Origin: Clostridiaceae bacterium
Lineage (GTDB): Bacteria; Bacillota; Clostridia; Clostridiales; Clostridiaceae
DNA: 64,000 bases
NCBI GenBank assembly: GCA_014380625.1
Contig: JACMJL010000338.1
Span: forward strand, 1 to 64,000
Direction: 5' to 3'
Shown here: positions 1-64,000 of the stretch, in pieces
How the letters are laid out: every line of letters starts with the position of its first letter
Numbering within the stretch: position 1 is the stretch's first letter
Program-made: the position numbers and the translations under genes
The notes under the pieces: generated by a model
The model's database searches: none
What the model saw: the letters and a program-made list of their open reading frames with translations, nothing else
What the model was told of the DNA's origin: nothing

Positions 1-296
1 GAGCATACTTTTTTATCCAAACAATGGTATTTATTCCTAAAATCAGAAATTGTTAATTATTGTTTTCCGACTATACTCAATTTATAAGTTTATCTTATGT
101 AGATTCTAATTTACTATGATAGGTAAGTGTAGGAAGCATAAGAAAAAATAAGTATGAATAAATAATTAATAAAGGATAAAAATATAAATTGTAGGATGTA
201 GAAAGTTAAGATAGCTAAAATTGGAATAGATAAATCAAAATGATATTAAGAAAGGCAATCGGGATAACTAAATATCCCATCAGGGAGGGAAACTAC

Positions 297-2921
297 ATGA
301 AAATAATTTGCTTTAAGGTCTTTCAAGGGAAAAATATATATTCTCACAAGAAGTGTATAAGACTTGATTTAGATCTGGAAGGATACTGTGAGACACCTAG
401 TAAAGAAATTTATGGGTTTAATGAAAGTTTGATTACTATGTTACCAGAGCTTAGTAAACATAGATGTGGTATAGATGAAGACCAAGGTTTTATTAAGAGA
501 CTTACTGAGGGAACTTATTTAGCCCATGTAACTGAGCATATAATAATTGCGCTCCATAATATGATAGGCGTTGAAATATGCTACGGAAAAGCTAGGGAGA
601 TATCCGGCGATAATTATTATATTATCTACCAGTATGAGTATAAAAATACAGGTCTTGAAGCTGGAAATATAGCAGTTGGACTTATTAATTCATTAATAAA
701 TAAAGAAACATTTGATTTATCTTTAGAACTAAATAGGTTAAAGGAAGTACTAATTAATGAACAATTAGGTGTAAGTACACTTAATATTTGTAGTGAGGCA
801 AAAAAAAGAGGAATTCCTGTATTAAAAATAGGTGAAGATAGCATGTTTCAATTAGGTTATGGAAAACACTCTAAATATATTAAAGCAACCTTAAGCAGTG
901 ATACAAGTGCCCTAGCTGTAGATATTGCACAGGATAAGTTATTAACTAAAGAAATATTAACCCTACACTGTTTACCTGTTGCACGTGGTATGAGGGTAGA
1001 AAGTAAACTAGAGGCTATTTTAGAAGCAAAAGAAATCGGTTATCCCGTGGTACTTAAGCCACAGTTTGGAAATCAAGGAAAGGGAGTTACGGCAAATATA
1101 AAAGATGAAATTCAGTTATCAAAGGTTTATGAACTTTTAATTAAAGATTATAAAGATATAATATTAGAAAAAAATATAGTTGGAAGAGATTTTAGAGTGT
1201 GCAGTGTTTATGGAGATATCGTTGCAGTTTCTGAAAGAATAGCCCCATACATTTTAGGTGATGGAATAAGTTCTATAAGAAAGCTTATAGAAAATACTAA
1301 TGAAGATCCAAGACGTGGAGAAGGACATGAAAAGGAATTAACTAAGATTAAAATAGATGATGCGCTTAAAATATATTTGAAACAGAAGGGATACTCTTTA
1401 GAGTCGATTCTTCCTAAAAAGGAAAAATTAAATTTGAAGGATAATGCAAATTTATCAACAGGGGGCTTTGCTCTAGACTGTACAGATTTAATATGTGAAG
1501 AAAATATTGAAATATGCAAGAGAGCATCAAGTGCAATTGGATTAGATATTTGTGGAATAGACTTAATATGTGAGGATATAAGTAAACCCATAAATAACAA
1601 GGGAGCAATTATAGAAATAAATGCTGCACCAGGTATTAGAATGCATCATAGACCTTACATGGGAGTTCAACGCAATGTGGCAGGAGATATAGTTGATAAG
1701 CTATTTAAGGATACACCAAAAAGTATTCCCTTAGTTGCAGTAACAGGTACTAATGGGAAGACAACAACAACAAGACTCATTGGCCACATACTTTCAATTG
1801 CAGGATATAATGTTGGAATGACCACCACTAGTGGAATCTATATAGGTGGGAAATGTATATTTGAGGGTGACACTACTGGTCCCAAAAGTGCATTAGCTGT
1901 GCTTGCAAATAAAGATATTGATGCAGCAGTACTTGAAACTGCTCGAGGTGGAATAATAAGAGAAGGATTAGCTTATGACCTAGCGGACATTGGCGTTATT
2001 ACTAACATTACTGGGGATCATCTTGGGATAGATGGAATAAAAACTTTAGAAGAATTAGCAAAGGTTAAAGCTTTGGTTGGTGAAGCTGTTAAAGAGGAGG
2101 GCTACGTTGTCATCAATGGGGATGATAATATGAGTATTAGTATATTGAGTAGGTTAAAAAGTAAGCTTATTATTTTTTCTAATAATAAAGAAAATGAAAT
2201 TATGAAAATAAATATTAAGAAGGGTGGTTATGGAATTTATGTAGACCAAGGCAATATTATTATACAAAAGGGTACTGATTTAAAAAAATTAATGGAGATA
2301 GACAGTATAGGAATATCCATGAAAGGAATTCTTAAATATAATGTTGAAAATGCAATGGCAGCTTGTGCAGCAGCAGTAGGACTTGGGATAAATTATGACA
2401 TTATCAGTCAGGGATTAAGGTCGTTTTACTGTAATCAAGATCAAAACCCTGGACGATTTAATATATATTTTGTTAATGACATAATGGTAGTATTAGATTA
2501 TGGACATAATATAGAAGGGTATAAATGTGTGCTGGATGCACTTAAGCATATAGAACACAAGAAACTTATTGGGGTTATTGGAGTGCCAGGAGATAGACTA
2601 GACAGTGATATACTGGAAGTTGGCAAATGTGCAGGAGAAAATTTTGATTACATTTTTATAAAAGAAGATGAGGATAGAAGAGGTAGGTCTATAGGTGAAG
2701 TAGCAGGTCTTTTAGAAAAAGGAATATTGAAATCCAAGTTTCTCAACATGAATATGGAAAAAGTTTTAGAGGAGGCTGAAGCTTTTAAAACAGCTTTAGA
2801 TTTCGCAGAATATGGAGATATTGTTATTGTATTTTTTGAAAAATCTGAACCTCTCGTAGATATAATGAAAAACAAAATTGATAAAATTAAAGGAGCGGAT
2901 AAATTATTGATAAAAAGTTAG
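297..2921 (+). CDS. cphA: Cyanophycin synthetase (ATP-grasp plus Mur-ligase domains)
   Basis: ORF with ATP-grasp motifs (GYPVVLKPQFGNQGKGV) and Mur ligase P-loop (VTGTNGKTTTTRLIGHIL). The ATG at 297 has a better RBS (GGGAGGG) than the ORF-track start at 240. Confidence 0.93.
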   Translation: MKIICFKVFQGKNIYSHKKCIRLDLDLEGYCETPSKEIYGFNESLITMLPELSKHRCGIDEDQGFIKRLTEGTYLAHVTEHIIIALHNMIGVEICYGKAREISGDNYYIIYQYEYKNTGLEAGNIAVGLINSLINKETFDLSLELNRLKEVLINEQLGVSTLNICSEAKKRGIPVLKIGEDSMFQLGYGKHSKYIKATLSSDTSALAVDIAQDKLLTKEILTLHCLPVARGMRVESKLEAILEAKEIGYPVVLKPQFGNQGKGVTANIKDEIQLSKVYELLIKDYKDIILEKNIVGRDFRVCSVYGDIVAVSERIAPYILGDGISSIRKLIENTNEDPRRGEGHEKELTKIKIDDALKIYLKQKGYSLESILPKKEKLNLKDNANLSTGGFALDCTDLICEENIEICKRASSAIGLDICGIDLICEDISKPINNKGAIIEINAAPGIRMHHRPYMGVQRNVAGDIVDKLFKDTPKSIPLVAVTGTNGKTTTTRLIGHILSIAGYNVGMTTTSGIYIGGKCIFEGDTTGPKSALAVLANKDIDAAVLETARGGIIREGLAYDLADIGVITNITGDHLGIDGIKTLEELAKVKALVGEAVKEEGYVVINGDDNMSISILSRLKSKLIIFSNNKENEIMKINIKKGGYGIYVDQGNIIIQKGTDLKKLMEIDSIGISMKGILKYNVENAMAACAAAVGLGINYDIISQGLRSFYCNQDQNPGRFNIYFVNDIMVVLDYGHNIEGYKCVLDALKHIEHKKLIGVIGVPGDRLDSDILEVGKCAGENFDYIFIKEDEDRRGRSIGEVAGLLEKGILKSKFLNMNMEKVLEEAEAFKTALDFAEYGDIVIVFFEKSEPLVDIMKNKIDKIKGADKLLIKS

Positions 2922-2930
2922 AGGTAATTT

Positions 2931-2969
2931 TAAGCCTGCATCTATTATTATGAAAGTAGATGCAGGCTA
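2931..2969. terminator. Bidirectional hairpin between convergent cphA and cooS
   Basis: AGCCTGCATCTA / TAGATGCAGGCT inverted repeat in a convergent intergenic gap. Confidence 0.7.
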
Positions 2970-2990
2970 ATTCTGTGTATATAAAATCTT

Positions 2991-5120
2991 TTATTGAAGT
3001 CCTAATTCTTTTCTTTTCTTCTCGATATGGTCTATATAAATTTGAATAGTTTTTTCTGCATCCATTTCTACTACAACCTTGCCAAGACCTAAAGTTTCTG
3101 TGGTTTCAGTTAGGGTTTTTACAACCACATCACTACCAGTAATAGATGGTACTGGTGCTACGTGAACAAGCCATCCTAGAGCTACAGCTGTACAAGCATC
3201 CGCTACAGCTTTCTGCTCTAAGTATTCTGGAGCACCTATAACAAGAGGTAACATATTTGTATCTACATTAAGTTCGTCTGCTATCTCCATTGCAGTATGG
3301 GTCATTTTTCCAATATCTACACAAGCCCCATAGGTTAAGACTGGTGGGATACCAAGTTGTTTGCATACGGTCTTTAGTCCTTCTCCGCATTCATTAGCTG
3401 CTTCAGGATTTGTGAGCCCTGTATACTCCATTACTGAGGAGGTACATCCACCTGAAAGAACAAGTATATTATTTTTTATTAAGCCTTGTGTAATTTTAAA
3501 GATATTACTTCCACCTTGCCCATATCTAGCTGTAGTACAACCGACTATAGTTGCAATTCCTCTAATATTACCGTTTACAATTTGATCTATTAAGGGTTTA
3601 AAGCTTCCACCTAAAGCTGCTCTGACAGACTCAGTACTAAAGCCTACCATACAATCTGATACATGAGGTGGAATATAAGTCTCTCTTTTTTCTAACTTAC
3701 GTTTTTTAAAGGCTTCTATAGCCATATCAAGTGCTTTTATAGCTTGCTCTTTCATTTTTTCTGGAATAAAATCTAAGGTTTCCGTACCCTGAAGTTTTAT
3801 TACATCATGCGTTCCAAGTAATTTTGTTCCAAATCTCTTAGCATAGATAGGAAGAGTTGGTACTGTACAATTATAATCAAATAGAAATAAATCTACTACA
3901 CCTGTAGCCAGTAAGTATTCTTCAGATAGCCACTCTCCTTCCTGACCTCCATAAGCCTTTTGATCATGAGTACCGTCATAATTTATAAGTTGCTGACCTT
4001 CACACACGTGGCCAAGAATTTGCATGCCCTCTGCACCTGCTGTTTTTGCCTTCTGTTGCCATTCATCAGTAGAAGCTAAATCCAATGCAACATGAGCAAG
4101 CAATGGCATATGACCATTGGTAATAATGTTTATCATATTATCTTTTAAAAGTCCCATATTCTGTTTCTTCATTGTAATTTTTTGTGTACCCATAAGAATT
4201 TCTTGTATTATGTCAAGTAAAAATAAGCCTTGGAATTCATTAGCTATACCTAACTTAACGGCATTAAGCAAAAATTCTACTGGATCTGAGGTGAAATTAG
4301 TCATACAGCGAGTCTGTGCATAGGCAATTTCACTGTATCCGCCTCCAGGAAACAAATTAAGCTTCCGCCACAAGTCTTTTCGTTTTGTTGGGGCAAAAGC
4401 TTCAACAGCTTTTGAGGGATTCTCAGAAGGAGAATGAATATCGTTAATAACCCAATCAGAAAATTCAACTGCAAGTTGCTCTATAGGTTTGTTTATGTCA
4501 AGTCCTGCCATAGCTGAATATTGTTTTAACTTCTCAGCATCTCTTATTTTAAAACCACTTTCTGGGTTCTGACCTGCAGCTTTAAGGGCTCTAGCTGCTT
4601 GATGACAATGAAATATATTTGCGGAGGTACCAATGGTAACATGGCGATACATAAAGTTACGTGCAACCATAGTATGGGCATCTACGCCACAAGTTCCCCT
4701 AGGTACCTTTTCACTTATCCTACATGGTCCGTTTGCACATAGTTGACAGGATAGGCCTTCTACACAAAACTTACATTGTATAGGTTGCTGTTGTGAAAAT
4801 CTATCAAATACATTAGTCATAGCGGCGTTATGTACTACTTGATACATCTCTCTCATCGCAGGGTCAATTATTACGTTTAGGGGATATCCCTCCTTTGACT
4901 GATCTCCTTTTGCAACATGTTTTCTTTGCCACTTATGAACTTCCTCCATGGATTCTGGGGATTTTTCAATCCTTTCATAATTTATCTTTACCTTTTCATG
5001 TAAATCGTTATGCATAGCTGGATCATTTGAATCATGAAGTTTTGATGCTAGGGTGGCATCCTGACCACTCATTCTTTTTGAACTATTTTCAAAGGAATCT
5101 TTAATTTGTTTATCTGACAT
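2991..5120 (-). CDS. cooS: Anaerobic Ni-Fe carbon monoxide dehydrogenase catalytic subunit
   Basis: N-terminal Cys cluster CKFCVEGLSCQLCANGPCRIS...GTCGVDAHTMVARNF; C-cluster-type motifs GHVCEGQQ, DYNCTVPTLP, IVGCTTARYGQGG, VLSGGCTSS, YGACVDIGKM. Confidence 0.92.
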   Translation of the reverse strand: MSDKQIKDSFENSSKRMSGQDATLASKLHDSNDPAMHNDLHEKVKINYERIEKSPESMEEVHKWQRKHVAKGDQSKEGYPLNVIIDPAMREMYQVVHNAAMTNVFDRFSQQQPIQCKFCVEGLSCQLCANGPCRISEKVPRGTCGVDAHTMVARNFMYRHVTIGTSANIFHCHQAARALKAAGQNPESGFKIRDAEKLKQYSAMAGLDINKPIEQLAVEFSDWVINDIHSPSENPSKAVEAFAPTKRKDLWRKLNLFPGGGYSEIAYAQTRCMTNFTSDPVEFLLNAVKLGIANEFQGLFLLDIIQEILMGTQKITMKKQNMGLLKDNMINIITNGHMPLLAHVALDLASTDEWQQKAKTAGAEGMQILGHVCEGQQLINYDGTHDQKAYGGQEGEWLSEEYLLATGVVDLFLFDYNCTVPTLPIYAKRFGTKLLGTHDVIKLQGTETLDFIPEKMKEQAIKALDMAIEAFKKRKLEKRETYIPPHVSDCMVGFSTESVRAALGGSFKPLIDQIVNGNIRGIATIVGCTTARYGQGGSNIFKITQGLIKNNILVLSGGCTSSVMEYTGLTNPEAANECGEGLKTVCKQLGIPPVLTYGACVDIGKMTHTAMEIADELNVDTNMLPLVIGAPEYLEQKAVADACTAVALGWLVHVAPVPSITGSDVVVKTLTETTETLGLGKVVVEMDAEKTIQIYIDHIEKKRKELGLQ

Positions 5121-5164
5121 TTTATACCTCCTAGGCTATATTTACATTTAGCTTTTACAATTAT

Positions 5165-5197
5165 TAATTTCATATACATATTTCATATGAAATTAAC
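5165..5197. promoter_or_regulatory. Perfect 12-bp inverted repeat upstream of cooS, candidate operator
   Basis: TTAATTTCATAT - 9 nt - ATATGAAATTAA, with no U-tract afterwards. Confidence 0.45.
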
Positions 5198-5230
5198 CAT
5201 TTTATTTTGAGGTAGTCCCTTATTAATCTT

Positions 5231-6394
5231 TCAGTCTATATCAGAATTAAAAACTATTTCCCCATCTATAACTGTTAACTTTACCTTTGCCATAATATCC
5301 AGTGCATATTTATCTAGTACCACTATATCTGCATCATAGCCTTCCTTTAATTTTCCAATTCTATCAGCACAGCCCATCATCTCTGCAGGGTTTTCTGTAA
5401 TGCATCTAATACTATCTAATGGATTTAATCCTTCTGAAGTAGCTAGTATAGCAACAGATCTGAGTTGATCTATTGAATTGTATGGGTGGTCAGTAATTAA
5501 TGCTACTTTAATGCCGCCTTCAACTAATTTAAGCGCAGAACTATAGTTTCTTTTTATTAATTCCATTTTTATTCTAGGTGTCAACATTGGACCAAAGGCG
5601 ACTGGAACTTTTCTTTCTTTTAAATAATCCATTACCAAATGTGCCTCTGTTCCATGTTCAATTACAAGTTTCTCTATGTTAAACTCTTCTGCTATCCTTA
5701 TGGCAGTAATAATGTCATCCGCCCTATGTGCATGTGCACGAAGGTAGATATCACCATTTAATAAAGGTATTACCGCCTCAAGTTTCATATTTCTTTCCTT
5801 TAGTTTTCCATTGTTCTTATTTTCAATATAGTCTTGTGTACGGAGAAATAAATCTCTTATAAGTGCTGCAGTAGCCATTCTAGTGATGGGACATTTACCT
5901 TGTGTACCGTAGGTGCTTATAGGTTCTTCCCCAAAGGATACTTTAAGTCCTAAAGGATTCTTCAAAATCATCTTGTCAATGATACTACCAGCAGTTTTTA
6001 TGGCAACATTTAATCCTCCTACTGCATTATGGCTTCCCGGTCCACTCATTACACAGGTAATTCCATGGCGTACGGCATCCTTAAAAGCCATATCCATTGG
6101 ATTTATACCATCTATAGCCCTAAGCTCTGGCATTACAGGATTTGAATCCTCATTGTTATCCATTCCAAGCTTACCAGTACCTTCTTCAATAATTCCCATG
6201 TGCGTATGGCAATCTATTAACCCTGGATAAACATAACACTCCTTAATATCAATAATCTTTATATCCTCAGCCCTATACTCAATGTTCTCAGTTATACTTT
6301 TAATTTTACCATTTTCTATTAATAGGTCCTTCTTAGTAATATTACCATTTGAAATATCTGTGTGTAATCCATTTTTTAATAGTATGTTTTTCAA
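5231..6394 (-). CDS. Amidohydrolase family protein (imidazolonepropionase-like)
   Basis: VYPGLIDCHTHMG metal-binding motif, RAHAHRADDI, TDHPYNS, GKLKEGYDADIVVLD. Confidence 0.88.
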   Translation of the reverse strand: MKNILLKNGLHTDISNGNITKKDLLIENGKIKSITENIEYRAEDIKIIDIKECYVYPGLIDCHTHMGIIEEGTGKLGMDNNEDSNPVMPELRAIDGINPMDMAFKDAVRHGITCVMSGPGSHNAVGGLNVAIKTAGSIIDKMILKNPLGLKVSFGEEPISTYGTQGKCPITRMATAALIRDLFLRTQDYIENKNNGKLKERNMKLEAVIPLLNGDIYLRAHAHRADDIITAIRIAEEFNIEKLVIEHGTEAHLVMDYLKERKVPVAFGPMLTPRIKMELIKRNYSSALKLVEGGIKVALITDHPYNSIDQLRSVAILATSEGLNPLDSIRCITENPAEMMGCADRIGKLKEGYDADIVVLDKYALDIMAKVKLTVIDGEIVFNSDID

Positions 6395-6445
6395 GTAATC
6401 ATCTCCAATAAAGTATTTTTTAAAGCTCCCTAAGGAGAATGTATT

Positions 6446-7000
6446 CTAATTATTTAGTGGGAAAGTAGCAAGTGAAACATATTTTAATTTACCATTTACC
6501 TGCTTGCTCTCCATTAATGTAATAGTATTTACAGGGATTATTAATTTATCAATAGGAAGTATATTTATAAGTTCACTTATTTCTTTTTTTAAAGTAATTT
6601 GTCTTCCTAAGGTTATGTGTGGTTTTAGCGGTTTCTCGTCAAAAGCTATTTTAGCATGCTTAAGAGTAAGAAATAATTCTTCATAAATTCTCATAAGCTT
6701 TTCATTATGCTCTAAGCCTATCCACATTAGCTTGGAATCTCCTTTTTTAAAACCTCCAAGTTTATCTAAGCTAAGATTAAAAGCATTATGTTTTGAAATA
6801 CATTCTTGCAGAGACTTAATTAGATTTGGAATATTATCTGCTTGTAGTTCACCAATAAATTGCAAAGTAAGATGGAAGTTTTCCTCATGGGTAAAATGAC
6901 CTTTAAAGGAATAGTATTCTAGTTTATTTTTAATATCTTGAAGATAAGATTTTGTGCTTTTATCAAAATCAATAGCTATAAATATTCGTATTTTTACCAC
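6446..7000 (-). CDS. thpR: RNA 2',3'-cyclic phosphodiesterase (2'-5' RNA ligase family)
   Basis: Two HxT motifs: NFHLTLQFIGE and KPHITLGRQ; RIFIAIDF N-terminus. Confidence 0.88.
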   Translation of the reverse strand: MVKIRIFIAIDFDKSTKSYLQDIKNKLEYYSFKGHFTHEENFHLTLQFIGELQADNIPNLIKSLQECISKHNAFNLSLDKLGGFKKGDSKLMWIGLEHNEKLMRIYEELFLTLKHAKIAFDEKPLKPHITLGRQITLKKEISELINILPIDKLIIPVNTITLMESKQVNGKLKYVSLATFPLNN

Positions 7001-7242
7001 TCTCCTATTACAAGCATTATTTAAATATTTTTTATATGGTCTTCTATGTTTAGCTTTTACTCAAATCAGAAATTTAATGTATATTACCTTCATAAATGCA
7101 AGAAATATGAACAAATTACCCTAATATTACCTTTATTGTTAAGGATATAATTGAATAATTCGATTAATAATACTGATACTATATATACTAATATGATTTT
7201 TATATTGGAGTCTGCGAAATAATATAGGAACATTTATATAGG

Positions 7243-8058
7243 ATGGTGATGGTGTTTGTGATTAATATACAAGAAGGTTTAATTATAATAGGTGGAGCCG
7301 AGGATAAGAAAGGGGATAAAAAGATACTTCAAGAAGTGTGCGCACATATTGAAAAAGAAAGTCAGTTATTAGTTATAGCCACGGTGGCAACGGAAAATCC
7401 AGAAGAAGTGGGTATTGAATACAACAATATTTTTCACAATATGGGTATTAGAAATATTAGCGTTCTTGATGTAGAGAATAGAGAGGATGCTTTAAAAGAG
7501 GAAAATGTAGAATTAATCGAAAAAGCTTCTTTAATATTTTTTACTGGAGGGGATCAACTTAGAATTACTAGTATTCTCGGAGGTACTCCATTGTATAGCT
7601 GTATGAGACGTAAACATACAGAAGGTTGTGTATTTGTAGGAACTTCAGCTGGTGCATCTGTAATGAGTGATACCATGATAGTAAAAGGAATGGACGATGA
7701 ATCTCCAAGAAAATGTACTCTTAAAATGGCCCCGGGGTTAGGATTAATTAATGGGGTTATAATTGATCAGCATTTTGCTCAAAGAGGTAGAGTAGGACGG
7801 TTACTAGTTGGGGTAGCAGAGAATCCAGAAGTTTTAGGCATTGGTATTGATGAAGATACCTCAATTATTGTAAATAAAGAAAATAGTTTAAGAGTATTAG
7901 GTTCTGGAGCAGTTTATATTATAGACGGGAGTAATATAAGTGACACAAATGTTTCAGAGCAATATCAAGATAATATATTGTCAATTTTTGATGTTAAGAT
8001 GCATGTATTAAAAACTGGAGATAAATATGATTTAAAAAACAGAAGACCCTTTGTTTAA
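7243..8058 (+). CDS. cphB: Cyanophycinase
   Basis: GLIIIGGAEDKKGDKKIL, nucleophile motif FVGTSAGASVMSDTMI, DQHFAQRGRVGRLL. Confidence 0.93.
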   Translation: MVMVFVINIQEGLIIIGGAEDKKGDKKILQEVCAHIEKESQLLVIATVATENPEEVGIEYNNIFHNMGIRNISVLDVENREDALKEENVELIEKASLIFFTGGDQLRITSILGGTPLYSCMRRKHTEGCVFVGTSAGASVMSDTMIVKGMDDESPRKCTLKMAPGLGLINGVIIDQHFAQRGRVGRLLVGVAENPEVLGIGIDEDTSIIVNKENSLRVLGSGAVYIIDGSNISDTNVSEQYQDNILSIFDVKMHVLKTGDKYDLKNRRPFV

Positions 8059-8149
8059 ATTTTATTTTTCAAAATAATAACAGGTTTAATTAATTTATTA
8101 TTGCAGATAATAAAACGAAATAAAATTTTATAAATTTGGAGGCGTAAAT

Positions 8150-8368
8150 ATGAGAAAACTTTCAGAAGGTGAATTATTATCCCTAACAGGCTTATTAAGT
8201 ATGGAGAAGGACGGATTAGCGGTGGCAAAAGTTATGCAGAACTTAATAAGTGATTCAGAACTAAAAAGGCAAGCTGAGACTAGCGTTTTAGCTGCAGAGG
8301 GAAGAATTAAAGGCGTTCAGCAATTTATCAATGAGAATCAAGTAACTGTTACAGGAGGTGCACAATAA
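8150..8368 (+). CDS. Small spore-coat-like protein (CotF-family-like)
   Basis: LSEGELLSLTGLLSMEKDGLAVAK; translationally coupled to the next coat-like gene; RBS GGAGG. Confidence 0.6.
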   Translation: MRKLSEGELLSLTGLLSMEKDGLAVAKVMQNLISDSELKRQAETSVLAAEGRIKGVQQFINENQVTVTGGAQ

Positions 8369-8369
8369 T

Positions 8370-8669
8370 ATGGGAATAATGAATAATATGGTAAAAGGTA
8401 ATACGGATATTAATGATGAGGTTATTGCTGGCAATATGATTGGTTCCGCAAAAAGTTCAGCAGATGCATATTTAAATGCAACACTAACAAGTTCAACACC
8501 TGAATTAAGAGCAATATATTCATCTAGCCTAAACCAAATAATAGGTGGAAGTTCAGCTTTAACAGATCTAGCTGTAAACCGTGGATGGGTATCACCTTAT
8601 AGTGCTCCTTCACAACAACTAGCTGATACATTTAACAAATCCCAAGCTGCAGTTGACACTAAGAAATAA
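8370..8669 (+). CDS. Spore coat protein, CotF-domain-like
   Basis: GNMIGSAKSSADAYLNATLTSSTPELRAIYSSSLNQIIGGSSALTDLAVNRGW; ATG at 8370 preceded by GGAGG. Confidence 0.7.
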   Translation: MGIMNNMVKGNTDINDEVIAGNMIGSAKSSADAYLNATLTSSTPELRAIYSSSLNQIIGGSSALTDLAVNRGWVSPYSAPSQQLADTFNKSQAAVDTKK

Positions 8670-8707
8670 ATGAATTTACCAAATTCAATTGATGGAGGTA
8701 GTTAAGG

Positions 8708-9160
8708 ATGAGTATATTTAAAGGACTTTTTGAAAATGATGATGATGAGATTAAAAAAGAAACTAAAGAAGATGACGCAAAACTTCGTCTCCGCAAGGAA
8801 GAACTTGATATTAATAAGAGCAGAGTACAAAAGGGTGAGGTAGAGTTTAGTAAAGAAATTATAGAAGAGCAAAAGCAAGTTGATGTTCCTGTAACGCGTG
8901 AAGAAGTAGTAATTGAAAGAAGAACCTTAAATAATGAAGCTAGTGATTCAGCTATCACAGATGAAGAAACCATTCGGATTCCTGTCAGTGAGGAGAGAGT
9001 TGATGTAGGTAAACATACAGTATTTACAGGAGAAGTATCAGCTCACAAACACGATATACAAGATACAAAGCATATAGATGAGATTCTTAAACGTGAAGAA
9101 GCTAGAGTAAATAAAATTGGTGACCCAGATGTAGTTGATAGTGTTACCAATCACGATTAA
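8708..9160 (+). CDS. DUF2382 (YsnF/AvaK domain) protein
   Basis: LRLRKEELDINKSRVQKGEVEFSKEIIEEQKQVDVPVTREEVVIERR pattern. Confidence 0.8.
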   Translation: MSIFKGLFENDDDEIKKETKEDDAKLRLRKEELDINKSRVQKGEVEFSKEIIEEQKQVDVPVTREEVVIERRTLNNEASDSAITDEETIRIPVSEERVDVGKHTVFTGEVSAHKHDIQDTKHIDEILKREEARVNKIGDPDVVDSVTNHD

Positions 9161-9167
9161 TAAAATA

Positions 9168-9210
9168 GGAAACACCTCACAATCGTATTAATGATTGGTG
9201 AGGTGTTTTT
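9168..9210 (+). terminator. Intrinsic terminator-like hairpin between the two DUF2382 genes
   Basis: AAACACCTCAC ... GTGAGGTGTTTTTT. Confidence 0.75.
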
Positions 9211-9218
9211 TAGAATAA

Positions 9219-9659
9219 TTGGAGGTAAATGGTATGGTAAATAACTTGTTAGTTCCTCAAGAGAGTGAAAATGTGACATTTAAGGTTAAACAAGAAGAAT
9301 TTGATATAGCAAAAAAGTGGGTTGAAACAGGGGAAGTAAAGGTTTATAGGGAGACATTCAAGTTGGAAAAAAGTTTTACTGTACCTGTTATACGAGAAGA
9401 ACTGGTAATAGAGAAGAAATCGCTTACTTCAGATATCGGGAAAAACAAAGATGTGCCACCAGAAGTTATCCGTATACCTCTTAGTGAAGAAGAGGTTAAA
9501 TTTACAAAACACAGGATTAATTTGGAGGATGTATCCATATATAAAGAACAGGTAGAATATATAAAACATATTGAAGAGACGTTAAAACATGAGGAACCTA
9601 AGGTTAAAATCTTTGGATCACCAAAGGTAAGAGACAAATCCAATACAAAGCTACCTTAA
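9219..9659 (+). CDS. DUF2382 (YsnF/AvaK domain) protein, second copy
   Basis: Paralogous to the preceding ORF: VKQEEFDIAKKWVETGEVKVYRETFKLEKSFTVPVIREELVIEKK. Confidence 0.78.
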   Translation: MEVNGMVNNLLVPQESENVTFKVKQEEFDIAKKWVETGEVKVYRETFKLEKSFTVPVIREELVIEKKSLTSDIGKNKDVPPEVIRIPLSEEEVKFTKHRINLEDVSIYKEQVEYIKHIEETLKHEEPKVKIFGSPKVRDKSNTKLP

Positions 9660-9840
9660 TGTCTTCTATGAAAATGAGCTCCATGATGGATATCAACCCC
9701 ATTATGGGGCTTTTATATTGAAGCGGCTAAAGCAACTGGTTATAAATTGTAATAAGCTGTATAAAAATAGTATAAAAGATAGTATAATTAAAGGTGTATT
9801 AGTTTGATAAATAAATTTTGAACAATCTGGGGGGGATTTT

Positions 9841-10938
9841 ATGAAGAAAGAAATTAAAATGTTCCACTTATCCAACTTTAAAAAAGTGGTATTTATTATT
9901 TTATGCGTTGTAGTATTAGCCTTGTTTGTTCAGCGCCTTTTCACTAGCAATAATATAGCGAGAAATGATGTGAGTTCTAATGAAAAAATCACAGAATCCA
10001 AGCCAACGAAGCCATTTAAAGTTGGGATTGTTCTTTCTATTGGAGGGCTAGGAGACAAGTCGTATAATGATTCAGCTTATAAAGGAGTTCAGCTGGCAGT
10101 AAAAAAGCTTGGAATAGAGTTTGATTATATAGAACCGTCAACAACAATAAATTCTGAGGTTAACTTAGGTGCCAACCACTTAAGACAATATGCAAAAGAA
10201 AAGTACGACCTTGTGATAGCTACAGGATTTTTATTGAAAGATGGATGTGAACAAGTTGCAAGGGAGTACCCCGATGTAAAATTTATTCTTATAGATTCAA
10301 TTGTCGATGCACCTAATGTTACTGATTTGGTATTTAAGGCAGAGGAGGGTTCATTTTTAGTTGGCTCCGTAGCAGGACTGGTAACTAAAACCAATGTAAT
10401 AGGGTATATTGGAGCACAGGATATACCATTCTTTAGAAAATTTCAAGGTGGATATATGCAAGGAGTAAGTTTAGTAAATCCTAAAGCTAAAGTTATTTCA
10501 AAATATGTAAATGGATTAAATCCTTTTCTAGTGCCAAATAGAGGTAATGAATTAGCAAATGAGCTTATTGACCAGGGTGCCGATGTAATATACACTGCGG
10601 CAGGGTCAACTGGAATAGGTGCAATAGAAGCCTGCAAAAAAAGAGGCGTATATGCCATAGGGGTAGACAATGATCAGGACTATATAGAAAAAGGTACTGT
10701 TATTACAAGTATGGTAAAAAAGGTAGATAAAGCGGTATATGATTCTATCGAATTAGCTGTAAAGGGAAATTTGAAACCAGGAATTCTTGAATTTGGAGTT
10801 TCAAATGGTGGTACGGATACAAGTGAATTTTTATATACTAAAGCTCAACTACCAGCAGGAACACTTGAAAAAATTAATGGAATAAAGAAGGATATAATAA
10901 GCGGAAAAATAAAAATTAAAACGGATAACATACCTTAA
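9841..10938 (+). CDS. BMP/PnrA-family substrate-binding protein with an N-terminal transmembrane anchor
   Basis: FKVGIVLSIGGLGDKSYNDSAYKGV, LIATGF, FILIDSIVDAPNV, GSFLVGSVAGLVTKTNVIGYIG, IGVDNDQDY. Hydrophobic N-terminal helix; no obvious lipobox. Confidence 0.85.
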   Translation: MKKEIKMFHLSNFKKVVFIILCVVVLALFVQRLFTSNNIARNDVSSNEKITESKPTKPFKVGIVLSIGGLGDKSYNDSAYKGVQLAVKKLGIEFDYIEPSTTINSEVNLGANHLRQYAKEKYDLVIATGFLLKDGCEQVAREYPDVKFILIDSIVDAPNVTDLVFKAEEGSFLVGSVAGLVTKTNVIGYIGAQDIPFFRKFQGGYMQGVSLVNPKAKVISKYVNGLNPFLVPNRGNELANELIDQGADVIYTAAGSTGIGAIEACKKRGVYAIGVDNDQDYIEKGTVITSMVKKVDKAVYDSIELAVKGNLKPGILEFGVSNGGTDTSEFLYTKAQLPAGTLEKINGIKKDIISGKIKIKTDNIP

Positions 10939-10963
10939 AATAAATGACTAGAAGGATGGTATT

Positions 10964-12616
10964 ATGAAAAAAATTTCATTTAGAAATGTAATCTTAGCTA
11001 TTACTTTCTTTACATACTTTATATTTTCCCTATTTCTATTTTTCTATTTTAATGATATTTATTATCAAAATGCAAAAGAAAAACTTATTGCTGAAAATAG
11101 CTTTTCAGCAAAGGCTGTTGGACAATTTTTAAATGCCGAAAAAGATACATTGGCAAAAGAGGCTAAGTTTGTTGCAAATTATCCCGCTGTATATTTTGCA
11201 TTTGTAAATAATAAATATGTAAATCTTTATTCAGATAAAGCCTTTAATATTAATAATTCAAATTTTGATGAGATGAGTAGCTATAAATATACGGAAATCT
11301 CCTATGAATTAAGTAGAGTTATTGGGAAAAATATATCTGACTCAGGTATGACTGACGTTAATATTGGCTTGTTTAATAAGGCTGCTATTTCCTTATCAAA
11401 TGTACCAGGGATTGAGAAAGACTATGAGGATACAGGACAAGAAAATTATATTAAATATATGGTTAGCGAGAATAATAAATATTCTAATGTAAAGCCAGTA
11501 GGTACAATAATTAGTAAAAACAACAAACTTTTTTTTAAGGGTGTGGATCGTGTTTATTCCACTGAACCTATGGGTGTGGCAGTTGTAACATTAGAACTGA
11601 AGGATTCCTTGCTTAATAAGATGAAAAAGGTTGTTAACAAAGAAATCGTTATTTTGGTAAATGATGAGGTCCAACTTTCCACTTTGGAAATGGAAAAACA
11701 CACATTTGCGGCTTCTAATTCAATCTTTAATAAAGGAAATGAATTTTTTAAGGTTTCTAATATAAAAGGCAGGGATATTGGGTATTCATTCTTCCCAATA
11801 TTTGATTTTAACAATAAGGTAATAGCTTATGTAGGTGTAGGTTTTGACATGAAAGTTGTAAAAGATAATTATATCAGCAATATGTCAAAATTCGTACCTG
11901 TTGAGATTTTTTCTTCACTTTTGTTGTTTATTATTTTGTTTATTATTACAAAACAAGTTTTTAAACCTTTTAGAAAAATAATTCATTTTACAGAGGAAAT
12001 TAATAAAGGAAATTACCACATAGATATGAAAAATACTAGAATACTTGAATTTAGCAAGATAATGGAAAGCATCAGCAAGATGTCTGAAACAATAAGACAC
12101 AGAGAAGAAGACCTTGTAAAATTGTCAACTATTGATAAGCTTACTCAAATTTACAATAGATTGAAAATAGATGATATTCTTAGAATAGAAATTGAGACTT
12201 CAAAACGATATGGTAATAGTCTATCTCTAATTATGATTGATATTGATCATTTTAAAGAGGTTAATGACACTTTTGGGCATGAAGTAGGGGATGTAGTCCT
12301 CAAGGAAGTTGCATCAGTACTGAAAAATAATATTAGGCAAACAGACTTTATTGGACGATGGGGAGGGGAAGAATTCCTAATAATATGTAATGGAACTAGT
12401 TTAGAAGGAGCCACTAACCTAGCAAATAAAATAAGACAAAAGTTAGAGGTATACAGATATTCTGTTACTGCTAATCAAACAGCTAGTTTCGGCGTAGCGA
12501 CATTTATAGAAGGTGAAGATAGTAAGGCCTTCTTTATAAGAGTAGATAAAGCATTATATAATGCTAAGAAATTAGGGCGAAACCGAGTTGAAGTAAGTAA
12601 CAGCAGTGATAATTAG
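10964..12616 (+). CDS. Membrane-anchored diguanylate cyclase (extracellular sensor, HAMP-like region, GGDEF)
   Basis: N-terminal TM, large periplasmic-type domain, second TM, GRWGGEEFLII active-site signature. Confidence 0.9.
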   Translation: MKKISFRNVILAITFFTYFIFSLFLFFYFNDIYYQNAKEKLIAENSFSAKAVGQFLNAEKDTLAKEAKFVANYPAVYFAFVNNKYVNLYSDKAFNINNSNFDEMSSYKYTEISYELSRVIGKNISDSGMTDVNIGLFNKAAISLSNVPGIEKDYEDTGQENYIKYMVSENNKYSNVKPVGTIISKNNKLFFKGVDRVYSTEPMGVAVVTLELKDSLLNKMKKVVNKEIVILVNDEVQLSTLEMEKHTFAASNSIFNKGNEFFKVSNIKGRDIGYSFFPIFDFNNKVIAYVGVGFDMKVVKDNYISNMSKFVPVEIFSSLLLFIILFIITKQVFKPFRKIIHFTEEINKGNYHIDMKNTRILEFSKIMESISKMSETIRHREEDLVKLSTIDKLTQIYNRLKIDDILRIEIETSKRYGNSLSLIMIDIDHFKEVNDTFGHEVGDVVLKEVASVLKNNIRQTDFIGRWGGEEFLIICNGTSLEGATNLANKIRQKLEVYRYSVTANQTASFGVATFIEGEDSKAFFIRVDKALYNAKKLGRNRVEVSNSSDN

Positions 12617-12617
12617 T

Positions 12618-12669
12618 GTTAAAGGAGTTGACTTAAAATAATTAATTGTTTTAAGTCAACTCCTTTAGT
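12618..12669. terminator. Bidirectional terminator hairpin
   Basis: TAAAGGAGTTGACTTAAAA ... TTTTAAGTCAACTCCTTTA between convergent ORFs. Confidence 0.85.
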
Positions 12670-12677
12670 ATTATGAA

Positions 12678-13046
12678 CTAATGATGACCATGCCCGCCAT
12701 GGCCATAGTAACCTCCATAGTAACCACCATATGGGAAACCGCCATAAGGATAACCGCCATAAGGATAACCGCCCCATCCAAATTGTCTAGAATCATCACT
12801 ATCTCTATTCGAATAATCACTTAAATTACCTTGATCCTGTTGAGGATAATTATAATCCATAGGATAGCCCATTTGTCCAGTCATTGGTTGTTGATTAGAT
12901 TGCTGGTACATCATATTAGGATTCATACACATCCCTTGACTCAGATAAGGACATGGTTGACCCATTGGCATTTGTTGTTGGTCAATTTCCTGAGTTTCCA
13001 TATTCATATTCACATTTACATTGTCTTGCATTTCCCTGTAGAACAT
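12678..13046 (-). CDS. Gly/Tyr-rich repeat protein, possibly spore-coat-like
   Basis: C-terminal WGGYPYGGYPYGGFPYGGYYGGYYGHGGHGHH; Gln/Met-rich N-terminal half. Confidence 0.6.
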   Translation of the reverse strand: MFYREMQDNVNVNMNMETQEIDQQQMPMGQPCPYLSQGMCMNPNMMYQQSNQQPMTGQMGYPMDYNYPQQDQGNLSDYSNRDSDDSRQFGWGGYPYGGYPYGGFPYGGYYGGYYGHGGHGHH

Positions 13047-13172
13047 TGTAAACCTCCATTAATTTTACTACTCTAATATAATATGAATTATATAAAAATG
13101 TGTTACTCATGTTTAATTTAAGTTAAAAGAAAATATATGGAGAAAACTTTCTCAAAGTGTTATTTTAATAGT

Positions 13173-14492
13173 TTATTGTTTAGGGTCTATATTCAACGTG
13201 AAGGTATTTTTAATATCCTCAGCTGTTGTGGAGGTATTAATCTTTACCGAAAACAAACCAAGGGATTTATTGTAACATTCAATGGTCATATCATTAAAAA
13301 CTAAATTCTCATCTTTAAGTGCTTGTAAGATAGTTATACTTTTATCTATAAACTCATTTTTTGTTATTTCTGTGCTTACAGTTCCCGATGTATCACCAAT
13401 TGATATAGTATATACTAGCTTAGAGGCTTCCTTATTATTTACAAAGTGAGAATATGAAATCTTTCCACTTGCACCACTAAATTCATCGGATTTTGATATT
13501 TCAAGTGTATTAACCTCAAAGTTTTTTTCGTGAATGTACACATGTAGGATATCTTTATTCAAAGCACGAATAAGGGTATTATTTATCTTTGTTTCTGTTT
13601 TAGCAATAAACTGATTTTCCAAAAAAGTTTGATAGTCGTCTTTAACCCGTCCATTTGGATAGAAGGTTATTGTTGAGTACGTTGATTCTCCTCCATACTT
13701 TGCAAAATATTCTGCTACATATGCCTTTTCATGAGAATCAAAATGTATTTCAATAAATTGTAGTATACTCTTTTGGTACTTTTCAGAAACATATCTATCT
13801 GACTTAGAATAATTTATTAAATAACAAATGGGGTTACCAACATATCTACTGTAAATAAAAACTCCGGACAGAAAGATCATGCTTGTAAGGATAATTGGCA
13901 ATAATCTGTTTCTTAAACTATCATTGTTATCCTTCTCAGTTAATATGATCGCTGCTTTTATTGCGAGGGAAGACAGGATTAATGAATAAATTGCAAAATT
14001 AAAAGCAAAAGATAACTTTGATAAATGTATATCTGAAACACTAGTATTGATACCGGATAAGTTTTTCATAATCCAACCAATAGGCAGAACTAGAGCACCT
14101 ATTAAGCTTAAACTAAAGGAGAAAATTAATATTTGTAATGATTGTTTATAAAATATCCTGCATAAGAATGGAACTATAACGAGAAGTGGAATTGTTAATA
14201 GAAACCCTGAATTGGTTAAAGTTAAAAATACTGCTGCAAATATACTAACAATAATTGTAGTTAATTTAATTTTATTCTGATATCTTACAACAGCTTTAAT
14301 CGTATCCTCAATGTTCTTTTCCGATCCTTTAACATTTTTAGTGTCGTCATAATCTTCTTTTAATTTATTATAGTATGATTTACAACTTTTACAGTTATGT
14401 AAATGTTCTGATAAAAATTTATTGCTTTCTTCATTTACTAGCTCTTCAATATAAAGTGGTATTAAGTCTTCAACTAATGGACAATTATTCAT
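13173..14492 (-). CDS. Anti-sigma factor with N-terminal zinc-finger-like motif and TM helices
   Basis: CPLVEDLIPLYIEELVNEESNKFLSEHLHNCKSCKSYY; multiple hydrophobic helices; overlaps the upstream sigma gene. Confidence 0.75.
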   Translation of the reverse strand: MNNCPLVEDLIPLYIEELVNEESNKFLSEHLHNCKSCKSYYNKLKEDYDDTKNVKGSEKNIEDTIKAVVRYQNKIKLTTIIVSIFAAVFLTLTNSGFLLTIPLLVIVPFLCRIFYKQSLQILIFSFSLSLIGALVLPIGWIMKNLSGINTSVSDIHLSKLSFAFNFAIYSLILSSLAIKAAIILTEKDNNDSLRNRLLPIILTSMIFLSGVFIYSRYVGNPICYLINYSKSDRYVSEKYQKSILQFIEIHFDSHEKAYVAEYFAKYGGESTYSTITFYPNGRVKDDYQTFLENQFIAKTETKINNTLIRALNKDILHVYIHEKNFEVNTLEISKSDEFSGASGKISYSHFVNNKEASKLVYTISIGDTSGTVSTEITKNEFIDKSITILQALKDENLVFNDMTIECYNKSLGLFSVKINTSTTAEDIKNTFTLNIDPKQ

Positions 14493-14967
14493 TACTATAC
14501 TCCTTTCTCAACCTTTCTTTTACTCGATAAAAAGTCACTCTACAATAATTCTCAGTACGCCCAACTACTCTACCTATTTCTTTGAAGGATATTCCACTAC
14601 TTAATCTAAGCTTAAGAATATGGCAAATTGGTGGATCTAAAGATGCTATATAGTACAATATCTCCTCGGCGATAAGCTTGTCCAAAGTATCGCTATCAAT
14701 TCCTATTGAATTATTATGTAGGCTGTCTATATCCACCGTTAATTTATTCTTTTTTAGATAATTGTAATATTCATATTTTGCAATTGAAAACAACCAAGTT
14801 TTAAAAGAGGAGGTTCCTTTAAAGCTATCAATACTTTTCATTGCTTGTATAAAAGCATTCTGGATAATATCCTCTACAACATCCTCATGACAACCTAATT
14901 TAATTAAAAACTTATTAAGATCGAAATAGTATACAAGATATATACACTCTATGTCATAATTCATCAA
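14485..14967 (-). CDS. ECF-type RNA polymerase sigma factor
   Basis: DVVEDIIQNAFIQAMKSIDSFKGTSSFKTWLFSIAKYEYYNYLKK and HILKLRLSSGISFKEIGRVVGRTENYCRVTFYRVKERLRKEY. Confidence 0.88.
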   Translation of the reverse strand: MMNYDIECIYLVYYFDLNKFLIKLGCHEDVVEDIIQNAFIQAMKSIDSFKGTSSFKTWLFSIAKYEYYNYLKKNKLTVDIDSLHNNSIGIDSDTLDKLIAEEILYYIASLDPPICHILKLRLSSGISFKEIGRVVGRTENYCRVTFYRVKERLRKEYSNE

Positions 14968-15156
14968 TTCACCTCTTTTATATGTAGGAAAGAGCTCTTC
15001 ATATATTAGTGGACCTAAATATGGGTTTCGTTACAGTTAATTAAATAATAATTTAGTACATTGAATAAAAAAAGAGCTGTTTAAAATTAAATACCCTAAG
15101 CAAAAGTAAGCAAAGGGTATTTGATATTAATAATATGAAAAGTTAGAAGGAATAGT

Positions 15157-16152
15157 TTAAGAACCTGAGGAGGCTGCTGCGGAAGCAGATGCCGCACATG
15201 CAGCTGCTATCATTGCTTGTTGCTGTGCAATAATTATTACATTTATGCTGTTACCTAAAGCAACTTCCAATACTCCTTTTTTTATTCCAGCTACATAAAA
15301 ATCTGCAACTAAGTTTGCTGCTAGAATAGATCTCATAGAAGTATCCAGACTCCAGAAACCATATCCATCTTGTTCTTTTATATAATCGTAGACTTGCTTT
15401 ACTTCATTAACGATTTTGTCTATATCTTGATTAATAAGTGTTAATACCCCTAAGGTTGCTAGTCCATTATATTGAAGTTTACATTTTTCTGACTTTAGTC
15501 CAAGATACAATTTCATAGCTCTTTTACACTTATCTATATTGAGTTCTTCTCCAATTGCAAGTATATGAGAAAGGGATTGAAGATCATTACCCTTGTGAAA
15601 CCCTTCTTGGTTTAATAGCTTATAGCATTTCTCAATTTCAGAATCCATTTGGAGTAAATCCAGATCAGTTGTGGCTAGCACAGCTGCAAAAACGTAATCA
15701 TCAGGAGACGTTAGCCAAAAATGATTTTTCTTCATATTTTTATATAGATCATTCATTCTTAAGATTCTATTACTCCATTGATCCATAGGTATTTCCTTAG
15801 CTATGGCGTAAGCCGCCAAAGGAAGATAGGTGCTATTTTTAAAGCCTTCGCTTCTCATTTGCTCATAAACTGAAAGAATATTTTTGAAAAAGCCCTTGTA
15901 ATCCCCTTCCAAGGATAAAAGGCTTGATAAAATAAACAAATTAGTTCCTCTAAAATAAGAAGTAAGTCCAGTATTTGATTTTATATGTTTATTTATTTCT
16001 TTAAGCGCTTCTATATCAATTTGTTTACCTTTAGTTGCATGAACCATTGCCCCAAAATGCTTTACAATACTAGTCTCCCATTTAAATCCCTTTTTAAGCT
16101 GATAAAAGTTTTCAACCATTAAATCCGCCTTTTCTTTTAATAGACTATCCAC
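15157..16152 (-). CDS. DUF4003-family protein
   Basis: Helical protein with MDSLLKEKADLMVENFYQLKKGFKWETSIVKHFGAMVHATKG...; low-complexity AACAASASAAASSGS tail. Confidence 0.65.
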   Translation of the reverse strand: MDSLLKEKADLMVENFYQLKKGFKWETSIVKHFGAMVHATKGKQIDIEALKEINKHIKSNTGLTSYFRGTNLFILSSLLSLEGDYKGFFKNILSVYEQMRSEGFKNSTYLPLAAYAIAKEIPMDQWSNRILRMNDLYKNMKKNHFWLTSPDDYVFAAVLATTDLDLLQMDSEIEKCYKLLNQEGFHKGNDLQSLSHILAIGEELNIDKCKRAMKLYLGLKSEKCKLQYNGLATLGVLTLINQDIDKIVNEVKQVYDYIKEQDGYGFWSLDTSMRSILAANLVADFYVAGIKKGVLEVALGNSINVIIIAQQQAMIAAACAASASAAASSGS

Positions 16153-16317
16153 ATAATCGCCCCCATTATATTAGTTAATTTAAGTATAGTTATTTGAGGA
16201 AAAAAATTCAATGTGTTTATTCATAGATTATTATCAAATTAGACATTGTAGTGTCACATAAAAGACTTATTATTAATACATAGGATCCCCCTATAAAATA
16301 GATACCCACTCTTAGCA

Positions 16318-16347
16318 CTAGTTTTGACACTGGTGTTATTTTTTTAC
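16318..16347 (+). terminator. Intrinsic terminator-like hairpin
   Basis: CACTAGT-TTTGAC-ACTGGTG followed by TTATTTTTTT. Confidence 0.5.
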
Positions 16348-16439
16348 CTTAAACTAATTTGAAGTTGGTAATGTTTGTAACTATTTACATCAGGATGTTT
16401 TACTTGTCTTTGACCGTCACTATACATCTAATCCTTTGA

Positions 16440-16590
16440 TAAATAAAATAAACTCTTTAAAAAGTTTTTTATAGTAACTTTATTATACTTCATAAAAGCT
16501 GAAAGAGTTCAATGATCTGGGCAAATTTTTTTCACCAGCCACATTAATTCAATATTCTTTCTTGTTTCCGTCTCCATCCTACGAGAGCTC
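16440..16590 (-). pseudogene. Decayed transposase fragment (IS1182-family-like)
   Basis: Reverse-complement translation gives SSRRMETETRKNIELMWLVKKICPDH*TLSAFMKYNKVTIKNFLKS, resembling the conserved SRRIE...N.E.(M/I)WLL...PD..T...F..DN segment of IS1182 transposases, with an internal stop. Confidence 0.6.
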
Positions 16591-16894
16591 CTTATAGTAT
16601 ATATTCTATACTAAAGAGGATTTTAAAATGCTGGATAAGGCTGATAGGTAAGTTATTATATTTGATGAATTAGTAAAGGCGTGAGGAAATTCGAAAGCTG
16701 CAATTATTAACTGCATTACATGGGTTTAGACAAGGTAAATGAGTGTTGAACAGGATGTGTGATGCAGAAGAAATATTGGCAAGACATATGACTAAAGTAA
16801 AATATTAAGAAGATTGAAAAGTAGAAATATGCGAGTGTTTTATTTTACTATAGTATATAATTAATATAAAGTGTTATAACATGAGGTGAGGTTA

Positions 16895-17074
16895 ATGAGT
16901 TTAGCAGGAAAATTAATAAAAGATTTTGAAACACTTCAAGAAGATAAGAAAATGGAAGTAATAGATTTTGTTGCATTCGAATGTTATACACCAGAACAAT
17001 TTGACAAGAAGAGTGGTAGTCCTATAAAACTTAGTATTTTAGCAAGAGAACCATGGCTTTTTAATATGCAATAA
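16895..17074 (+). CDS. Small protein with N-terminal DUF2281-like segment
   Basis: LIKDFETLQEDKKMEVIDFVAFE resembles the DUF2281 N-terminus; RBS GAGGTGAGG. Confidence 0.45.
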   Translation: MSLAGKLIKDFETLQEDKKMEVIDFVAFECYTPEQFDKKSGSPIKLSILAREPWLFNMQ

Positions 17075-17151
17075 GTAATGCTGGACAATATTATATATAT
17101 AATATTTTATTTTGAAAGTGTGTATAAATAAAAATATAGAATGAGGTGTTT

Positions 17152-17853
17152 ATGAAAATTTATGCTGTAAGAACTTTAGATATTAGCGAAGAAAAGATAG
17201 AAAAAATATGTTTATTGATTCACTCAGGGAAACGATTTAAAATTAAAAGATTTATTAATAAAGAAGATAAGGTAAGAGCATTAATTGGAGAAATATTAAT
17301 AAGAAGTATAATTTTCGAAAAATTAAATATTCAAAATAAATATATAACGTTTGAGAAGAATCCATACGGGAAACCATATCTAAAAGGGCATCCAAAATTT
17401 AATTTCAACATATCTCATTCCGGAGATTTTGTGGTATGTGCTATTGATGATAAACCAATTGGAATTGACATTGAAGAGGTAAAGTATATTGAATATAAAG
17501 ATATAGCTGAAAGCTTTTTTTCAGTAAGTGAACTTGATTATATTGTTGAAGAAGATTTAAACATTCAATTAAATAAATTTTATGAAATATGGACATTGAA
17601 AGAAAGCTATATTAAATGTTGTGGACAAGGTTTATCAATACCATTAAAATCATTTTCTATCGATATAGATAAATATGAGAATATTAAAGTGATTATTGAT
17701 GATGAACATAAGGAACATATATTTAAGAAATTTGACATAGGGCTAGGTTATAAAATGGCTGTGTGTTCTCTAAATAAAGAGATTTCAAATAACATAATAA
17801 TGATTGATCAAAATAGCTTAATTAATAACTATTCAAAATTTAACATGGAGTAA
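17152..17853 (+). CDS. 4'-phosphopantetheinyl transferase (Sfp-type)
   Basis: FNISHSGDFVVCAIDDKPIGIDIEEV and FYEIWTLKESYIKCCGQGLSIPLKSF. Confidence 0.92.
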   Translation: MKIYAVRTLDISEEKIEKICLLIHSGKRFKIKRFINKEDKVRALIGEILIRSIIFEKLNIQNKYITFEKNPYGKPYLKGHPKFNFNISHSGDFVVCAIDDKPIGIDIEEVKYIEYKDIAESFFSVSELDYIVEEDLNIQLNKFYEIWTLKESYIKCCGQGLSIPLKSFSIDIDKYENIKVIIDDEHKEHIFKKFDIGLGYKMAVCSLNKEISNNIIMIDQNSLINNYSKFNME

Positions 17854-17867
17854 GGGGAGTTATATTA

Positions 17868-18215
17868 ATGATATTATTTTGTTTGCCATTTGCAGGGGGA
17901 TCAGAAACCATTTATGGACATAGCATGGGTAGCCTTCTAGCTTATGAATTATATTATAAAGTAAGTGAGTTAAATCTTAGAAAACCAAGACATATATTTT
18001 TTTCGGGATATAGAGCACCAAGTATTATAAGAGAGAAAAAGAATATACATACTTTGCCTAATTATGATTTTATGAAAAAAGTAATGGAACTTGGTGGAAC
18101 ACCAGATGTGATAATGAATAATCAAGAGTTACTTCAAGTATTTCTTCCGATACTTCGAAGTGATTTTAAAATTTTAGAAACCTATAATTATAAAGAAAGA
18201 GAAGACTTTTCCTAA
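17868..18215 (+). pseudogene. Type II thioesterase remnant (internal deletion and truncated C-terminus)
   Basis: LFCLPFAGGSETIYGHSMGSLLAYELY joins the N-terminal strand directly to the nucleophile elbow; no C-terminal Asp/His region. Confidence 0.75.
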
Positions 18216-18220
18216 TTTTA

Positions 18221-18273
18221 ACACATTATTAATCATATGTAAAACCATAAATCTTAAATGATTAATAATATGT
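18221..18273. repeat. 16-nt imperfect inverted repeat downstream of the thioesterase remnant
   Basis: ACACATTATTAATCAT ... ATGATTAATAATATGT (15/16 complementary). Confidence 0.6.
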
Positions 18274-18298
18274 TAGACCTCCCTAAGAAATTGCGGGT

Positions 18299-19796
18299 TC
18301 ACTGGTTAGGTTGACCCAAGTTGAGCTTACTGTAATCATTTAATACTTTTAGCAAAACTTCGAATAGATTTTTAAAATTGCTATTAACTTTATTTGATTT
18401 TTCGATCAAATCATAAGTGTCATTTTCTGAATGCGCTTCTTTAGGGATAATTATATTTTCTTTTTCTAAATCACTGAAGGTGTGATAATCATAATCAATT
18501 TCTCTTTTAAAATTTTTAAGTTTATTCGAAGACTCCAAGCTAGCAAATGCAATTGTGGGTATTCCTACCTGGCTGAAATAAAAATGATCACTATCCGGAA
18601 ACTCAAGCTTTCTATAGAAGATATTATTTTTTTTCAGCTGTTTGAAAAGCAAGTTTTCTAGCAAGTATGTCATCAGATTCACCCGTAGATTTTCCAATAA
18701 TAAATACATCGCCTGATCCGGGTCCATCAATATTTATCATTAATTTACATCTATTCAAATCCTCTTTAGATAAATTGGATACAAAATAATTAGAACCCCA
18801 AAGCCCAACTTCTTCTGCCCCAAAAGCTACAAATTTAATATCATAATTAAGCTTATTACTTGATAAGGCCCTGGCTAGTTCAATTAAGGATGCAACACCT
18901 GCTGCATTATCAAGTGCACCCGGAACATTTACACAGTCATAATGTGCACCAATAATTATTAAAGGTTTATCACTTAGATTCTTCTCGGAGTTCTTTGTAG
19001 CAACAATATTCTGAGAACTCTTTTTTTCTTTTTTTATATCATATTTTATATATTCAGACATATCGATCTCCTGTTTACCCTCCAATTCCGTAACTAATTT
19101 ATCATAATCTTCTTGGACAATAGTTGTCACTGTCATAAGGTTTTCCCCATATACATTACTATTTTCCATTATAAATTTATTAGCTATAATTGGTTCTGTT
19201 GAAGGTTCAAAACTTGGATCACAAACAATAGCACCCTTTACTCCTTTGCTAAATTCCATAGAGGAAAAATAATCTGCTGATGTTGATGAATCTGCTTTGA
19301 TAAGTATAAACTTTCCTTGTATCTGATCCTTTTTTAATTCAAAATCTTCTTTTGTGCCTTTGCCTAAATCCACAAGATTTCCTTGGAGAGTTATATCTAC
19401 ATTTTTGCTAGATATAATTTTTGAACTAGTTACATTAATTTTTTCTCCGTTTTTATAAAACAATTCAACAGTATTACTGTTCTCACTTACTACTTCATCA
19501 AAATCAAAAGTTTGCTTTTCCACGTTTAATCCACTACTCTTAAAAGCTTCTTCAATGTATTTTGCAGCTTTTTTTTCTCCATCATATCCTGCCACCCTAT
19601 ACTGTAAACCCTTAAATTCAGTATCAGAAGAAAGGTATTTAACGTGATTTAGAGTGTTTTTAACAATGACGTTATAATCCTCTTTAGTAGACCGCACTCT
19701 TGCTAATATTGATAAAATAATAACTACTACCAATATAATTATGGGTACTAATACTCGATATTTCATTCGGTATTTCATTCGAATTTCCTCCACCAT
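18299..19796 (-). pseudogene. M28 family aminopeptidase split by a frameshift at an A8/T8 run
   Basis: ORF 18624-19796 (GAHYDCVNVPGALDNAAGVASLIELARAL, GAEEVGLWGSNYFV) ends in ...AFQTAEKK; ORF 18299-18730 continues with NNIFYRKLEFPDSDHFYFSQVGIPTIAF. Junction is the T8 run at 18627-18634. Confidence 0.8.
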
Positions 19797-19843
19797 CTTA
19801 TATATTTACAATAATTGAAGAATATTTCAAATCATATTCAGTT

Positions 19844-21775
19844 TTAAGCTGTTACCAATTTAATAAACTTTCTAGTTGTTAAAAGATAAAAGAGTATATA
19901 TACAATGACATATATTATAAGGCTAAATAAATAGGGTAGTACTAAACTGATTTCTAAATACTTATTCAAGAAATTTTGTAGTACCATAATAGCCACAAAT
20001 GAGTGCATTGCACCCACTAGAATAGGCAAAATATAACTTAGACCCACTTGCTTTGATACTGCTCCATAAAGCTCACTTTCATTTATCCCAAGCTTCATTA
20101 AAATTTCATACTTTTTCTTATCCGCAATAGCATCACTCATTATTTTCATATACATGATACTGGCTGTAGATAGCATAAATACCAATCCCAAGAATAATCC
20201 TGTGAATTTTACAACACCGGTAAGTTCGTTATATGAAGTGTAATATGTTATATATGAGTTTAAATTTTCCTTTAGTTCTGGTATTACAGATAATTGTTTT
20301 GACAATTCTAAAGAATTATCCTGATCACTTACAAGGATGCCCTGAAAGATCTGCTCTACTTCTGATTGCTCTAACTGATAACAATTACTTTTAAATTTAT
20401 TGTAATCATTATCGGTAAGAACGATTGTGTTATTTTCAAATCTGCCACCAAGTAATGGGGCATTTATGGTCTTTTTAACTTTTACATTTAAACCATACAG
20501 ATCTAATGCTTGGTTATCTTTAAATCCACTGTCATTAGAAGATGCTACTGTTATGGCATTACCGTCTGCCAATGTCTTTGTGGAGTTTATGATAGTATTC
20601 AGATTACTTACTTTTAAACTTGTAATAATTTTGTTGAAATCTGAATGTTTTATAACTGGATAGTTTTTATTAATCTCAATATTCTTTTGACTATTAAAAA
20701 TCAAATATTTCGTTTTAATATCAAGGAGAACTTTATGCTTTGAATTATTTATAGTATCCATGACTTTTTCATCTAGGGTACTATCACCTTTAACATATGA
20801 AAAAGAATAGGGATAGGTTAATTTTGTTGTGCTTTTTAACAAATGTTGTATTGAAAAAGTTGCTCCTATGGAAGTTATTGTTGCTGCAACTATTATTGTT
20901 ATACAAGCCAAAGTTCTATAATTGTATCGTATTCTATATGCTACATTAGAAATACTTATTATATTGGTTTCGTCGTAGAGTATCTTCTTGTTATTTATCA
21001 TGAATTTAATTACCAGGGATAAAAATGAACTAAACAACAAGAATGTTCCTAAAATGATACAAAAAATAACAATGGTTGCATCGATAACAAATGTGTCAGT
21101 AAATATATTTCGACTGTACAGATAACCTATTACAATTAGCACAATTGATAAGATACCCGTTAGATATCTTGTTTTTAAAATTTTATCTTCCTGCTTTTCA
21201 GCATTTAACAAATCAATGAGTTTACTTTTCAATATAGTCATAAACCCTCTTAATGCTGATATAGAAAAGATTAAAATGAATACAACAGTAGTAATTATAA
21301 TTGCATTTACTGATAAATAAAATGTCACCACTCTATCCATAGAAGCAATTTTAGTCAAAAGCATAAGAAAAGCCTTTTGAAAAATCATGCCTGAAAGCAA
21401 GCCCAGGATAAGTGATATTACTCCTAAAATTACTACCTCAATAGCAAAGGCTACACCAATTTTAGAATTATCTACTCCCATAAATGTATAAATACCTATT
21501 TCTTTTTTTCTTTGCTTTAAAAAAAATGAGTTTGAATAAAGTATAAAGAAGAGAATGAAAAATACTAATAACATTGATACCATATATAAGGTAGCCTTAA
21601 TAAGTAATTTATCTGATTTTGCTAAATCCAATGAAGGATTGAATATCAAAGAAAAAAAGTTAAAGAAAACAGCAATAGAGAATACCATACAAATAATATT
21701 AAGTTTAAATATTTTAATGTTATTTTTAGCATTAAAAAGAGCTAATTTAAAAGAGTTCATTTTGTTCACCTTCAC
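19844..21775 (-). CDS. BceB-type ABC transporter permease (FtsX-like)
   Basis: Multi-TM, KQRKKEIGIYTFMGVDNSKI motif, large extracellular loop; adjacent to BceA-like ATPase. Confidence 0.88.
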   Translation of the reverse strand: MKVNKMNSFKLALFNAKNNIKIFKLNIICMVFSIAVFFNFFSLIFNPSLDLAKSDKLLIKATLYMVSMLLVFFILFFILYSNSFFLKQRKKEIGIYTFMGVDNSKIGVAFAIEVVILGVISLILGLLSGMIFQKAFLMLLTKIASMDRVVTFYLSVNAIIITTVVFILIFSISALRGFMTILKSKLIDLLNAEKQEDKILKTRYLTGILSIVLIVIGYLYSRNIFTDTFVIDATIVIFCIILGTFLLFSSFLSLVIKFMINNKKILYDETNIISISNVAYRIRYNYRTLACITIIVAATITSIGATFSIQHLLKSTTKLTYPYSFSYVKGDSTLDEKVMDTINNSKHKVLLDIKTKYLIFNSQKNIEINKNYPVIKHSDFNKIITSLKVSNLNTIINSTKTLADGNAITVASSNDSGFKDNQALDLYGLNVKVKKTINAPLLGGRFENNTIVLTDNDYNKFKSNCYQLEQSEVEQIFQGILVSDQDNSLELSKQLSVIPELKENLNSYITYYTSYNELTGVVKFTGLFLGLVFMLSTASIMYMKIMSDAIADKKKYEILMKLGINESELYGAVSKQVGLSYILPILVGAMHSFVAIMVLQNFLNKYLEISLVLPYLFSLIIYVIVYILFYLLTTRKFIKLVTA

Positions 21776-22514
21776 CTAACGAAGCCATCATAGTAAGTAT
21801 TCTTTGGTAAAGTTCTTTTCTTGAGGTATTCTGGTTTAATTTTGCATGTATTTGACCGTCCGCTAAAAAAAGTATTCTTTTGCAAAAGCTGGCCGCAAAT
21901 GCGTCATGTGTGACCATTATAATAGTTGTATTAAATTTTGTATTCATATCTGCAAGGCAATTTAAAAGTTCAGTGGCTGACCTCGAATCAAGTGCTCCTG
22001 TTGGCTCGTCAGCAAATATAACAGTAGGGGAGGTTATTAGTGCACGTGCTGCAGCTACACGTTGTTTCTGTCCACCTGAAAGTTGGTAAGGATATTTTTT
22101 GATCTGAGCTTCGATTCCAAAGAAAGTACTAAGTTTATCAACCTTTTGTTTTATCTCCTTATGAGGAACTTTATTAAGTGCTAAAGGCAGTGAGATATTA
22201 TCTTCGATTGACATATTATCGAGTAAATTGTAGTCTTGAAAAATAAAGCCGATATTATCTCTTCTAAATCTTGATAGGTCTTTGGTTTTTATACTTGACA
22301 TATCTTGTCCGTTGAAAATAATTTTACCTGAAGTCTGTTTATCAATGGTTGATATCAAATTTAACAATGTAGTCTTCCCAGAACCGGATGGACCCATGAT
22401 ACCTAAAAATTCACCTTTCTCAACAGTCAAATTAATGCCTTTTAACGCATGGAATTCGAACCCTCTTTGACCATAAACCTTTTTTAATTCACTTGTTTCA
22501 ATAGTATTACTCAT
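21747..22514 (-). CDS. BceA-type ABC transporter ATP-binding protein
   Basis: Walker [36 protein letters not shown]. Confidence 0.93.
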
Positions 22515-22543
22515 CTAAATACACTCCCTTTTTAATAATACTT

Positions 22544-22615
22544 ATGTTACTATTATAAAATTTAATTCCTTTTGTAGCCATCGATTGATGTTACATTACT
22601 TTATTTCAATGTTAC
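22544..22615. promoter_or_regulatory. Three ATGTTAC repeats upstream of bceAB, candidate response-regulator binding sites
   Basis: ATGTTAC at 22544-22550, 22588-22594 and 22609-22615, spaced 44 and 21 nt. Confidence 0.5.
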
Positions 22616-22664
22616 AATTTCGTTATGTTGAAGATCTTAATAATAAAATAGTTCTTCACTAATC

Positions 22665-23714
22665 TTAATGAAGAACTATTTTTGAATTTTCACTTGCGAT
22701 ACTAAAGGTATAATCAGAAATTCTGTTAAATGTTATTATAAATTCTGTTGAAACATTAGGCTCTGATTTAACTTCAATTTTATGTCCCAATTTATCTAAC
22801 ATTTTTTTTGTGATATAAAGTCCCATGCCTGTTGATTTAGATAGGTTGAATTTGCTATTACCAGTAAAGCTTTTGTCAAAAATTCTAGAAATATCTTTTG
22901 GTAAAATACCAACACCATTGTCACTGATACTAAGCTTTACGTTGTTATTATCATCTAAGAACGCACCAATTTCTATTGTTCCATCTTGCTTTAGATATTT
23001 ATATGAATTGTGTAAAAGTTGATCAATACTATATGAAATCCACTTTTCGTCAGATAATATAGTAAAATGCAAGTTCGAAATACTAATTTCTATATTTTTA
23101 GAAATTAGCAAAGTGGAGTTTCTTTTTATAGAATTTCTAACAACTTTATCAATTTCAATGTCTCTAATACATAAATCTTCACAATAACTAGAAGCCCTAC
23201 TAATATAAAGCACTTGATTGGTAAGAAATTTAATTCTCTCAATTTCTGTTTGAAGCTCATTTACCAACACATTATCTTCAATTGCTTCTAGTATTAATTC
23301 GCATACAGATACAGGAATTTTAATTTCATGTACCCATTTTGTTATATAATCATTTAACTCAGCTATTGATTTTTTTAATTCTAGTATCTGTAAATCAGCC
23401 TCTGAGTTTTTATACTCAATTACATCTTTTAGCATTAGAGTGTAAAAGCTTTCATCATCAGGCATGGTTACATTAATGTCCTCGTTGCTATCTAAGGATT
23501 GCCTTAGAGGCTTGTATCTACTAAGCCAATTTCTATAACCATATAGTCCATATATTATGGATAGCACAGCAATCAAGAAGTTGAAATATAAAATATCATT
23601 CAAAGACTTTTCGAAATGTACACTTGTAATCAAAATAAAATTAAATATTGCTATAAGTAAAGCAAAAAAAATTACTGTCAATTTATTTGTTTTAATAAAG
23701 TAAAGTATATTCAT
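22665..23714 (-). CDS. Intramembrane-sensing sensor histidine kinase (BceS-like)
   Basis: Two N-terminal TM helices, WVHEIKIPVSV H-box, ISDNGVGILPKDISRIFDKSFTG. Confidence 0.9.
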   Translation of the reverse strand: MNILYFIKTNKLTVIFFALLIAIFNFILITSVHFEKSLNDILYFNFLIAVLSIIYGLYGYRNWLSRYKPLRQSLDSNEDINVTMPDDESFYTLMLKDVIEYKNSEADLQILELKKSIAELNDYITKWVHEIKIPVSVCELILEAIEDNVLVNELQTEIERIKFLTNQVLYISRASSYCEDLCIRDIEIDKVVRNSIKRNSTLLISKNIEISISNLHFTILSDEKWISYSIDQLLHNSYKYLKQDGTIEIGAFLDDNNNVKLSISDNGVGILPKDISRIFDKSFTGNSKFNLSKSTGMGLYITKKMLDKLGHKIEVKSEPNVSTEFIITFNRISDYTFSIASENSKIVLH

Positions 23715-24385
23715 AATATTATATACCCCTCTCCTTTTTTTGTTGTTATAAAGCTATTAACACCCATATCTGCAATTTTGTTTCTTATCCTGTTAATGTT
23801 TACTGTCAAGGTATTCTCGTTAACAAAATAGTCGTCATCCCAAAGTGATTTCATAAGTTTTTCTCGTGAAATTACCTTAGTTTTATTTTTCATAAGTAAA
23901 ACAAGAATCTTTTGTTCATTTTTCGTTAATTCAATTTTCGTATCCTCATAGGATAATGTTCCACTATTTATATCTAAAATTACCCCTTTATATTCAATTG
24001 TTTCTGTTACATCATTTTGATAATCATAAGTTCTTCTCAGAAGTGCTTGTATTTTTGCTACAAGAAGTTCAAATTGAAAGGGTTTGGTAATATAGTCATC
24101 CGCGCCTTGATTAACAGCCATAATTATGTCCATACTTGAATCCCTTGAGGATAAAAAAATTATTGGAGTTTTGGCAACGTCTCTAATTTGTTTACACCAA
24201 AAAAAACCATCATAATAAGGAAGATTTACATCCATTAGAATTAAATGTGGCTTAATATTTAAAAACTCTATGAGCACATTTTCAAAATCATCAATTTTAT
24301 ATATATCAAAATTCCACTTTGATAAATTTTTAATCATATTTGTACAAAAGGCTGAATCGTCTTCAATTATGAGAATTTTATACAT
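23711..24385 (-). CDS. OmpR-family response regulator (BceR-like)
   Basis: KILIIEDDSAF, LILMDVNLPYYDG, GADDYITKPF, winged-helix C-terminus. Confidence 0.93.
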   Translation of the reverse strand: MYKILIIEDDSAFCTNMIKNLSKWNFDIYKIDDFENVLIEFLNIKPHLILMDVNLPYYDGFFWCKQIRDVAKTPIIFLSSRDSSMDIIMAVNQGADDYITKPFQFELLVAKIQALLRRTYDYQNDVTETIEYKGVILDINSGTLSYEDTKIELTKNEQKILVLLMKNKTKVISREKLMKSLWDDDYFVNENTLTVNINRIRNKIADMGVNSFITTKKGEGYIIL

Positions 24386-24583
24386 AAATATTTCTTCCTC
24401 CCTCGTATAATATCGGTATTATACAATTAGCTATACCAATTTTTTATTATGGATTATTGATTCACAACATAATAAATTCCAACTTAAAAAGTAAAAAGAT
24501 GTAAGCTATAAAAATATTATATCATGTTTACAAATAATTGAAAATTAAGTAGTAAGGAAACCTAATTTTATAAAAACATTGAT

Positions 24584-24612
24584 TTGACAAGCTTACTAGG
24601 ATATATTAAAAT
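24584..24612 (+). promoter_or_regulatory. Sigma-A-type promoter
   Basis: TTGACA (24584-24589), 17-nt spacer, TAAAAT (24607-24612). Confidence 0.7.
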
Positions 24613-24618
24613 CTAAAA

Positions 24619-24740
24619 GTAAGTAAAAATGAATAGGTGACAGTTCGTAACCATCCTGTCGTTAAATAAAACTAGGAAAGTCCACTTTTTAAGAGTGGTC
24701 TATTTTCTATGTAAAGACAGAGATGATCTGTCTTTTTTGT
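24619..24740 (+). ncRNA. Candidate cis-regulatory structured leader with intrinsic terminator
   Basis: Stem GACAG/CUGUC (24639-24643/24656-24660); stem UAGGAAA/UUUUCUA (24673-24679/24703-24709) with inner CCACU/AGUGG; terminator AAGACAG-AGATGAT-CTGTCTTTTTT (24714-24738). Confidence 0.55.
24714..24738 (+). terminator. Intrinsic terminator 5' of a coding gene (attenuator)
   Basis: AAGACAG AGATGAT CTGTCTT TTTT, about 33 nt before the ATG at 24771. Confidence 0.75.
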
Positions 24741-24770
24741 TTTTTGAAAAGAGGTCTTAGGGGGTAAATT

Positions 24771-25772
24771 ATGAAAAGAATCGGAATAACTACTACAGTA
24801 CCTATAGAGGTTTTAATAGCAGCAGGTTATGAGGTAGTGGATTTAAATAATATTTTTGTTTGTTCTAAAGATTATTTAAGATACATTGATAAAGCTGAAA
24901 AAGAAGGTTTCCCCAAAAGCTGCTGTGCCTGGAAGAAAGCCATGTATAGTGTGGTTTTAGAGGAAGGAATAGAGGAAATAGTAGGAGTAACTGAAGGGGA
25001 TTGTTCAAACACGAAGGCTCTTGAAGAAGTACTTTCTATGAAGGGCATAAAGGTTTATCCTTTTTCATACCCTCAAAGTCAAAAGCTAGAAGATATTCAG
25101 AAATCTATTGATGAATTTATGAAATTATTTAATGTCACAATCAAAGAAGTTGAAGAAGTAAGAGATAGATTAAATGCTGTAAGGGCTTCAATAATTAGAC
25201 TAGATGAACTTACCTATAAAGAGGGTAAGACTAGTGGCTTTGAAAACCATCTTTATCAAGTAAGTGCTAGTGACTTTAACTCCAATGTGGATAATTTTCA
25301 AAGTGAAATAATTGAAAAAATTCATGAAATAGAATTGAGAACTTCTAATTTTAATGGATTAAAAATAGGATATATCGGGGTACCACCTATGACAGTGGAC
25401 ATCTATGATTTTGTAGAAAAATTTGATGCAGATATTATTTATAATGAAGTTCAAAGGGAATTTTCTTTTCCTAGATTTAAAGCTGCTAAAAGTATTTATG
25501 AACAATACAAAGATTATACTTATCCCTATAACATTAACTTTAGGCTAAAAGAAATACAAAAACAAATTAAGGAAAGAGATTTAGATGGACTAATTCACTA
25601 TACTCAAGCCTTTTGTTATAAACAAATAGAGGACATTGTCATTAAAAATCATATAAAAATTCCTATATTAACCATTGAAGGTGATAAGCTAAATTATCTT
25701 GATGCTAGGACCAAGTTAAGACTTGAGGCCTTTTTAGATATGGTTAAGGACTTAAAGGAGATGAAATCATGA
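24771..25772 (+). CDS. 2-hydroxyacyl-CoA dehydratase D-component / double-cubane-cluster-like protein
   Basis: HgdB-like fold features and Cys motifs (SCCAWKKAM, EGDCSN, QAFCYKQ); coupled to a BadF/HgdC-type activase. Confidence 0.75.
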   Translation: MKRIGITTTVPIEVLIAAGYEVVDLNNIFVCSKDYLRYIDKAEKEGFPKSCCAWKKAMYSVVLEEGIEEIVGVTEGDCSNTKALEEVLSMKGIKVYPFSYPQSQKLEDIQKSIDEFMKLFNVTIKEVEEVRDRLNAVRASIIRLDELTYKEGKTSGFENHLYQVSASDFNSNVDNFQSEIIEKIHEIELRTSNFNGLKIGYIGVPPMTVDIYDFVEKFDADIIYNEVQREFSFPRFKAAKSIYEQYKDYTYPYNINFRLKEIQKQIKERDLDGLIHYTQAFCYKQIEDIVIKNHIKIPILTIEGDKLNYLDARTKLRLEAFLDMVKDLKEMKS

Positions 25773-26527
25773 GAATTTTAGGTATAGACTTAGGTAGCAG
25801 AGAGGTTAAGTTAATACTAATGGAGGACAATAAATTAGTAGAAAAAAGTAAATTTAGCACAATGACTTTTTACAGAGACTATTGTAATCATGGCGAAAAG
25901 TTAGAGGTTAATCTTAAAAAATTAGGTATAGAGAATATAGATAAAGCAATTTCAACGGGTTATGGAAGAAATAATACTAATTTAAATTATTTCAAAGCAA
26001 TTAATGAACTTAAAGCTCACGTGTATGGAGTTTTTTATCAGACAGGCCTAAAAGATTTCATTTTATTGGATGTTGGTGGTCAAGATGTTAAGGTTGTTAA
26101 GGTGGAAAAAGGAATAATTACAGATTTGGAATTGAATGAAAAGTGCGCAGCCTCTTGTGGAAGATATCTTGAAAATATGGCTAATGTATTAGAGATTTCT
26201 TTAGATAGGATGTTTCAGTATTATAAAGATCCCATAGAACTTAATTCCACTTGTGCAGTATTTTCTGAATCAGAGCTTATTGGAAAGATTGCTGAAGGTG
26301 TTTCCATGGAAAGACTTTGTTCAGGAGTAAACTATTCATTGTACAAAAGACTTCAGCCCCTTCTAAATAAGTTTCAAGGAAATAAATTAGTGGTGGCTGG
26401 TGGTGTTGCAAGGAATTTAGCATTAAATGCCTTACTTTTAAATGACTACAAAGAAATAATTCAGTTAGAAGAGCCTCAGTTTAATGGGGCAATTGGTTGT
26501 GGTTTTTATGGAGAAAGGATTGGATAA
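25769..26527 (+). CDS. BadF/BadG/BcrA/HgdC-type ATP-dependent activator (reductase)
   Basis: ILGIDLGSREVKLILM, ATSGYGR-type STGYGRNN, LDVGGQDVKVVKV, EKCAASCGRYLENMA, VVAGGVARN. Confidence 0.9.
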   Translation: MRILGIDLGSREVKLILMEDNKLVEKSKFSTMTFYRDYCNHGEKLEVNLKKLGIENIDKAISTGYGRNNTNLNYFKAINELKAHVYGVFYQTGLKDFILLDVGGQDVKVVKVEKGIITDLELNEKCAASCGRYLENMANVLEISLDRMFQYYKDPIELNSTCAVFSESELIGKIAEGVSMERLCSGVNYSLYKRLQPLLNKFQGNKLVVAGGVARNLALNALLLNDYKEIIQLEEPQFNGAIGCGFYGERIG

Positions 26528-26604
26528 AACAAAAGTTAGTACGAAATATGTGTTAGTATGTACATTTTTATCTAAACATAGTACTATATTAGTGGGTGAT
26601 AAAT

Positions 26605-28914
26605 TTGAAACTTTCAATAAAATTATTTAAAATTGTATTTTTTTCATGTTTAATTTTAATATTATTTCTTTATATATTTTCAAAAACGTTCCTGTTGGAA
26701 AAATTTACTAAAATTGAAATTGGCAGGGCTCATAAAGATACTGAAGTTGCGCTTAAATACATTGGAAGAGATCTTATTAATTTGAATTCCTTGAATTTAG
26801 ACTATGCAAGATGGACTGATACTTATAATTATTTAAACATTAGGAATAATGAATATATAACTGTTAATTTTGATGATACAATTTCAATGGCAAGGTCAAA
26901 AGTGAGTTTTATTTTTATAATTGATAATTTAGAGAATATTATTTACAAAAAGAATATTGAAGATGATACAGAGGATATATTTACGGATGATTTATCTAAG
27001 AACATAATCTCAAATGTTTCTAAATCATTTAGTAGCAGTAATAAAAAGAATGTCGTTGGGCCTGTACTATATGATAAAGTACCAATTTTAATATCTGCTG
27101 AAAGAATCACCAAAAGTGATGGTTTTGGTACTAGCCCAGGCATTCTTATTTTTGCTAGATATTATGATAGCGATCAAATAGCAGCTATTAATGAAAATAC
27201 TCAGCTTGAAACAGAGTTGATAGCCTATAATGAAGACATAACTTTAGACAATAACGATGAACGAAAAGATACTTTTATTAGAATAAATAATAAAAATTCT
27301 ATTACTGGTTATGGATTAGTTGATGATATATTTTCTGAGCCCTCTTTCTTTGTAAAAGTAAATTTACAAAGAGAAATTTTTAAAAAGGCTGAATACGTAT
27401 TGAATTCGTATTTTTTAATCCTATTTGTGGTATCAGTATCGATATCCTTAGGGATTTTTGCATTAATTCATGTGTTTGTAGTTAAAAGAATAAATAATAT
27501 AAAGGCAATAGTTGAAAATGTAAATAGTTCTCATGACTTATCTTCAATGATAACCTTAAAAGGAAATGATGAAGTTTCTGAACTTGGGTCTAAATTTAAT
27601 AATATGTTTAGTCGGTTGAAAAGATCTGATGAGACCATATTTACACTTGCATATTATGACGCACTTACAGGTCTTCCAAATAGAAAAAAGTTACTTGAAA
27701 AAATTAATAATTTATTAGAAGATAAAAGAGTGAATTTCGCATTTTTATTTATAGATTTAGATAATTTTAAATCCATAAATGATAATTTTGGTCATGAGGC
27801 AGGAGATATTGTTCTTGTAGAAGTAGCACATAGATTGAAAAATAGTGTAAGGTCAATGGATATAGTTAGTAGAATTGGCGGAGATGAATTCATTGTAATT
27901 ATAAAAGATTTAGTATCAGTATCAGATGCTATAGAAGTTGCAGAAGAACTTGTGAAAATATTAAGTGCCACTTTTGTTTATTACGAAAATATCATATATA
28001 TAGGTGCCAGTATTGGAATTAGTTTATTCCCTGAACATGGAATTGATGTAGATACCTTAATTAAAAATGCTGATATAGCAATGTATGAAGCTAAAAATAG
28101 CGGTGGAAATGGATACATGGTTTATAACAATATCATGAAGGACAATGCTATTGATAAGTTGGAAATGAAAAAAAACTTAAAAAATGCAATGGAGAAAGAT
28201 GAATTTATAACTTACTATCAACCTATAATTCATGTAGAGTCAATGAAAATCTTAAGTGCAGAATCGCTTATAAGATGGAAGCGAGAGAATAAAATTATAC
28301 AACCTATTGAGTTTATACCTATTGCAAAATTAATAGGTGAAATAGTAACAATTGATAATTGGATGCTTGATAATGCCTGCTCTCAATGTAAAGAGTGGCA
28401 AAAATTAGGGTTGAAGGAGTTTAGCATATCTGTAAATACATCCTATAAACAACTAATTCAATTGAATTTTGTTGAGATAGTAATGAATATATTGAATAAA
28501 TATTCACTGGATCCTGGCTATTTGAATCTTGAGGTTACTGAGGATGAAGCTATGGAGGATATTGATATAATAATGACAGTACTTTCAGCATTAAAGTCAC
28601 AGGGAGTTAAGATTTCCATGGATGATTTTGGTACAGGTTATTCTTCTCTTAGTTATATAAATAGACTTCCTATTGACACAATAAAAATAGATAAATCACT
28701 TATAATAAATTTGGAAAACAACTCCAAAAACATAGTTATAATTAAATCTATAGTAGTAATGGCTAATAGTTTAAATATTAAAGTTGTTGCAGAGGGAATT
28801 GAAACAGAAGCAGAATTTACTAAGTTAAAAGAATTACAATGTGATTATATACAAGGATACTTGATTGGAAAGCCAATGACTGCAGACGATTTCCAACATA
28901 ATTTTCTTAAGTAG
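26605..28914 (+). CDS. CHASE4-like sensor, HAMP, GGDEF and EAL domain protein
   Basis: LNLDYARWTDTYNYL (CHASE4-like), SRIGGDEFIVI, SAESLIRWK, DDFGTGYSSLSYI. TTG at 26605 is a plausible start. Confidence 0.88.
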   Translation: MKLSIKLFKIVFFSCLILILFLYIFSKTFLLEKFTKIEIGRAHKDTEVALKYIGRDLINLNSLNLDYARWTDTYNYLNIRNNEYITVNFDDTISMARSKVSFIFIIDNLENIIYKKNIEDDTEDIFTDDLSKNIISNVSKSFSSSNKKNVVGPVLYDKVPILISAERITKSDGFGTSPGILIFARYYDSDQIAAINENTQLETELIAYNEDITLDNNDERKDTFIRINNKNSITGYGLVDDIFSEPSFFVKVNLQREIFKKAEYVLNSYFLILFVVSVSISLGIFALIHVFVVKRINNIKAIVENVNSSHDLSSMITLKGNDEVSELGSKFNNMFSRLKRSDETIFTLAYYDALTGLPNRKKLLEKINNLLEDKRVNFAFLFIDLDNFKSINDNFGHEAGDIVLVEVAHRLKNSVRSMDIVSRIGGDEFIVIIKDLVSVSDAIEVAEELVKILSATFVYYENIIYIGASIGISLFPEHGIDVDTLIKNADIAMYEAKNSGGNGYMVYNNIMKDNAIDKLEMKKNLKNAMEKDEFITYYQPIIHVESMKILSAESLIRWKRENKIIQPIEFIPIAKLIGEIVTIDNWMLDNACSQCKEWQKLGLKEFSISVNTSYKQLIQLNFVEIVMNILNKYSLDPGYLNLEVTEDEAMEDIDIIMTVLSALKSQGVKISMDDFGTGYSSLSYINRLPIDTIKIDKSLIINLENNSKNIVIIKSIVVMANSLNIKVVAEGIETEAEFTKLKELQCDYIQGYLIGKPMTADDFQHNFLK

Positions 28915-28949
28915 TTTTTAGAGGACTGAGAAATATCTGTATGTAAAAG

Positions 28950-28997
28950 AGGATGTCTCAAAATGAATTTTTAAATCATTTTGGGACATCCTCTTTA
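28950..28997 (+). terminator. Strong intrinsic terminator hairpin
   Basis: AGAGGATGTCTCAAAATGA...TCATTTTGGGACATCCTCTTT. Confidence 0.85.
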
Positions 28998-29023
28998 TAC
29001 TGAAATTTAATCTCTATATTGGA

Positions 29024-29671
29024 TTATTTACTAGTATTTGTAGCTGTTGTTACCGGTTGAGCTTGCCTAGCAATGGTAAGTAAGGTATCCATAGTAGCAT
29101 TTAATTCAACAAGTTTAGCATATCGAGCCTCCTGCTTAGCTATGACCTTATCTAGAGAAGCAAGTGCAACTTCGAATTTTTTACCTCTAATATTTTCTTG
29201 TGTAGTTTTAGCTTCTGAACTTATTCCTGGTAAGTTTTTTATCTTTTCAATATTATCTTTTAAAGCCTTAGATTTTGAAGTTAAAACTTGTAATTGTTCT
29301 GCTGATAAGGTCTTTTTACCAGCTTTAATATCTGCCAATATTGATTTCAACTCTTGTTTTTTTGCACTAATTTGTTTTTTTAATTCAATACTCTTTTTTG
29401 TATTAGCTTTCATAATTTCATGTTTTGCCTTGAGCTCACTTATAAAAGCTTCTGTAGCTGGATTGTTTTTCAATCCTTTACCTTTAATTTCCAATTGTTT
29501 TACTTTATCCTCAATTTTCACTGTTTTGTTATCAAATTGTGAATGAACCTGCGATTTTGCATCAGTAATGTCATTCTGACCCTCTGCAAAGGCTATTGTT
29601 GGCATTAACATCATACCAGTTAATACAAGAGCTATAATTTTACTTTTCATAATTGTTATTCCACCTTTCAT
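29024..29671 (-). CDS. Secreted coiled-coil hypothetical protein
   Basis: Signal peptide (MKSKIIALVLTGMMLMPTIAFAEG) and charged helical body. Confidence 0.6.
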   Translation of the reverse strand: MKGGITIMKSKIIALVLTGMMLMPTIAFAEGQNDITDAKSQVHSQFDNKTVKIEDKVKQLEIKGKGLKNNPATEAFISELKAKHEIMKANTKKSIELKKQISAKKQELKSILADIKAGKKTLSAEQLQVLTSKSKALKDNIEKIKNLPGISSEAKTTQENIRGKKFEVALASLDKVIAKQEARYAKLVELNATMDTLLTIARQAQPVTTATNTSK

Positions 29672-29675
29672 TTGG

Positions 29676-29987
29676 TTAATCTAAATTTAATTCTTCTGCC
29701 TCATCCCCAGAATCTAGAACACTGTCTATTGAATCTAATACAGATTTTATGTTATCTGTTTCTTTTGTTTTTTCATTTGAAGTCAAAGGAGGCGATTCAA
29801 CGTTAGTCTTAGTGTCTTTGCCTTCAACTATGTTGTCGGTAGTTGTTGCCTTTTTTTCCACAGTAGATGTGGTTTGGGTAGTTGCCTTAGAGGATGTAGA
29901 TGCTTTATTTGATAGGTTGTCCGAGTTTTTACATCCAGCAAGTAAAATAGTTGACAGCAATAATAGGAAAACAATCCTTTTTGACAT
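29676..29987 (-). CDS. Small Ser/Thr-rich lipoprotein
   Basis: Lipobox LLAGC after hydrophobic signal; low-complexity Thr/Lys/Asp-rich tail. Confidence 0.6.
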   Translation of the reverse strand: MSKRIVFLLLLSTILLAGCKNSDNLSNKASTSSKATTQTTSTVEKKATTTDNIVEGKDTKTNVESPPLTSNEKTKETDNIKSVLDSIDSVLDSGDEAEELNLD

Positions 29988-30133
29988 ATGTTACCTCCCC
30001 TCTTGTTTTGGATATTATACTATACGTTGATTATTTTATTTTTAAGGGGGTATAAGCTACAAATAAATATATTTGTTTAACTACCCTCTTAAAATTAGTA
30101 TAATATACGTATTAAATATAAAGGGGTGATTAC

Positions 30134-30817
30134 ATGGAAATAGAGCCTCTTCTAATGAACAATCGAAATAAATTCATAGAAGAAAACAAAGGTTTCATAT
30201 ATAATATTGCCTGTAAAATATGCAATAAAAAATTAGATTGGTTAAATGATGACGAACTAAGCATAGCTTTAATATCATTTAATGTTGCTTGTGACACCTA
30301 TGATAATAATAAAGGGAATTTTTTTGGTTTCGCTAAGGTATTAATAAAAAATTCTTTAATAGACTTTTCTAGGAAGGCTAGAAATACTCCTTACTTAATG
30401 TTTCAAGATGAAGAAGCAATGGTTAATTATATAGATAATAAAGAGGCTATAATTGAATTTGAAAAAGAGCAGGAAACTCTGAGAAAAGCTGAAGAGATAG
30501 CTATGTTTTCTAAGGAATTAGCAGAGTACAAATTAACCTTAAATGATTTGATAGAAGCATCACCATCTCATATTGATACCAGAAATATATTGCTTAATAT
30601 AGCTTTTAAATGCTCAAAGGAAGAAAACATAATTAATTATGTAAGCAATAAAAAAAATCTTCCGTTAAAAGAAATGACCTTACTTACTAGCACAAATAGA
30701 AAGGTTCTTGAGAAATGGAGGAAATATCTTTTAGTGTTAATTTTAATTTTTTCTAGTAATGAATATTCTTATATAAGATCATACTTTAATATAGAGGTAG
30801 GTGAAAATCATGTATAA
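30134..30817 (+). CDS. sigI: RNA polymerase sigma-I factor
   Basis: SigI-like region 2 (ELSIALISFNVACDTYDNNKGNFFGFAKVLIKNSLIDFSRK) followed by RsgI-type gene. Confidence 0.88.
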   Translation: MEIEPLLMNNRNKFIEENKGFIYNIACKICNKKLDWLNDDELSIALISFNVACDTYDNNKGNFFGFAKVLIKNSLIDFSRKARNTPYLMFQDEEAMVNYIDNKEAIIEFEKEQETLRKAEEIAMFSKELAEYKLTLNDLIEASPSHIDTRNILLNIAFKCSKEENIINYVSNKKNLPLKEMTLLTSTNRKVLEKWRKYLLVLILIFSSNEYSYIRSYFNIEVGENHV

Positions 30818-31634
30818 AACTGGATTAGTTTTAAAAGTAGAAAGGAATAAAGCAACGTTACTTACTGACACTGGTGAATTTGTTAAAGTTGGATTTTCAA
30901 AAACCCTGCCTAAAGTTGGTGAAACATATAGCGGGTCTGTGGAAATAGAAAGGAATTATTTAAAACATTTAGCAGCTGTTGCAGCATTATTTATGATTTT
31001 TTTATCTGGAGGTGGTGTGGCATATGCATATTATACTCCTGTTGCAACAATTCAAGTCAGCATTAATCCGTCTATAGAGCTTAAAATAAATCGATTTGAC
31101 AAAATAATAAAATCTACACCTATTAATACGGATGGAGTAACGCTTTTTCAAAATTTACAACTGAAAAATAAAAATGTAAATGAAGCCTTGACTTTAGTGG
31201 TTAATAAAGCTAAAAAGGATAATTTCATAAATGAGGACTACAATACTCAAGGTAAAACAATTTCAGTTAAAATATCAGCTAAGGACAATGTTAAAACTAT
31301 AAAACTAGAGGCGTTTCAAAAATATATAGCACAAAATAAAATAAACACAAAAATAGATGATAACGGAAAAAAGACTAATCAAGAGTTTACTAAGGTTGAT
31401 AAGAGCATAAATAAACAGGCGCCAACAGGTAGTAATTCACTTAATAAAAATAAAGTTAAGCCTATTGAAGGTGATAATAAAAGTAAAAATGATAATCTAG
31501 AATCTAAACCTAAGGAAAATGAGGTTCCTAAAAATCTTCCGGGTAGCATAAATCATGATAAACGCTATGATAAATCCGTTGAGGATAAAGTAGAGTCATC
31601 AAAACTAAAAAAATACTTTGATAATAAAAACTAA
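30810..31634 (+). CDS. rsgI: Anti-sigma-I factor RsgI
   Basis: RsgI N-terminal domain (TGLVLKVERNKATLLTDTGEFVKV), single TM, VATIQVSINPSIELKINRFDKII; overlaps sigI. Confidence 0.88.
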   Translation: MYKTGLVLKVERNKATLLTDTGEFVKVGFSKTLPKVGETYSGSVEIERNYLKHLAAVAALFMIFLSGGGVAYAYYTPVATIQVSINPSIELKINRFDKIIKSTPINTDGVTLFQNLQLKNKNVNEALTLVVNKAKKDNFINEDYNTQGKTISVKISAKDNVKTIKLEAFQKYIAQNKINTKIDDNGKKTNQEFTKVDKSINKQAPTGSNSLNKNKVKPIEGDNKSKNDNLESKPKENEVPKNLPGSINHDKRYDKSVEDKVESSKLKKYFDNKN

Positions 31635-31687
31635 GTTTAATAAGGCTGAGGCTACTTTATAGGTAGTCCCGGCCTTATTAGGTTATT

Positions 31688-32212
31688 TTATTTAGTCCAT
31701 GCTCTATAAAAATCAGGATAATTTTCTTTTAAAAACTTAATGTATTGTTTATAGTAGCCTAGCCCTTTTAAAACTTTTAACATTTTAAATGGATAGGGTG
31801 CCTTTTTATCTAAATAACGTGTAGTATCAATAATTTTAAGTTTATGGTCGCTAGTTACAAACAGTTCGCCCATTCTGATATCGATTCTTGTAAACTTTAA
31901 TTTAATGAATACTCTAATAAGTTCCGTCAATTGTCTTGCTAAACTATTATTAAAGCCATTTTGTTTAATATATACTTTAATATTTGGACCATCTACGTAT
32001 TCACGAATCATATAATTCGCTTTACATTCATACACTCTAGGAAATTGTGAATATCCCTTAACATGTTTTAGTACCTCATATTCCATCTGCATATCTTTAG
32101 TTTTTTTACATACCTTTAGGCAACGATTTTTATCTAACCTATAAACTCTTCCATGAGTACCTTTACCTATTAAAGGTAACTTATTAATATTTATATTCTC
32201 CAAGTTTATCAT
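31688..32212 (-). CDS. Protein-kinase-like protein (YrzF/serine-threonine kinase-like)
   Basis: LPLIGKGTHGRVYRLDKNRCLKVCK, RIDIRMGELFVTSDHKLKIIDTTRYL. Confidence 0.7.
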   Translation of the reverse strand: MINLENININKLPLIGKGTHGRVYRLDKNRCLKVCKKTKDMQMEYEVLKHVKGYSQFPRVYECKANYMIREYVDGPNIKVYIKQNGFNNSLARQLTELIRVFIKLKFTRIDIRMGELFVTSDHKLKIIDTTRYLDKKAPYPFKMLKVLKGLGYYKQYIKFLKENYPDFYRAWTK

Positions 32213-32344
32213 CTCCTGGATGATAAGTCATATTTTAAAAACATGACTTATATAAAAAGGATTTTTCTACATTGAAAATTAGTATTTATATAATTATAAT
32301 ATGCATTTAATGTATTTCCACCACAACATAAATTAACATACATT

Positions 32345-32722
32345 CTATATTATTCTTTGTATTAAAAGTTTACCTACAATAAGGCCAAATAAGCTAAAAA
32401 ATAAATTAAGACTAATATTTAATGTTCCTAAAACATATCTTGAGTCACTGAATAGATTAATAGTTTCTAAGCTGAAGGTTGAAAAAGTAGTTAGTCCACC
32501 TAAAACACCTGTGGTTAAAATTAACCTTTGGTTAGGAGATATTAAGGTTGTATCTGTACTTATCTGCATTATAGCCCCCATTAGAAATCCTCCAAGAACA
32601 TTCACAATTAATGTGCCGAAGGGGAAACTTGAACCAAACCATTTTGTAGATTGAATAGAAATTATATAACGTAAAGAAGCACCAACAAATCCACCTATTC
32701 CAACGTAAAATATCTTTTGCAT
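32345..32722 (-). CDS. crcB: CrcB/Fluc fluoride channel
   Basis: GIGGFVGASLRYIIS, FPFGTLIVNVLGGFLMG, TTGVLGGLTTFSTFSLE. Confidence 0.93.
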   Translation of the reverse strand: MQKIFYVGIGGFVGASLRYIISIQSTKWFGSSFPFGTLIVNVLGGFLMGAIMQISTDTTLISPNQRLILTTGVLGGLTTFSTFSLETINLFSDSRYVLGTLNISLNLFFSLFGLIVGKLLIQRII

Positions 32723-32987
32723 AACAATTACCTACCTTTCAAAAATAAAATCACAGGTTTTTCTGTTTAAAAAGGTTACATCCAACAATTTTGTTTGCAG
32801 GATATTCTGCCTATGGTGAATATTTCTATATAATATATTAAATATTATATAGAAAAAAAAACAATGTCAAGATAAATAAACATCTAAAATATGTCACCTT
32901 TAAGTATAGTAGATTGTGTAGAATCTATATTTAATGTAAAATGTAATTAAGAAAAGTTTACATAAATATAGAAAGGGGTTTAAATAC

Positions 32988-34439
32988 ATGAATTGTGCAG
33001 ATATTGGATTGATTGGTTTGGCAGTAATGGGTGAAAACCTAGTTATGAATATAGAGAGTAAGGGGTTTAGTGTTGCGGTGTATAACCGTAGTTCCAATAA
33101 GGTAAGAGATTTTGTAGAAGGACGTGCCCTGGGTAAGAATATAATTGGAACCTATTCCATACAAGAATTAATAAATAATTTAAAGAAACCCCGCAAGGTA
33201 ATGCTGATGGTGAAAGCTGGAAAGTCTGTGGATGATCTGATTGAACAATTGATTCCCTTTTTAGAAAAAGGAGATATTATCATTGATGGTGGAAATTCTT
33301 ACTTTAAAGATACAATTAGGCGGAATAAATATGTTGAGGAGAAGGGCTTGCTATTTATAGGGGCAGGTGTTTCTGGTGGTGAAGAGGGCGCATTAAAGGG
33401 ACCGAGTATTATGCCTGGTGGTTCATTAGAAGCATGGCCCTTTGTTAGGCCTATATTTCAAGCAATTTCTGCGAAAGTTGAGGATAATCGCGCTTGTTGT
33501 GATTGGGTTGGAAACGATGGTGCAGGTCATTTTGTTAAAATGGTGCATAATGGAATAGAATATGGTGATATGCAGTTGATAAGTGAAGCGTATCATTTGA
33601 TGCGAGACTCCTTAGAAATGACTTCAGAGGAAATGCACATCGCATTTAAATCTTTTAATGAGGGTGATTTAAATAGCTATTTAATAGAAATAACTAGCGA
33701 GATACTTAGTTATAAAGATGAGGATGGAGAAGCCTTAGTAGATAAAATATTAGACAGTGCAGGACAAAAGGGAACTGGGAAATGGACATCTATAGCTGCA
33801 TTAGATGAGGGCAATCCTTTGACATTGATAAGTGAAGCGGTATTTGCTAGATGCATGTCCTCAATGAAGGATGAGAGAGTTATGGCTTCTAAAGTTATTT
33901 TAGGACCAACAGCAAAGTTTCAAGGGGATAAAAAGGCCTTTATAGAAGATATTAAAAATGCACTTTATGCCTCTAAAATTGTATCCTATGCTCAGGGGTA
34001 TACTTTAATGATGGCAGCTGCAAAAACCTATAATTGGAAACTTAACTTTGGTGAAATAGCTTTAATGTGGCGTGGTGGATGTATTATTAGATCGATTTTT
34101 TTAGGTAAAATTAAAGAAGCCTACGATAAAAATCCAGAGTTAACCAACTTGTTATTAGATCCCTTTTTCCAAGGCAAGGTTCAGGATGCTCAAGCTGGAT
34201 TTAGAAGAGTTGTTTCCACTGCTGTGTTGAATGGAATTCCAGTACCCACACTTTCTACTGCACTCAGCTATTTTGATAGCTATAGATGTGAAAATCTTCC
34301 TGCTAACTTGCTTCAGGCGCAAAGGGATTACTTTGGAGCACATACCTATGAAAGAATAGATAAACCAAGGGGTGAGTTTTTCCACACAAATTGGACTGGG
34401 CGTGGAGGAACTACAGCATCTACTACGTATAAAGTTTAA
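32988..34439 (+). CDS. gnd: 6-phosphogluconate dehydrogenase (decarboxylating)
   Basis: IGLIGLAVMGENLVMNIESKGF, GGNSYFKDT, GAGVSGGEEGALKGPSIMPGG, KMVHNGIEYGDMQLI. Confidence 0.95.
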   Translation: MNCADIGLIGLAVMGENLVMNIESKGFSVAVYNRSSNKVRDFVEGRALGKNIIGTYSIQELINNLKKPRKVMLMVKAGKSVDDLIEQLIPFLEKGDIIIDGGNSYFKDTIRRNKYVEEKGLLFIGAGVSGGEEGALKGPSIMPGGSLEAWPFVRPIFQAISAKVEDNRACCDWVGNDGAGHFVKMVHNGIEYGDMQLISEAYHLMRDSLEMTSEEMHIAFKSFNEGDLNSYLIEITSEILSYKDEDGEALVDKILDSAGQKGTGKWTSIAALDEGNPLTLISEAVFARCMSSMKDERVMASKVILGPTAKFQGDKKAFIEDIKNALYASKIVSYAQGYTLMMAAAKTYNWKLNFGEIALMWRGGCIIRSIFLGKIKEAYDKNPELTNLLLDPFFQGKVQDAQAGFRRVVSTAVLNGIPVPTLSTALSYFDSYRCENLPANLLQAQRDYFGAHTYERIDKPRGEFFHTNWTGRGGTTASTTYKV

Positions 34440-34486
34440 AAAAATATTTTTTTAGCCATAGAAATATGGCGAAATGGAGGGCTTAA

Positions 34487-35503
34487 ATGAAAGCTTTATT
34501 TATTGGTGGAACAGGAACAATTAGTACGGCAATATCTAAACTTGCAGTTGAAAAGGGTTGGGAACTTTATTTGCTAAATCGAGGGAATAATATTAGCAAG
34601 GTTCCAGAAGGCGCAAGGGTCATTACTGCTGATATTAATGATGAACTGTCCGTTTCAGAACTTATTAAAGATATGAAATTTGATGTAATAGCAGATTTCA
34701 TTGCTTTTGAAACTTCACAAATTCAGCGTGATATTAGACTTTTTAGTAACAAAACAAAACAGTTTATTTTTATTAGTTCTGCTTCTGCTTATCAAAAACC
34801 TTTATCACACTATAAAATTACTGAGAGTACGCCACTAGCTAATCCCTATTGGCAATATTCTCGTAATAAAATAGCCTGCGAAGAAAGATTAATGGAGGAA
34901 TATAGGGAGAATAATTTTCCTATAACAATAATTCGACCAAGTCATACCTATAGTGAGGGTAGCATTCCACTGGCTGTTCATGGTGAAAAGGGTGCATGGC
35001 AGGTTATTGATAGAATAATGAAAGGAAAACCAGTTATTATTCATGGTGATGGCAGTTCCCTTTGGACAATTACTCATAATTCTGATTTCGCAAAGGCATT
35101 TGTTGGAATAATGGGAAATCAAGCAGCAATAGGAGAAGCTATTCATATAACCTCAGATGAGGCTTTAACGTGGAATAAGATATACGATTGCATTGGATTA
35201 GCACTTGATATGGAAGTTAAAAAGTTGCATGTTACAACAGATTTCTTAGTGGAATGCCAAGCAGACTTTGAGGGTGGCTTAATTGGGGATAAGGCTAATA
35301 CTGTAGTTTTTGATAATAGTAAGATTAAAAGGCTCGTACCAGATTTCGTTGCTACAGTTAGATTTGATCAAGGAATAAAACTTTCTATTGAGTATATGTT
35401 AACTCATCCTGAATTACAAATAGCTGATGAAGAGTTTGACCTTTTCTGCGATAGAATAATTGAAGCACAGCAAGAAGCTGTAAGGTATTTCAAGGGTTTA
35501 TAA
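34487..35503 (+). CDS. NAD-dependent epimerase/dehydratase (extended SDR)
   Basis: ALFIGGTGTISTAISKLA nucleotide-binding motif; YSRNKIACE. Confidence 0.85.
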   Translation: MKALFIGGTGTISTAISKLAVEKGWELYLLNRGNNISKVPEGARVITADINDELSVSELIKDMKFDVIADFIAFETSQIQRDIRLFSNKTKQFIFISSASAYQKPLSHYKITESTPLANPYWQYSRNKIACEERLMEEYRENNFPITIIRPSHTYSEGSIPLAVHGEKGAWQVIDRIMKGKPVIIHGDGSSLWTITHNSDFAKAFVGIMGNQAAIGEAIHITSDEALTWNKIYDCIGLALDMEVKKLHVTTDFLVECQADFEGGLIGDKANTVVFDNSKIKRLVPDFVATVRFDQGIKLSIEYMLTHPELQIADEEFDLFCDRIIEAQQEAVRYFKGL

Positions 35504-35519
35504 GGTTTTAATAAAATTT

Positions 35520-35566
35520 TTAAGGAACTGCATTTTTATAATTTGCAGTTCCTTATTTTTTTAAGC
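35520..35566. terminator. Bidirectional terminator between convergent genes
   Basis: TAAGGAACTGCA...TGCAGTTCCTTATTTTTTT. Confidence 0.85.
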
Positions 35567-35570
35567 TACC

Positions 35571-35993
35571 TTAATTAAAAGTAAAACCTTTCCACAACAA
35601 CTCAAAAGAACCAGAGGTATTTTTCCCCGTTACTACTAAACTTATCTTTCCAGTTCCTTTAGCCACGATTTTTATGGAACCCTTTTTCTTTACTGGTAAA
35701 TTAGCTATGGGAACTCCATAAGGGTCATTAATAACTATTGTCAAAGTACCTTCTTTAACACTGGAGGTATAGTCAAATTTAATTTTATCACCTTTGTTTA
35801 CATTTAAGGTTCGCGTTTCATTTCCTTCGAAATTTTCATAAGACATTTTAAAGGTTCCAGCCTTAGTAGTTTCAGTTAAAGTTTGAAAATTAGCTTGGCT
35901 TGTTACGGAACTAATCTTAGTAAAGTTAGACCCACAACCAATACAACATAAGGAGATTGTTATTATGAGTAATATAAATAGTATGAATTTCAA
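35571..35993 (-). CDS. Hypothetical lipoprotein
   Basis: Signal with lipobox-like ISLCCIGCG; beta-rich body. Confidence 0.55.
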   Translation of the reverse strand: MKFILFILLIITISLCCIGCGSNFTKISSVTSQANFQTLTETTKAGTFKMSYENFEGNETRTLNVNKGDKIKFDYTSSVKEGTLTIVINDPYGVPIANLPVKKKGSIKIVAKGTGKISLVVTGKNTSGSFELLWKGFTFN

Positions 35994-36287
35994 CTTATTA
36001 TTAATACAAAGACCCCCTAGAATAAGTGCTGTTATTATATAAATATTATTGGAATGAAGAATATATGTAACATATATAAAGCGACATTTGAAACACTTTA
36101 TTGTATAGTTTGTACATTACATATTTTTAGCCAAATGTAATTATGGTATAAAGGGTATAAGCCAATTACCTTTTAAAGCTTACAAGTGTACAAATAGTTA
36201 CATTTATGTTAGTATTTAAATTGGTTTAAAATTTATGCATAGTAAAAATTCTTTTAAGGCTTAAAATATTTATATGGAGGTAAAAAA

Positions 36288-37214
36288 ATGTTAGATAAAC
36301 CAATTGTTCAAATTAAAAATTTGAAAAAGAAAATCGGAAGTAAATTAATTATTGATGATCTTAGTTTTGATGTACGTCCCGGAGAAGTTTTTGGATTTTT
36401 AGGACCTAATGGAGCAGGTAAAACCACTACTATAAGGATGCTTCTAGGACTTATATCCATTACTGAGGGTGAAATTTTTATCAACGGGTTTAGTATTAAG
36501 AAAGATTTTGAAAAAGCCATTGCAAACGTTGGGGGAATAGTGGAAAATCCTGATTTATATAAACATTTAACAGGATATCAAAATCTTATCCATTATTGCC
36601 GCATGTATAGTGGCATAAAAAAAGAGCGAATAAATGAGGTTATTAAAATCGTAGGTTTAGATAAAAGACTTAATGATAAGGTAAAAACTTATTCTTTAGG
36701 TATGCGTCAAAGATTAGGCCTAGCTCAGGCTTTACTTAACTCACCCTCCTTGTTAGTCCTTGATGAGCCCACAAATGGTCTAGATCCAGCAGGGATTCAT
36801 GAACTTAGAGCTCATTTAAGAAACTTGGCTGAGAAAGAGAATATAGCAGTCATAGTCTCTAGCCACCTTCTTGCGGAAATGGAATTAATGTGTGATAGGG
36901 TAGGAATTATACAAAATGGAAAGTTAGTAAGAATAGAAAATGTAAGAGAATTAGTTGATGAAAAGAAAAATTCAGTAGTTGCGTTAACCGTTGAACCAAT
37001 AGAAAAAGCAATTAATTGCTTGAAGGAATTTAATAATGAATACGATCCAATAGTAAAGGATAAAGAAATAGAAATAATAGAGAATCTTGAAGGAGTTCCA
37101 GCATTGGTTTCAAAGCTTGTAGCTGAAGGAATAAATATCTATGGGGTTAGAATGGTTTCCCAGAGCCTAGAGGATAAATTTTTAGAAATGACTGGAGGTA
37201 ATGAAATTGCTTAA
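36288..37214 (+). CDS. ABC transporter ATP-binding protein (BcrA-like)
   Basis: FLGPNGAGKTTTIRMLLGL, YSLGMRQRLGLAQALL, LVLDEPTNGLDP. Confidence 0.93.
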   Translation: MLDKPIVQIKNLKKKIGSKLIIDDLSFDVRPGEVFGFLGPNGAGKTTTIRMLLGLISITEGEIFINGFSIKKDFEKAIANVGGIVENPDLYKHLTGYQNLIHYCRMYSGIKKERINEVIKIVGLDKRLNDKVKTYSLGMRQRLGLAQALLNSPSLLVLDEPTNGLDPAGIHELRAHLRNLAEKENIAVIVSSHLLAEMELMCDRVGIIQNGKLVRIENVRELVDEKKNSVVALTVEPIEKAINCLKEFNNEYDPIVKDKEIEIIENLEGVPALVSKLVAEGINIYGVRMVSQSLEDKFLEMTGGNEIA

Positions 37215-38166
37215 GATGATTAATTTAATTCGTAATGAAAACATGAAACTTGCTCGTCGTATAAGTACTTGGATTATGGTAGGTATCCTAATATTAATTA
37301 TAATTGTAACTGGACTTATTTTCAGATTTGCAATAAATCATGGAACAAATACAGAATGGAAGGCAGATTTGATACAACAGAATAAGGATGATCTAGAAAC
37401 AGCTAATATGCAAGGACTTCCTAAAAACACAAAGGAAACTATATTAAATCAAATAAAAGTTAATGAATATAGTATCCAGCATGATATACAACCTGTTCAA
37501 AATAACACCTTGTGGGGGTTTGTTAAGGTATCAAGCAATTCAATTATGTTGATTTCCCTTTTTGCAATTATTATTGGTGGTGGAATAGTAGCAAACGAGT
37601 TTTCAGGAGGTACCATTAAGTTATTACTTATTAGACCTTCAAAACGGTGGAAGATATTAGTCTCTAAATATATTACAGTTATATTATATGTTATTTTTAT
37701 GCTTATATTAACCTTTATCCTTTCATTCCTCTTAGGAGGTATACTGTTTAGCTTTAAAGGGGTAAGTCAACCCTTCCTAAAATACACTCCTGAAGGGGTT
37801 GTGGAAGTTAATATGGTAGCTCATATTATAGAGGTATACGGGCTAAAATGTATTAATTTAATTATGATGGTTACACTGGCGTTTACGATTTCAACTGCTT
37901 TTCGTAATAGTGCAATGGCTATCGGAATTGGTGTTTTTCTTTTAACCGTAGGATCAACTGTAACAAATTTAATAGCACAGTTTTTTACTTGGACTTGGCC
38001 TAAGTATATCTTGTTTGCAAATACAGACTTGACACAGTATTCCACTGGGACTCCTCTGATTGCAGGTATGACTATGAACTTTTCAATTGTTGTTATATTA
38101 ATCTATTTTGTTATTTTTAATGTAATATCCTTCTTAGGATTTACAAAAAGAGATGTTGCTGCCTAA
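37201..38166 (+). CDS. ABC-2 type transporter permease
   Basis: Multi-TM, IANEFSGGTIKLLLIRPSKRWKI-type motif; coupled to the ATPase. Confidence 0.88.
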   Translation: MKLLKMINLIRNENMKLARRISTWIMVGILILIIIVTGLIFRFAINHGTNTEWKADLIQQNKDDLETANMQGLPKNTKETILNQIKVNEYSIQHDIQPVQNNTLWGFVKVSSNSIMLISLFAIIIGGGIVANEFSGGTIKLLLIRPSKRWKILVSKYITVILYVIFMLILTFILSFLLGGILFSFKGVSQPFLKYTPEGVVEVNMVAHIIEVYGLKCINLIMMVTLAFTISTAFRNSAMAIGIGVFLLTVGSTVTNLIAQFFTWTWPKYILFANTDLTQYSTGTPLIAGMTMNFSIVVILIYFVIFNVISFLGFTKRDVAA

Positions 38167-38181
38167 TATGAAAATTAAGGA

Positions 38182-38217
38182 GAGTCCTGTGGTATAATTG
38201 CTACAGGGCTTTTTTTC
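38182..38217 (+). terminator. Intrinsic terminator
   Basis: TCCTGTGG...CTACAGGGCTTTTTTT. Confidence 0.7.
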
Positions 38218-38232
38218 GAAAGGAGAGTATCT

Positions 38233-38832
38233 ATGATAAATTGTATTATATTTGATATTGGCAACGTTCTAATTGACTTTAAACCTATAGAGTATTTAAA
38301 AAACTTATTTCCTAGGGAAGAAGATATTCTAGTACTTCATAAACTGATATTTGGAAGTATTGAGTGGCTTAAGCTTGATAGAGGAATAATTACACTGCAG
38401 GAAGCAATAGAAATATTATCTAATAAAAATCCACAGCAAAAGGATAAAATAAAAAGATGTTTAGAAGCTTGGGTTGAAATATTAACGCCTATAGAAGAGG
38501 TAGTTGAAATATTAAAAAAACTTGATTTAGAAAAGTATAAACTTCTTTTGCTTTCTAATTTTCATGATTATGCTTATAATCATATTGTAGATAAATATGA
38601 GTTTTTTCAACTTTTTCATGGAGGAATAATATCTTGTAACGAGAAATTATTAAAGCCGGAAGAGGAGATTTATTTATGCTTAATTCAAAAATACAATATT
38701 AAACCAGAAGAAGCTATTTTTATTGATGATACAGTAGAAAATATTCATCAAGCGCAGAGACTTGGATTTAGTACTATTCGATTTGAAAATCCAAAGCAAT
38801 TACAAGCTGAATTGAAAAGTTATTTAGACTAG
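38233..38832 (+). CDS. HAD-superfamily hydrolase (IA-like)
   Basis: IIFDIGNVLIDF, LLLLSNFHDY, PEEAIFIDDTVENIHQAQRLGF. Confidence 0.88.
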   Translation: MINCIIFDIGNVLIDFKPIEYLKNLFPREEDILVLHKLIFGSIEWLKLDRGIITLQEAIEILSNKNPQQKDKIKRCLEAWVEILTPIEEVVEILKKLDLEKYKLLLLSNFHDYAYNHIVDKYEFFQLFHGGIISCNEKLLKPEEEIYLCLIQKYNIKPEEAIFIDDTVENIHQAQRLGFSTIRFENPKQLQAELKSYLD

Positions 38833-38849
38833 ACATATTAAATAAAGAT

Positions 38850-38895
38850 TAAGGTGCTATCTCAAAATCATTTATTAATTTGAGATAGCACCTTA
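38850..38895. terminator. Bidirectional terminator hairpin
   Basis: AAGGTGCTATCTCAAA ... TTTGAGATAGCACCTT. Confidence 0.8.
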
Positions 38896-38905
38896 GATAT
38901 TTAGA

Positions 38906-39289
38906 TCATTTTTGAGAGTAGGACAGGGTTAAATAAATTATTTGTCGTACAATATTTCTTGCGGATTTATAGGGTATCCCAGACATAGTAATCCTTCTTA
39001 GCATCATAGGATTAGTGCGCTCTATTCTATAGAGTATTTCATCTGCATTGTAAACTGCCCGGCTAAGATCATCAATATCCTCAACTTCGTCTAGATTTTC
39101 ACTTTCACGAGAATTACAATGTTTTTGATAATAATCATCTTTATCACATTCATCTTCATCCCACATATTTTCAAAACCAAAAGGTAATCCAGGAAAAGGA
39201 TACATGTACACTTCTTGTGTGTGATTTTGTTGGCAATAGTTACAAGACTTATTCATAGGATTATAACAAGAAAATCTTTCTTCTTCCAC
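38906..39289 (-). CDS. Hypothetical acidic, Cys-containing protein
   Basis: Intact ORF; N-terminal SCYNPMNKSCNYCQQNH. Confidence 0.5.
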   Translation of the reverse strand: MEEERFSCYNPMNKSCNYCQQNHTQEVYMYPFPGLPFGFENMWDEDECDKDDYYQKHCNSRESENLDEVEDIDDLSRAVYNADEILYRIERTNPMMLRRITMSGIPYKSARNIVRQIIYLTLSYSQK

Positions 39290-39389
39290 TTTAATGCCTC
39301 CATTAAAAATTCCTATTTTAAATATATGGAAAAAAAGTAAAAAAATGATAAAAATTTATTTTTTATTTAGATTACTCTGAAAATTGCCC

Positions 39390-40355
39390 TTAAGGCAGTT
39401 CCTTTAAAGTTTTAAATTTGTAACCTAAGGATGTCCATTCTTTAATTAGAGCATCAAGAATAGTATCATTTGTTTTTGATTCAGGATGAAGTAAGCAAAT
39501 TATCCCCGGTTTAGTATCCTTTAAAAGATTTTTTTTAGAGGTTTCAGGATCTGGTTGATTTTTAGGGTCCCAATCATTGTAAGCAAGGCCGAAAAATATT
39601 GATTTATACCCTAGTTTTTGAGTATAGTACAAGGATAACTCACTAAAATCACCCATTGGGGGTCTAAAAAATTTAGACATTTTTAAACCAGGAATGTTGT
39701 CTACACGGGTTTCAACGCCGATTAATTCTTTGTTAAAAATAGTTTCATCAATATAGCTTGGCATGGACTGGTGATGAATAGAATGATTACATATTAAATG
39801 ACCTTCATTAGACATTCTCTTCAGTAAATCTAAATTCTTTCTCCCTTTAAATTCTCCAGTCACATAAGTGTCAGTAACAAAAAATGCAGCTTGTACATTA
39901 TTTGCTTTTAAAGTATCAAGAATGCTAGCTGTATAACCATTTTCATAACCTTCATCAAAGGTTAAATAAATAACTTTTGAGGAGGTATCACCAAAAGCAT
40001 ATCCGTGGTACTTGGACAATAATGCTGAAGTATCTTTTGGTGAGTATTTCCAAGACCAGCTTATTTTTTTAGTTTGAAGTTCTAAGGTGTTTGATATTTC
40101 AACTGGTGTAAAAGGCTTATTAGGGAGCACCGGGTCAGCTATTGTAGGAATATATGGTTGTACTTGGGGAAAGTTTGGGATCAAGTTAGGTGCATTTTTA
40201 GTAGGTTTCGTTCCATTTGAGGTATTGAAGTTATTCGAAATAGTAGAGTTATAATTAGATGGTTCATTTTTATTTGTTTTTATGGATGAACTGGCTGAAC
40301 ATCCAGAAAGTACTAAGAATAAAGTTAAGCATAAAGAAAGTTTTTTTAGTAACAA
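39390..40355 (-). CDS. Polysaccharide deacetylase lipoprotein (PdaA-like delta-lactam type)
   Basis: LSGCSAS lipobox; VIYLTFDEGYENGYTASILDTLK, ICNHSIHHQSMP, FFRPPMGDFSE. Confidence 0.88.
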   Translation of the reverse strand: MLLKKLSLCLTLFLVLSGCSASSSIKTNKNEPSNYNSTISNNFNTSNGTKPTKNAPNLIPNFPQVQPYIPTIADPVLPNKPFTPVEISNTLELQTKKISWSWKYSPKDTSALLSKYHGYAFGDTSSKVIYLTFDEGYENGYTASILDTLKANNVQAAFFVTDTYVTGEFKGRKNLDLLKRMSNEGHLICNHSIHHQSMPSYIDETIFNKELIGVETRVDNIPGLKMSKFFRPPMGDFSELSLYYTQKLGYKSIFFGLAYNDWDPKNQPDPETSKKNLLKDTKPGIICLLHPESKTNDTILDALIKEWTSLGYKFKTLKELP

Positions 40356-40464
40356 GTTATCACCTCGTAAATTTTATATTTTCGCTATTGTATACTGCTA
40401 CTTTCATTTATTATACTCTACTTTTTTTATAAATCTTTAAAGCAATAACAAAGTTATTAATTAG

Positions 40465-40959
40465 TTAATAATTTTTTTGGAAAGTTTTAAAATTTTCTAA
40501 AAAACTAGGGTTATTTTCTAGAAAAACATTTAATAAGTTTATGTTTTTTAAGGTATTGGTAGTAATAGAATGTTCCATCAATTCAACTTCTTGTAGAACG
40601 GACTCAATCCCAAGATGTTTAAAAAAACTTTCTAATATTTCATGTCTCTTTAGTAAGAATTCACCAATCTCCTCACCTTGTTTGGTTAAGACCACTACAC
40701 CATAACGTTTATAAGCAACTAAATCAAGTTTTGATAATCTTTGAACCATCTTAGTGGTTGAAGAAGCATGTACATTAAGGAGCTCAGCTAGATTATTTAT
40801 GCGTATATATCCTTCAGGGAGGCTGTGCCTATAAATCATCTCAAGATAATCTTCCATGGCGGAGGTTAAATGTTTTTTGTTTTTTTCTAAAAGCTCATAG
40901 CCTCTAACTGTATAAAATTTTTCTGTTTCTTGCAAAAAAAATTCACATCCTAAATACAT
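40465..40959 (-). CDS. DtxR/MntR-family metal-dependent regulator
   Basis: AMEDYLEMIYRHSLPEGYIRINNLAELLNVHASSTTKMVQRLSKLDLVAYKRYGVVVLTKQG. Confidence 0.9.
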   Translation of the reverse strand: MYLGCEFFLQETEKFYTVRGYELLEKNKKHLTSAMEDYLEMIYRHSLPEGYIRINNLAELLNVHASSTTKMVQRLSKLDLVAYKRYGVVVLTKQGEEIGEFLLKRHEILESFFKHLGIESVLQEVELMEHSITTNTLKNINLLNVFLENNPSFLENFKTFQKNY

Positions 40960-41140
40960 GATTTATATATTTATATTCCCTATGAATAAACTTTAGGCAT
41001 CCTGAAAGAAAATAAGAAGGTAGCACTTGTCCAAGACTCCTTATCAGTTATTATAAAAATAAAAAGTTTTTCAGCTGTATTTTCTTCTTGACTTATAAAA
41101 AATACCGTGTTAAGATATATTGAAATTAACAATATCCTTT

Positions 41141-41168
41141 AAGTTTGGTCCCGTGAGGCCTGGAAGGA
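41141..41168 (+). promoter_or_regulatory. PyrR-binding loop (anti-antiterminator) in the pyr leader
   Basis: TTTGGTCCCGTGAGGCCTGGAAGGA resembles PyrR site consensus (A/G-UCC-N-GNGAGG-Y-U). Confidence 0.75.
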
Positions 41169-41198
41169 AAGTTATAAATCGTAGCATGGTATAACTAC

Positions 41199-41228
41199 GC
41201 CTTCCTTTTTGAGGAAGGCTTTTTTTAT
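41199..41228 (+). terminator. pyr operon attenuator terminator
   Basis: GCCTTCC TTTTTGA GGAAGGC TTTTTTTT. Confidence 0.85.
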
Positions 41229-41240
41229 TACCTTTAATAA

Positions 41241-41267
41241 TTAGTCCAGTGAGGCTAAAAAGGAGGA
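41241..41267 (+). promoter_or_regulatory. Second PyrR-binding-like loop overlapping the pyrB ribosome-binding site
   Basis: TTAGTCCAGTGAGGCTAAAAAGGAGGAG, a close match to PyrR consensus ending in the Shine-Dalgarno. Confidence 0.7.
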
Positions 41268-41273
41268 GTTTAA

Positions 41274-42197
41274 ATGTTAAAAGGAAGACACTTAATCGAT
41301 TCAATGGATTTTACAAAGGATGAAATGAAGGAAATTTTCGACTTATCAAGGGACATCATAGATAAACCTGAAGCTTTTGCGCATATCTGTGATGGTAAAT
41401 TATTAGCAACCTTATTCTATGAGCCAAGTACAAGAACTCGTTTCAGCTTTGAGGCTGCAATGCTAAGACTTGGTGGACAAGTAATAGGGTTCTCAGAACC
41501 AAATTCAAGCTCAGCTTCAAAAGGTGAGAGTGTTGCAGATACCATAAGAACTGTAGGCTGTTATGCCGACATTGCTGTAATGAGACACCCTAAAGAAGGT
41601 GCTCCAAAGGTAGCTTCCATGTACTCCTCAATACCTGTAATCAATGCAGGCGATGGTGGTCATCAACATCCAACTCAGATGCTTACAGATCTTCTCACAA
41701 TACAATCTATAAAAGGAAAACTTACAAATCACACTATAGGCTTATGTGGAGACTTAAAGTTCGGTAGAACAGTTCATTCACTAATAAAGGCTATGTCTAG
41801 ATATGAAGGAAATAAATTTGTATTAATCTCTCCAAAAGAATTAAGGATTCCCGAATATATTAAAAATGAAATATTAGTTAAAAATAATATAGAAGTTATA
41901 GAAGTTGAAAGAATTGAAGATGTAATGGAAACACTTGATATACTTTATATGACAAGAGTTCAAAGAGAAAGATTCTTTAATGAGGAAGACTACATTAGAC
42001 TTAAGGATAGTTATATACTTGACGGAGAAAAGATGAAAAAGGCTAAAAAGGATATGATAGTGCTTCATCCACTTCCAAGAGTAAATGAAATTTCTTACGA
42101 GGTAGATAATGACCCAAGAGGATGTTATTTTGCACAAGCTAAATACGGAATGTTTGCTAGAATGGCACTAATTGCGAAATTGTTGGGGGTGAAATAA
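41274..42197 (+). CDS. pyrB: Aspartate carbamoyltransferase catalytic subunit
   Basis: [32 protein letters not shown]. Confidence 0.96.
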
Positions 42198-42198
42198 T

Positions 42199-42627
42199 AT
42201 GCTAACAATAAACAGTATTAAAGATGGAATAGTTATTGATCATATAACTGCCGGCTGTGGAGTTGAAATCTTCAATTATATGGGACTTGATAAGGTTGAT
42301 TTCCCTGTAGCACTTATAATGAATGTGGATAGTAAAAAACTTGGTAAAAAAGATATAATTAAAATTGAAAACATAATAGATATTGACTATACGGTACTAG
42401 GGTTAATAGATCCGAATATAACTATAGATGTTATTGAAAAAGAAGTTAGAAAAGAAAAAAAGAAGTTAGAGATGCCTGTAAGGGTTGAAAATGTTATAAA
42501 GTGCAAAAATCCAAGATGTATTACTTCAATAGAACATAATGTTTTACAAATATTTCACCTTGTAAACGGGAAAACTGGAGAATATAAATGTGAATATTGT
42601 GATGAAATAAATACTCTTGGGAGGTAA
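42199..42627 (+). CDS. pyrI: Aspartate carbamoyltransferase regulatory subunit
   Basis: [13 protein letters not shown]; zinc site [11 protein letters not shown]...YKCEYCDE. Confidence 0.95.
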
Positions 42628-42631
42628 TTTA

Positions 42632-43873
42632 ATGGAGTTATTAATAAAAGGAGCAAAAATAGTGGACGCTGAGAAAAGCATCGTTGGTGATGTTTATATA
42701 AGAGAGGGCATTATTTCTGAAATAGGTTTAAATCTTAATAAAAATTGTCCTATTATTGATGCCAAGGGACTTACACTTATGCCAGCCTTTGTAGACACTC
42801 ATGCTCACTTTAGAGAACCAGGATTCACTCAGAAAGAAGATCTATTGACTGGTAGTATGGCGGCAGTTAAAGGCGGATACACAACAGTTAACTTAATGCC
42901 AAATACTAAACCAGTTTGTAGTTCTATGGAAATAGTAAGTGAAATATTAAAAAAATCTAAGGTGATTGGGTTGGTAGATGTGCATCAAACCATTTCTATT
43001 ACTAAGGATTTTAGTGGGAAAGATATAAGTCATATCGATGAAATTGAAGATCCTTGTAGAATGATAACTGAAGATGGTTATGATGTTTCTGGTACAAAGG
43101 TTATGTATGACGCTATGATGAAAACAAAAGAAAAAGGACTTACTATTATGGTCCATTGTGAGGATAATAAAATTGTAAATGTGGATTCAAGGCTTTCAGA
43201 GAACCTTATGACTTGGAGAAACATCCAACTTGCTAAAGCTACAAAATGTCCCATTCATATTGCACATGTAAGCACAAAAGAGTCAATGGCATATATAATA
43301 GATGCAAAAAAACAAAAACAGGAAATTACTTGTGAAATAATGCCTCATCATATTGCATTGACAAATTTATTTGATTATAAAGTAAATCCACCTCTAAGAA
43401 AACAAGAGGATATTGATTATATTATAAAGGCTATACAAGATGGGTTTGTAGATACTATTGGAACTGACCATGCTCCCCATACTAAAGAGGATAAAGAAAA
43501 GGGAGCTCCTGGAATATCAGGTATAGAAACATCTTTTTCAGTTTGTTATACCACTCTTGTATTGGGTGGATATATAACGCTAAATCAACTTTCTTCTTTA
43601 ATGTCAAAGCAGCCTGCCAAAATAATGGGTCTGAATAAAGGCATTATAGTTCCAGGTTTTCAAGGTGATGTAGTTTTAATAGATCTCGAAGAAACCCAAA
43701 AGGTGATTGCAGAAAATTTTGCTTCTAAAGGCAAAAATACTCCCTTTGATGGAATGTCATTTGACGGAAAGGTTATTACTACAGTTAAGGGTGGCAAAGT
43801 TGTATATGATAACGGAAGTTTTATTCTAAATCATGGCAAGGTAATTCTTAAAAACTGGTGGATTAGTGCTTAG
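42632..43873 (+). CDS. pyrC: Dihydroorotase
   Basis: PAFVDTHAHFREPGFTQKEDL, IGTDHAPHTKEDK. Confidence 0.95.
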   Translation: MELLIKGAKIVDAEKSIVGDVYIREGIISEIGLNLNKNCPIIDAKGLTLMPAFVDTHAHFREPGFTQKEDLLTGSMAAVKGGYTTVNLMPNTKPVCSSMEIVSEILKKSKVIGLVDVHQTISITKDFSGKDISHIDEIEDPCRMITEDGYDVSGTKVMYDAMMKTKEKGLTIMVHCEDNKIVNVDSRLSENLMTWRNIQLAKATKCPIHIAHVSTKESMAYIIDAKKQKQEITCEIMPHHIALTNLFDYKVNPPLRKQEDIDYIIKAIQDGFVDTIGTDHAPHTKEDKEKGAPGISGIETSFSVCYTTLVLGGYITLNQLSSLMSKQPAKIMGLNKGIIVPGFQGDVVLIDLEETQKVIAENFASKGKNTPFDGMSFDGKVITTVKGGKVVYDNGSFILNHGKVILKNWWISA

Positions 43874-43898
43874 AGATATAGCGAAGGAGGGATTTTAG

Positions 43899-44771
43899 AT
43901 GATAATAGATAAACTATATGATAGTGTAAGTAAGAATGGTCATGTTTGCTTAGGCCTGGATACGGATTTAAGCTATCTTCCTAAGGAATACTTAAAAAAA
44001 TATGAAAATATTGAGGATGCATTATTTCAATTTAATAAAAGTATAATCGATGCAACTTATGATTCTGTTGCCTGTTATAAGGTCCAGATAGCTTATTATG
44101 AAGCTTATGGATTAAAAGGAATGCTTGCCTATAAAAGAACTCTTGAATATGTAAGAAGTATTGGTTGTTTAGTTATCGCAGACATAAAAAGGGGAGATAT
44201 AGCAAATACAGCTGAGATGTATGCAAAAGCTCATTTTCAAGGAGACTTTGAATCAGATATAATTACCTTAAGCCCATATATGGGACTAGATAGTATTAAT
44301 CCATATCTGAATTATGTAGAAAATAAAGATAAGGGATTATTCGTACTAGTTAGAACCTCCAATGAAGGTGCTAAAGATATTCAATACCTAAATGATGAAA
44401 ATGGAGAGAAAATATATAATATTGTTGGTAAAAAAGTTATGACTCTTGGAAATAAATATCTAGGCAATTGTGGATATAGCTCAATTGGTGGGGTTATGGG
44501 ATGCACTCATGCTGAAGAAGGAGTAAAATTAAGAAAAGAATTATCAAAAATGTTCTTTTTAATTCCAGGCTACGGCGCTCAGGGCGGGAAAGCTGAAGAT
44601 GTAGCACTTTACCTTGAAAATGGTAATGGTGGTGTAGTAAACTCCTCTAGAGGAATTCTCCTAGCTTATAAAAAGTATGAAGATGGTTCCCAAAAATTCG
44701 CTGAATATGCTAGATTAGAAACCTTAAAAATGAAAGAAGATATTTTAAAATATGTGACTTTAGATAAATAA
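43899..44771 (+). CDS. pyrF: Orotidine 5'-phosphate decarboxylase
   Basis: HVCLGLDTDLSYLPKEYL, VIADIKRGDIANTAEMYAKAHF, IPGYGAQGG. Confidence 0.95.
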   Translation: MIIDKLYDSVSKNGHVCLGLDTDLSYLPKEYLKKYENIEDALFQFNKSIIDATYDSVACYKVQIAYYEAYGLKGMLAYKRTLEYVRSIGCLVIADIKRGDIANTAEMYAKAHFQGDFESDIITLSPYMGLDSINPYLNYVENKDKGLFVLVRTSNEGAKDIQYLNDENGEKIYNIVGKKVMTLGNKYLGNCGYSSIGGVMGCTHAEEGVKLRKELSKMFFLIPGYGAQGGKAEDVALYLENGNGGVVNSSRGILLAYKKYEDGSQKFAEYARLETLKMKEDILKYVTLDK

Positions 44772-44772
44772 T

Positions 44773-44816
44773 GACTATTGTAGCTTTTTCACTGCTGTGA
44801 AAAGGCTACAATTTTA
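44773..44816 (+). other. Intra-operonic stem-loop between pyrF and pyrK
   Basis: TTGTAGCTTTTTCAC-TGCT-GTGAAAAGGCTACAA, 15-bp stem, followed by TTTTAAATG. Confidence 0.7.
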
Positions 44817-44824
44817 AATGAAGG

Positions 44825-45571
44825 GTGGTGTATTGTTTGAATTTTACGTCAGCAAAGGTTTTAAGCAACATAGAGATAAGTGATGGAGTATACAGATTAA
44901 TACTTATGGGACAATTTCAGGGGAAGCCTGGACAGTTCTATATGTTAAGAGCCTGGGAGGAAGAACCTATACTCTCAAGACCTATAAGCATAGAAAATGT
45001 GGATGATAAATCAATAACCTTCCTCTATCAGGTAGTTGGTAAAGGAACTAAAATACTTTCTAAGCTAAAAGCTAAGGGTGAATTGAATATACAAGGACCC
45101 TTAGGGAATACCTTTCCCGTTGAACAGCTTTCTGGAAAGGTTGGAATTATCACTGGGGGAATTGGTATTGCACCCATGGAACTTGTAGTTAAGTCCCTTA
45201 AGGTGGATAGCATAGATTTTCATTGTGGTTTTAGAAATAAAAGCTATTTAATAAATGAAATAATGGAACATGTGACAAAGGTTTATATTTCTACAGAGAC
45301 TGGTAGCGAAGGTTATAAGGGTTATGTCACAGATTTATTCAAACCAGAAAATTACGATGTAGTACTTTGTTGTGGACCAGAGGTAATGATGAATAAGGTC
45401 ATAAAGATGTGCAAGGATAAAAACGTGACCTCCTATGTTTCTATGGAGAAGCATATGGCATGCGGAGTTGGGGCCTGTCTTGTTTGTACTTGTAAAACAA
45501 TAGATGGAAATAAAAGAACTTGCAAGGATGGTCCAATATTTTTAGGAAGTGAAGTGATGATAGATGCTTGA
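44825..45571 (+). CDS. pyrK: Dihydroorotate dehydrogenase electron transfer subunit
   Basis: [25 protein letters not shown], [2Fe-2S] motif [13 protein letters not shown]. Confidence 0.95.
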
Positions 45572-46460
45572 AGTAAATATATGTGGAATTAATTTTAAAA
45601 ACCCTGTAATTGCAGCTTCTGGTACCTTTGGTTTTGGTAAGGAATATGGAGAGATATATGATGTATCAAGACTTGGCGGGATTTCTACAAAGGGGTTAAC
45701 CTTAAATAAGAAGGCTGGAAATGATGGGGTAAGAGTTTTTGAAACTAGAGCTGGTATGCTTAATAGCGTTGGACTTCAAAATCCAGGTGTTGATGGTTTT
45801 ATATCAAATGAATTACCAGATATGCTTAAAATAGATACAAATATTCTTGCAAATTTAGGTGGTGGAACTATAGAGGATTATTTAGAAGGAATTGAAAAAT
45901 TAAATAAAACTGCAGTTCATATTATTGAGTTAAATATATCTTGTCCAAATGTTAAGTGTGGGGGCATGGCTTTTGGCATAAAATCAGAGGTGGCTAGCGA
46001 TATTGTGAAAAGGGTAAAAGCAATATGTAAGAAACCTCTAATGGTTAAGCTTTCACCAAATGCAGAGGATATTGTAGATATGGCCTATAAATGCTGCGAG
46101 GCTGGAGCGGATGCAATATCTTTAGTAAATACCTTTAAGGCTATGGCTATCGATATTAATAAAAGAAAACCTATATTTGACAATGTAACTGCCGGGCTTT
46201 CAGGTGCAGCCATAAAACCAATAGCACTTAGAATGGTATATGAAGTATCAAATGTGGTAAATGTGCCTGTAATTGGGATGGGAGGTATTTTTACAGCTAA
46301 GGATGCACTAGAATTCATAATGGCGGGAGCAACGGCAATTCAAGTAGGCACTGCAAATTTTGTAAAACCAGATGTATGCTTAGATATAATAGAGGGTATA
46401 AAAGAATTTATGAAGAAAGAAAATATTAAAAATATAAATGAAATAATTCATATAATCTAA
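45564..46460 (+). CDS. pyrD: Dihydroorotate dehydrogenase (NAD-type, PyrDB)
   Basis: [52 protein letters not shown]. Confidence 0.95.
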
Positions 46461-46551
46461 AATAGTTCACAATATTCTTACAAAATATTCTTACATTTTA
46501 TTCTAATTTGGGTTATAATAACTTTGAAAGTTTTTGATAGGAGGTTTCAAT

Positions 46552-47391
46552 GTGAGTAAACCAAGTATTTTTAGCAGAGATTATAAAACAAAAATGAAAA
46601 AAAGGAAAAGAAGGATAGCTTTTATTATCTTTTTTTTAATCTTTTTATGTTCTAATTTTTATTTGTATTCTAAACTAAATAAAAGTTTTAATCTTTTTAA
46701 TTTAAAAAATCATCTAACTAGTATTTTTAATAAAAAAGAAGTTAATAATGATAAAAAAGAGGTTACTAAAGAGGCTGAAGAAATTATTAAGGATAATGAA
46801 GAAGTAAAACCTGAAATTACTAAGGAGCAAACACCTGAAGCGGAAATCAAAGAAGAAAAAAGTTATAGTTTTGAACTAAGCGGTGGAAAAAAGTTTAAAG
46901 CAATTTATGAAGATAGTAATGGTGAAAAAAAATTTGTAAATGTAACTGGAGATAGCGAAAGTTTAGATTTTAATATTAGTCCTGACGGTAAGGGTATTGT
47001 TATATATGATACCTTGGTTCAAGGTATTATTTTAATGAATTTAGATGGAGTTACTAAGGATATATCTAAAAAAGTCTATATAGCATCCAATGGTTCGAAG
47101 TATACTAGAGAAGAGACTATAAAAGATAAAAGTGGATATGTTTGGGCTATAAATCCTAAATTTATTGATAATGAAAATATAGCTTATGTTAGTCAACTTC
47201 CTTGGTTTAAACAAATTGCCACTAAGTATGTATGGATTGTAAATATTAATAACTCCGATTATCCAACAAAATTTGAAAATATAAACGGAGAAAATATAAT
47301 ACTAGGTAAGTTAGAGAACAAAGGATTAATTATATTAATTGATGGAAAAGCAGGGTTTCTCAAAGCAAATGGAGATTTAATTAGTAATTAA
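46552..47391 (+). CDS. Hypothetical membrane-anchored protein
   Basis: Single N-terminal TM, Glu/Lys-rich linker, beta-rich C-terminal domain. GTG at 46552 with GGAGG RBS. Confidence 0.55.
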   Translation: MSKPSIFSRDYKTKMKKRKRRIAFIIFFLIFLCSNFYLYSKLNKSFNLFNLKNHLTSIFNKKEVNNDKKEVTKEAEEIIKDNEEVKPEITKEQTPEAEIKEEKSYSFELSGGKKFKAIYEDSNGEKKFVNVTGDSESLDFNISPDGKGIVIYDTLVQGIILMNLDGVTKDISKKVYIASNGSKYTREETIKDKSGYVWAINPKFIDNENIAYVSQLPWFKQIATKYVWIVNINNSDYPTKFENINGENIILGKLENKGLIILIDGKAGFLKANGDLISN

Positions 47392-47405
47392 AAGGTGGTG
47401 GTAAA

Positions 47406-48188
47406 ATGCAAATTGGTATTTCCTCTGCCTGTTTTTATCCAAAGGTGGAAACTGAAAACTCAATTTTGCTAATGAAAGAACTAGGCTTTGACCTAGGTGA
47501 GATTTTTTTAAATAGTCCAAGTGAATATGAGTACGATTTTGTTGAAAAACTGCATGAGCAAAAATTAAAACATAATTTTAAAATAAATTCAGTGCATGCC
47601 TTTTGTGCTCCTTTTGAACCCTTCCTTTTCGACAGATATGAGAGAAGAAGGAAAGATATGCTAATTTATTTTAGAGCTATGTGCAAAGCCTGTAAGCAAC
47701 TTGATGCAAATTCTTACACTTTCCATGGTATGAGAAATATTGAGTTTACAGGATTAGACAAGGATTTTGTAATAGATATTTATAATGAGTTAACTTATAT
47801 TGCTAATGAGACTGGAATAAAGCTAGCACAAGAAAATGTTTCCTGGTGTATGTCATCCAACTTAGATTTTTTAAAAATGATAAAGGAGAAATGCAAATAT
47901 CCAATATTTTTTACTTTAGATCTTAAGCAGGCCTATAAAGCAAATAAGGTCCCATTAGAATATATTAATTTAATGGGCAAGGAGTTAGTTAATCTACATA
48001 TTAACGATAAGGATGAAGAACATGTTTGTTTACTTCCGGGAAATGGAAATATAGATTATTCTATTTTAAGTAAAGAATTATCTGAAATAGGGTATAATGG
48101 AAATGCCATCATTGAGGTATACAATGAGAACTTTTTGACATATGATGAAATAATAAAATCTAAAAAACTTTTGATGAACGTATTGTAA
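47406..48188 (+). CDS. Sugar phosphate isomerase/epimerase (xylose isomerase-like TIM barrel)
   Basis: FTLDLKQAYKANK, LHINDKDEEHVCLLPGNGNIDY, GNAIIEVYNENF. Confidence 0.82.
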   Translation: MQIGISSACFYPKVETENSILLMKELGFDLGEIFLNSPSEYEYDFVEKLHEQKLKHNFKINSVHAFCAPFEPFLFDRYERRRKDMLIYFRAMCKACKQLDANSYTFHGMRNIEFTGLDKDFVIDIYNELTYIANETGIKLAQENVSWCMSSNLDFLKMIKEKCKYPIFFTLDLKQAYKANKVPLEYINLMGKELVNLHINDKDEEHVCLLPGNGNIDYSILSKELSEIGYNGNAIIEVYNENFLTYDEIIKSKKLLMNVL

Positions 48189-48338
48189 AAGTTAATTGGA
48201 ATTTGTACAATTAGTAATATATCATAAATTTTACGAAAAATAAAATATTTGATTAACTAAGTTTGAAAAAAACTTAGTAAGTATGGTATAATATATAAAT
48301 CGAAAAGCATTCACGCAAATGTAGGAGGAGAAATAATA

Positions 48339-49634
48339 ATGAACGCTAAAATTGAAAAACTAGAAAATAACATAATACAGTTGGAAATAACTGTTGAGGC
48401 CGAAATATTTAATGAGGCTTTATTGAAATCAGTTAAAAAGAATAGTAAGAAATTTGATTTACCTGGTTTCAGAAAAGGTAAGGCTCCAATAGCAATGATT
48501 AAAAGGAATTATGGCGTAGAGGTTTTTTATGAAGATGCTATGAATTTTATTTATGAGGATACATACCCAAAGGTAATAAAAGAAAATAATCTTAATCCAG
48601 TAGATTATCCAGAACTTGATATAGTTGAAATTGGCGAAGGTAAAGACTTTATTTACATAGCTAAGGTTGCTGTTATGCCTGAAGTTATTCTTGGGGAATA
48701 CAATGGAGTCGAAGTTTCTAAGGTTGAGTACCCTGTTTCTGATGAAGAAGTAGATAAACAAATTAAGTTAATGCAAGAAAAGGGCGCAAGAGTAGAAATT
48801 AAGTCTGAGGATACTGCAGTTGAAAAAGGTGATATAGCTATCATTGATTTTAAGGGTTATGTAGATGGGATTGCTTTTGAAGGCGGAGAAGGGAAAGAAT
48901 TCTCTCTTGAAATAGGATCAGGTTCCTTTATCGATAATTTCGAAGATCAATTAATAGGTCTTAAAAAAGGTGAAAAGAAGGAAGTTAATGTTCATTTCCC
49001 AGAAGAATATGGTAAAGAAGAATTAAATGGAAAAGCTGCTATGTTCGAAGTAACAGTAAATGAAATAAAAGCTAAAGAACTTCCAGACTTAGATGATGAA
49101 TTCGCAAAAGAAGTTTCAGAATTTGATACACTTGCTGAATTAAAGACTGATATGAAAAATAAGATTATTGAATCAAACAACCTAAGAGCTGAAAGAGAAT
49201 TTGAAGATAAAGTTGTTGATGCGGCTTGCGAAAATGCAAAAATTGATATTCCAGCTGTTATGATAAAGAAAGAAACTGATATAATGCTTCAAGAACTTGA
49301 ACAAAGATTAAAGTATCAGGAATTAGATTTGAAGTCTTATTATCAATATACCAATACAACAGAAGAAAAAGTTAGAGAATACATGAAAGAAAATGCTGAA
49401 AAGAGAGTAAAGACAAAGTTAGTTGTTGAAGAGATAGCTAAGGTTGAAAAAGTAGAAGCTACAGAAGAAGAACTATTAGTAAAGGCAACCGAGTATGCTA
49501 AACAGTATGGCGATAAGGATATAGAAAAAATGGCTAAATTGCTTTTAGATGCTCAGAAAGAATATATAAAGACAGATGTTATAAACGAAAAAGTAATTAA
49601 AATGTTGGTTAACAATTCAAAAACTGTAGCATAA
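48339..49634 (+). CDS. tig: Trigger factor
   Basis: [41 protein letters not shown]. Confidence 0.95.
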
Positions 49635-49640
49635 TATTAT

Positions 49641-49678
49641 GATAGATTAATTGCCAGATTTTTTCTGGCTATTAATCT
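49641..49678 (+). other. Stem-loop between tig and clpP (terminator or processing site)
   Basis: AGATTAATTGCCAGA-TTTTT-TCTGGCTATTAATCT. Confidence 0.7.
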
Positions 49679-49714
49679 AAATAGGAAATTTTATAATGAT
49701 TAGGAGGGATTTTT

Positions 49715-50299
49715 ATGAGTTTAGTTCCAATGGTCGTTGAACAAACAAATAGAGGTGAAAGATCCTATGATATATATTCTAGACTTTTAAAGGATAGAAT
49801 AGTATTTTTAGGAGAAGAAGTTAATGATGTAACTGCTAGTTTAGTAGTAGCTCAATTACTATTTTTAGAAGGTGAAGATCCAGATAAGGATATTTATCTG
49901 TATATAAATAGTCCTGGAGGGTCTATAACTGCTGGTATGGCTATTTTTGATACAATGCAATACATAAAACCTGATGTATCAACTATTTGCGTGGGTATGG
50001 CGGCTTCCATGGGTTCGTTTTTGCTCGCTGCAGGTGCAAAGGGCAAGAGATTTGCATTACCAAACAGTGAAATAATGATTCATCAGCCACTTGGTGGTTT
50101 TCAAGGTCAAGCAACCGATATTAATATTCATGCGCAACGTATACTTAGAATTAAAGAAACTTTGAATAGAATATTAAGTGAAAGATCAGGTCAGCCATTA
50201 GAGACAATAAAAAAAGATACGGAAAGAGATAATTTTATGTCTGCAGATGAAGCTAGAGAATATGGACTAATAGATGAAGTTATAGCTAAAAAGAAATAA
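49715..50299 (+). CDS. clpP: ATP-dependent Clp protease proteolytic subunit
   Basis: [47 protein letters not shown]. Confidence 0.97.
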
Positions 50300-50316
50300 C
50301 CTTGTGAGGTGAAGAT

Positions 50317-51612
50317 ATGGCCAGAGTTGAAGATAAAAAACAGTTGAAGTGTTCATTCTGTGGAAAAAGTCAAGATCAGGTAAGACGACTTATTGCTGGT
50401 CCTGGAGTGTACATTTGCGATGAATGTATTGAATTGTGTTCTGAAATAATTACTGATGAATTTGAGGAGACTGTTCAAGTTGACATGAATGCATTACCAA
50501 AACCTGCCGAAATTAAAAGTTATCTAGACCAGTATGTTGTTGGTCAGAATGGAGCAAAGAAATCTCTTGCAGTTGCTGTTTATAATCACTACAAGAGAAT
50601 AAATGCTACTACTAGTGATGAAGATATTGAACTACAAAAGAGTAACATCCTTTTGCTTGGACCAACAGGTTCAGGAAAAACTTTACTTGCTCAGACTCTT
50701 GCTAAATTTTTAAATGTACCTTTTGCTATTGCTGATGCAACAACATTGACTGAAGCAGGTTATGTTGGTGAAGATGTAGAGAATATACTTCTTAAGTTGA
50801 TACAAAATTCTGATTACGATATAGAGAGAGCAGAAAAAGGCATAGTATATATAGATGAAATAGATAAGATAGCAAGAAAATCAGAAAATCCATCTATAAC
50901 AAGAGATGTTTCTGGGGAAGGTGTTCAACAAGCATTATTGAAGATACTTGAAGGAACAATTGCTTCTGTACCTCCACAGGGTGGTAGAAAGCATCCACAT
51001 CAAGAGTTTATTCAAATAAATACAACTAATATTCTATTTATTTGTGGTGGAGCTTTCGATGGAGTTGAAAAGATTATTGAAAAAAGAACACGTACTAGTT
51101 CTTTAGGTTTTGGGGCTGACATTCAGACTAAAAAAGAAAAAGATGTCAGTGCAGTTCTTAAAGATATAATGCCTGGGGATTTACTTAAATTTGGATTAAT
51201 TCCTGAATTTGTTGGTAGACTTCCTATTGTAGTAACTTTAGAGGCATTAGATCGGATGGCACTTGTTAAAATTTTGGGAGAGCCTAAGAATGCGTTGATT
51301 AAACAGTATAAGAAGCTTTTTGAAATGGATAATGTATCACTTGAATTTAATGATGATGCATTAGAGTTAATAGCAGAAGAAGCAATTACTAGAAATACAG
51401 GGGCAAGAGGTCTTAGGGCTATCCTTGAAGAAATTATGAAGGATATTATGTTTGATATTCCTTCAAAAGAGGAAATAACTAAGGTTACAATAACACAGGA
51501 TACAGTTAAGTCAAAACAACCGGAAGTCGAATTACTGGGAGAGGGAGAAAAACGCCCAGTTATGAAGGGTTCTAAGAGAAATAAAAATAAAAGAGGTCCG
51601 GAAACGGCATAA
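50317..51612 (+). CDS. clpX: ATP-dependent Clp protease ATP-binding subunit ClpX
   Basis: [11 protein letters not shown]...CDECIELC zinc finger, [26 protein letters not shown]. Confidence 0.97.
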
Positions 51613-51616
51613 GAAA

Positions 51617-51641
51617 AGCAGCGAAAGCTGTTTTTTTTTCG
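51617..51641 (+). terminator. Intrinsic terminator after clpX
   Basis: CAGC GAAA GCTG TTTTTTTTT. Confidence 0.85.
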
Positions 51642-51750
51642 TTTCAAATGTATAAATTAAAGTATATATTAAGATAAGTTGAACATAATAAGAAGAGATT
51701 TGTAATTATGATATTGTGAAACTATTCTTATTATGAAAGGACTGAAAGTC

Positions 51751-53433
51751 ATGACCAATATATTGATTATTGTTGAAATGTTTTTTACAGCGGTTATAGG
51801 ATTATATTTTTTGAATGCATTAAAAAGCCAACAATTAAACAAAACAACCGTAGTTCAAGAAAATAAAAAAGAATTGGAAAATCTCTTGAAAATGAGAAGG
51901 GTAATGCTTACAGAACCGCTATCAGAAAAGAGTAGACCAAAAACTTTTAGTGAGGTGATTGGTCAAGAGAAAGGTATTCAAGCGCTTATAGCTGCCCTCT
52001 GTGGACAAAACCCTCAACATGTTATAATTTATGGACCTCCAGGCGTAGGTAAGACTGCAGCGGCTAGATTAGTTCTAGAGTACGCAAAGCGACAGGATAA
52101 ATCACCTTTTAGGCAAGAAGCTAAGATAATTGAAATAGATGCTACCACTGTTCGATTTGATGATAGAGGTATAGCAGATCCCTTAATTGGATCAGTACAT
52201 GACCCCATATATCAAGGCGCAGGACCTTTAGGCGTAGCCGGAATCCCACAACCAAAGATTGGAGCAGTTACCAGAGCTCATGGCGGGGTGCTATTTATTG
52301 ATGAGATAGGTGAACTTCATCCTATAGAAATGAATAAACTACTTAAAGTCATGGAAGATAGAAAAGTTTTATTAGATAGTGTGTATTATAATTCTTGTGA
52401 TCAAAATATGCCTACCTATGTGAGAGAGGTATTCGAAAATGGACTTCCGGCAGATTTTAGGCTTGTAGGTGCCACAACTCGAAATGCTGAAGAAATAATT
52501 CCAGCGTTAAGATCAAGATGCGTAGAGGTATACTTTAGGGGGTTAACCTCTGAAGAAGTTCAAAAAATTGCGAAAAATGCCATTGAAAAAATTGAAATGA
52601 AGATAAGCGAAGACGCACTACAACTTATTGGTAAGTATTCTAATAACGGTAGAGATGCTGTAAATTTAGTTCAACTAGCGGCAGGAATTGCTATAAACGA
52701 GCGAAGAGAAATTATATTTCCTAGCGATTTAGAAATCATAATAGAAAATGGTCAATTTTCCCCAAGACCAGAAAAGAAGATAAATGATAAACCCCAAGTA
52801 GGATATGTTAATGGTCTTGCAATATACGGGGCTAATATGGGAACAATTATTGAAATAGAAGCAATGGCTAAAAAAGTAAGTCAACGAAAAGGTGAACTTA
52901 AGATTACAGGAATAGTTCACGAGGAGGAAATAAGTACCTTAAACAGAAAAATGAAAAGAAAAAGCACTGCTCACTGTTCAGTTGAAAATGTTATTAGTGT
53001 TATTGAAAATAAATTTGATATAAACTGTTCTGAATACGATTTACATATTAATTTTCCAGGAGGAGTACCAGTGGATGGCCCATCAGCAGGAATTGGTATA
53101 GCAGTTGCAATATACAGTGCAATTAAAAACATACCCATCGATAATAAAATAGCTATGACTGGTGAAATTTCTTTACATGGCAAAGTAAAGCCTATAGGTG
53201 GAGTAAATGCAAAGATTGAAGCAGCAATAAAAGCAGGCGCAACAAGAATTATAATTCCTAAAGAAAACTGGCAAGATAATTTTTCTCAAATTAAAGGAGG
53301 AATTATTATCCCTGTGTCTAATATTGAGGAAGTAGTTAAACTATCACTAATATTTGATTATAATGAAAGTCAATCTATCAAGGTAGAAGAAAGGAATCCC
53401 AGCGTTCTTTATGCCAGCTCCTCCAATAATTGA
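51751..53433 (+). CDS. lonB: ATP-dependent protease LonB
   Basis: N-terminal TM, IYGPPGVGKTAAARLVLEYAK, Lon protease Ser/Lys region DGPSAGIGIAVAIYSA; adjacent to lon. Confidence 0.93.
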   Translation: MTNILIIVEMFFTAVIGLYFLNALKSQQLNKTTVVQENKKELENLLKMRRVMLTEPLSEKSRPKTFSEVIGQEKGIQALIAALCGQNPQHVIIYGPPGVGKTAAARLVLEYAKRQDKSPFRQEAKIIEIDATTVRFDDRGIADPLIGSVHDPIYQGAGPLGVAGIPQPKIGAVTRAHGGVLFIDEIGELHPIEMNKLLKVMEDRKVLLDSVYYNSCDQNMPTYVREVFENGLPADFRLVGATTRNAEEIIPALRSRCVEVYFRGLTSEEVQKIAKNAIEKIEMKISEDALQLIGKYSNNGRDAVNLVQLAAGIAINERREIIFPSDLEIIIENGQFSPRPEKKINDKPQVGYVNGLAIYGANMGTIIEIEAMAKKVSQRKGELKITGIVHEEEISTLNRKMKRKSTAHCSVENVISVIENKFDINCSEYDLHINFPGGVPVDGPSAGIGIAVAIYSAIKNIPIDNKIAMTGEISLHGKVKPIGGVNAKIEAAIKAGATRIIIPKENWQDNFSQIKGGIIIPVSNIEEVVKLSLIFDYNESQSIKVEERNPSVLYASSSNN

Positions 53434-53579
53434 GAATTAATAATATAACATTTGTAAAATAATTATTTTATGGTTATAATATATTAAGCTAGCTAAGCAT
53501 TTGCATAGCTACTTTCATTTTTTAAAGTTTGGGTTATATTAAATTAACACAAATTAGTAATGCATGAGGAGGGGAGAAA

Positions 53580-55901
53580 ATGGAAAGTAATATTAAAATT
53601 CTTCCTTTGATTCCGTTAAGAGGGATAACTATATTTCCGTATATGGTACTTCATTTTGATGTTGGTCGTGAAAAGTCTGTAGTTGCGCTTGAAAACGCAA
53701 TGTTGAATGGTCAAGAGATTTTTCTGGTTTCTCAAAAGGATCCTAAAGTAGAAGAACCTGAGAAAGAAGATATTTTTAATATAGGAACAATATGTAGTGT
53801 TAAACAAATCCTGAAATTACCCGGAGATACTGTTAGATTATTAGTTGAGGGTGAACATAGAGGGCAAATAGTAAACTACATAGATGGTGAGGAATTCTTT
53901 AAGGCAGAAATTAGAATCTTAGACGATAAGGAATCAATTAAGGATAATAAGTCGGAGGCATTAATTAGAACAGTAAAAGAATCTTTTAATCAGTATATGA
54001 AGCTTTCTGGAAGTGTACCAGCAGAGGCTTTAGTTTCTTTGGACGATTTAGATGAACAAGGAAGGCTTGCGGATGTGGTATGTTCATATTTATTACTTAA
54101 ACAAGAGAAGAAGCAAGAACTTCTTGAAGCCTATGATGTAGCAGAAAGATTGAATAGTATTCTTTTAATTTTAGTTAGTGAAATTGATATTCTTAAAATT
54201 GAAAGAAAGATTGGTACAAAGGTAAAAAATAAGATTGATAAAATGCAAAAGGAATATTATCTTAGAGAACAAATAAAAGCTATCCAAGAAGAATTAGGCG
54301 AAGACGATGAAGATAAGAGAGAAATTAATAAGTATAAGCTTAAGATTAATAAAGCTAAGCTCCCTAAAGAAATTAAAGAGAAGGCACTTTATGAATTAGA
54401 TAGACTTAAAAATACCGGAAGCTACTCCGCTGAAGGTGGCTTAATAAGATCTTACATGGATTGGATTTTAGATTTACCTTGGAATTATACTACGGAAGAT
54501 AATATGGATGTAAAGGTAGCCAGAGAAATACTTGAAAAAGAACATTATGGTTTAGAAGATGTTAAAGACAGAATTATTGAATACTTAGCTGTGAAAAATA
54601 TGAGTAATACTTTAAAGGGACCTATATTATGTTTAGTTGGTCCTCCTGGTGTTGGCAAAACCTCTATTGCAAGGTCAATAGCAAATTCTTTAAATAGGAA
54701 TTTTGTTAGAATGTCACTTGGTGGAGTTAGAGATGAAGCAGAAATCAGGGGCCATAGAAAAACCTATATTGGGGCAATACCTGGAAGAATAATTTATGGA
54801 ATGAAGCAGGCGAAGTCTAAAAACCCACTTTTCTTATTGGATGAGATAGATAAGATGAGTAATGAATTTAGAGGTGACCCAGCAGATGCACTACTAGAGG
54901 TATTAGATAGTGAACAAAACAGTACTTTTAGAGATCATTATCTTGAACTTGACTTTGATTTATCAAAGGTGTTGTTTATTACAACCGCAAATTCATTGGA
55001 AACTATACCGAGACCACTAATGGATAGAATGGAAGTAATAGAGATTTCAGGATATACCACTGAAGAAAAATTAAATATTTCTAAAACACATCTTATTCCA
55101 AAACAGTTAAAAGAGAATGGAATAAATGATAATAATAAGGTATCTTTTTCAGATTCAGCAATAAATTCCTTAATAGAAAATTATACAAAGGAGTCAGGCG
55201 TTAGAGGTCTTGAAAGAAAAATTGCTTCAGTAATTAGAAAAGCTATTACTGAAATAGTTGAAAAGGACAAGAAATCCATTTTAGTAACTATAAATCATGT
55301 AAAAAAATACATAGGTCCATTTATCTTTACCTATGATAAGGTAGTCAAAACTGATAAAGTTGGAGTAGTTATGGGAATGGCATGGACAGGATATGGTGGA
55401 GATACTCTACCAATTGAAGTAAGCGTTATGAAGGGCACAGGTAAGCTAGAACTTACTGGTCAACTTGGAGATGTAATGAAAGAGTCTGCAAAGGCAGGAT
55501 ATAGTTACGTTAGAGCCAACGCAGAAAAATATAGCATTAATGCAGATTTTTATAAAGATAAAGATTTACATATACATGTTCCAGAGGGTGCAGTACCGAA
55601 GGATGGACCGTCAGCTGGGGTAACTATGATTACAGCAATGGTCTCTGCTCTAACTGGGAAAAAAGTAAGACACAATGTGGCTATGACAGGAGAAATAACA
55701 CTTACTGGAAGAGTATTACCCATTGGTGGGTTAAAGGAAAAATGTCTTGCAGCATATAGAGCAGGAATCGATACAATAATTGTGCCTAAGGAAAATGAAA
55801 AAGATGTTATTAAAATACCAAATACGGTTAAGGGTAAGATGAATTTTATTTATGCTGATCAAATTGATACAGTATTGCAGAATTCTATTATTGACTATTA
55901 A
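53580..55901 (+). CDS. lon: Endopeptidase La (Lon)
   Basis: LPLIPLRGITIFPYMVLHFDVGR, LVGPPGVGKTSIARSIA, PKDGPSAGVTMITAM. Confidence 0.97.
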   Translation: MESNIKILPLIPLRGITIFPYMVLHFDVGREKSVVALENAMLNGQEIFLVSQKDPKVEEPEKEDIFNIGTICSVKQILKLPGDTVRLLVEGEHRGQIVNYIDGEEFFKAEIRILDDKESIKDNKSEALIRTVKESFNQYMKLSGSVPAEALVSLDDLDEQGRLADVVCSYLLLKQEKKQELLEAYDVAERLNSILLILVSEIDILKIERKIGTKVKNKIDKMQKEYYLREQIKAIQEELGEDDEDKREINKYKLKINKAKLPKEIKEKALYELDRLKNTGSYSAEGGLIRSYMDWILDLPWNYTTEDNMDVKVAREILEKEHYGLEDVKDRIIEYLAVKNMSNTLKGPILCLVGPPGVGKTSIARSIANSLNRNFVRMSLGGVRDEAEIRGHRKTYIGAIPGRIIYGMKQAKSKNPLFLLDEIDKMSNEFRGDPADALLEVLDSEQNSTFRDHYLELDFDLSKVLFITTANSLETIPRPLMDRMEVIEISGYTTEEKLNISKTHLIPKQLKENGINDNNKVSFSDSAINSLIENYTKESGVRGLERKIASVIRKAITEIVEKDKKSILVTINHVKKYIGPFIFTYDKVVKTDKVGVVMGMAWTGYGGDTLPIEVSVMKGTGKLELTGQLGDVMKESAKAGYSYVRANAEKYSINADFYKDKDLHIHVPEGAVPKDGPSAGVTMITAMVSALTGKKVRHNVAMTGEITLTGRVLPIGGLKEKCLAAYRAGIDTIIVPKENEKDVIKIPNTVKGKMNFIYADQIDTVLQNSIIDY

Positions 55902-55919
55902 AACCTAGGGAGATGGACT

Positions 55920-56522
55920 ATGGAAATAAAACAATCAGATTTTATAATTTCTGCTGTAGCAGCAAGTCAATATCCAAAGGATGACTTTCCGGAGGTTGCC
56001 TTTGTTGGAAAATCAAATGTGGGCAAGTCCTCACTGATCAATGCACTAACTAATAGGAAGAAGCTTGCAAAAGTAAGTGGTACGCCAGGTAAAACCAGAC
56101 TAGTTAACTTCTTCTTGATAAATAAAGGTGTCTACTTTGTGGATCTTCCTGGTTACGGCTATGCTAAGATTTCTAGAGAACAACAAAAGACCTGGGGTAA
56201 GATGATCGAATCTTATCTACAGGGGAGAAGAACTTTGAGAAAGTTTGTACTACTGGTAGATTCAAGGCATAAACCAACTGAGGACGATATTATAATGCAC
56301 AACTGGATTAAACATTATGGCGTAGAATGTATTGTTGTTGCTACTAAAGTAGATAAACTTACAAAGATGGAAATTGCTAAGAGTAAAAAATTAATTAAAG
56401 AAACTTTAGATTTTGAACCTAATGATAAACTTGTTTATATTTCATCTTCAAAAAAAGTTGGTATGCAGGAACTTGTTGATACTATTTTTGATGAATTAAT
56501 AAATATGGAGAATCAAAGGTAA
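55920..56522 (+). CDS. ysxC: Ribosome biogenesis GTPase YsxC/EngB
   Basis: [48 protein letters not shown]. Confidence 0.96.
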
Positions 56523-56540
56523 TTTTTAATGTGTATATTT

Positions 56541-56576
56541 AAAGAAGCAGGAGTTATTCTGCTTCTATTTTCTATT
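56541..56576 (+). terminator. Intrinsic terminator
   Basis: AGAAGCAGGAGTTATTCTGCTTCTATTTT. Confidence 0.65.
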
Positions 56577-56603
56577 TAAATAAATTAATGAGAAGGTGAT
56601 ATT

Positions 56604-57302
56604 ATGATCAAAATTATTATTAATTATGGGATTTTTTTAATAATGTATATTGTTCCGCTTATAGTTTTTATATTTTATAGTTTGAAAAACAGTTTAAATA
56701 GGAGTTTAATAGTTGTAGTGAGTAGCATATACTTGTTATTAAGTTTAACTTTTTCTAAAGTATCCTATAACTTATTTCCATTTATGATGGTGATATATGT
56801 CATAATATTAATTAGTAAAAAGGAAAAGGGTATATTTGACACTAAAGGGTTTAATATTTTAAAAGCATTCAAATATGCCATTTTCTCATATTTTATTTCA
56901 TCGATTATTTCCTTTATTTATATAATAATTCTAATAGGTCTAAATTTCAAAATTAGTGACCAGAAAATTATAAATAAAATGTTAGATTTACCTATTAACA
57001 AATTTATTATTATGGTTCCAATTATTATTTTATTTGCACCAGTTGTTGAAGAATTTGTGTTTCGGTGGTTTTTATATAATAAGTTTTTAAAAAAATATAT
57101 TGGTATTTACTGGGGTGCTATATTGAGCAGTGCATTTTTTTCCGTAGTACATTTTAATTTAAAATCCTTTGCTGTTATAATGACCTTAGGATTTATTAAC
57201 TGTTGGTTAATAAATAATAAAGGTTACTGGTATGCAGTTTTTAATCATGTTTTTTTTAACTGTGTTTCAGTAATAATTTTATTGTTAAATAAATTTACAT
57301 AA
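56604..57302 (+). CDS. CPBP family intramembrane metalloprotease
   Basis: PVVEEFVFRWFLYNKFLKK, FFSVVHFN, FNHVFFN. Confidence 0.85.
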   Translation: MIKIIINYGIFLIMYIVPLIVFIFYSLKNSLNRSLIVVVSSIYLLLSLTFSKVSYNLFPFMMVIYVIILISKKEKGIFDTKGFNILKAFKYAIFSYFISSIISFIYIIILIGLNFKISDQKIINKMLDLPINKFIIMVPIIILFAPVVEEFVFRWFLYNKFLKKYIGIYWGAILSSAFFSVVHFNLKSFAVIMTLGFINCWLINNKGYWYAVFNHVFFNCVSVIILLLNKFT

Positions 57303-57327
57303 TAAATACTTACAGAGTATAGCAAGT

Positions 57328-57699
57328 TTAGAAATCCATTGAGGGTATTTCATTTTTACTTAACATGACGCATTTTCCGTCGAATACTCCTCCATCATTG
57401 ATTCGAAGATTTTTTACACAAATATCTCCAGTTACAGAAGCAGAGCTCTCAATAGTAAGGGTTCCTTGACAGCTTAAATTGCCCTCAACTTTTCCTCCTA
57501 TAATTGCATTAAAGCAAGTGATGTTTCCTTTGCAAAAGGAAGTCTCGGAGGTCTCAACATCATCTTGCCATCGAATAGTTCCTTCTATAGTACCGTCTAT
57601 CCTTAAAAGCCCGCATCCACTTAGTCCACCGGTGATGGTACAATGTTCTCCTATAAGAGTCTCTATTCGGTTTGAATTTTTTTCTTTTTCATTAAACAT
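57328..57699 (-). CDS. Bactofilin (polymer-forming cytoskeletal protein)
   Basis: IGEHCTITGGLSGCGLLRIDGTIEGTIRW...GGKVEGNLSCQGTLTIESSASVTGDICVKNLRINDGGVFDGKC. Confidence 0.9.
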   Translation of the reverse strand: MFNEKEKNSNRIETLIGEHCTITGGLSGCGLLRIDGTIEGTIRWQDDVETSETSFCKGNITCFNAIIGGKVEGNLSCQGTLTIESSASVTGDICVKNLRINDGGVFDGKCVMLSKNEIPSMDF

Positions 57700-57941
57700 A
57701 ACTTAACCTGGTTTCTAAAATCGTAACAAACCGATTTTTCACATTATTCATGCGGTAGCATCACAGGATTCAACTACTTAGGTTAATACTTGCGTATTAA
57801 AACTCCGCAAACTTTCGTAAGCCTTGAATACATGTAGTAATCAAGTACAACAGAGTTAAAGCTGTTAGCTCTCCCTATAAAAAGTAATTTAGTACATGCC
57901 CGACTTTCACTATGTGTCTTTGCGACATATTTACTTTTCAC
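57700..57941 (-). ncRNA. Candidate structured leader RNA upstream of bactofilin
   Basis: On the minus strand: UUAAUAC-GCAA-GUAUUAA (57783-57800), GCUUAC-GAAA-GUUUGC (57807-57822), CUUGAUUAC-UACAU-GUAUUCAAG (57822-57844). Putative promoter lies immediately upstream. Confidence 0.55.
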
Positions 57942-57948
57942 TTATAGT

Positions 57949-57976
57949 ATTATCCTACATATTGTTTTTTATTCAA
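57949..57976 (-). promoter_or_regulatory. Sigma-A-type promoter for the bactofilin leader
   Basis: Minus strand TTGAAT (57971-57976), 16-nt spacer, GATAAT (57949-57954). Confidence 0.55.
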
Positions 57977-58232
57977 AATTTACCACAGAAACCAGTTTAA
58001 CCTCCTTTCGATTTATAATTATTTATTCTGTATTGTTACTGTTTATTTAATCAGTTGTTACCTCCTAAAATTAATAAATTTAAAATATAATAGAAAAAAT
58101 TGAATAAAAAAAATTTATTGGTCAATACTATTAATGTAATCGGAGAATTAAATCTCCATTGTGTAGAAGGCAGGTTGAAACCTATCTTTTATACTAAACC
58201 CCCCATCCCCCTTGGGACCGTAATTGGTCCCT

Positions 58233-59186
58233 TTAATTCGTTTCAGTTGAAATAGCGTAGATTTTATAATAATTAATTCCATCATTCTTTAAAGTCGCCT
58301 TAAGAGAAAGGTTGATTTTACATGTTTTAACTATGGAACTATCATTATTTGAAGTAGTCTTAAAGTTTAATATCCACTTAACTTCAGTTACATCACCATC
58401 CATATTCCACTTTGTATCCATAAATAATCCATCTTGAAAAGCATATGCAGAATTATTTCCAGCCAATTTTCCTAAAATCGATAAATCACTTCCCGATATA
58501 CCAGGAAAGAATATGTTTGAAGGTTTATATGGTTCGCTATATGGGAAATCTTGTACATATTTAATAAAACTTAAAATAGTATCATTTCCTAAGAAAGTAT
58601 CTTTGAAATTAAAGTTAAAGTTGTGTAGGTCATTATTAATAAGTACATAATTAGATTGTGATATTTTAGCATTGGATATATTTTCAGAAATTATCTTTGG
58701 TGTTTTATTATTCTTGCAATCCATAAAACCAATTATATTATTTGAAGAAGAAAAAACATTTTTGAAATCATTGTTATTCCAAACAAATACATGTTGAATT
58801 GAAGTGCCTTTTTCTTGAGATTGAATAAATATTTCAGGAACTTTATCTCGATTAACATCCAATAAAGTTACTTTCATAGGCCAGAATGGAGAATAGGTAC
58901 CTATAGAATTAAGTTTAATATTAGGTTTTAGGTAGAGACTAGTATTTTTCGTGTTAACTTGAACAAAATATTTATCATTATTTGTGTTTATGTATAGAAT
59001 ATCCTCTACTCCATCACCAGTTAAATCAGCTTTTATAGTTTTATTATCTGTGATAGTACTAAAGGTAGTAGTAGATTTTTTTGTATATAGCAATATAGTT
59101 AATAGAATAAGTATTATTATTGCTAGCATTGTATAGTATATGTTTTTTTTCTTTAGAAAAATTATTTTTAATTTCATATATTTCAC
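58233..59186 (-). CDS. Membrane-anchored VCBS/FG-GAP-like repeat protein
   Basis: N-terminal TM; ADLTGDGVEDILYINTNNDKYFVQV and LLDVNRDKVPEIFIQS motifs. Confidence 0.6.
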   Translation of the reverse strand: MKYMKLKIIFLKKKNIYYTMLAIIILILLTILLYTKKSTTTFSTITDNKTIKADLTGDGVEDILYINTNNDKYFVQVNTKNTSLYLKPNIKLNSIGTYSPFWPMKVTLLDVNRDKVPEIFIQSQEKGTSIQHVFVWNNNDFKNVFSSSNNIIGFMDCKNNKTPKIISENISNAKISQSNYVLINNDLHNFNFNFKDTFLGNDTILSFIKYVQDFPYSEPYKPSNIFFPGISGSDLSILGKLAGNNSAYAFQDGLFMDTKWNMDGDVTEVKWILNFKTTSNNDSSIVKTCKINLSLKATLKNDGINYYKIYAISTETN

Positions 59187-59251
59187 CTCCTATTAATTAT
59201 ATGTTCAAAACAGGAGATTATTATAAAAAAAAATAGGCTCTAAGGCCTATC

Positions 59252-59680
59252 TTAAGATTTTTTATTTTTACAATCCATGCAAATACCATAAAAATATACT
59301 TGATTTGCAAGAACTTCAAAACTAGTGTAATCTTTAACTTTTTCATTTAAATCTGTAATGCATATACCATCAATGTCTTCAACTTTATTGCATTCAAGAC
59401 ATTGAATATGAGGGTGAACACAAATGTTTCCATCATAACGAAAATTACCTTCACCTACATTAATTTCCTGAACTAACTGTACTTCAACTAAAGTTTTTAA
59501 AGCTTTATAAACAGTAGCTAAACTCATTGTAGGATAATCCGTTTGCAAAGCCTTGTACACTATCTCCGCTGAAGGATGATCTTTAGTTGACATTAAATAT
59601 CGATACACAGCTATCCTTTGCGGTGTAAGCTTTAATTTCTTTTCTTTAAAAATACTTGTTATTGTATCCATATACACCAT
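59252..59680 (-). CDS. Fur-family transcriptional regulator (PerR-like)
   Basis: KKLKLTPQRIAVYRYLMSTKDHPSAEIVYKAL, HPHIQCLECNKVEDID, CMDC. Confidence 0.9.
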   Translation of the reverse strand: MVYMDTITSIFKEKKLKLTPQRIAVYRYLMSTKDHPSAEIVYKALQTDYPTMSLATVYKALKTLVEVQLVQEINVGEGNFRYDGNICVHPHIQCLECNKVEDIDGICITDLNEKVKDYTSFEVLANQVYFYGICMDCKNKKS

Positions 59681-59703
59681 CCTTTTAATTAACTAAGCAT
59701 ATT

Positions 59704-59724
59704 ATATAATAATTTTTATTATAT
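59704..59724. promoter_or_regulatory. Candidate Fur/PerR-type operator upstream of the Fur-family gene
   Basis: Perfect inverted repeat ATATAATAA-TTT-TTATTATAT, 24 nt from the start codon. Confidence 0.55.
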
Positions 59725-59898
59725 GTCAATTGTTATCCGTAAATTACATAACCAATTATTATTAGTATTAATTTAATACTTTTATAGTTTTTTTATGAAT
59801 AATTTCTCTTGATTCAGATAAAGTATTTAAATATTCTTCAATATAGTGTAAAATAAAATTTGTACTTAAAGTCATAATTAAGAAGAAGGTGTTATTTA

Positions 59899-60918
59899 TT
59901 GTTTAAAAATAAGAAAAGAGAATTCTCTTGGAGAATATTAATTATTTTTATTGTTTTTCAAATAGTTTTTACAGGTTTTTCAACCATTCTAGTTGTATTT
60001 TATGGACCATTTAGCAATTTGAAAAGGCTTGTGGTTGGAACTGCGATGTCAAGTTATTCACATAAATATATTGCAACTGTATTTCTTTCAGATAAAAAAA
60101 TAGAAAGTATTATTCATCCTAAAACTGAAGTTATAAAGAATAATGAGATACAAGCTAATAATGAAGAGGATGCTCAGCAAGAGATTGATGATATTGTTGT
60201 TTCTAAAAAATTAGATAATAGTGTGGAACGCTTTGACATCGATGGAGGAAAATATAAAGGATATGTTATTATAGTAAATGATCCAACAAGAATTAAGGTA
60301 GGTAGTAGCAAGTATCTTGGATCAATAGGTCAAACTACAAAAGAAATTGCAGAAGAGAATGGTGCTATTGCAGCTATTAATGGGGGAGGTTTCATGGACA
60401 CTGCTTCGGGAGGAAAACTTTGGGTAGGTACAGGGGCCTCTCCTACAGGGGTGGTTATGTCAGCAGGAAAAGTCATTTATAATGATTCAAGTAATGAAAC
60501 AAAACAAAGTATAATGGGATTTACTAAGGACGGAAAACTCATAGTAGGATTGCATACAACTAATGAGTTGCAAAAGTTGGGTGTAATGGAAGCATTATCT
60601 TTTGGACCAGGAATAATAGTAAATGGGAAAAATCAAATTCAAGGTGATGGAGGGCAAGGAATAACAGCTAGAACTGCTATAGGGCAGAAGAAAACAGGAG
60701 AAGTTATTCTTTTAGTGTTAGATGGGAGGCGTTTGAATATGCCGGGAGCTACATTAAAGGACGTTCAAAATGTAATGGCTAAATATGATGCATACAACGC
60801 TATTAATTTAGATGGTGGTTCATCTACTACAATGTATTATGATGGAGATGTAATAAATAATCCATGTAATCCTTTTGGAGAGAGATCTATAGCTACTGCA
60901 GTTTATGTTAGTCCATAA
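59899..60918 (+). CDS. Phosphodiester glycosidase (NAGPA-domain) exopolysaccharide-type protein
   Basis: IAAINGGGFMDTASGG, GFTKDGKLIVG, SFGPGIIVNGK, INLDGGSSTTMYYDG; N-terminal TM. Confidence 0.85.
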   Translation: MFKNKKREFSWRILIIFIVFQIVFTGFSTILVVFYGPFSNLKRLVVGTAMSSYSHKYIATVFLSDKKIESIIHPKTEVIKNNEIQANNEEDAQQEIDDIVVSKKLDNSVERFDIDGGKYKGYVIIVNDPTRIKVGSSKYLGSIGQTTKEIAEENGAIAAINGGGFMDTASGGKLWVGTGASPTGVVMSAGKVIYNDSSNETKQSIMGFTKDGKLIVGLHTTNELQKLGVMEALSFGPGIIVNGKNQIQGDGGQGITARTAIGQKKTGEVILLVLDGRRLNMPGATLKDVQNVMAKYDAYNAINLDGGSSTTMYYDGDVINNPCNPFGERSIATAVYVSP

Positions 60919-61981
60919 AGGAGTTGAAGTAATGAAGACATACAAAAGAATAGTAATATGGATTTTAATTTCAGTATCTATTCAAGTAATAGGATTATTC
61001 TACTTGGATAAATACTACTTTGCTGAAAGCTCTGAAATAAAAAGTACAAAGTTAGTTGTACCACCTAAAAAAATAATTAAAGCTGTTGATATAAAAGTAG
61101 ATTCCAGTGCAAAACAAACTCAAATGTCTAACGATGGAAAATATTTATCTTATTATGATAATGATAAACTAAAAGTCGTAGATACTGTTACTGGATCAGT
61201 AAATACAGTTAAGATTCCAGATGGTGTATCACTATCCTTTTATAAATGGCTACCAGATAGAAATCGAATTATTTTGGCTGAAAAAATGAAAAAAAACCAA
61301 ATTAATATAATAAAATTCTATTATTATGATGTTTCAAAAAATATTACTGAGGAAGTAAGAAATGATGCTAAAAATCAAGAAATATTTTTTGAACTAAAAA
61401 ATGAAAAATCAGAAATTGAAGATATTGAGCTTTCTCCGTTAACAAATGTAATGTATGTTAAAGTGCTAAATCCTGGAAGGAGAAATGTAATTTATAGATT
61501 AAATATTATGGCTGACATAAATAAACTTGATCTAAAAGTATACTCTGTGGGTAAAATGCAAATCTCATATACTGAGGATGAACTTTATTTTGAAGACTTG
61601 TTATACAAGAAAATTAGGAATTCAGAAGGGAAAGAAGTAAAGATACCTGAAATGAAAAGTCCATCCATAGTTGGATCTGATAGTAAAAATAATATCTATA
61701 TTGCTGATGTTAAAGATGGGTTAGTTAACAAAATATATTGGGGAATATATAAGGGAAATACAACTACATGGACTTCAAAAGAACTGGTGGTTCCTGTGAA
61801 TGTGAAAAATATATATATATCACTAGGTGGCAAAATATATGTTAATGATGCCTTAAATGCTGTTGTTACAGAATTATTATCTGGAAATCAGACTAAATAT
61901 ACTGGTGTTTTGCAAAGTATTTATACTAAAGGAATTGCTACTATAGAAGAAGGAAAATTAGTTAAAACTTCATTTAAATAG
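60905..61981 (+). CDS. Membrane-anchored hypothetical protein, paralog A
   Basis: N-terminal TM then LDKYYF; shares SFYKWL, YYDV, YWGI.KGN and KIY.ND motifs with the next ORF. Confidence 0.65.
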   Translation: MLVHKGVEVMKTYKRIVIWILISVSIQVIGLFYLDKYYFAESSEIKSTKLVVPPKKIIKAVDIKVDSSAKQTQMSNDGKYLSYYDNDKLKVVDTVTGSVNTVKIPDGVSLSFYKWLPDRNRIILAEKMKKNQINIIKFYYYDVSKNITEEVRNDAKNQEIFFELKNEKSEIEDIELSPLTNVMYVKVLNPGRRNVIYRLNIMADINKLDLKVYSVGKMQISYTEDELYFEDLLYKKIRNSEGKEVKIPEMKSPSIVGSDSKNNIYIADVKDGLVNKIYWGIYKGNTTTWTSKELVVPVNVKNIYISLGGKIYVNDALNAVVTELLSGNQTKYTGVLQSIYTKGIATIEEGKLVKTSFK

Positions 61982-62039
61982 AAATTATCTAATTATTATA
62001 GTGATTGAGAATTAATATTAAAGCTATGTAGGAGGAATT

Positions 62040-63086
62040 ATGAAGTTAATAAAGAAGGTTATGATTTTAATTATACTAGCAATTATAATTCAAGGCTCAA
62101 TGTTATTATTTTTAGATAAGTATTACTTTGAAGTTGACGCTAAGGTAAGTGTGCCTGCGTCTACTAAGACCGTAGGAAAATCAGTATTAATCAAAGTAGG
62201 TGAAAAATCAAAAGACTTTAAAGTTTCTTATGATGGAATGTATTTATCATTTTTTGATGGAAACCAATTAAATGTGGTGAATACCGTTTTGGGAACCATT
62301 CAAAAAATTAAAATTGAGGAGAATTCAACAATTTCTTTTTATAAATGGCTTTCTGATAATAACAAAATTGTTTATGCTCAGAAAGTTCAAAGTAAAAAGG
62401 GTGAGATAACTAAATTTTTTTATTATGATGTTAAGAATAATAATTCTGAAGAAGTAAGAGGGGAAAATACAAATGGTTCTATAGTTATTGAGGATTCTAG
62501 CCCTAATTTGCGCGTTTCAGATATATTATTATCCACTATTTCAAATGTAATGTATGCTAAACTTACAAGTACATCGGGACAAAGTTTAATCTATAAATCA
62601 GAAAATATGAATTCTATGAAAAAGACTCAAATACCTATGTCTTTACTTGGTAATATTCAACTTACACCTGGAGATGGAATGTTATATTATGAGGATATAA
62701 GTGCTAAAAAGATTAAAAATATTCTGGGCAACCCTATAGACATTCCCAAAGTAGAAAATCCTATAATTTTAGGGACAGATAGTGCTAATAATATTTATAT
62801 TGGTAATGTCATTAATTCTAAAATATCTCAACTATATTGGGGAATTCTAAAGGGTAATTCAAGTAGTTTTACTACTAAAGAATTAAAATCACCTACATAC
62901 ATGAAGAACATTTACATAACATTACAAGGTAAAATATATATAAATGATGGATTAAAGGGAGTAGTTACAGAATTAAATTCTGATATGGAAACATCATATA
63001 CTGGTGTATTTAAATCTATTTATGATAAGGGAATTATTTCTATTGATGAAGAAAAGGTTGTGAAGACTCTATTTAAAGGCGCCTAA
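62040..63086 (+). CDS. Membrane-anchored hypothetical protein, paralog B
   Basis: Full-length similarity to the preceding ORF across the N-terminal TM and the C-terminal half. Confidence 0.65.
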   Translation: MKLIKKVMILIILAIIIQGSMLLFLDKYYFEVDAKVSVPASTKTVGKSVLIKVGEKSKDFKVSYDGMYLSFFDGNQLNVVNTVLGTIQKIKIEENSTISFYKWLSDNNKIVYAQKVQSKKGEITKFFYYDVKNNNSEEVRGENTNGSIVIEDSSPNLRVSDILLSTISNVMYAKLTSTSGQSLIYKSENMNSMKKTQIPMSLLGNIQLTPGDGMLYYEDISAKKIKNILGNPIDIPKVENPIILGTDSANNIYIGNVINSKISQLYWGILKGNSSSFTTKELKSPTYMKNIYITLQGKIYINDGLKGVVTELNSDMETSYTGVFKSIYDKGIISIDEEKVVKTLFKGA

Positions 63087-63226
63087 GATAATGGCTTACT
63101 TCGTTTTTATCAACAAATATAAACGTTAACTTAAGAAAATTTTAAGCTGAGGTAAGTTTTTAAATTGTATGATATAATAGTCTTTACTAGCGTAAATTTA
63201 CGTAAGCATTTAAGGAGGTAATTATT

Positions 63227-63871
63227 TTGGACATAAGATCAAGTTTATTAGAGGCAGTTTTATATATACCAGCAATTTTGGTTGCTTTTACAGTCCATTC
63301 CTTTACACAAGCAGCTGTTGCAGATAGATTAGGTGATAAAAACCCTAGGGCTCAGGGTAGACTTACTTTAAACCCTTTGGCGCATGTGGATTTAATGGGC
63401 TTTCTAATGATTTTAATTATTCACTTTGGTTGGGGCAAACCCGTAGAGACTAACCCTAAAGCTTATAAAAATTATTATAAAGATGATTTAAAGGTTAGAG
63501 TTTCAGGAATTATAGCTAACCTATTAACTGCAGTGTTTTTCACTATTATATTTGGAATTTCAAACAAAATATTTATGTCTTATTTTCAAACTAGTATTAT
63601 TATAGCTGAGATGGGATTAATACTTCTTAAGGTGTTTTACTATGTAGTTAGTGTAAACTGTATGTTTGCAATTATAAATATCATACCTGTACCAGGATTA
63701 GATGGATTTCATATAATGAGGGATTTAAATCCTAAATTCTTCTATAGTGTGGAAGCTTCCTTTTATAAGTATCAGATGATAATTTTAATAGTATTTATAA
63801 CTTTAGGTTCTTATATTATAGGTATTCCAAGTAATGCCTTAACTTATTTCTTAATTAGCTTAGTTTCATGA
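63227..63871 (+). CDS. Site-2-protease-like (M50) membrane protein with degenerate HExxH
   Basis: HSFTQAAVADRLGDKNPRAQGRLTLNPLAHVDLMG and NIIPVPGLDGFHI match the M50 family, but the zinc motif reads HSFTQ. Confidence 0.82.
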   Translation: MDIRSSLLEAVLYIPAILVAFTVHSFTQAAVADRLGDKNPRAQGRLTLNPLAHVDLMGFLMILIIHFGWGKPVETNPKAYKNYYKDDLKVRVSGIIANLLTAVFFTIIFGISNKIFMSYFQTSIIIAEMGLILLKVFYYVVSVNCMFAIINIIPVPGLDGFHIMRDLNPKFFYSVEASFYKYQMIILIVFITLGSYIIGIPSNALTYFLISLVS

Positions 63872-64000
63872 ACCACAAAGCATAAAAGGATAGGAATGAT
63901 TAGATGGAGAATTGGTTTGTTATTAATAAATTAATGATTTTAATTTATATTTCTTACAGATTAGTTAATATCAACGTAAGCTATTCTGCAAATATGCTTC

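Follow-up and report, generated by a model that had tools for sequence, protein, structure and literature searches.

A divergent preQ1-I riboswitch upstream of a putative preQ0 reductase from the 2-hydroxyacyl-CoA dehydratase family

A leader RNA in a 64,000-nucleotide stretch of Clostridiaceae DNA (the window) very likely acts as a preQ1-I riboswitch controlling a gene pair that encodes an HgdB-like protein and an activase, and this pair would be a preQ0 reductase that replaces QueF in anaerobes; the ligand, the direction of switching and the reaction are those that we infer. QueC makes preQ0, 7-cyano-7-deazaguanine, and QueF, working with NADPH and a cysteine thioimide, makes preQ1, one of the components from which the tRNA base queuosine is built. 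To our knowledge, QueF is the sole enzyme assigned to the conversion of preQ0 to preQ1, and we know of no report of nitrile reduction for the HgdB-like protein family. The pair probably represents a second class of preQ0 reductase, found in anaerobes and unrelated to QueF, in which an ATP-dependent [4Fe-4S] enzyme from the family of benzoyl-CoA reductases and 2-hydroxyacyl-CoA dehydratases uses four electrons to turn a nitrile into a primary amine, under preQ1 feedback. We observe recognizable sequence families for both the RNA and the proteins, membership in que operons, a distribution exclusive with that of QueF, conserved cluster cysteines and a shared fold.

The leader RNA and its riboswitch class

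The features of the leader and of the two genes behind it are the following.

24584..24612, + strand: promoter-like hexamers TTGACA-N17-TAAAAT, agreeing with the consensus at 11 of 12 positions, which alone is not significant
24639..24643, + strand: 5′ strand (GACAG) of aptamer stem P1, aligned to RF00522 and invariant in the relatives found
24644..24655, + strand: aptamer loop UUCGUAACCAUC, placed by the RF00522 alignment, the type I hallmarks and relatives
24656..24660, + strand: 3′ strand (CUGUC) of P1, also used in the antiterminator with GACAG 24716-24720, from sequence and leader pairing analysis
24661..24676, + strand: A-rich L3 tail with the conserved CUA (C24672) and GG 24675-24676 of pseudoknot helix P2, from the RF00522 alignment and relatives
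24673..24709, + strand: middle hairpin UAGGAAA.CCACU/AGUGG.UUUUCUA of the expression platform, from sequence and folding
24713..24735, + strand: hairpin of the intrinsic terminator with a U tract behind it, from a terminator scan and homologous leaders
24771..25772, + strand: HgdB-like protein, 333 aa, HGD-D family, proposed catalytic subunit of an ATP-dependent preQ0 reductase, from profile, structure and orthologs
25769..26527, + strand: BcrAD/BadF-type ATPase of the acyl-CoA dehydratase activase family, proposed electron activator, from profile and adjacency

The original prediction, read from the letters alone, had named promoter hexamers, stems, a middle hairpin and a terminator in this leader, and all of these elements lie where it placed them. 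The hexamers TTGACA (24584-24589) and TAAAAT (24607-24612), with a 17 nt spacer, form the best promoter-like match of the region, but such matches occur at chance level in this AT-rich DNA (20 observed against 24.2 expected, and 6 on the window's + strand against 2-6 in shuffles). The foldable leader and clear intrinsic terminator both exceed chance. The leader at 24619-24741 folds with -29.2 kcal/mol against -19.7 kcal/mol for shuffles (z -3.2; 1 of 200 shuffles as good), and terminator-like sites number 4 against 1.3 expected; the letters directly 3′ of the terminator are TTTGTTTTTT. GACAG/CTGTC does occur twice, at 24639-24643/24656-24660 and 24716-24720/24728-24732, and the middle stem consists of TAGGAAA/TTTTCTA plus CCACT/AGTGG as described.

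Conservation indicates that the leader elements are more than chance, because the pattern GACAGTTCN{3,9}ATCCTGTC was found in 131 of 197 genomes of the same family and its reversed control in 0. The relatives are near letter-for-letter alike and read GACAG-UUC-N(3-9)-AUC-CUGUC-AUAAACAAAACUA-GG. Using a search upstream of the orthologous genes that allowed any 5-bp P1, we found the motif at 73 of 80 genes and, with one mismatch (TTT for TTC), at 2 more; 2 loci were cut off. The motif is thus present in 75 of the 78 assessable leaders of HgdB-like loci and absent at three loci with full upstream sequence (L119, L160 and L167, upstream of position 6001). P1 is GACAG/CUGUC in every relative found (leaders L101-L180), from Clostridium to Fusobacteriota, which leaves no P1 variation for covariation. 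Invariance without exception is unusual for a riboswitch stem.

At the gathering threshold, Rfam gave no match anywhere in the window; the known class PreQ1 emerges in a relaxed search. There, 24634-24681 aligns with RF00522 at 22.3 bits, with E 0.014 for the 241 nt searched, below the gathering score of 39 bits, and the alignment spans the whole model including the loop and the A-rich tail (positions 1-45 of 45, posterior 0.99). Orthologous leaders score 25-28 bits, all under the same cut-off. The other low-scoring matches, BTnc049, sau-63 and VrrA, are unrelated sRNAs at chance level. Three features define type I preQ1-I riboswitches, namely UU atop the 5′ strand of P1, UC ahead of its 3′ strand and, within the tail, a conserved C (PMC11625349), and we find each of these in the window (UU 24644-24645, UC 24654-24655, C24672) and likewise in the relatives. 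The loop opens with UU and C after P1 and contains the CC of P2 (24651-24652), which is able to form a short P2 with the GG of the tail (24675-24676), and C24655 is expected to form a Watson-Crick pair with preQ1. The RF00522 cut-off misses this clostridial subtype at L002, L003, L005-L007, L009, L011, L012, L014 and window:24634-24681.

The genomic placement of the RNA was also informative. The window's own genome contains a second copy (L031:7900) upstream of queC-queD-queE-folE2, and in QueF genomes the RNA precedes queT-queF (L069) or sits upstream of a queC-queF cluster. Its place before que genes therefore ties the RNA to preQ1 independently of the bit score. The original prediction had proposed an orphan riboswitch class, having excluded a list of known classes that left out preQ1. 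Because of its likeness to RF00522, the type I hallmarks and the position before queC, queT and queF genes, the leader is not an orphan but, as judged by sequence and context, a divergent representative of the riboswitches known to sense preQ1, of preQ1-I type I. A leader that senses some ligand other than preQ1, as the orphan proposal implied, would accord with the score under the gathering threshold and the unusually invariant P1, but it would have to account for the same RNA upstream of queC, queT and queF genes and for the retained hallmark positions, and we consider it very unlikely.

A terminator lies downstream of the aptamer in 65 of 66 homologous leaders. In 54 terminator-bearing leaders, CUGUC and the A-rich tail, which make up the 3′ part of the aptamer, can form a helix with a strand that shares positions with the terminator's 5′ arm. 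The original idea of a cis-acting attenuator of transcription, whose terminated and antiterminated folds exclude each other, was right in essence, and its pairing of the first-stem CUGUC with GACAG of the terminator arm generalizes to the leaders of these 54 relatives. Compared with shuffles, the antiterminator pairing has a median z of -2.0 across leaders and only -1.2 in the window itself, which is not strong. We propose that 24639-24735 would be a transcription-terminating preQ1-I (type I) riboswitch, with preQ1 as its putative ligand and the following putative direction of switching. When preQ1 is scarce, CUGUC and the A-rich tail would pair with a stretch running into the terminator's 5′ arm and the genes would be transcribed; when preQ1 is bound, the tail would be locked in an H-type pseudoknot, the terminator would form and transcription would stop. 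The sharing of CUGUC between two helices may be the reason for the invariance of P1.

Operon company and distribution against QueF

We collected 80 loci from genome records and found that the activase gene adjoins the HgdB-like gene in all 80 and that que genes lie beside the pair in 72. Near the HgdB-like gene, QueC is found in 64 loci, QueD in 60, QueE in 59, FolE in 40, QueT in 11 and QueF in 0. The commonest order is HGD-ACT-QueD-QueE-FolE-QueC (40 of 80 loci), and the loci include members of Clostridium, Caloramator, Tepidibacter, Ruminiclostridium, Halanaerobacter and Fusobacteriota. An example is the RefSeq operon of Ilyobacter polytropus, encoding a 2-hydroxyacyl-CoA dehydratase, an acyl-CoA dehydratase activase, queD, queE, folE and queC. 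In one genus, the hgd-act pair is split from queD-queE-folE-queC, with a separate riboswitch copy for each of the two parts (L038:6444 and L038:10070); the split arrangement is also seen in G141, G147, G150, G155 and G157.

The distribution of the HgdB-like gene is exclusive with that of QueF. Among 384 Clostridia, 126 genomes contain QueC, and 69 of these have the HgdB-like gene, 57 have QueF, 0 have both and 0 have neither. The 197 family genomes include 101 with strong QueC, divided into 57 HgdB-like and 44 QueF with 0 both and 0 neither, and 196 class-level genomes add 25 new QueC genomes (12 HgdB-like and 13 QueF) that follow the same rule. The raw Fisher p of 1e-29 is inflated because the genomes are related; stratified within genera holding both kinds, p is 1.5e-7. 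On a QueA tree of 60 of these genomes, well-supported branches show at least 6 exchanges between the HgdB-like gene and QueF and parsimony counts 9, with a sign test on supported pairs giving p 0.03. Three HgdB-like genomes are without detectable QueC (G159, G244 and G377), and in at least two of them the gene is cut by contig ends. Separately, we observed QueF without QueC in 13 genomes (e.g. G034, G038, G039, G268 and G287), which suggests uptake of preQ0 rather than synthesis.

The other enzymes of the pathway are accounted for. QueA is nearly universal, TGT is found in 30 of 31, and QueG or QueH accompany the HgdB-like pair: QueH occurs in 14 of the 58 family genomes with the HgdB-like protein, and most of the others, including the window's genome, which is 81% complete, have QueG above cut-off. 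With QueA, TGT and QueG/QueH all present, the only uncovered step is therefore the conversion of preQ0 to preQ1. The preQ1 riboswitch and the que operon context would equally suit an enzyme acting at another queuosine step, either an epoxyqueuosine reductase or a queuine-salvage enzyme, and several Q steps rely on Fe-S enzymes. Replacement of the epoxyqueuosine reductases QueG/QueH was rejected because both coexist with the pair, and the salvage role was set aside since it leaves unexplained why genomes with de novo synthesis (QueC) alternate strictly between the pair and QueF. Action at another step appears unlikely. The pair could also skip preQ0 and act on an earlier intermediate, 7-carboxy- or 7-amido-7-deazaguanine, to reach preQ1 otherwise. 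The genomic evidence for this bypass is identical, as genomics does not fix the substrate; however, all but three HgdB-like genomes retain QueC, often in the same operon, and we give the bypass little credence. The preferred reading, a preQ0 reductase, bears on how genomes are scored: queuosine pathway reconstructions demand QueF to count an organism as a producer (table in PMC6593275; methods of PMC11130926), and 69 of the 126 QueC genomes here would therefore score as incomplete.

The HgdB-like protein and its activase

The first gene product matches HGD-D (PF06050) at 96.8 bits against a cut-off of 28.4, and the second matches CoA_E_activ at 159 bits against a cut-off of 125.4. The description of the genes as an HgdB-like reductase pair was a good call, although the role in queuosine synthesis was missed. 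Orthologs of the HgdB-like protein form a group with 59-69% identity over the full length, set apart from paralogs with about 31% over long stretches, and phage records contained no ortholog. In one genome the match comes in two pieces (G246:C1:278727-279827; residues 1-170 and 171-329), perhaps through a frameshift or insertion.

Across 79 orthologs, Cys52, Cys78 and Cys282 never vary, and they align with the cysteines that hold the cluster in the solved relatives 3o3m and 6eno, predicting a [4Fe-4S] cluster. BzdO carries a three-cysteine [4Fe-4S]-OH2 site, and the double-cubane protein reduces acetylene, hydrazine and azide (PMC11971306). The predicted structure (pLDDT 83) has a fold matching the double-cubane protein (the best match, TM 0.77-0.79), 2-hydroxyisocaproyl-CoA dehydratase and benzoyl-CoA reductases. 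With only three invariant cysteines, one [4Fe-4S] cluster per subunit is suggested and not a double cubane. The protein has no homology to the T-fold of QueF (PF14489); since it belongs to the HGD-D family instead, it would be an analog of QueF and not a member.

RefSeq names the HgdB-like protein "2-hydroxyacyl-CoA dehydratase". Along with the Pfam name, this would support the chance gain of a preQ1 riboswitch by an ordinary enzyme, either a fermentative 2-hydroxyacyl-CoA dehydratase or a small-molecule reductase, a reading that we regard as exceedingly improbable. One catalytic gene lies beside the activase in the 80 loci, encoding a single 333-aa subunit instead of the A/B pair of two different catalytic subunits found in 2-hydroxyacyl-CoA dehydratases; the score to the double-cubane equivalog NF040772 is 46 bits, far under the cut-off of 350; and the que operons and the exclusive alternation with QueF argue against either activity. 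As a preQ0 reductase, the HgdB-like protein with its one [4Fe-4S] site and the ATP-driven activator would reduce the nitrile of preQ0 to the aminomethyl group of preQ1. The activase would pass electrons singly to the [4Fe-4S] site, and the nitrile would presumably be reduced via an imine. With the pair yielding preQ1 and the RNA sensing it, the system would therefore operate by end-product feedback.

If true, the pair fills the gap between preQ0 and preQ1 and adds a second biological route from nitrile to amine, a branch of a radical enzyme family gains a physiological substrate, and the Rfam threshold is shown to miss a preQ1 riboswitch subtype common in Clostridiaceae. In the open-licence literature we found no paper joining preQ1, preQ0 or queuosine with the HgdB-like enzyme family.

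Two other regions of the window drew our attention. A SigI-type sigma factor gene (window:30134-31634) scores 194 bits to the SigI subfamily model (cut-off 244) and overlaps the next gene, an apparent anti-sigma partner. On the minus strand, window:19844-24385 encodes a response regulator, a histidine kinase and a two-gene ABC exporter, resembling antimicrobial-peptide sensing systems.

Comparison with known systems

The RNA is a divergent subtype of a known class, and the enzyme would be a QueF analog whose family is not known to reduce nitriles. The leader resembles type I preQ1-I riboswitches (RF00522) in its P1 stem, the UU/C of the loop, the UC before the 3′ strand of P1, the A-rich L3, the conserved C of the tail, the GG that is pairable with the loop CC, and its position upstream of que genes. 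It differs from RF00522 in its scores of 22-28 bits (cut-off 39), a tail that is 2-3 nt longer and a P1 that is invariantly GACAG/CUGUC. The type I examples in PMC11625349 control translation, whereas the leader here has a transcription terminator as its platform.

On the protein side, the pair shares with QueF (PF14489) the predicted reaction, the position in the pathway, the operon partners and the riboswitch; however, its fold is unrelated and it would rely on an Fe-S cluster together with an ATP-driven activator. The 2-hydroxyisocaproyl-CoA dehydratase HadBC/HadI and the class I benzoyl-CoA reductases have the same fold, the three cluster cysteines and a BcrAD/BadF-type activator, in contrast to which the pair has a single 333-aa catalytic protein, lies in a que operon and has no second catalytic subunit gene adjoining. 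The double-cubane proteins DCCP/DCCP-R give the best structural match and likewise have a single catalytic gene, an activator and, as predicted for the pair, ATP-dependent reduction of small molecules, but identity is about 20%, the score is 46 bits against a 350-bit cut-off and only three cysteines are invariant.
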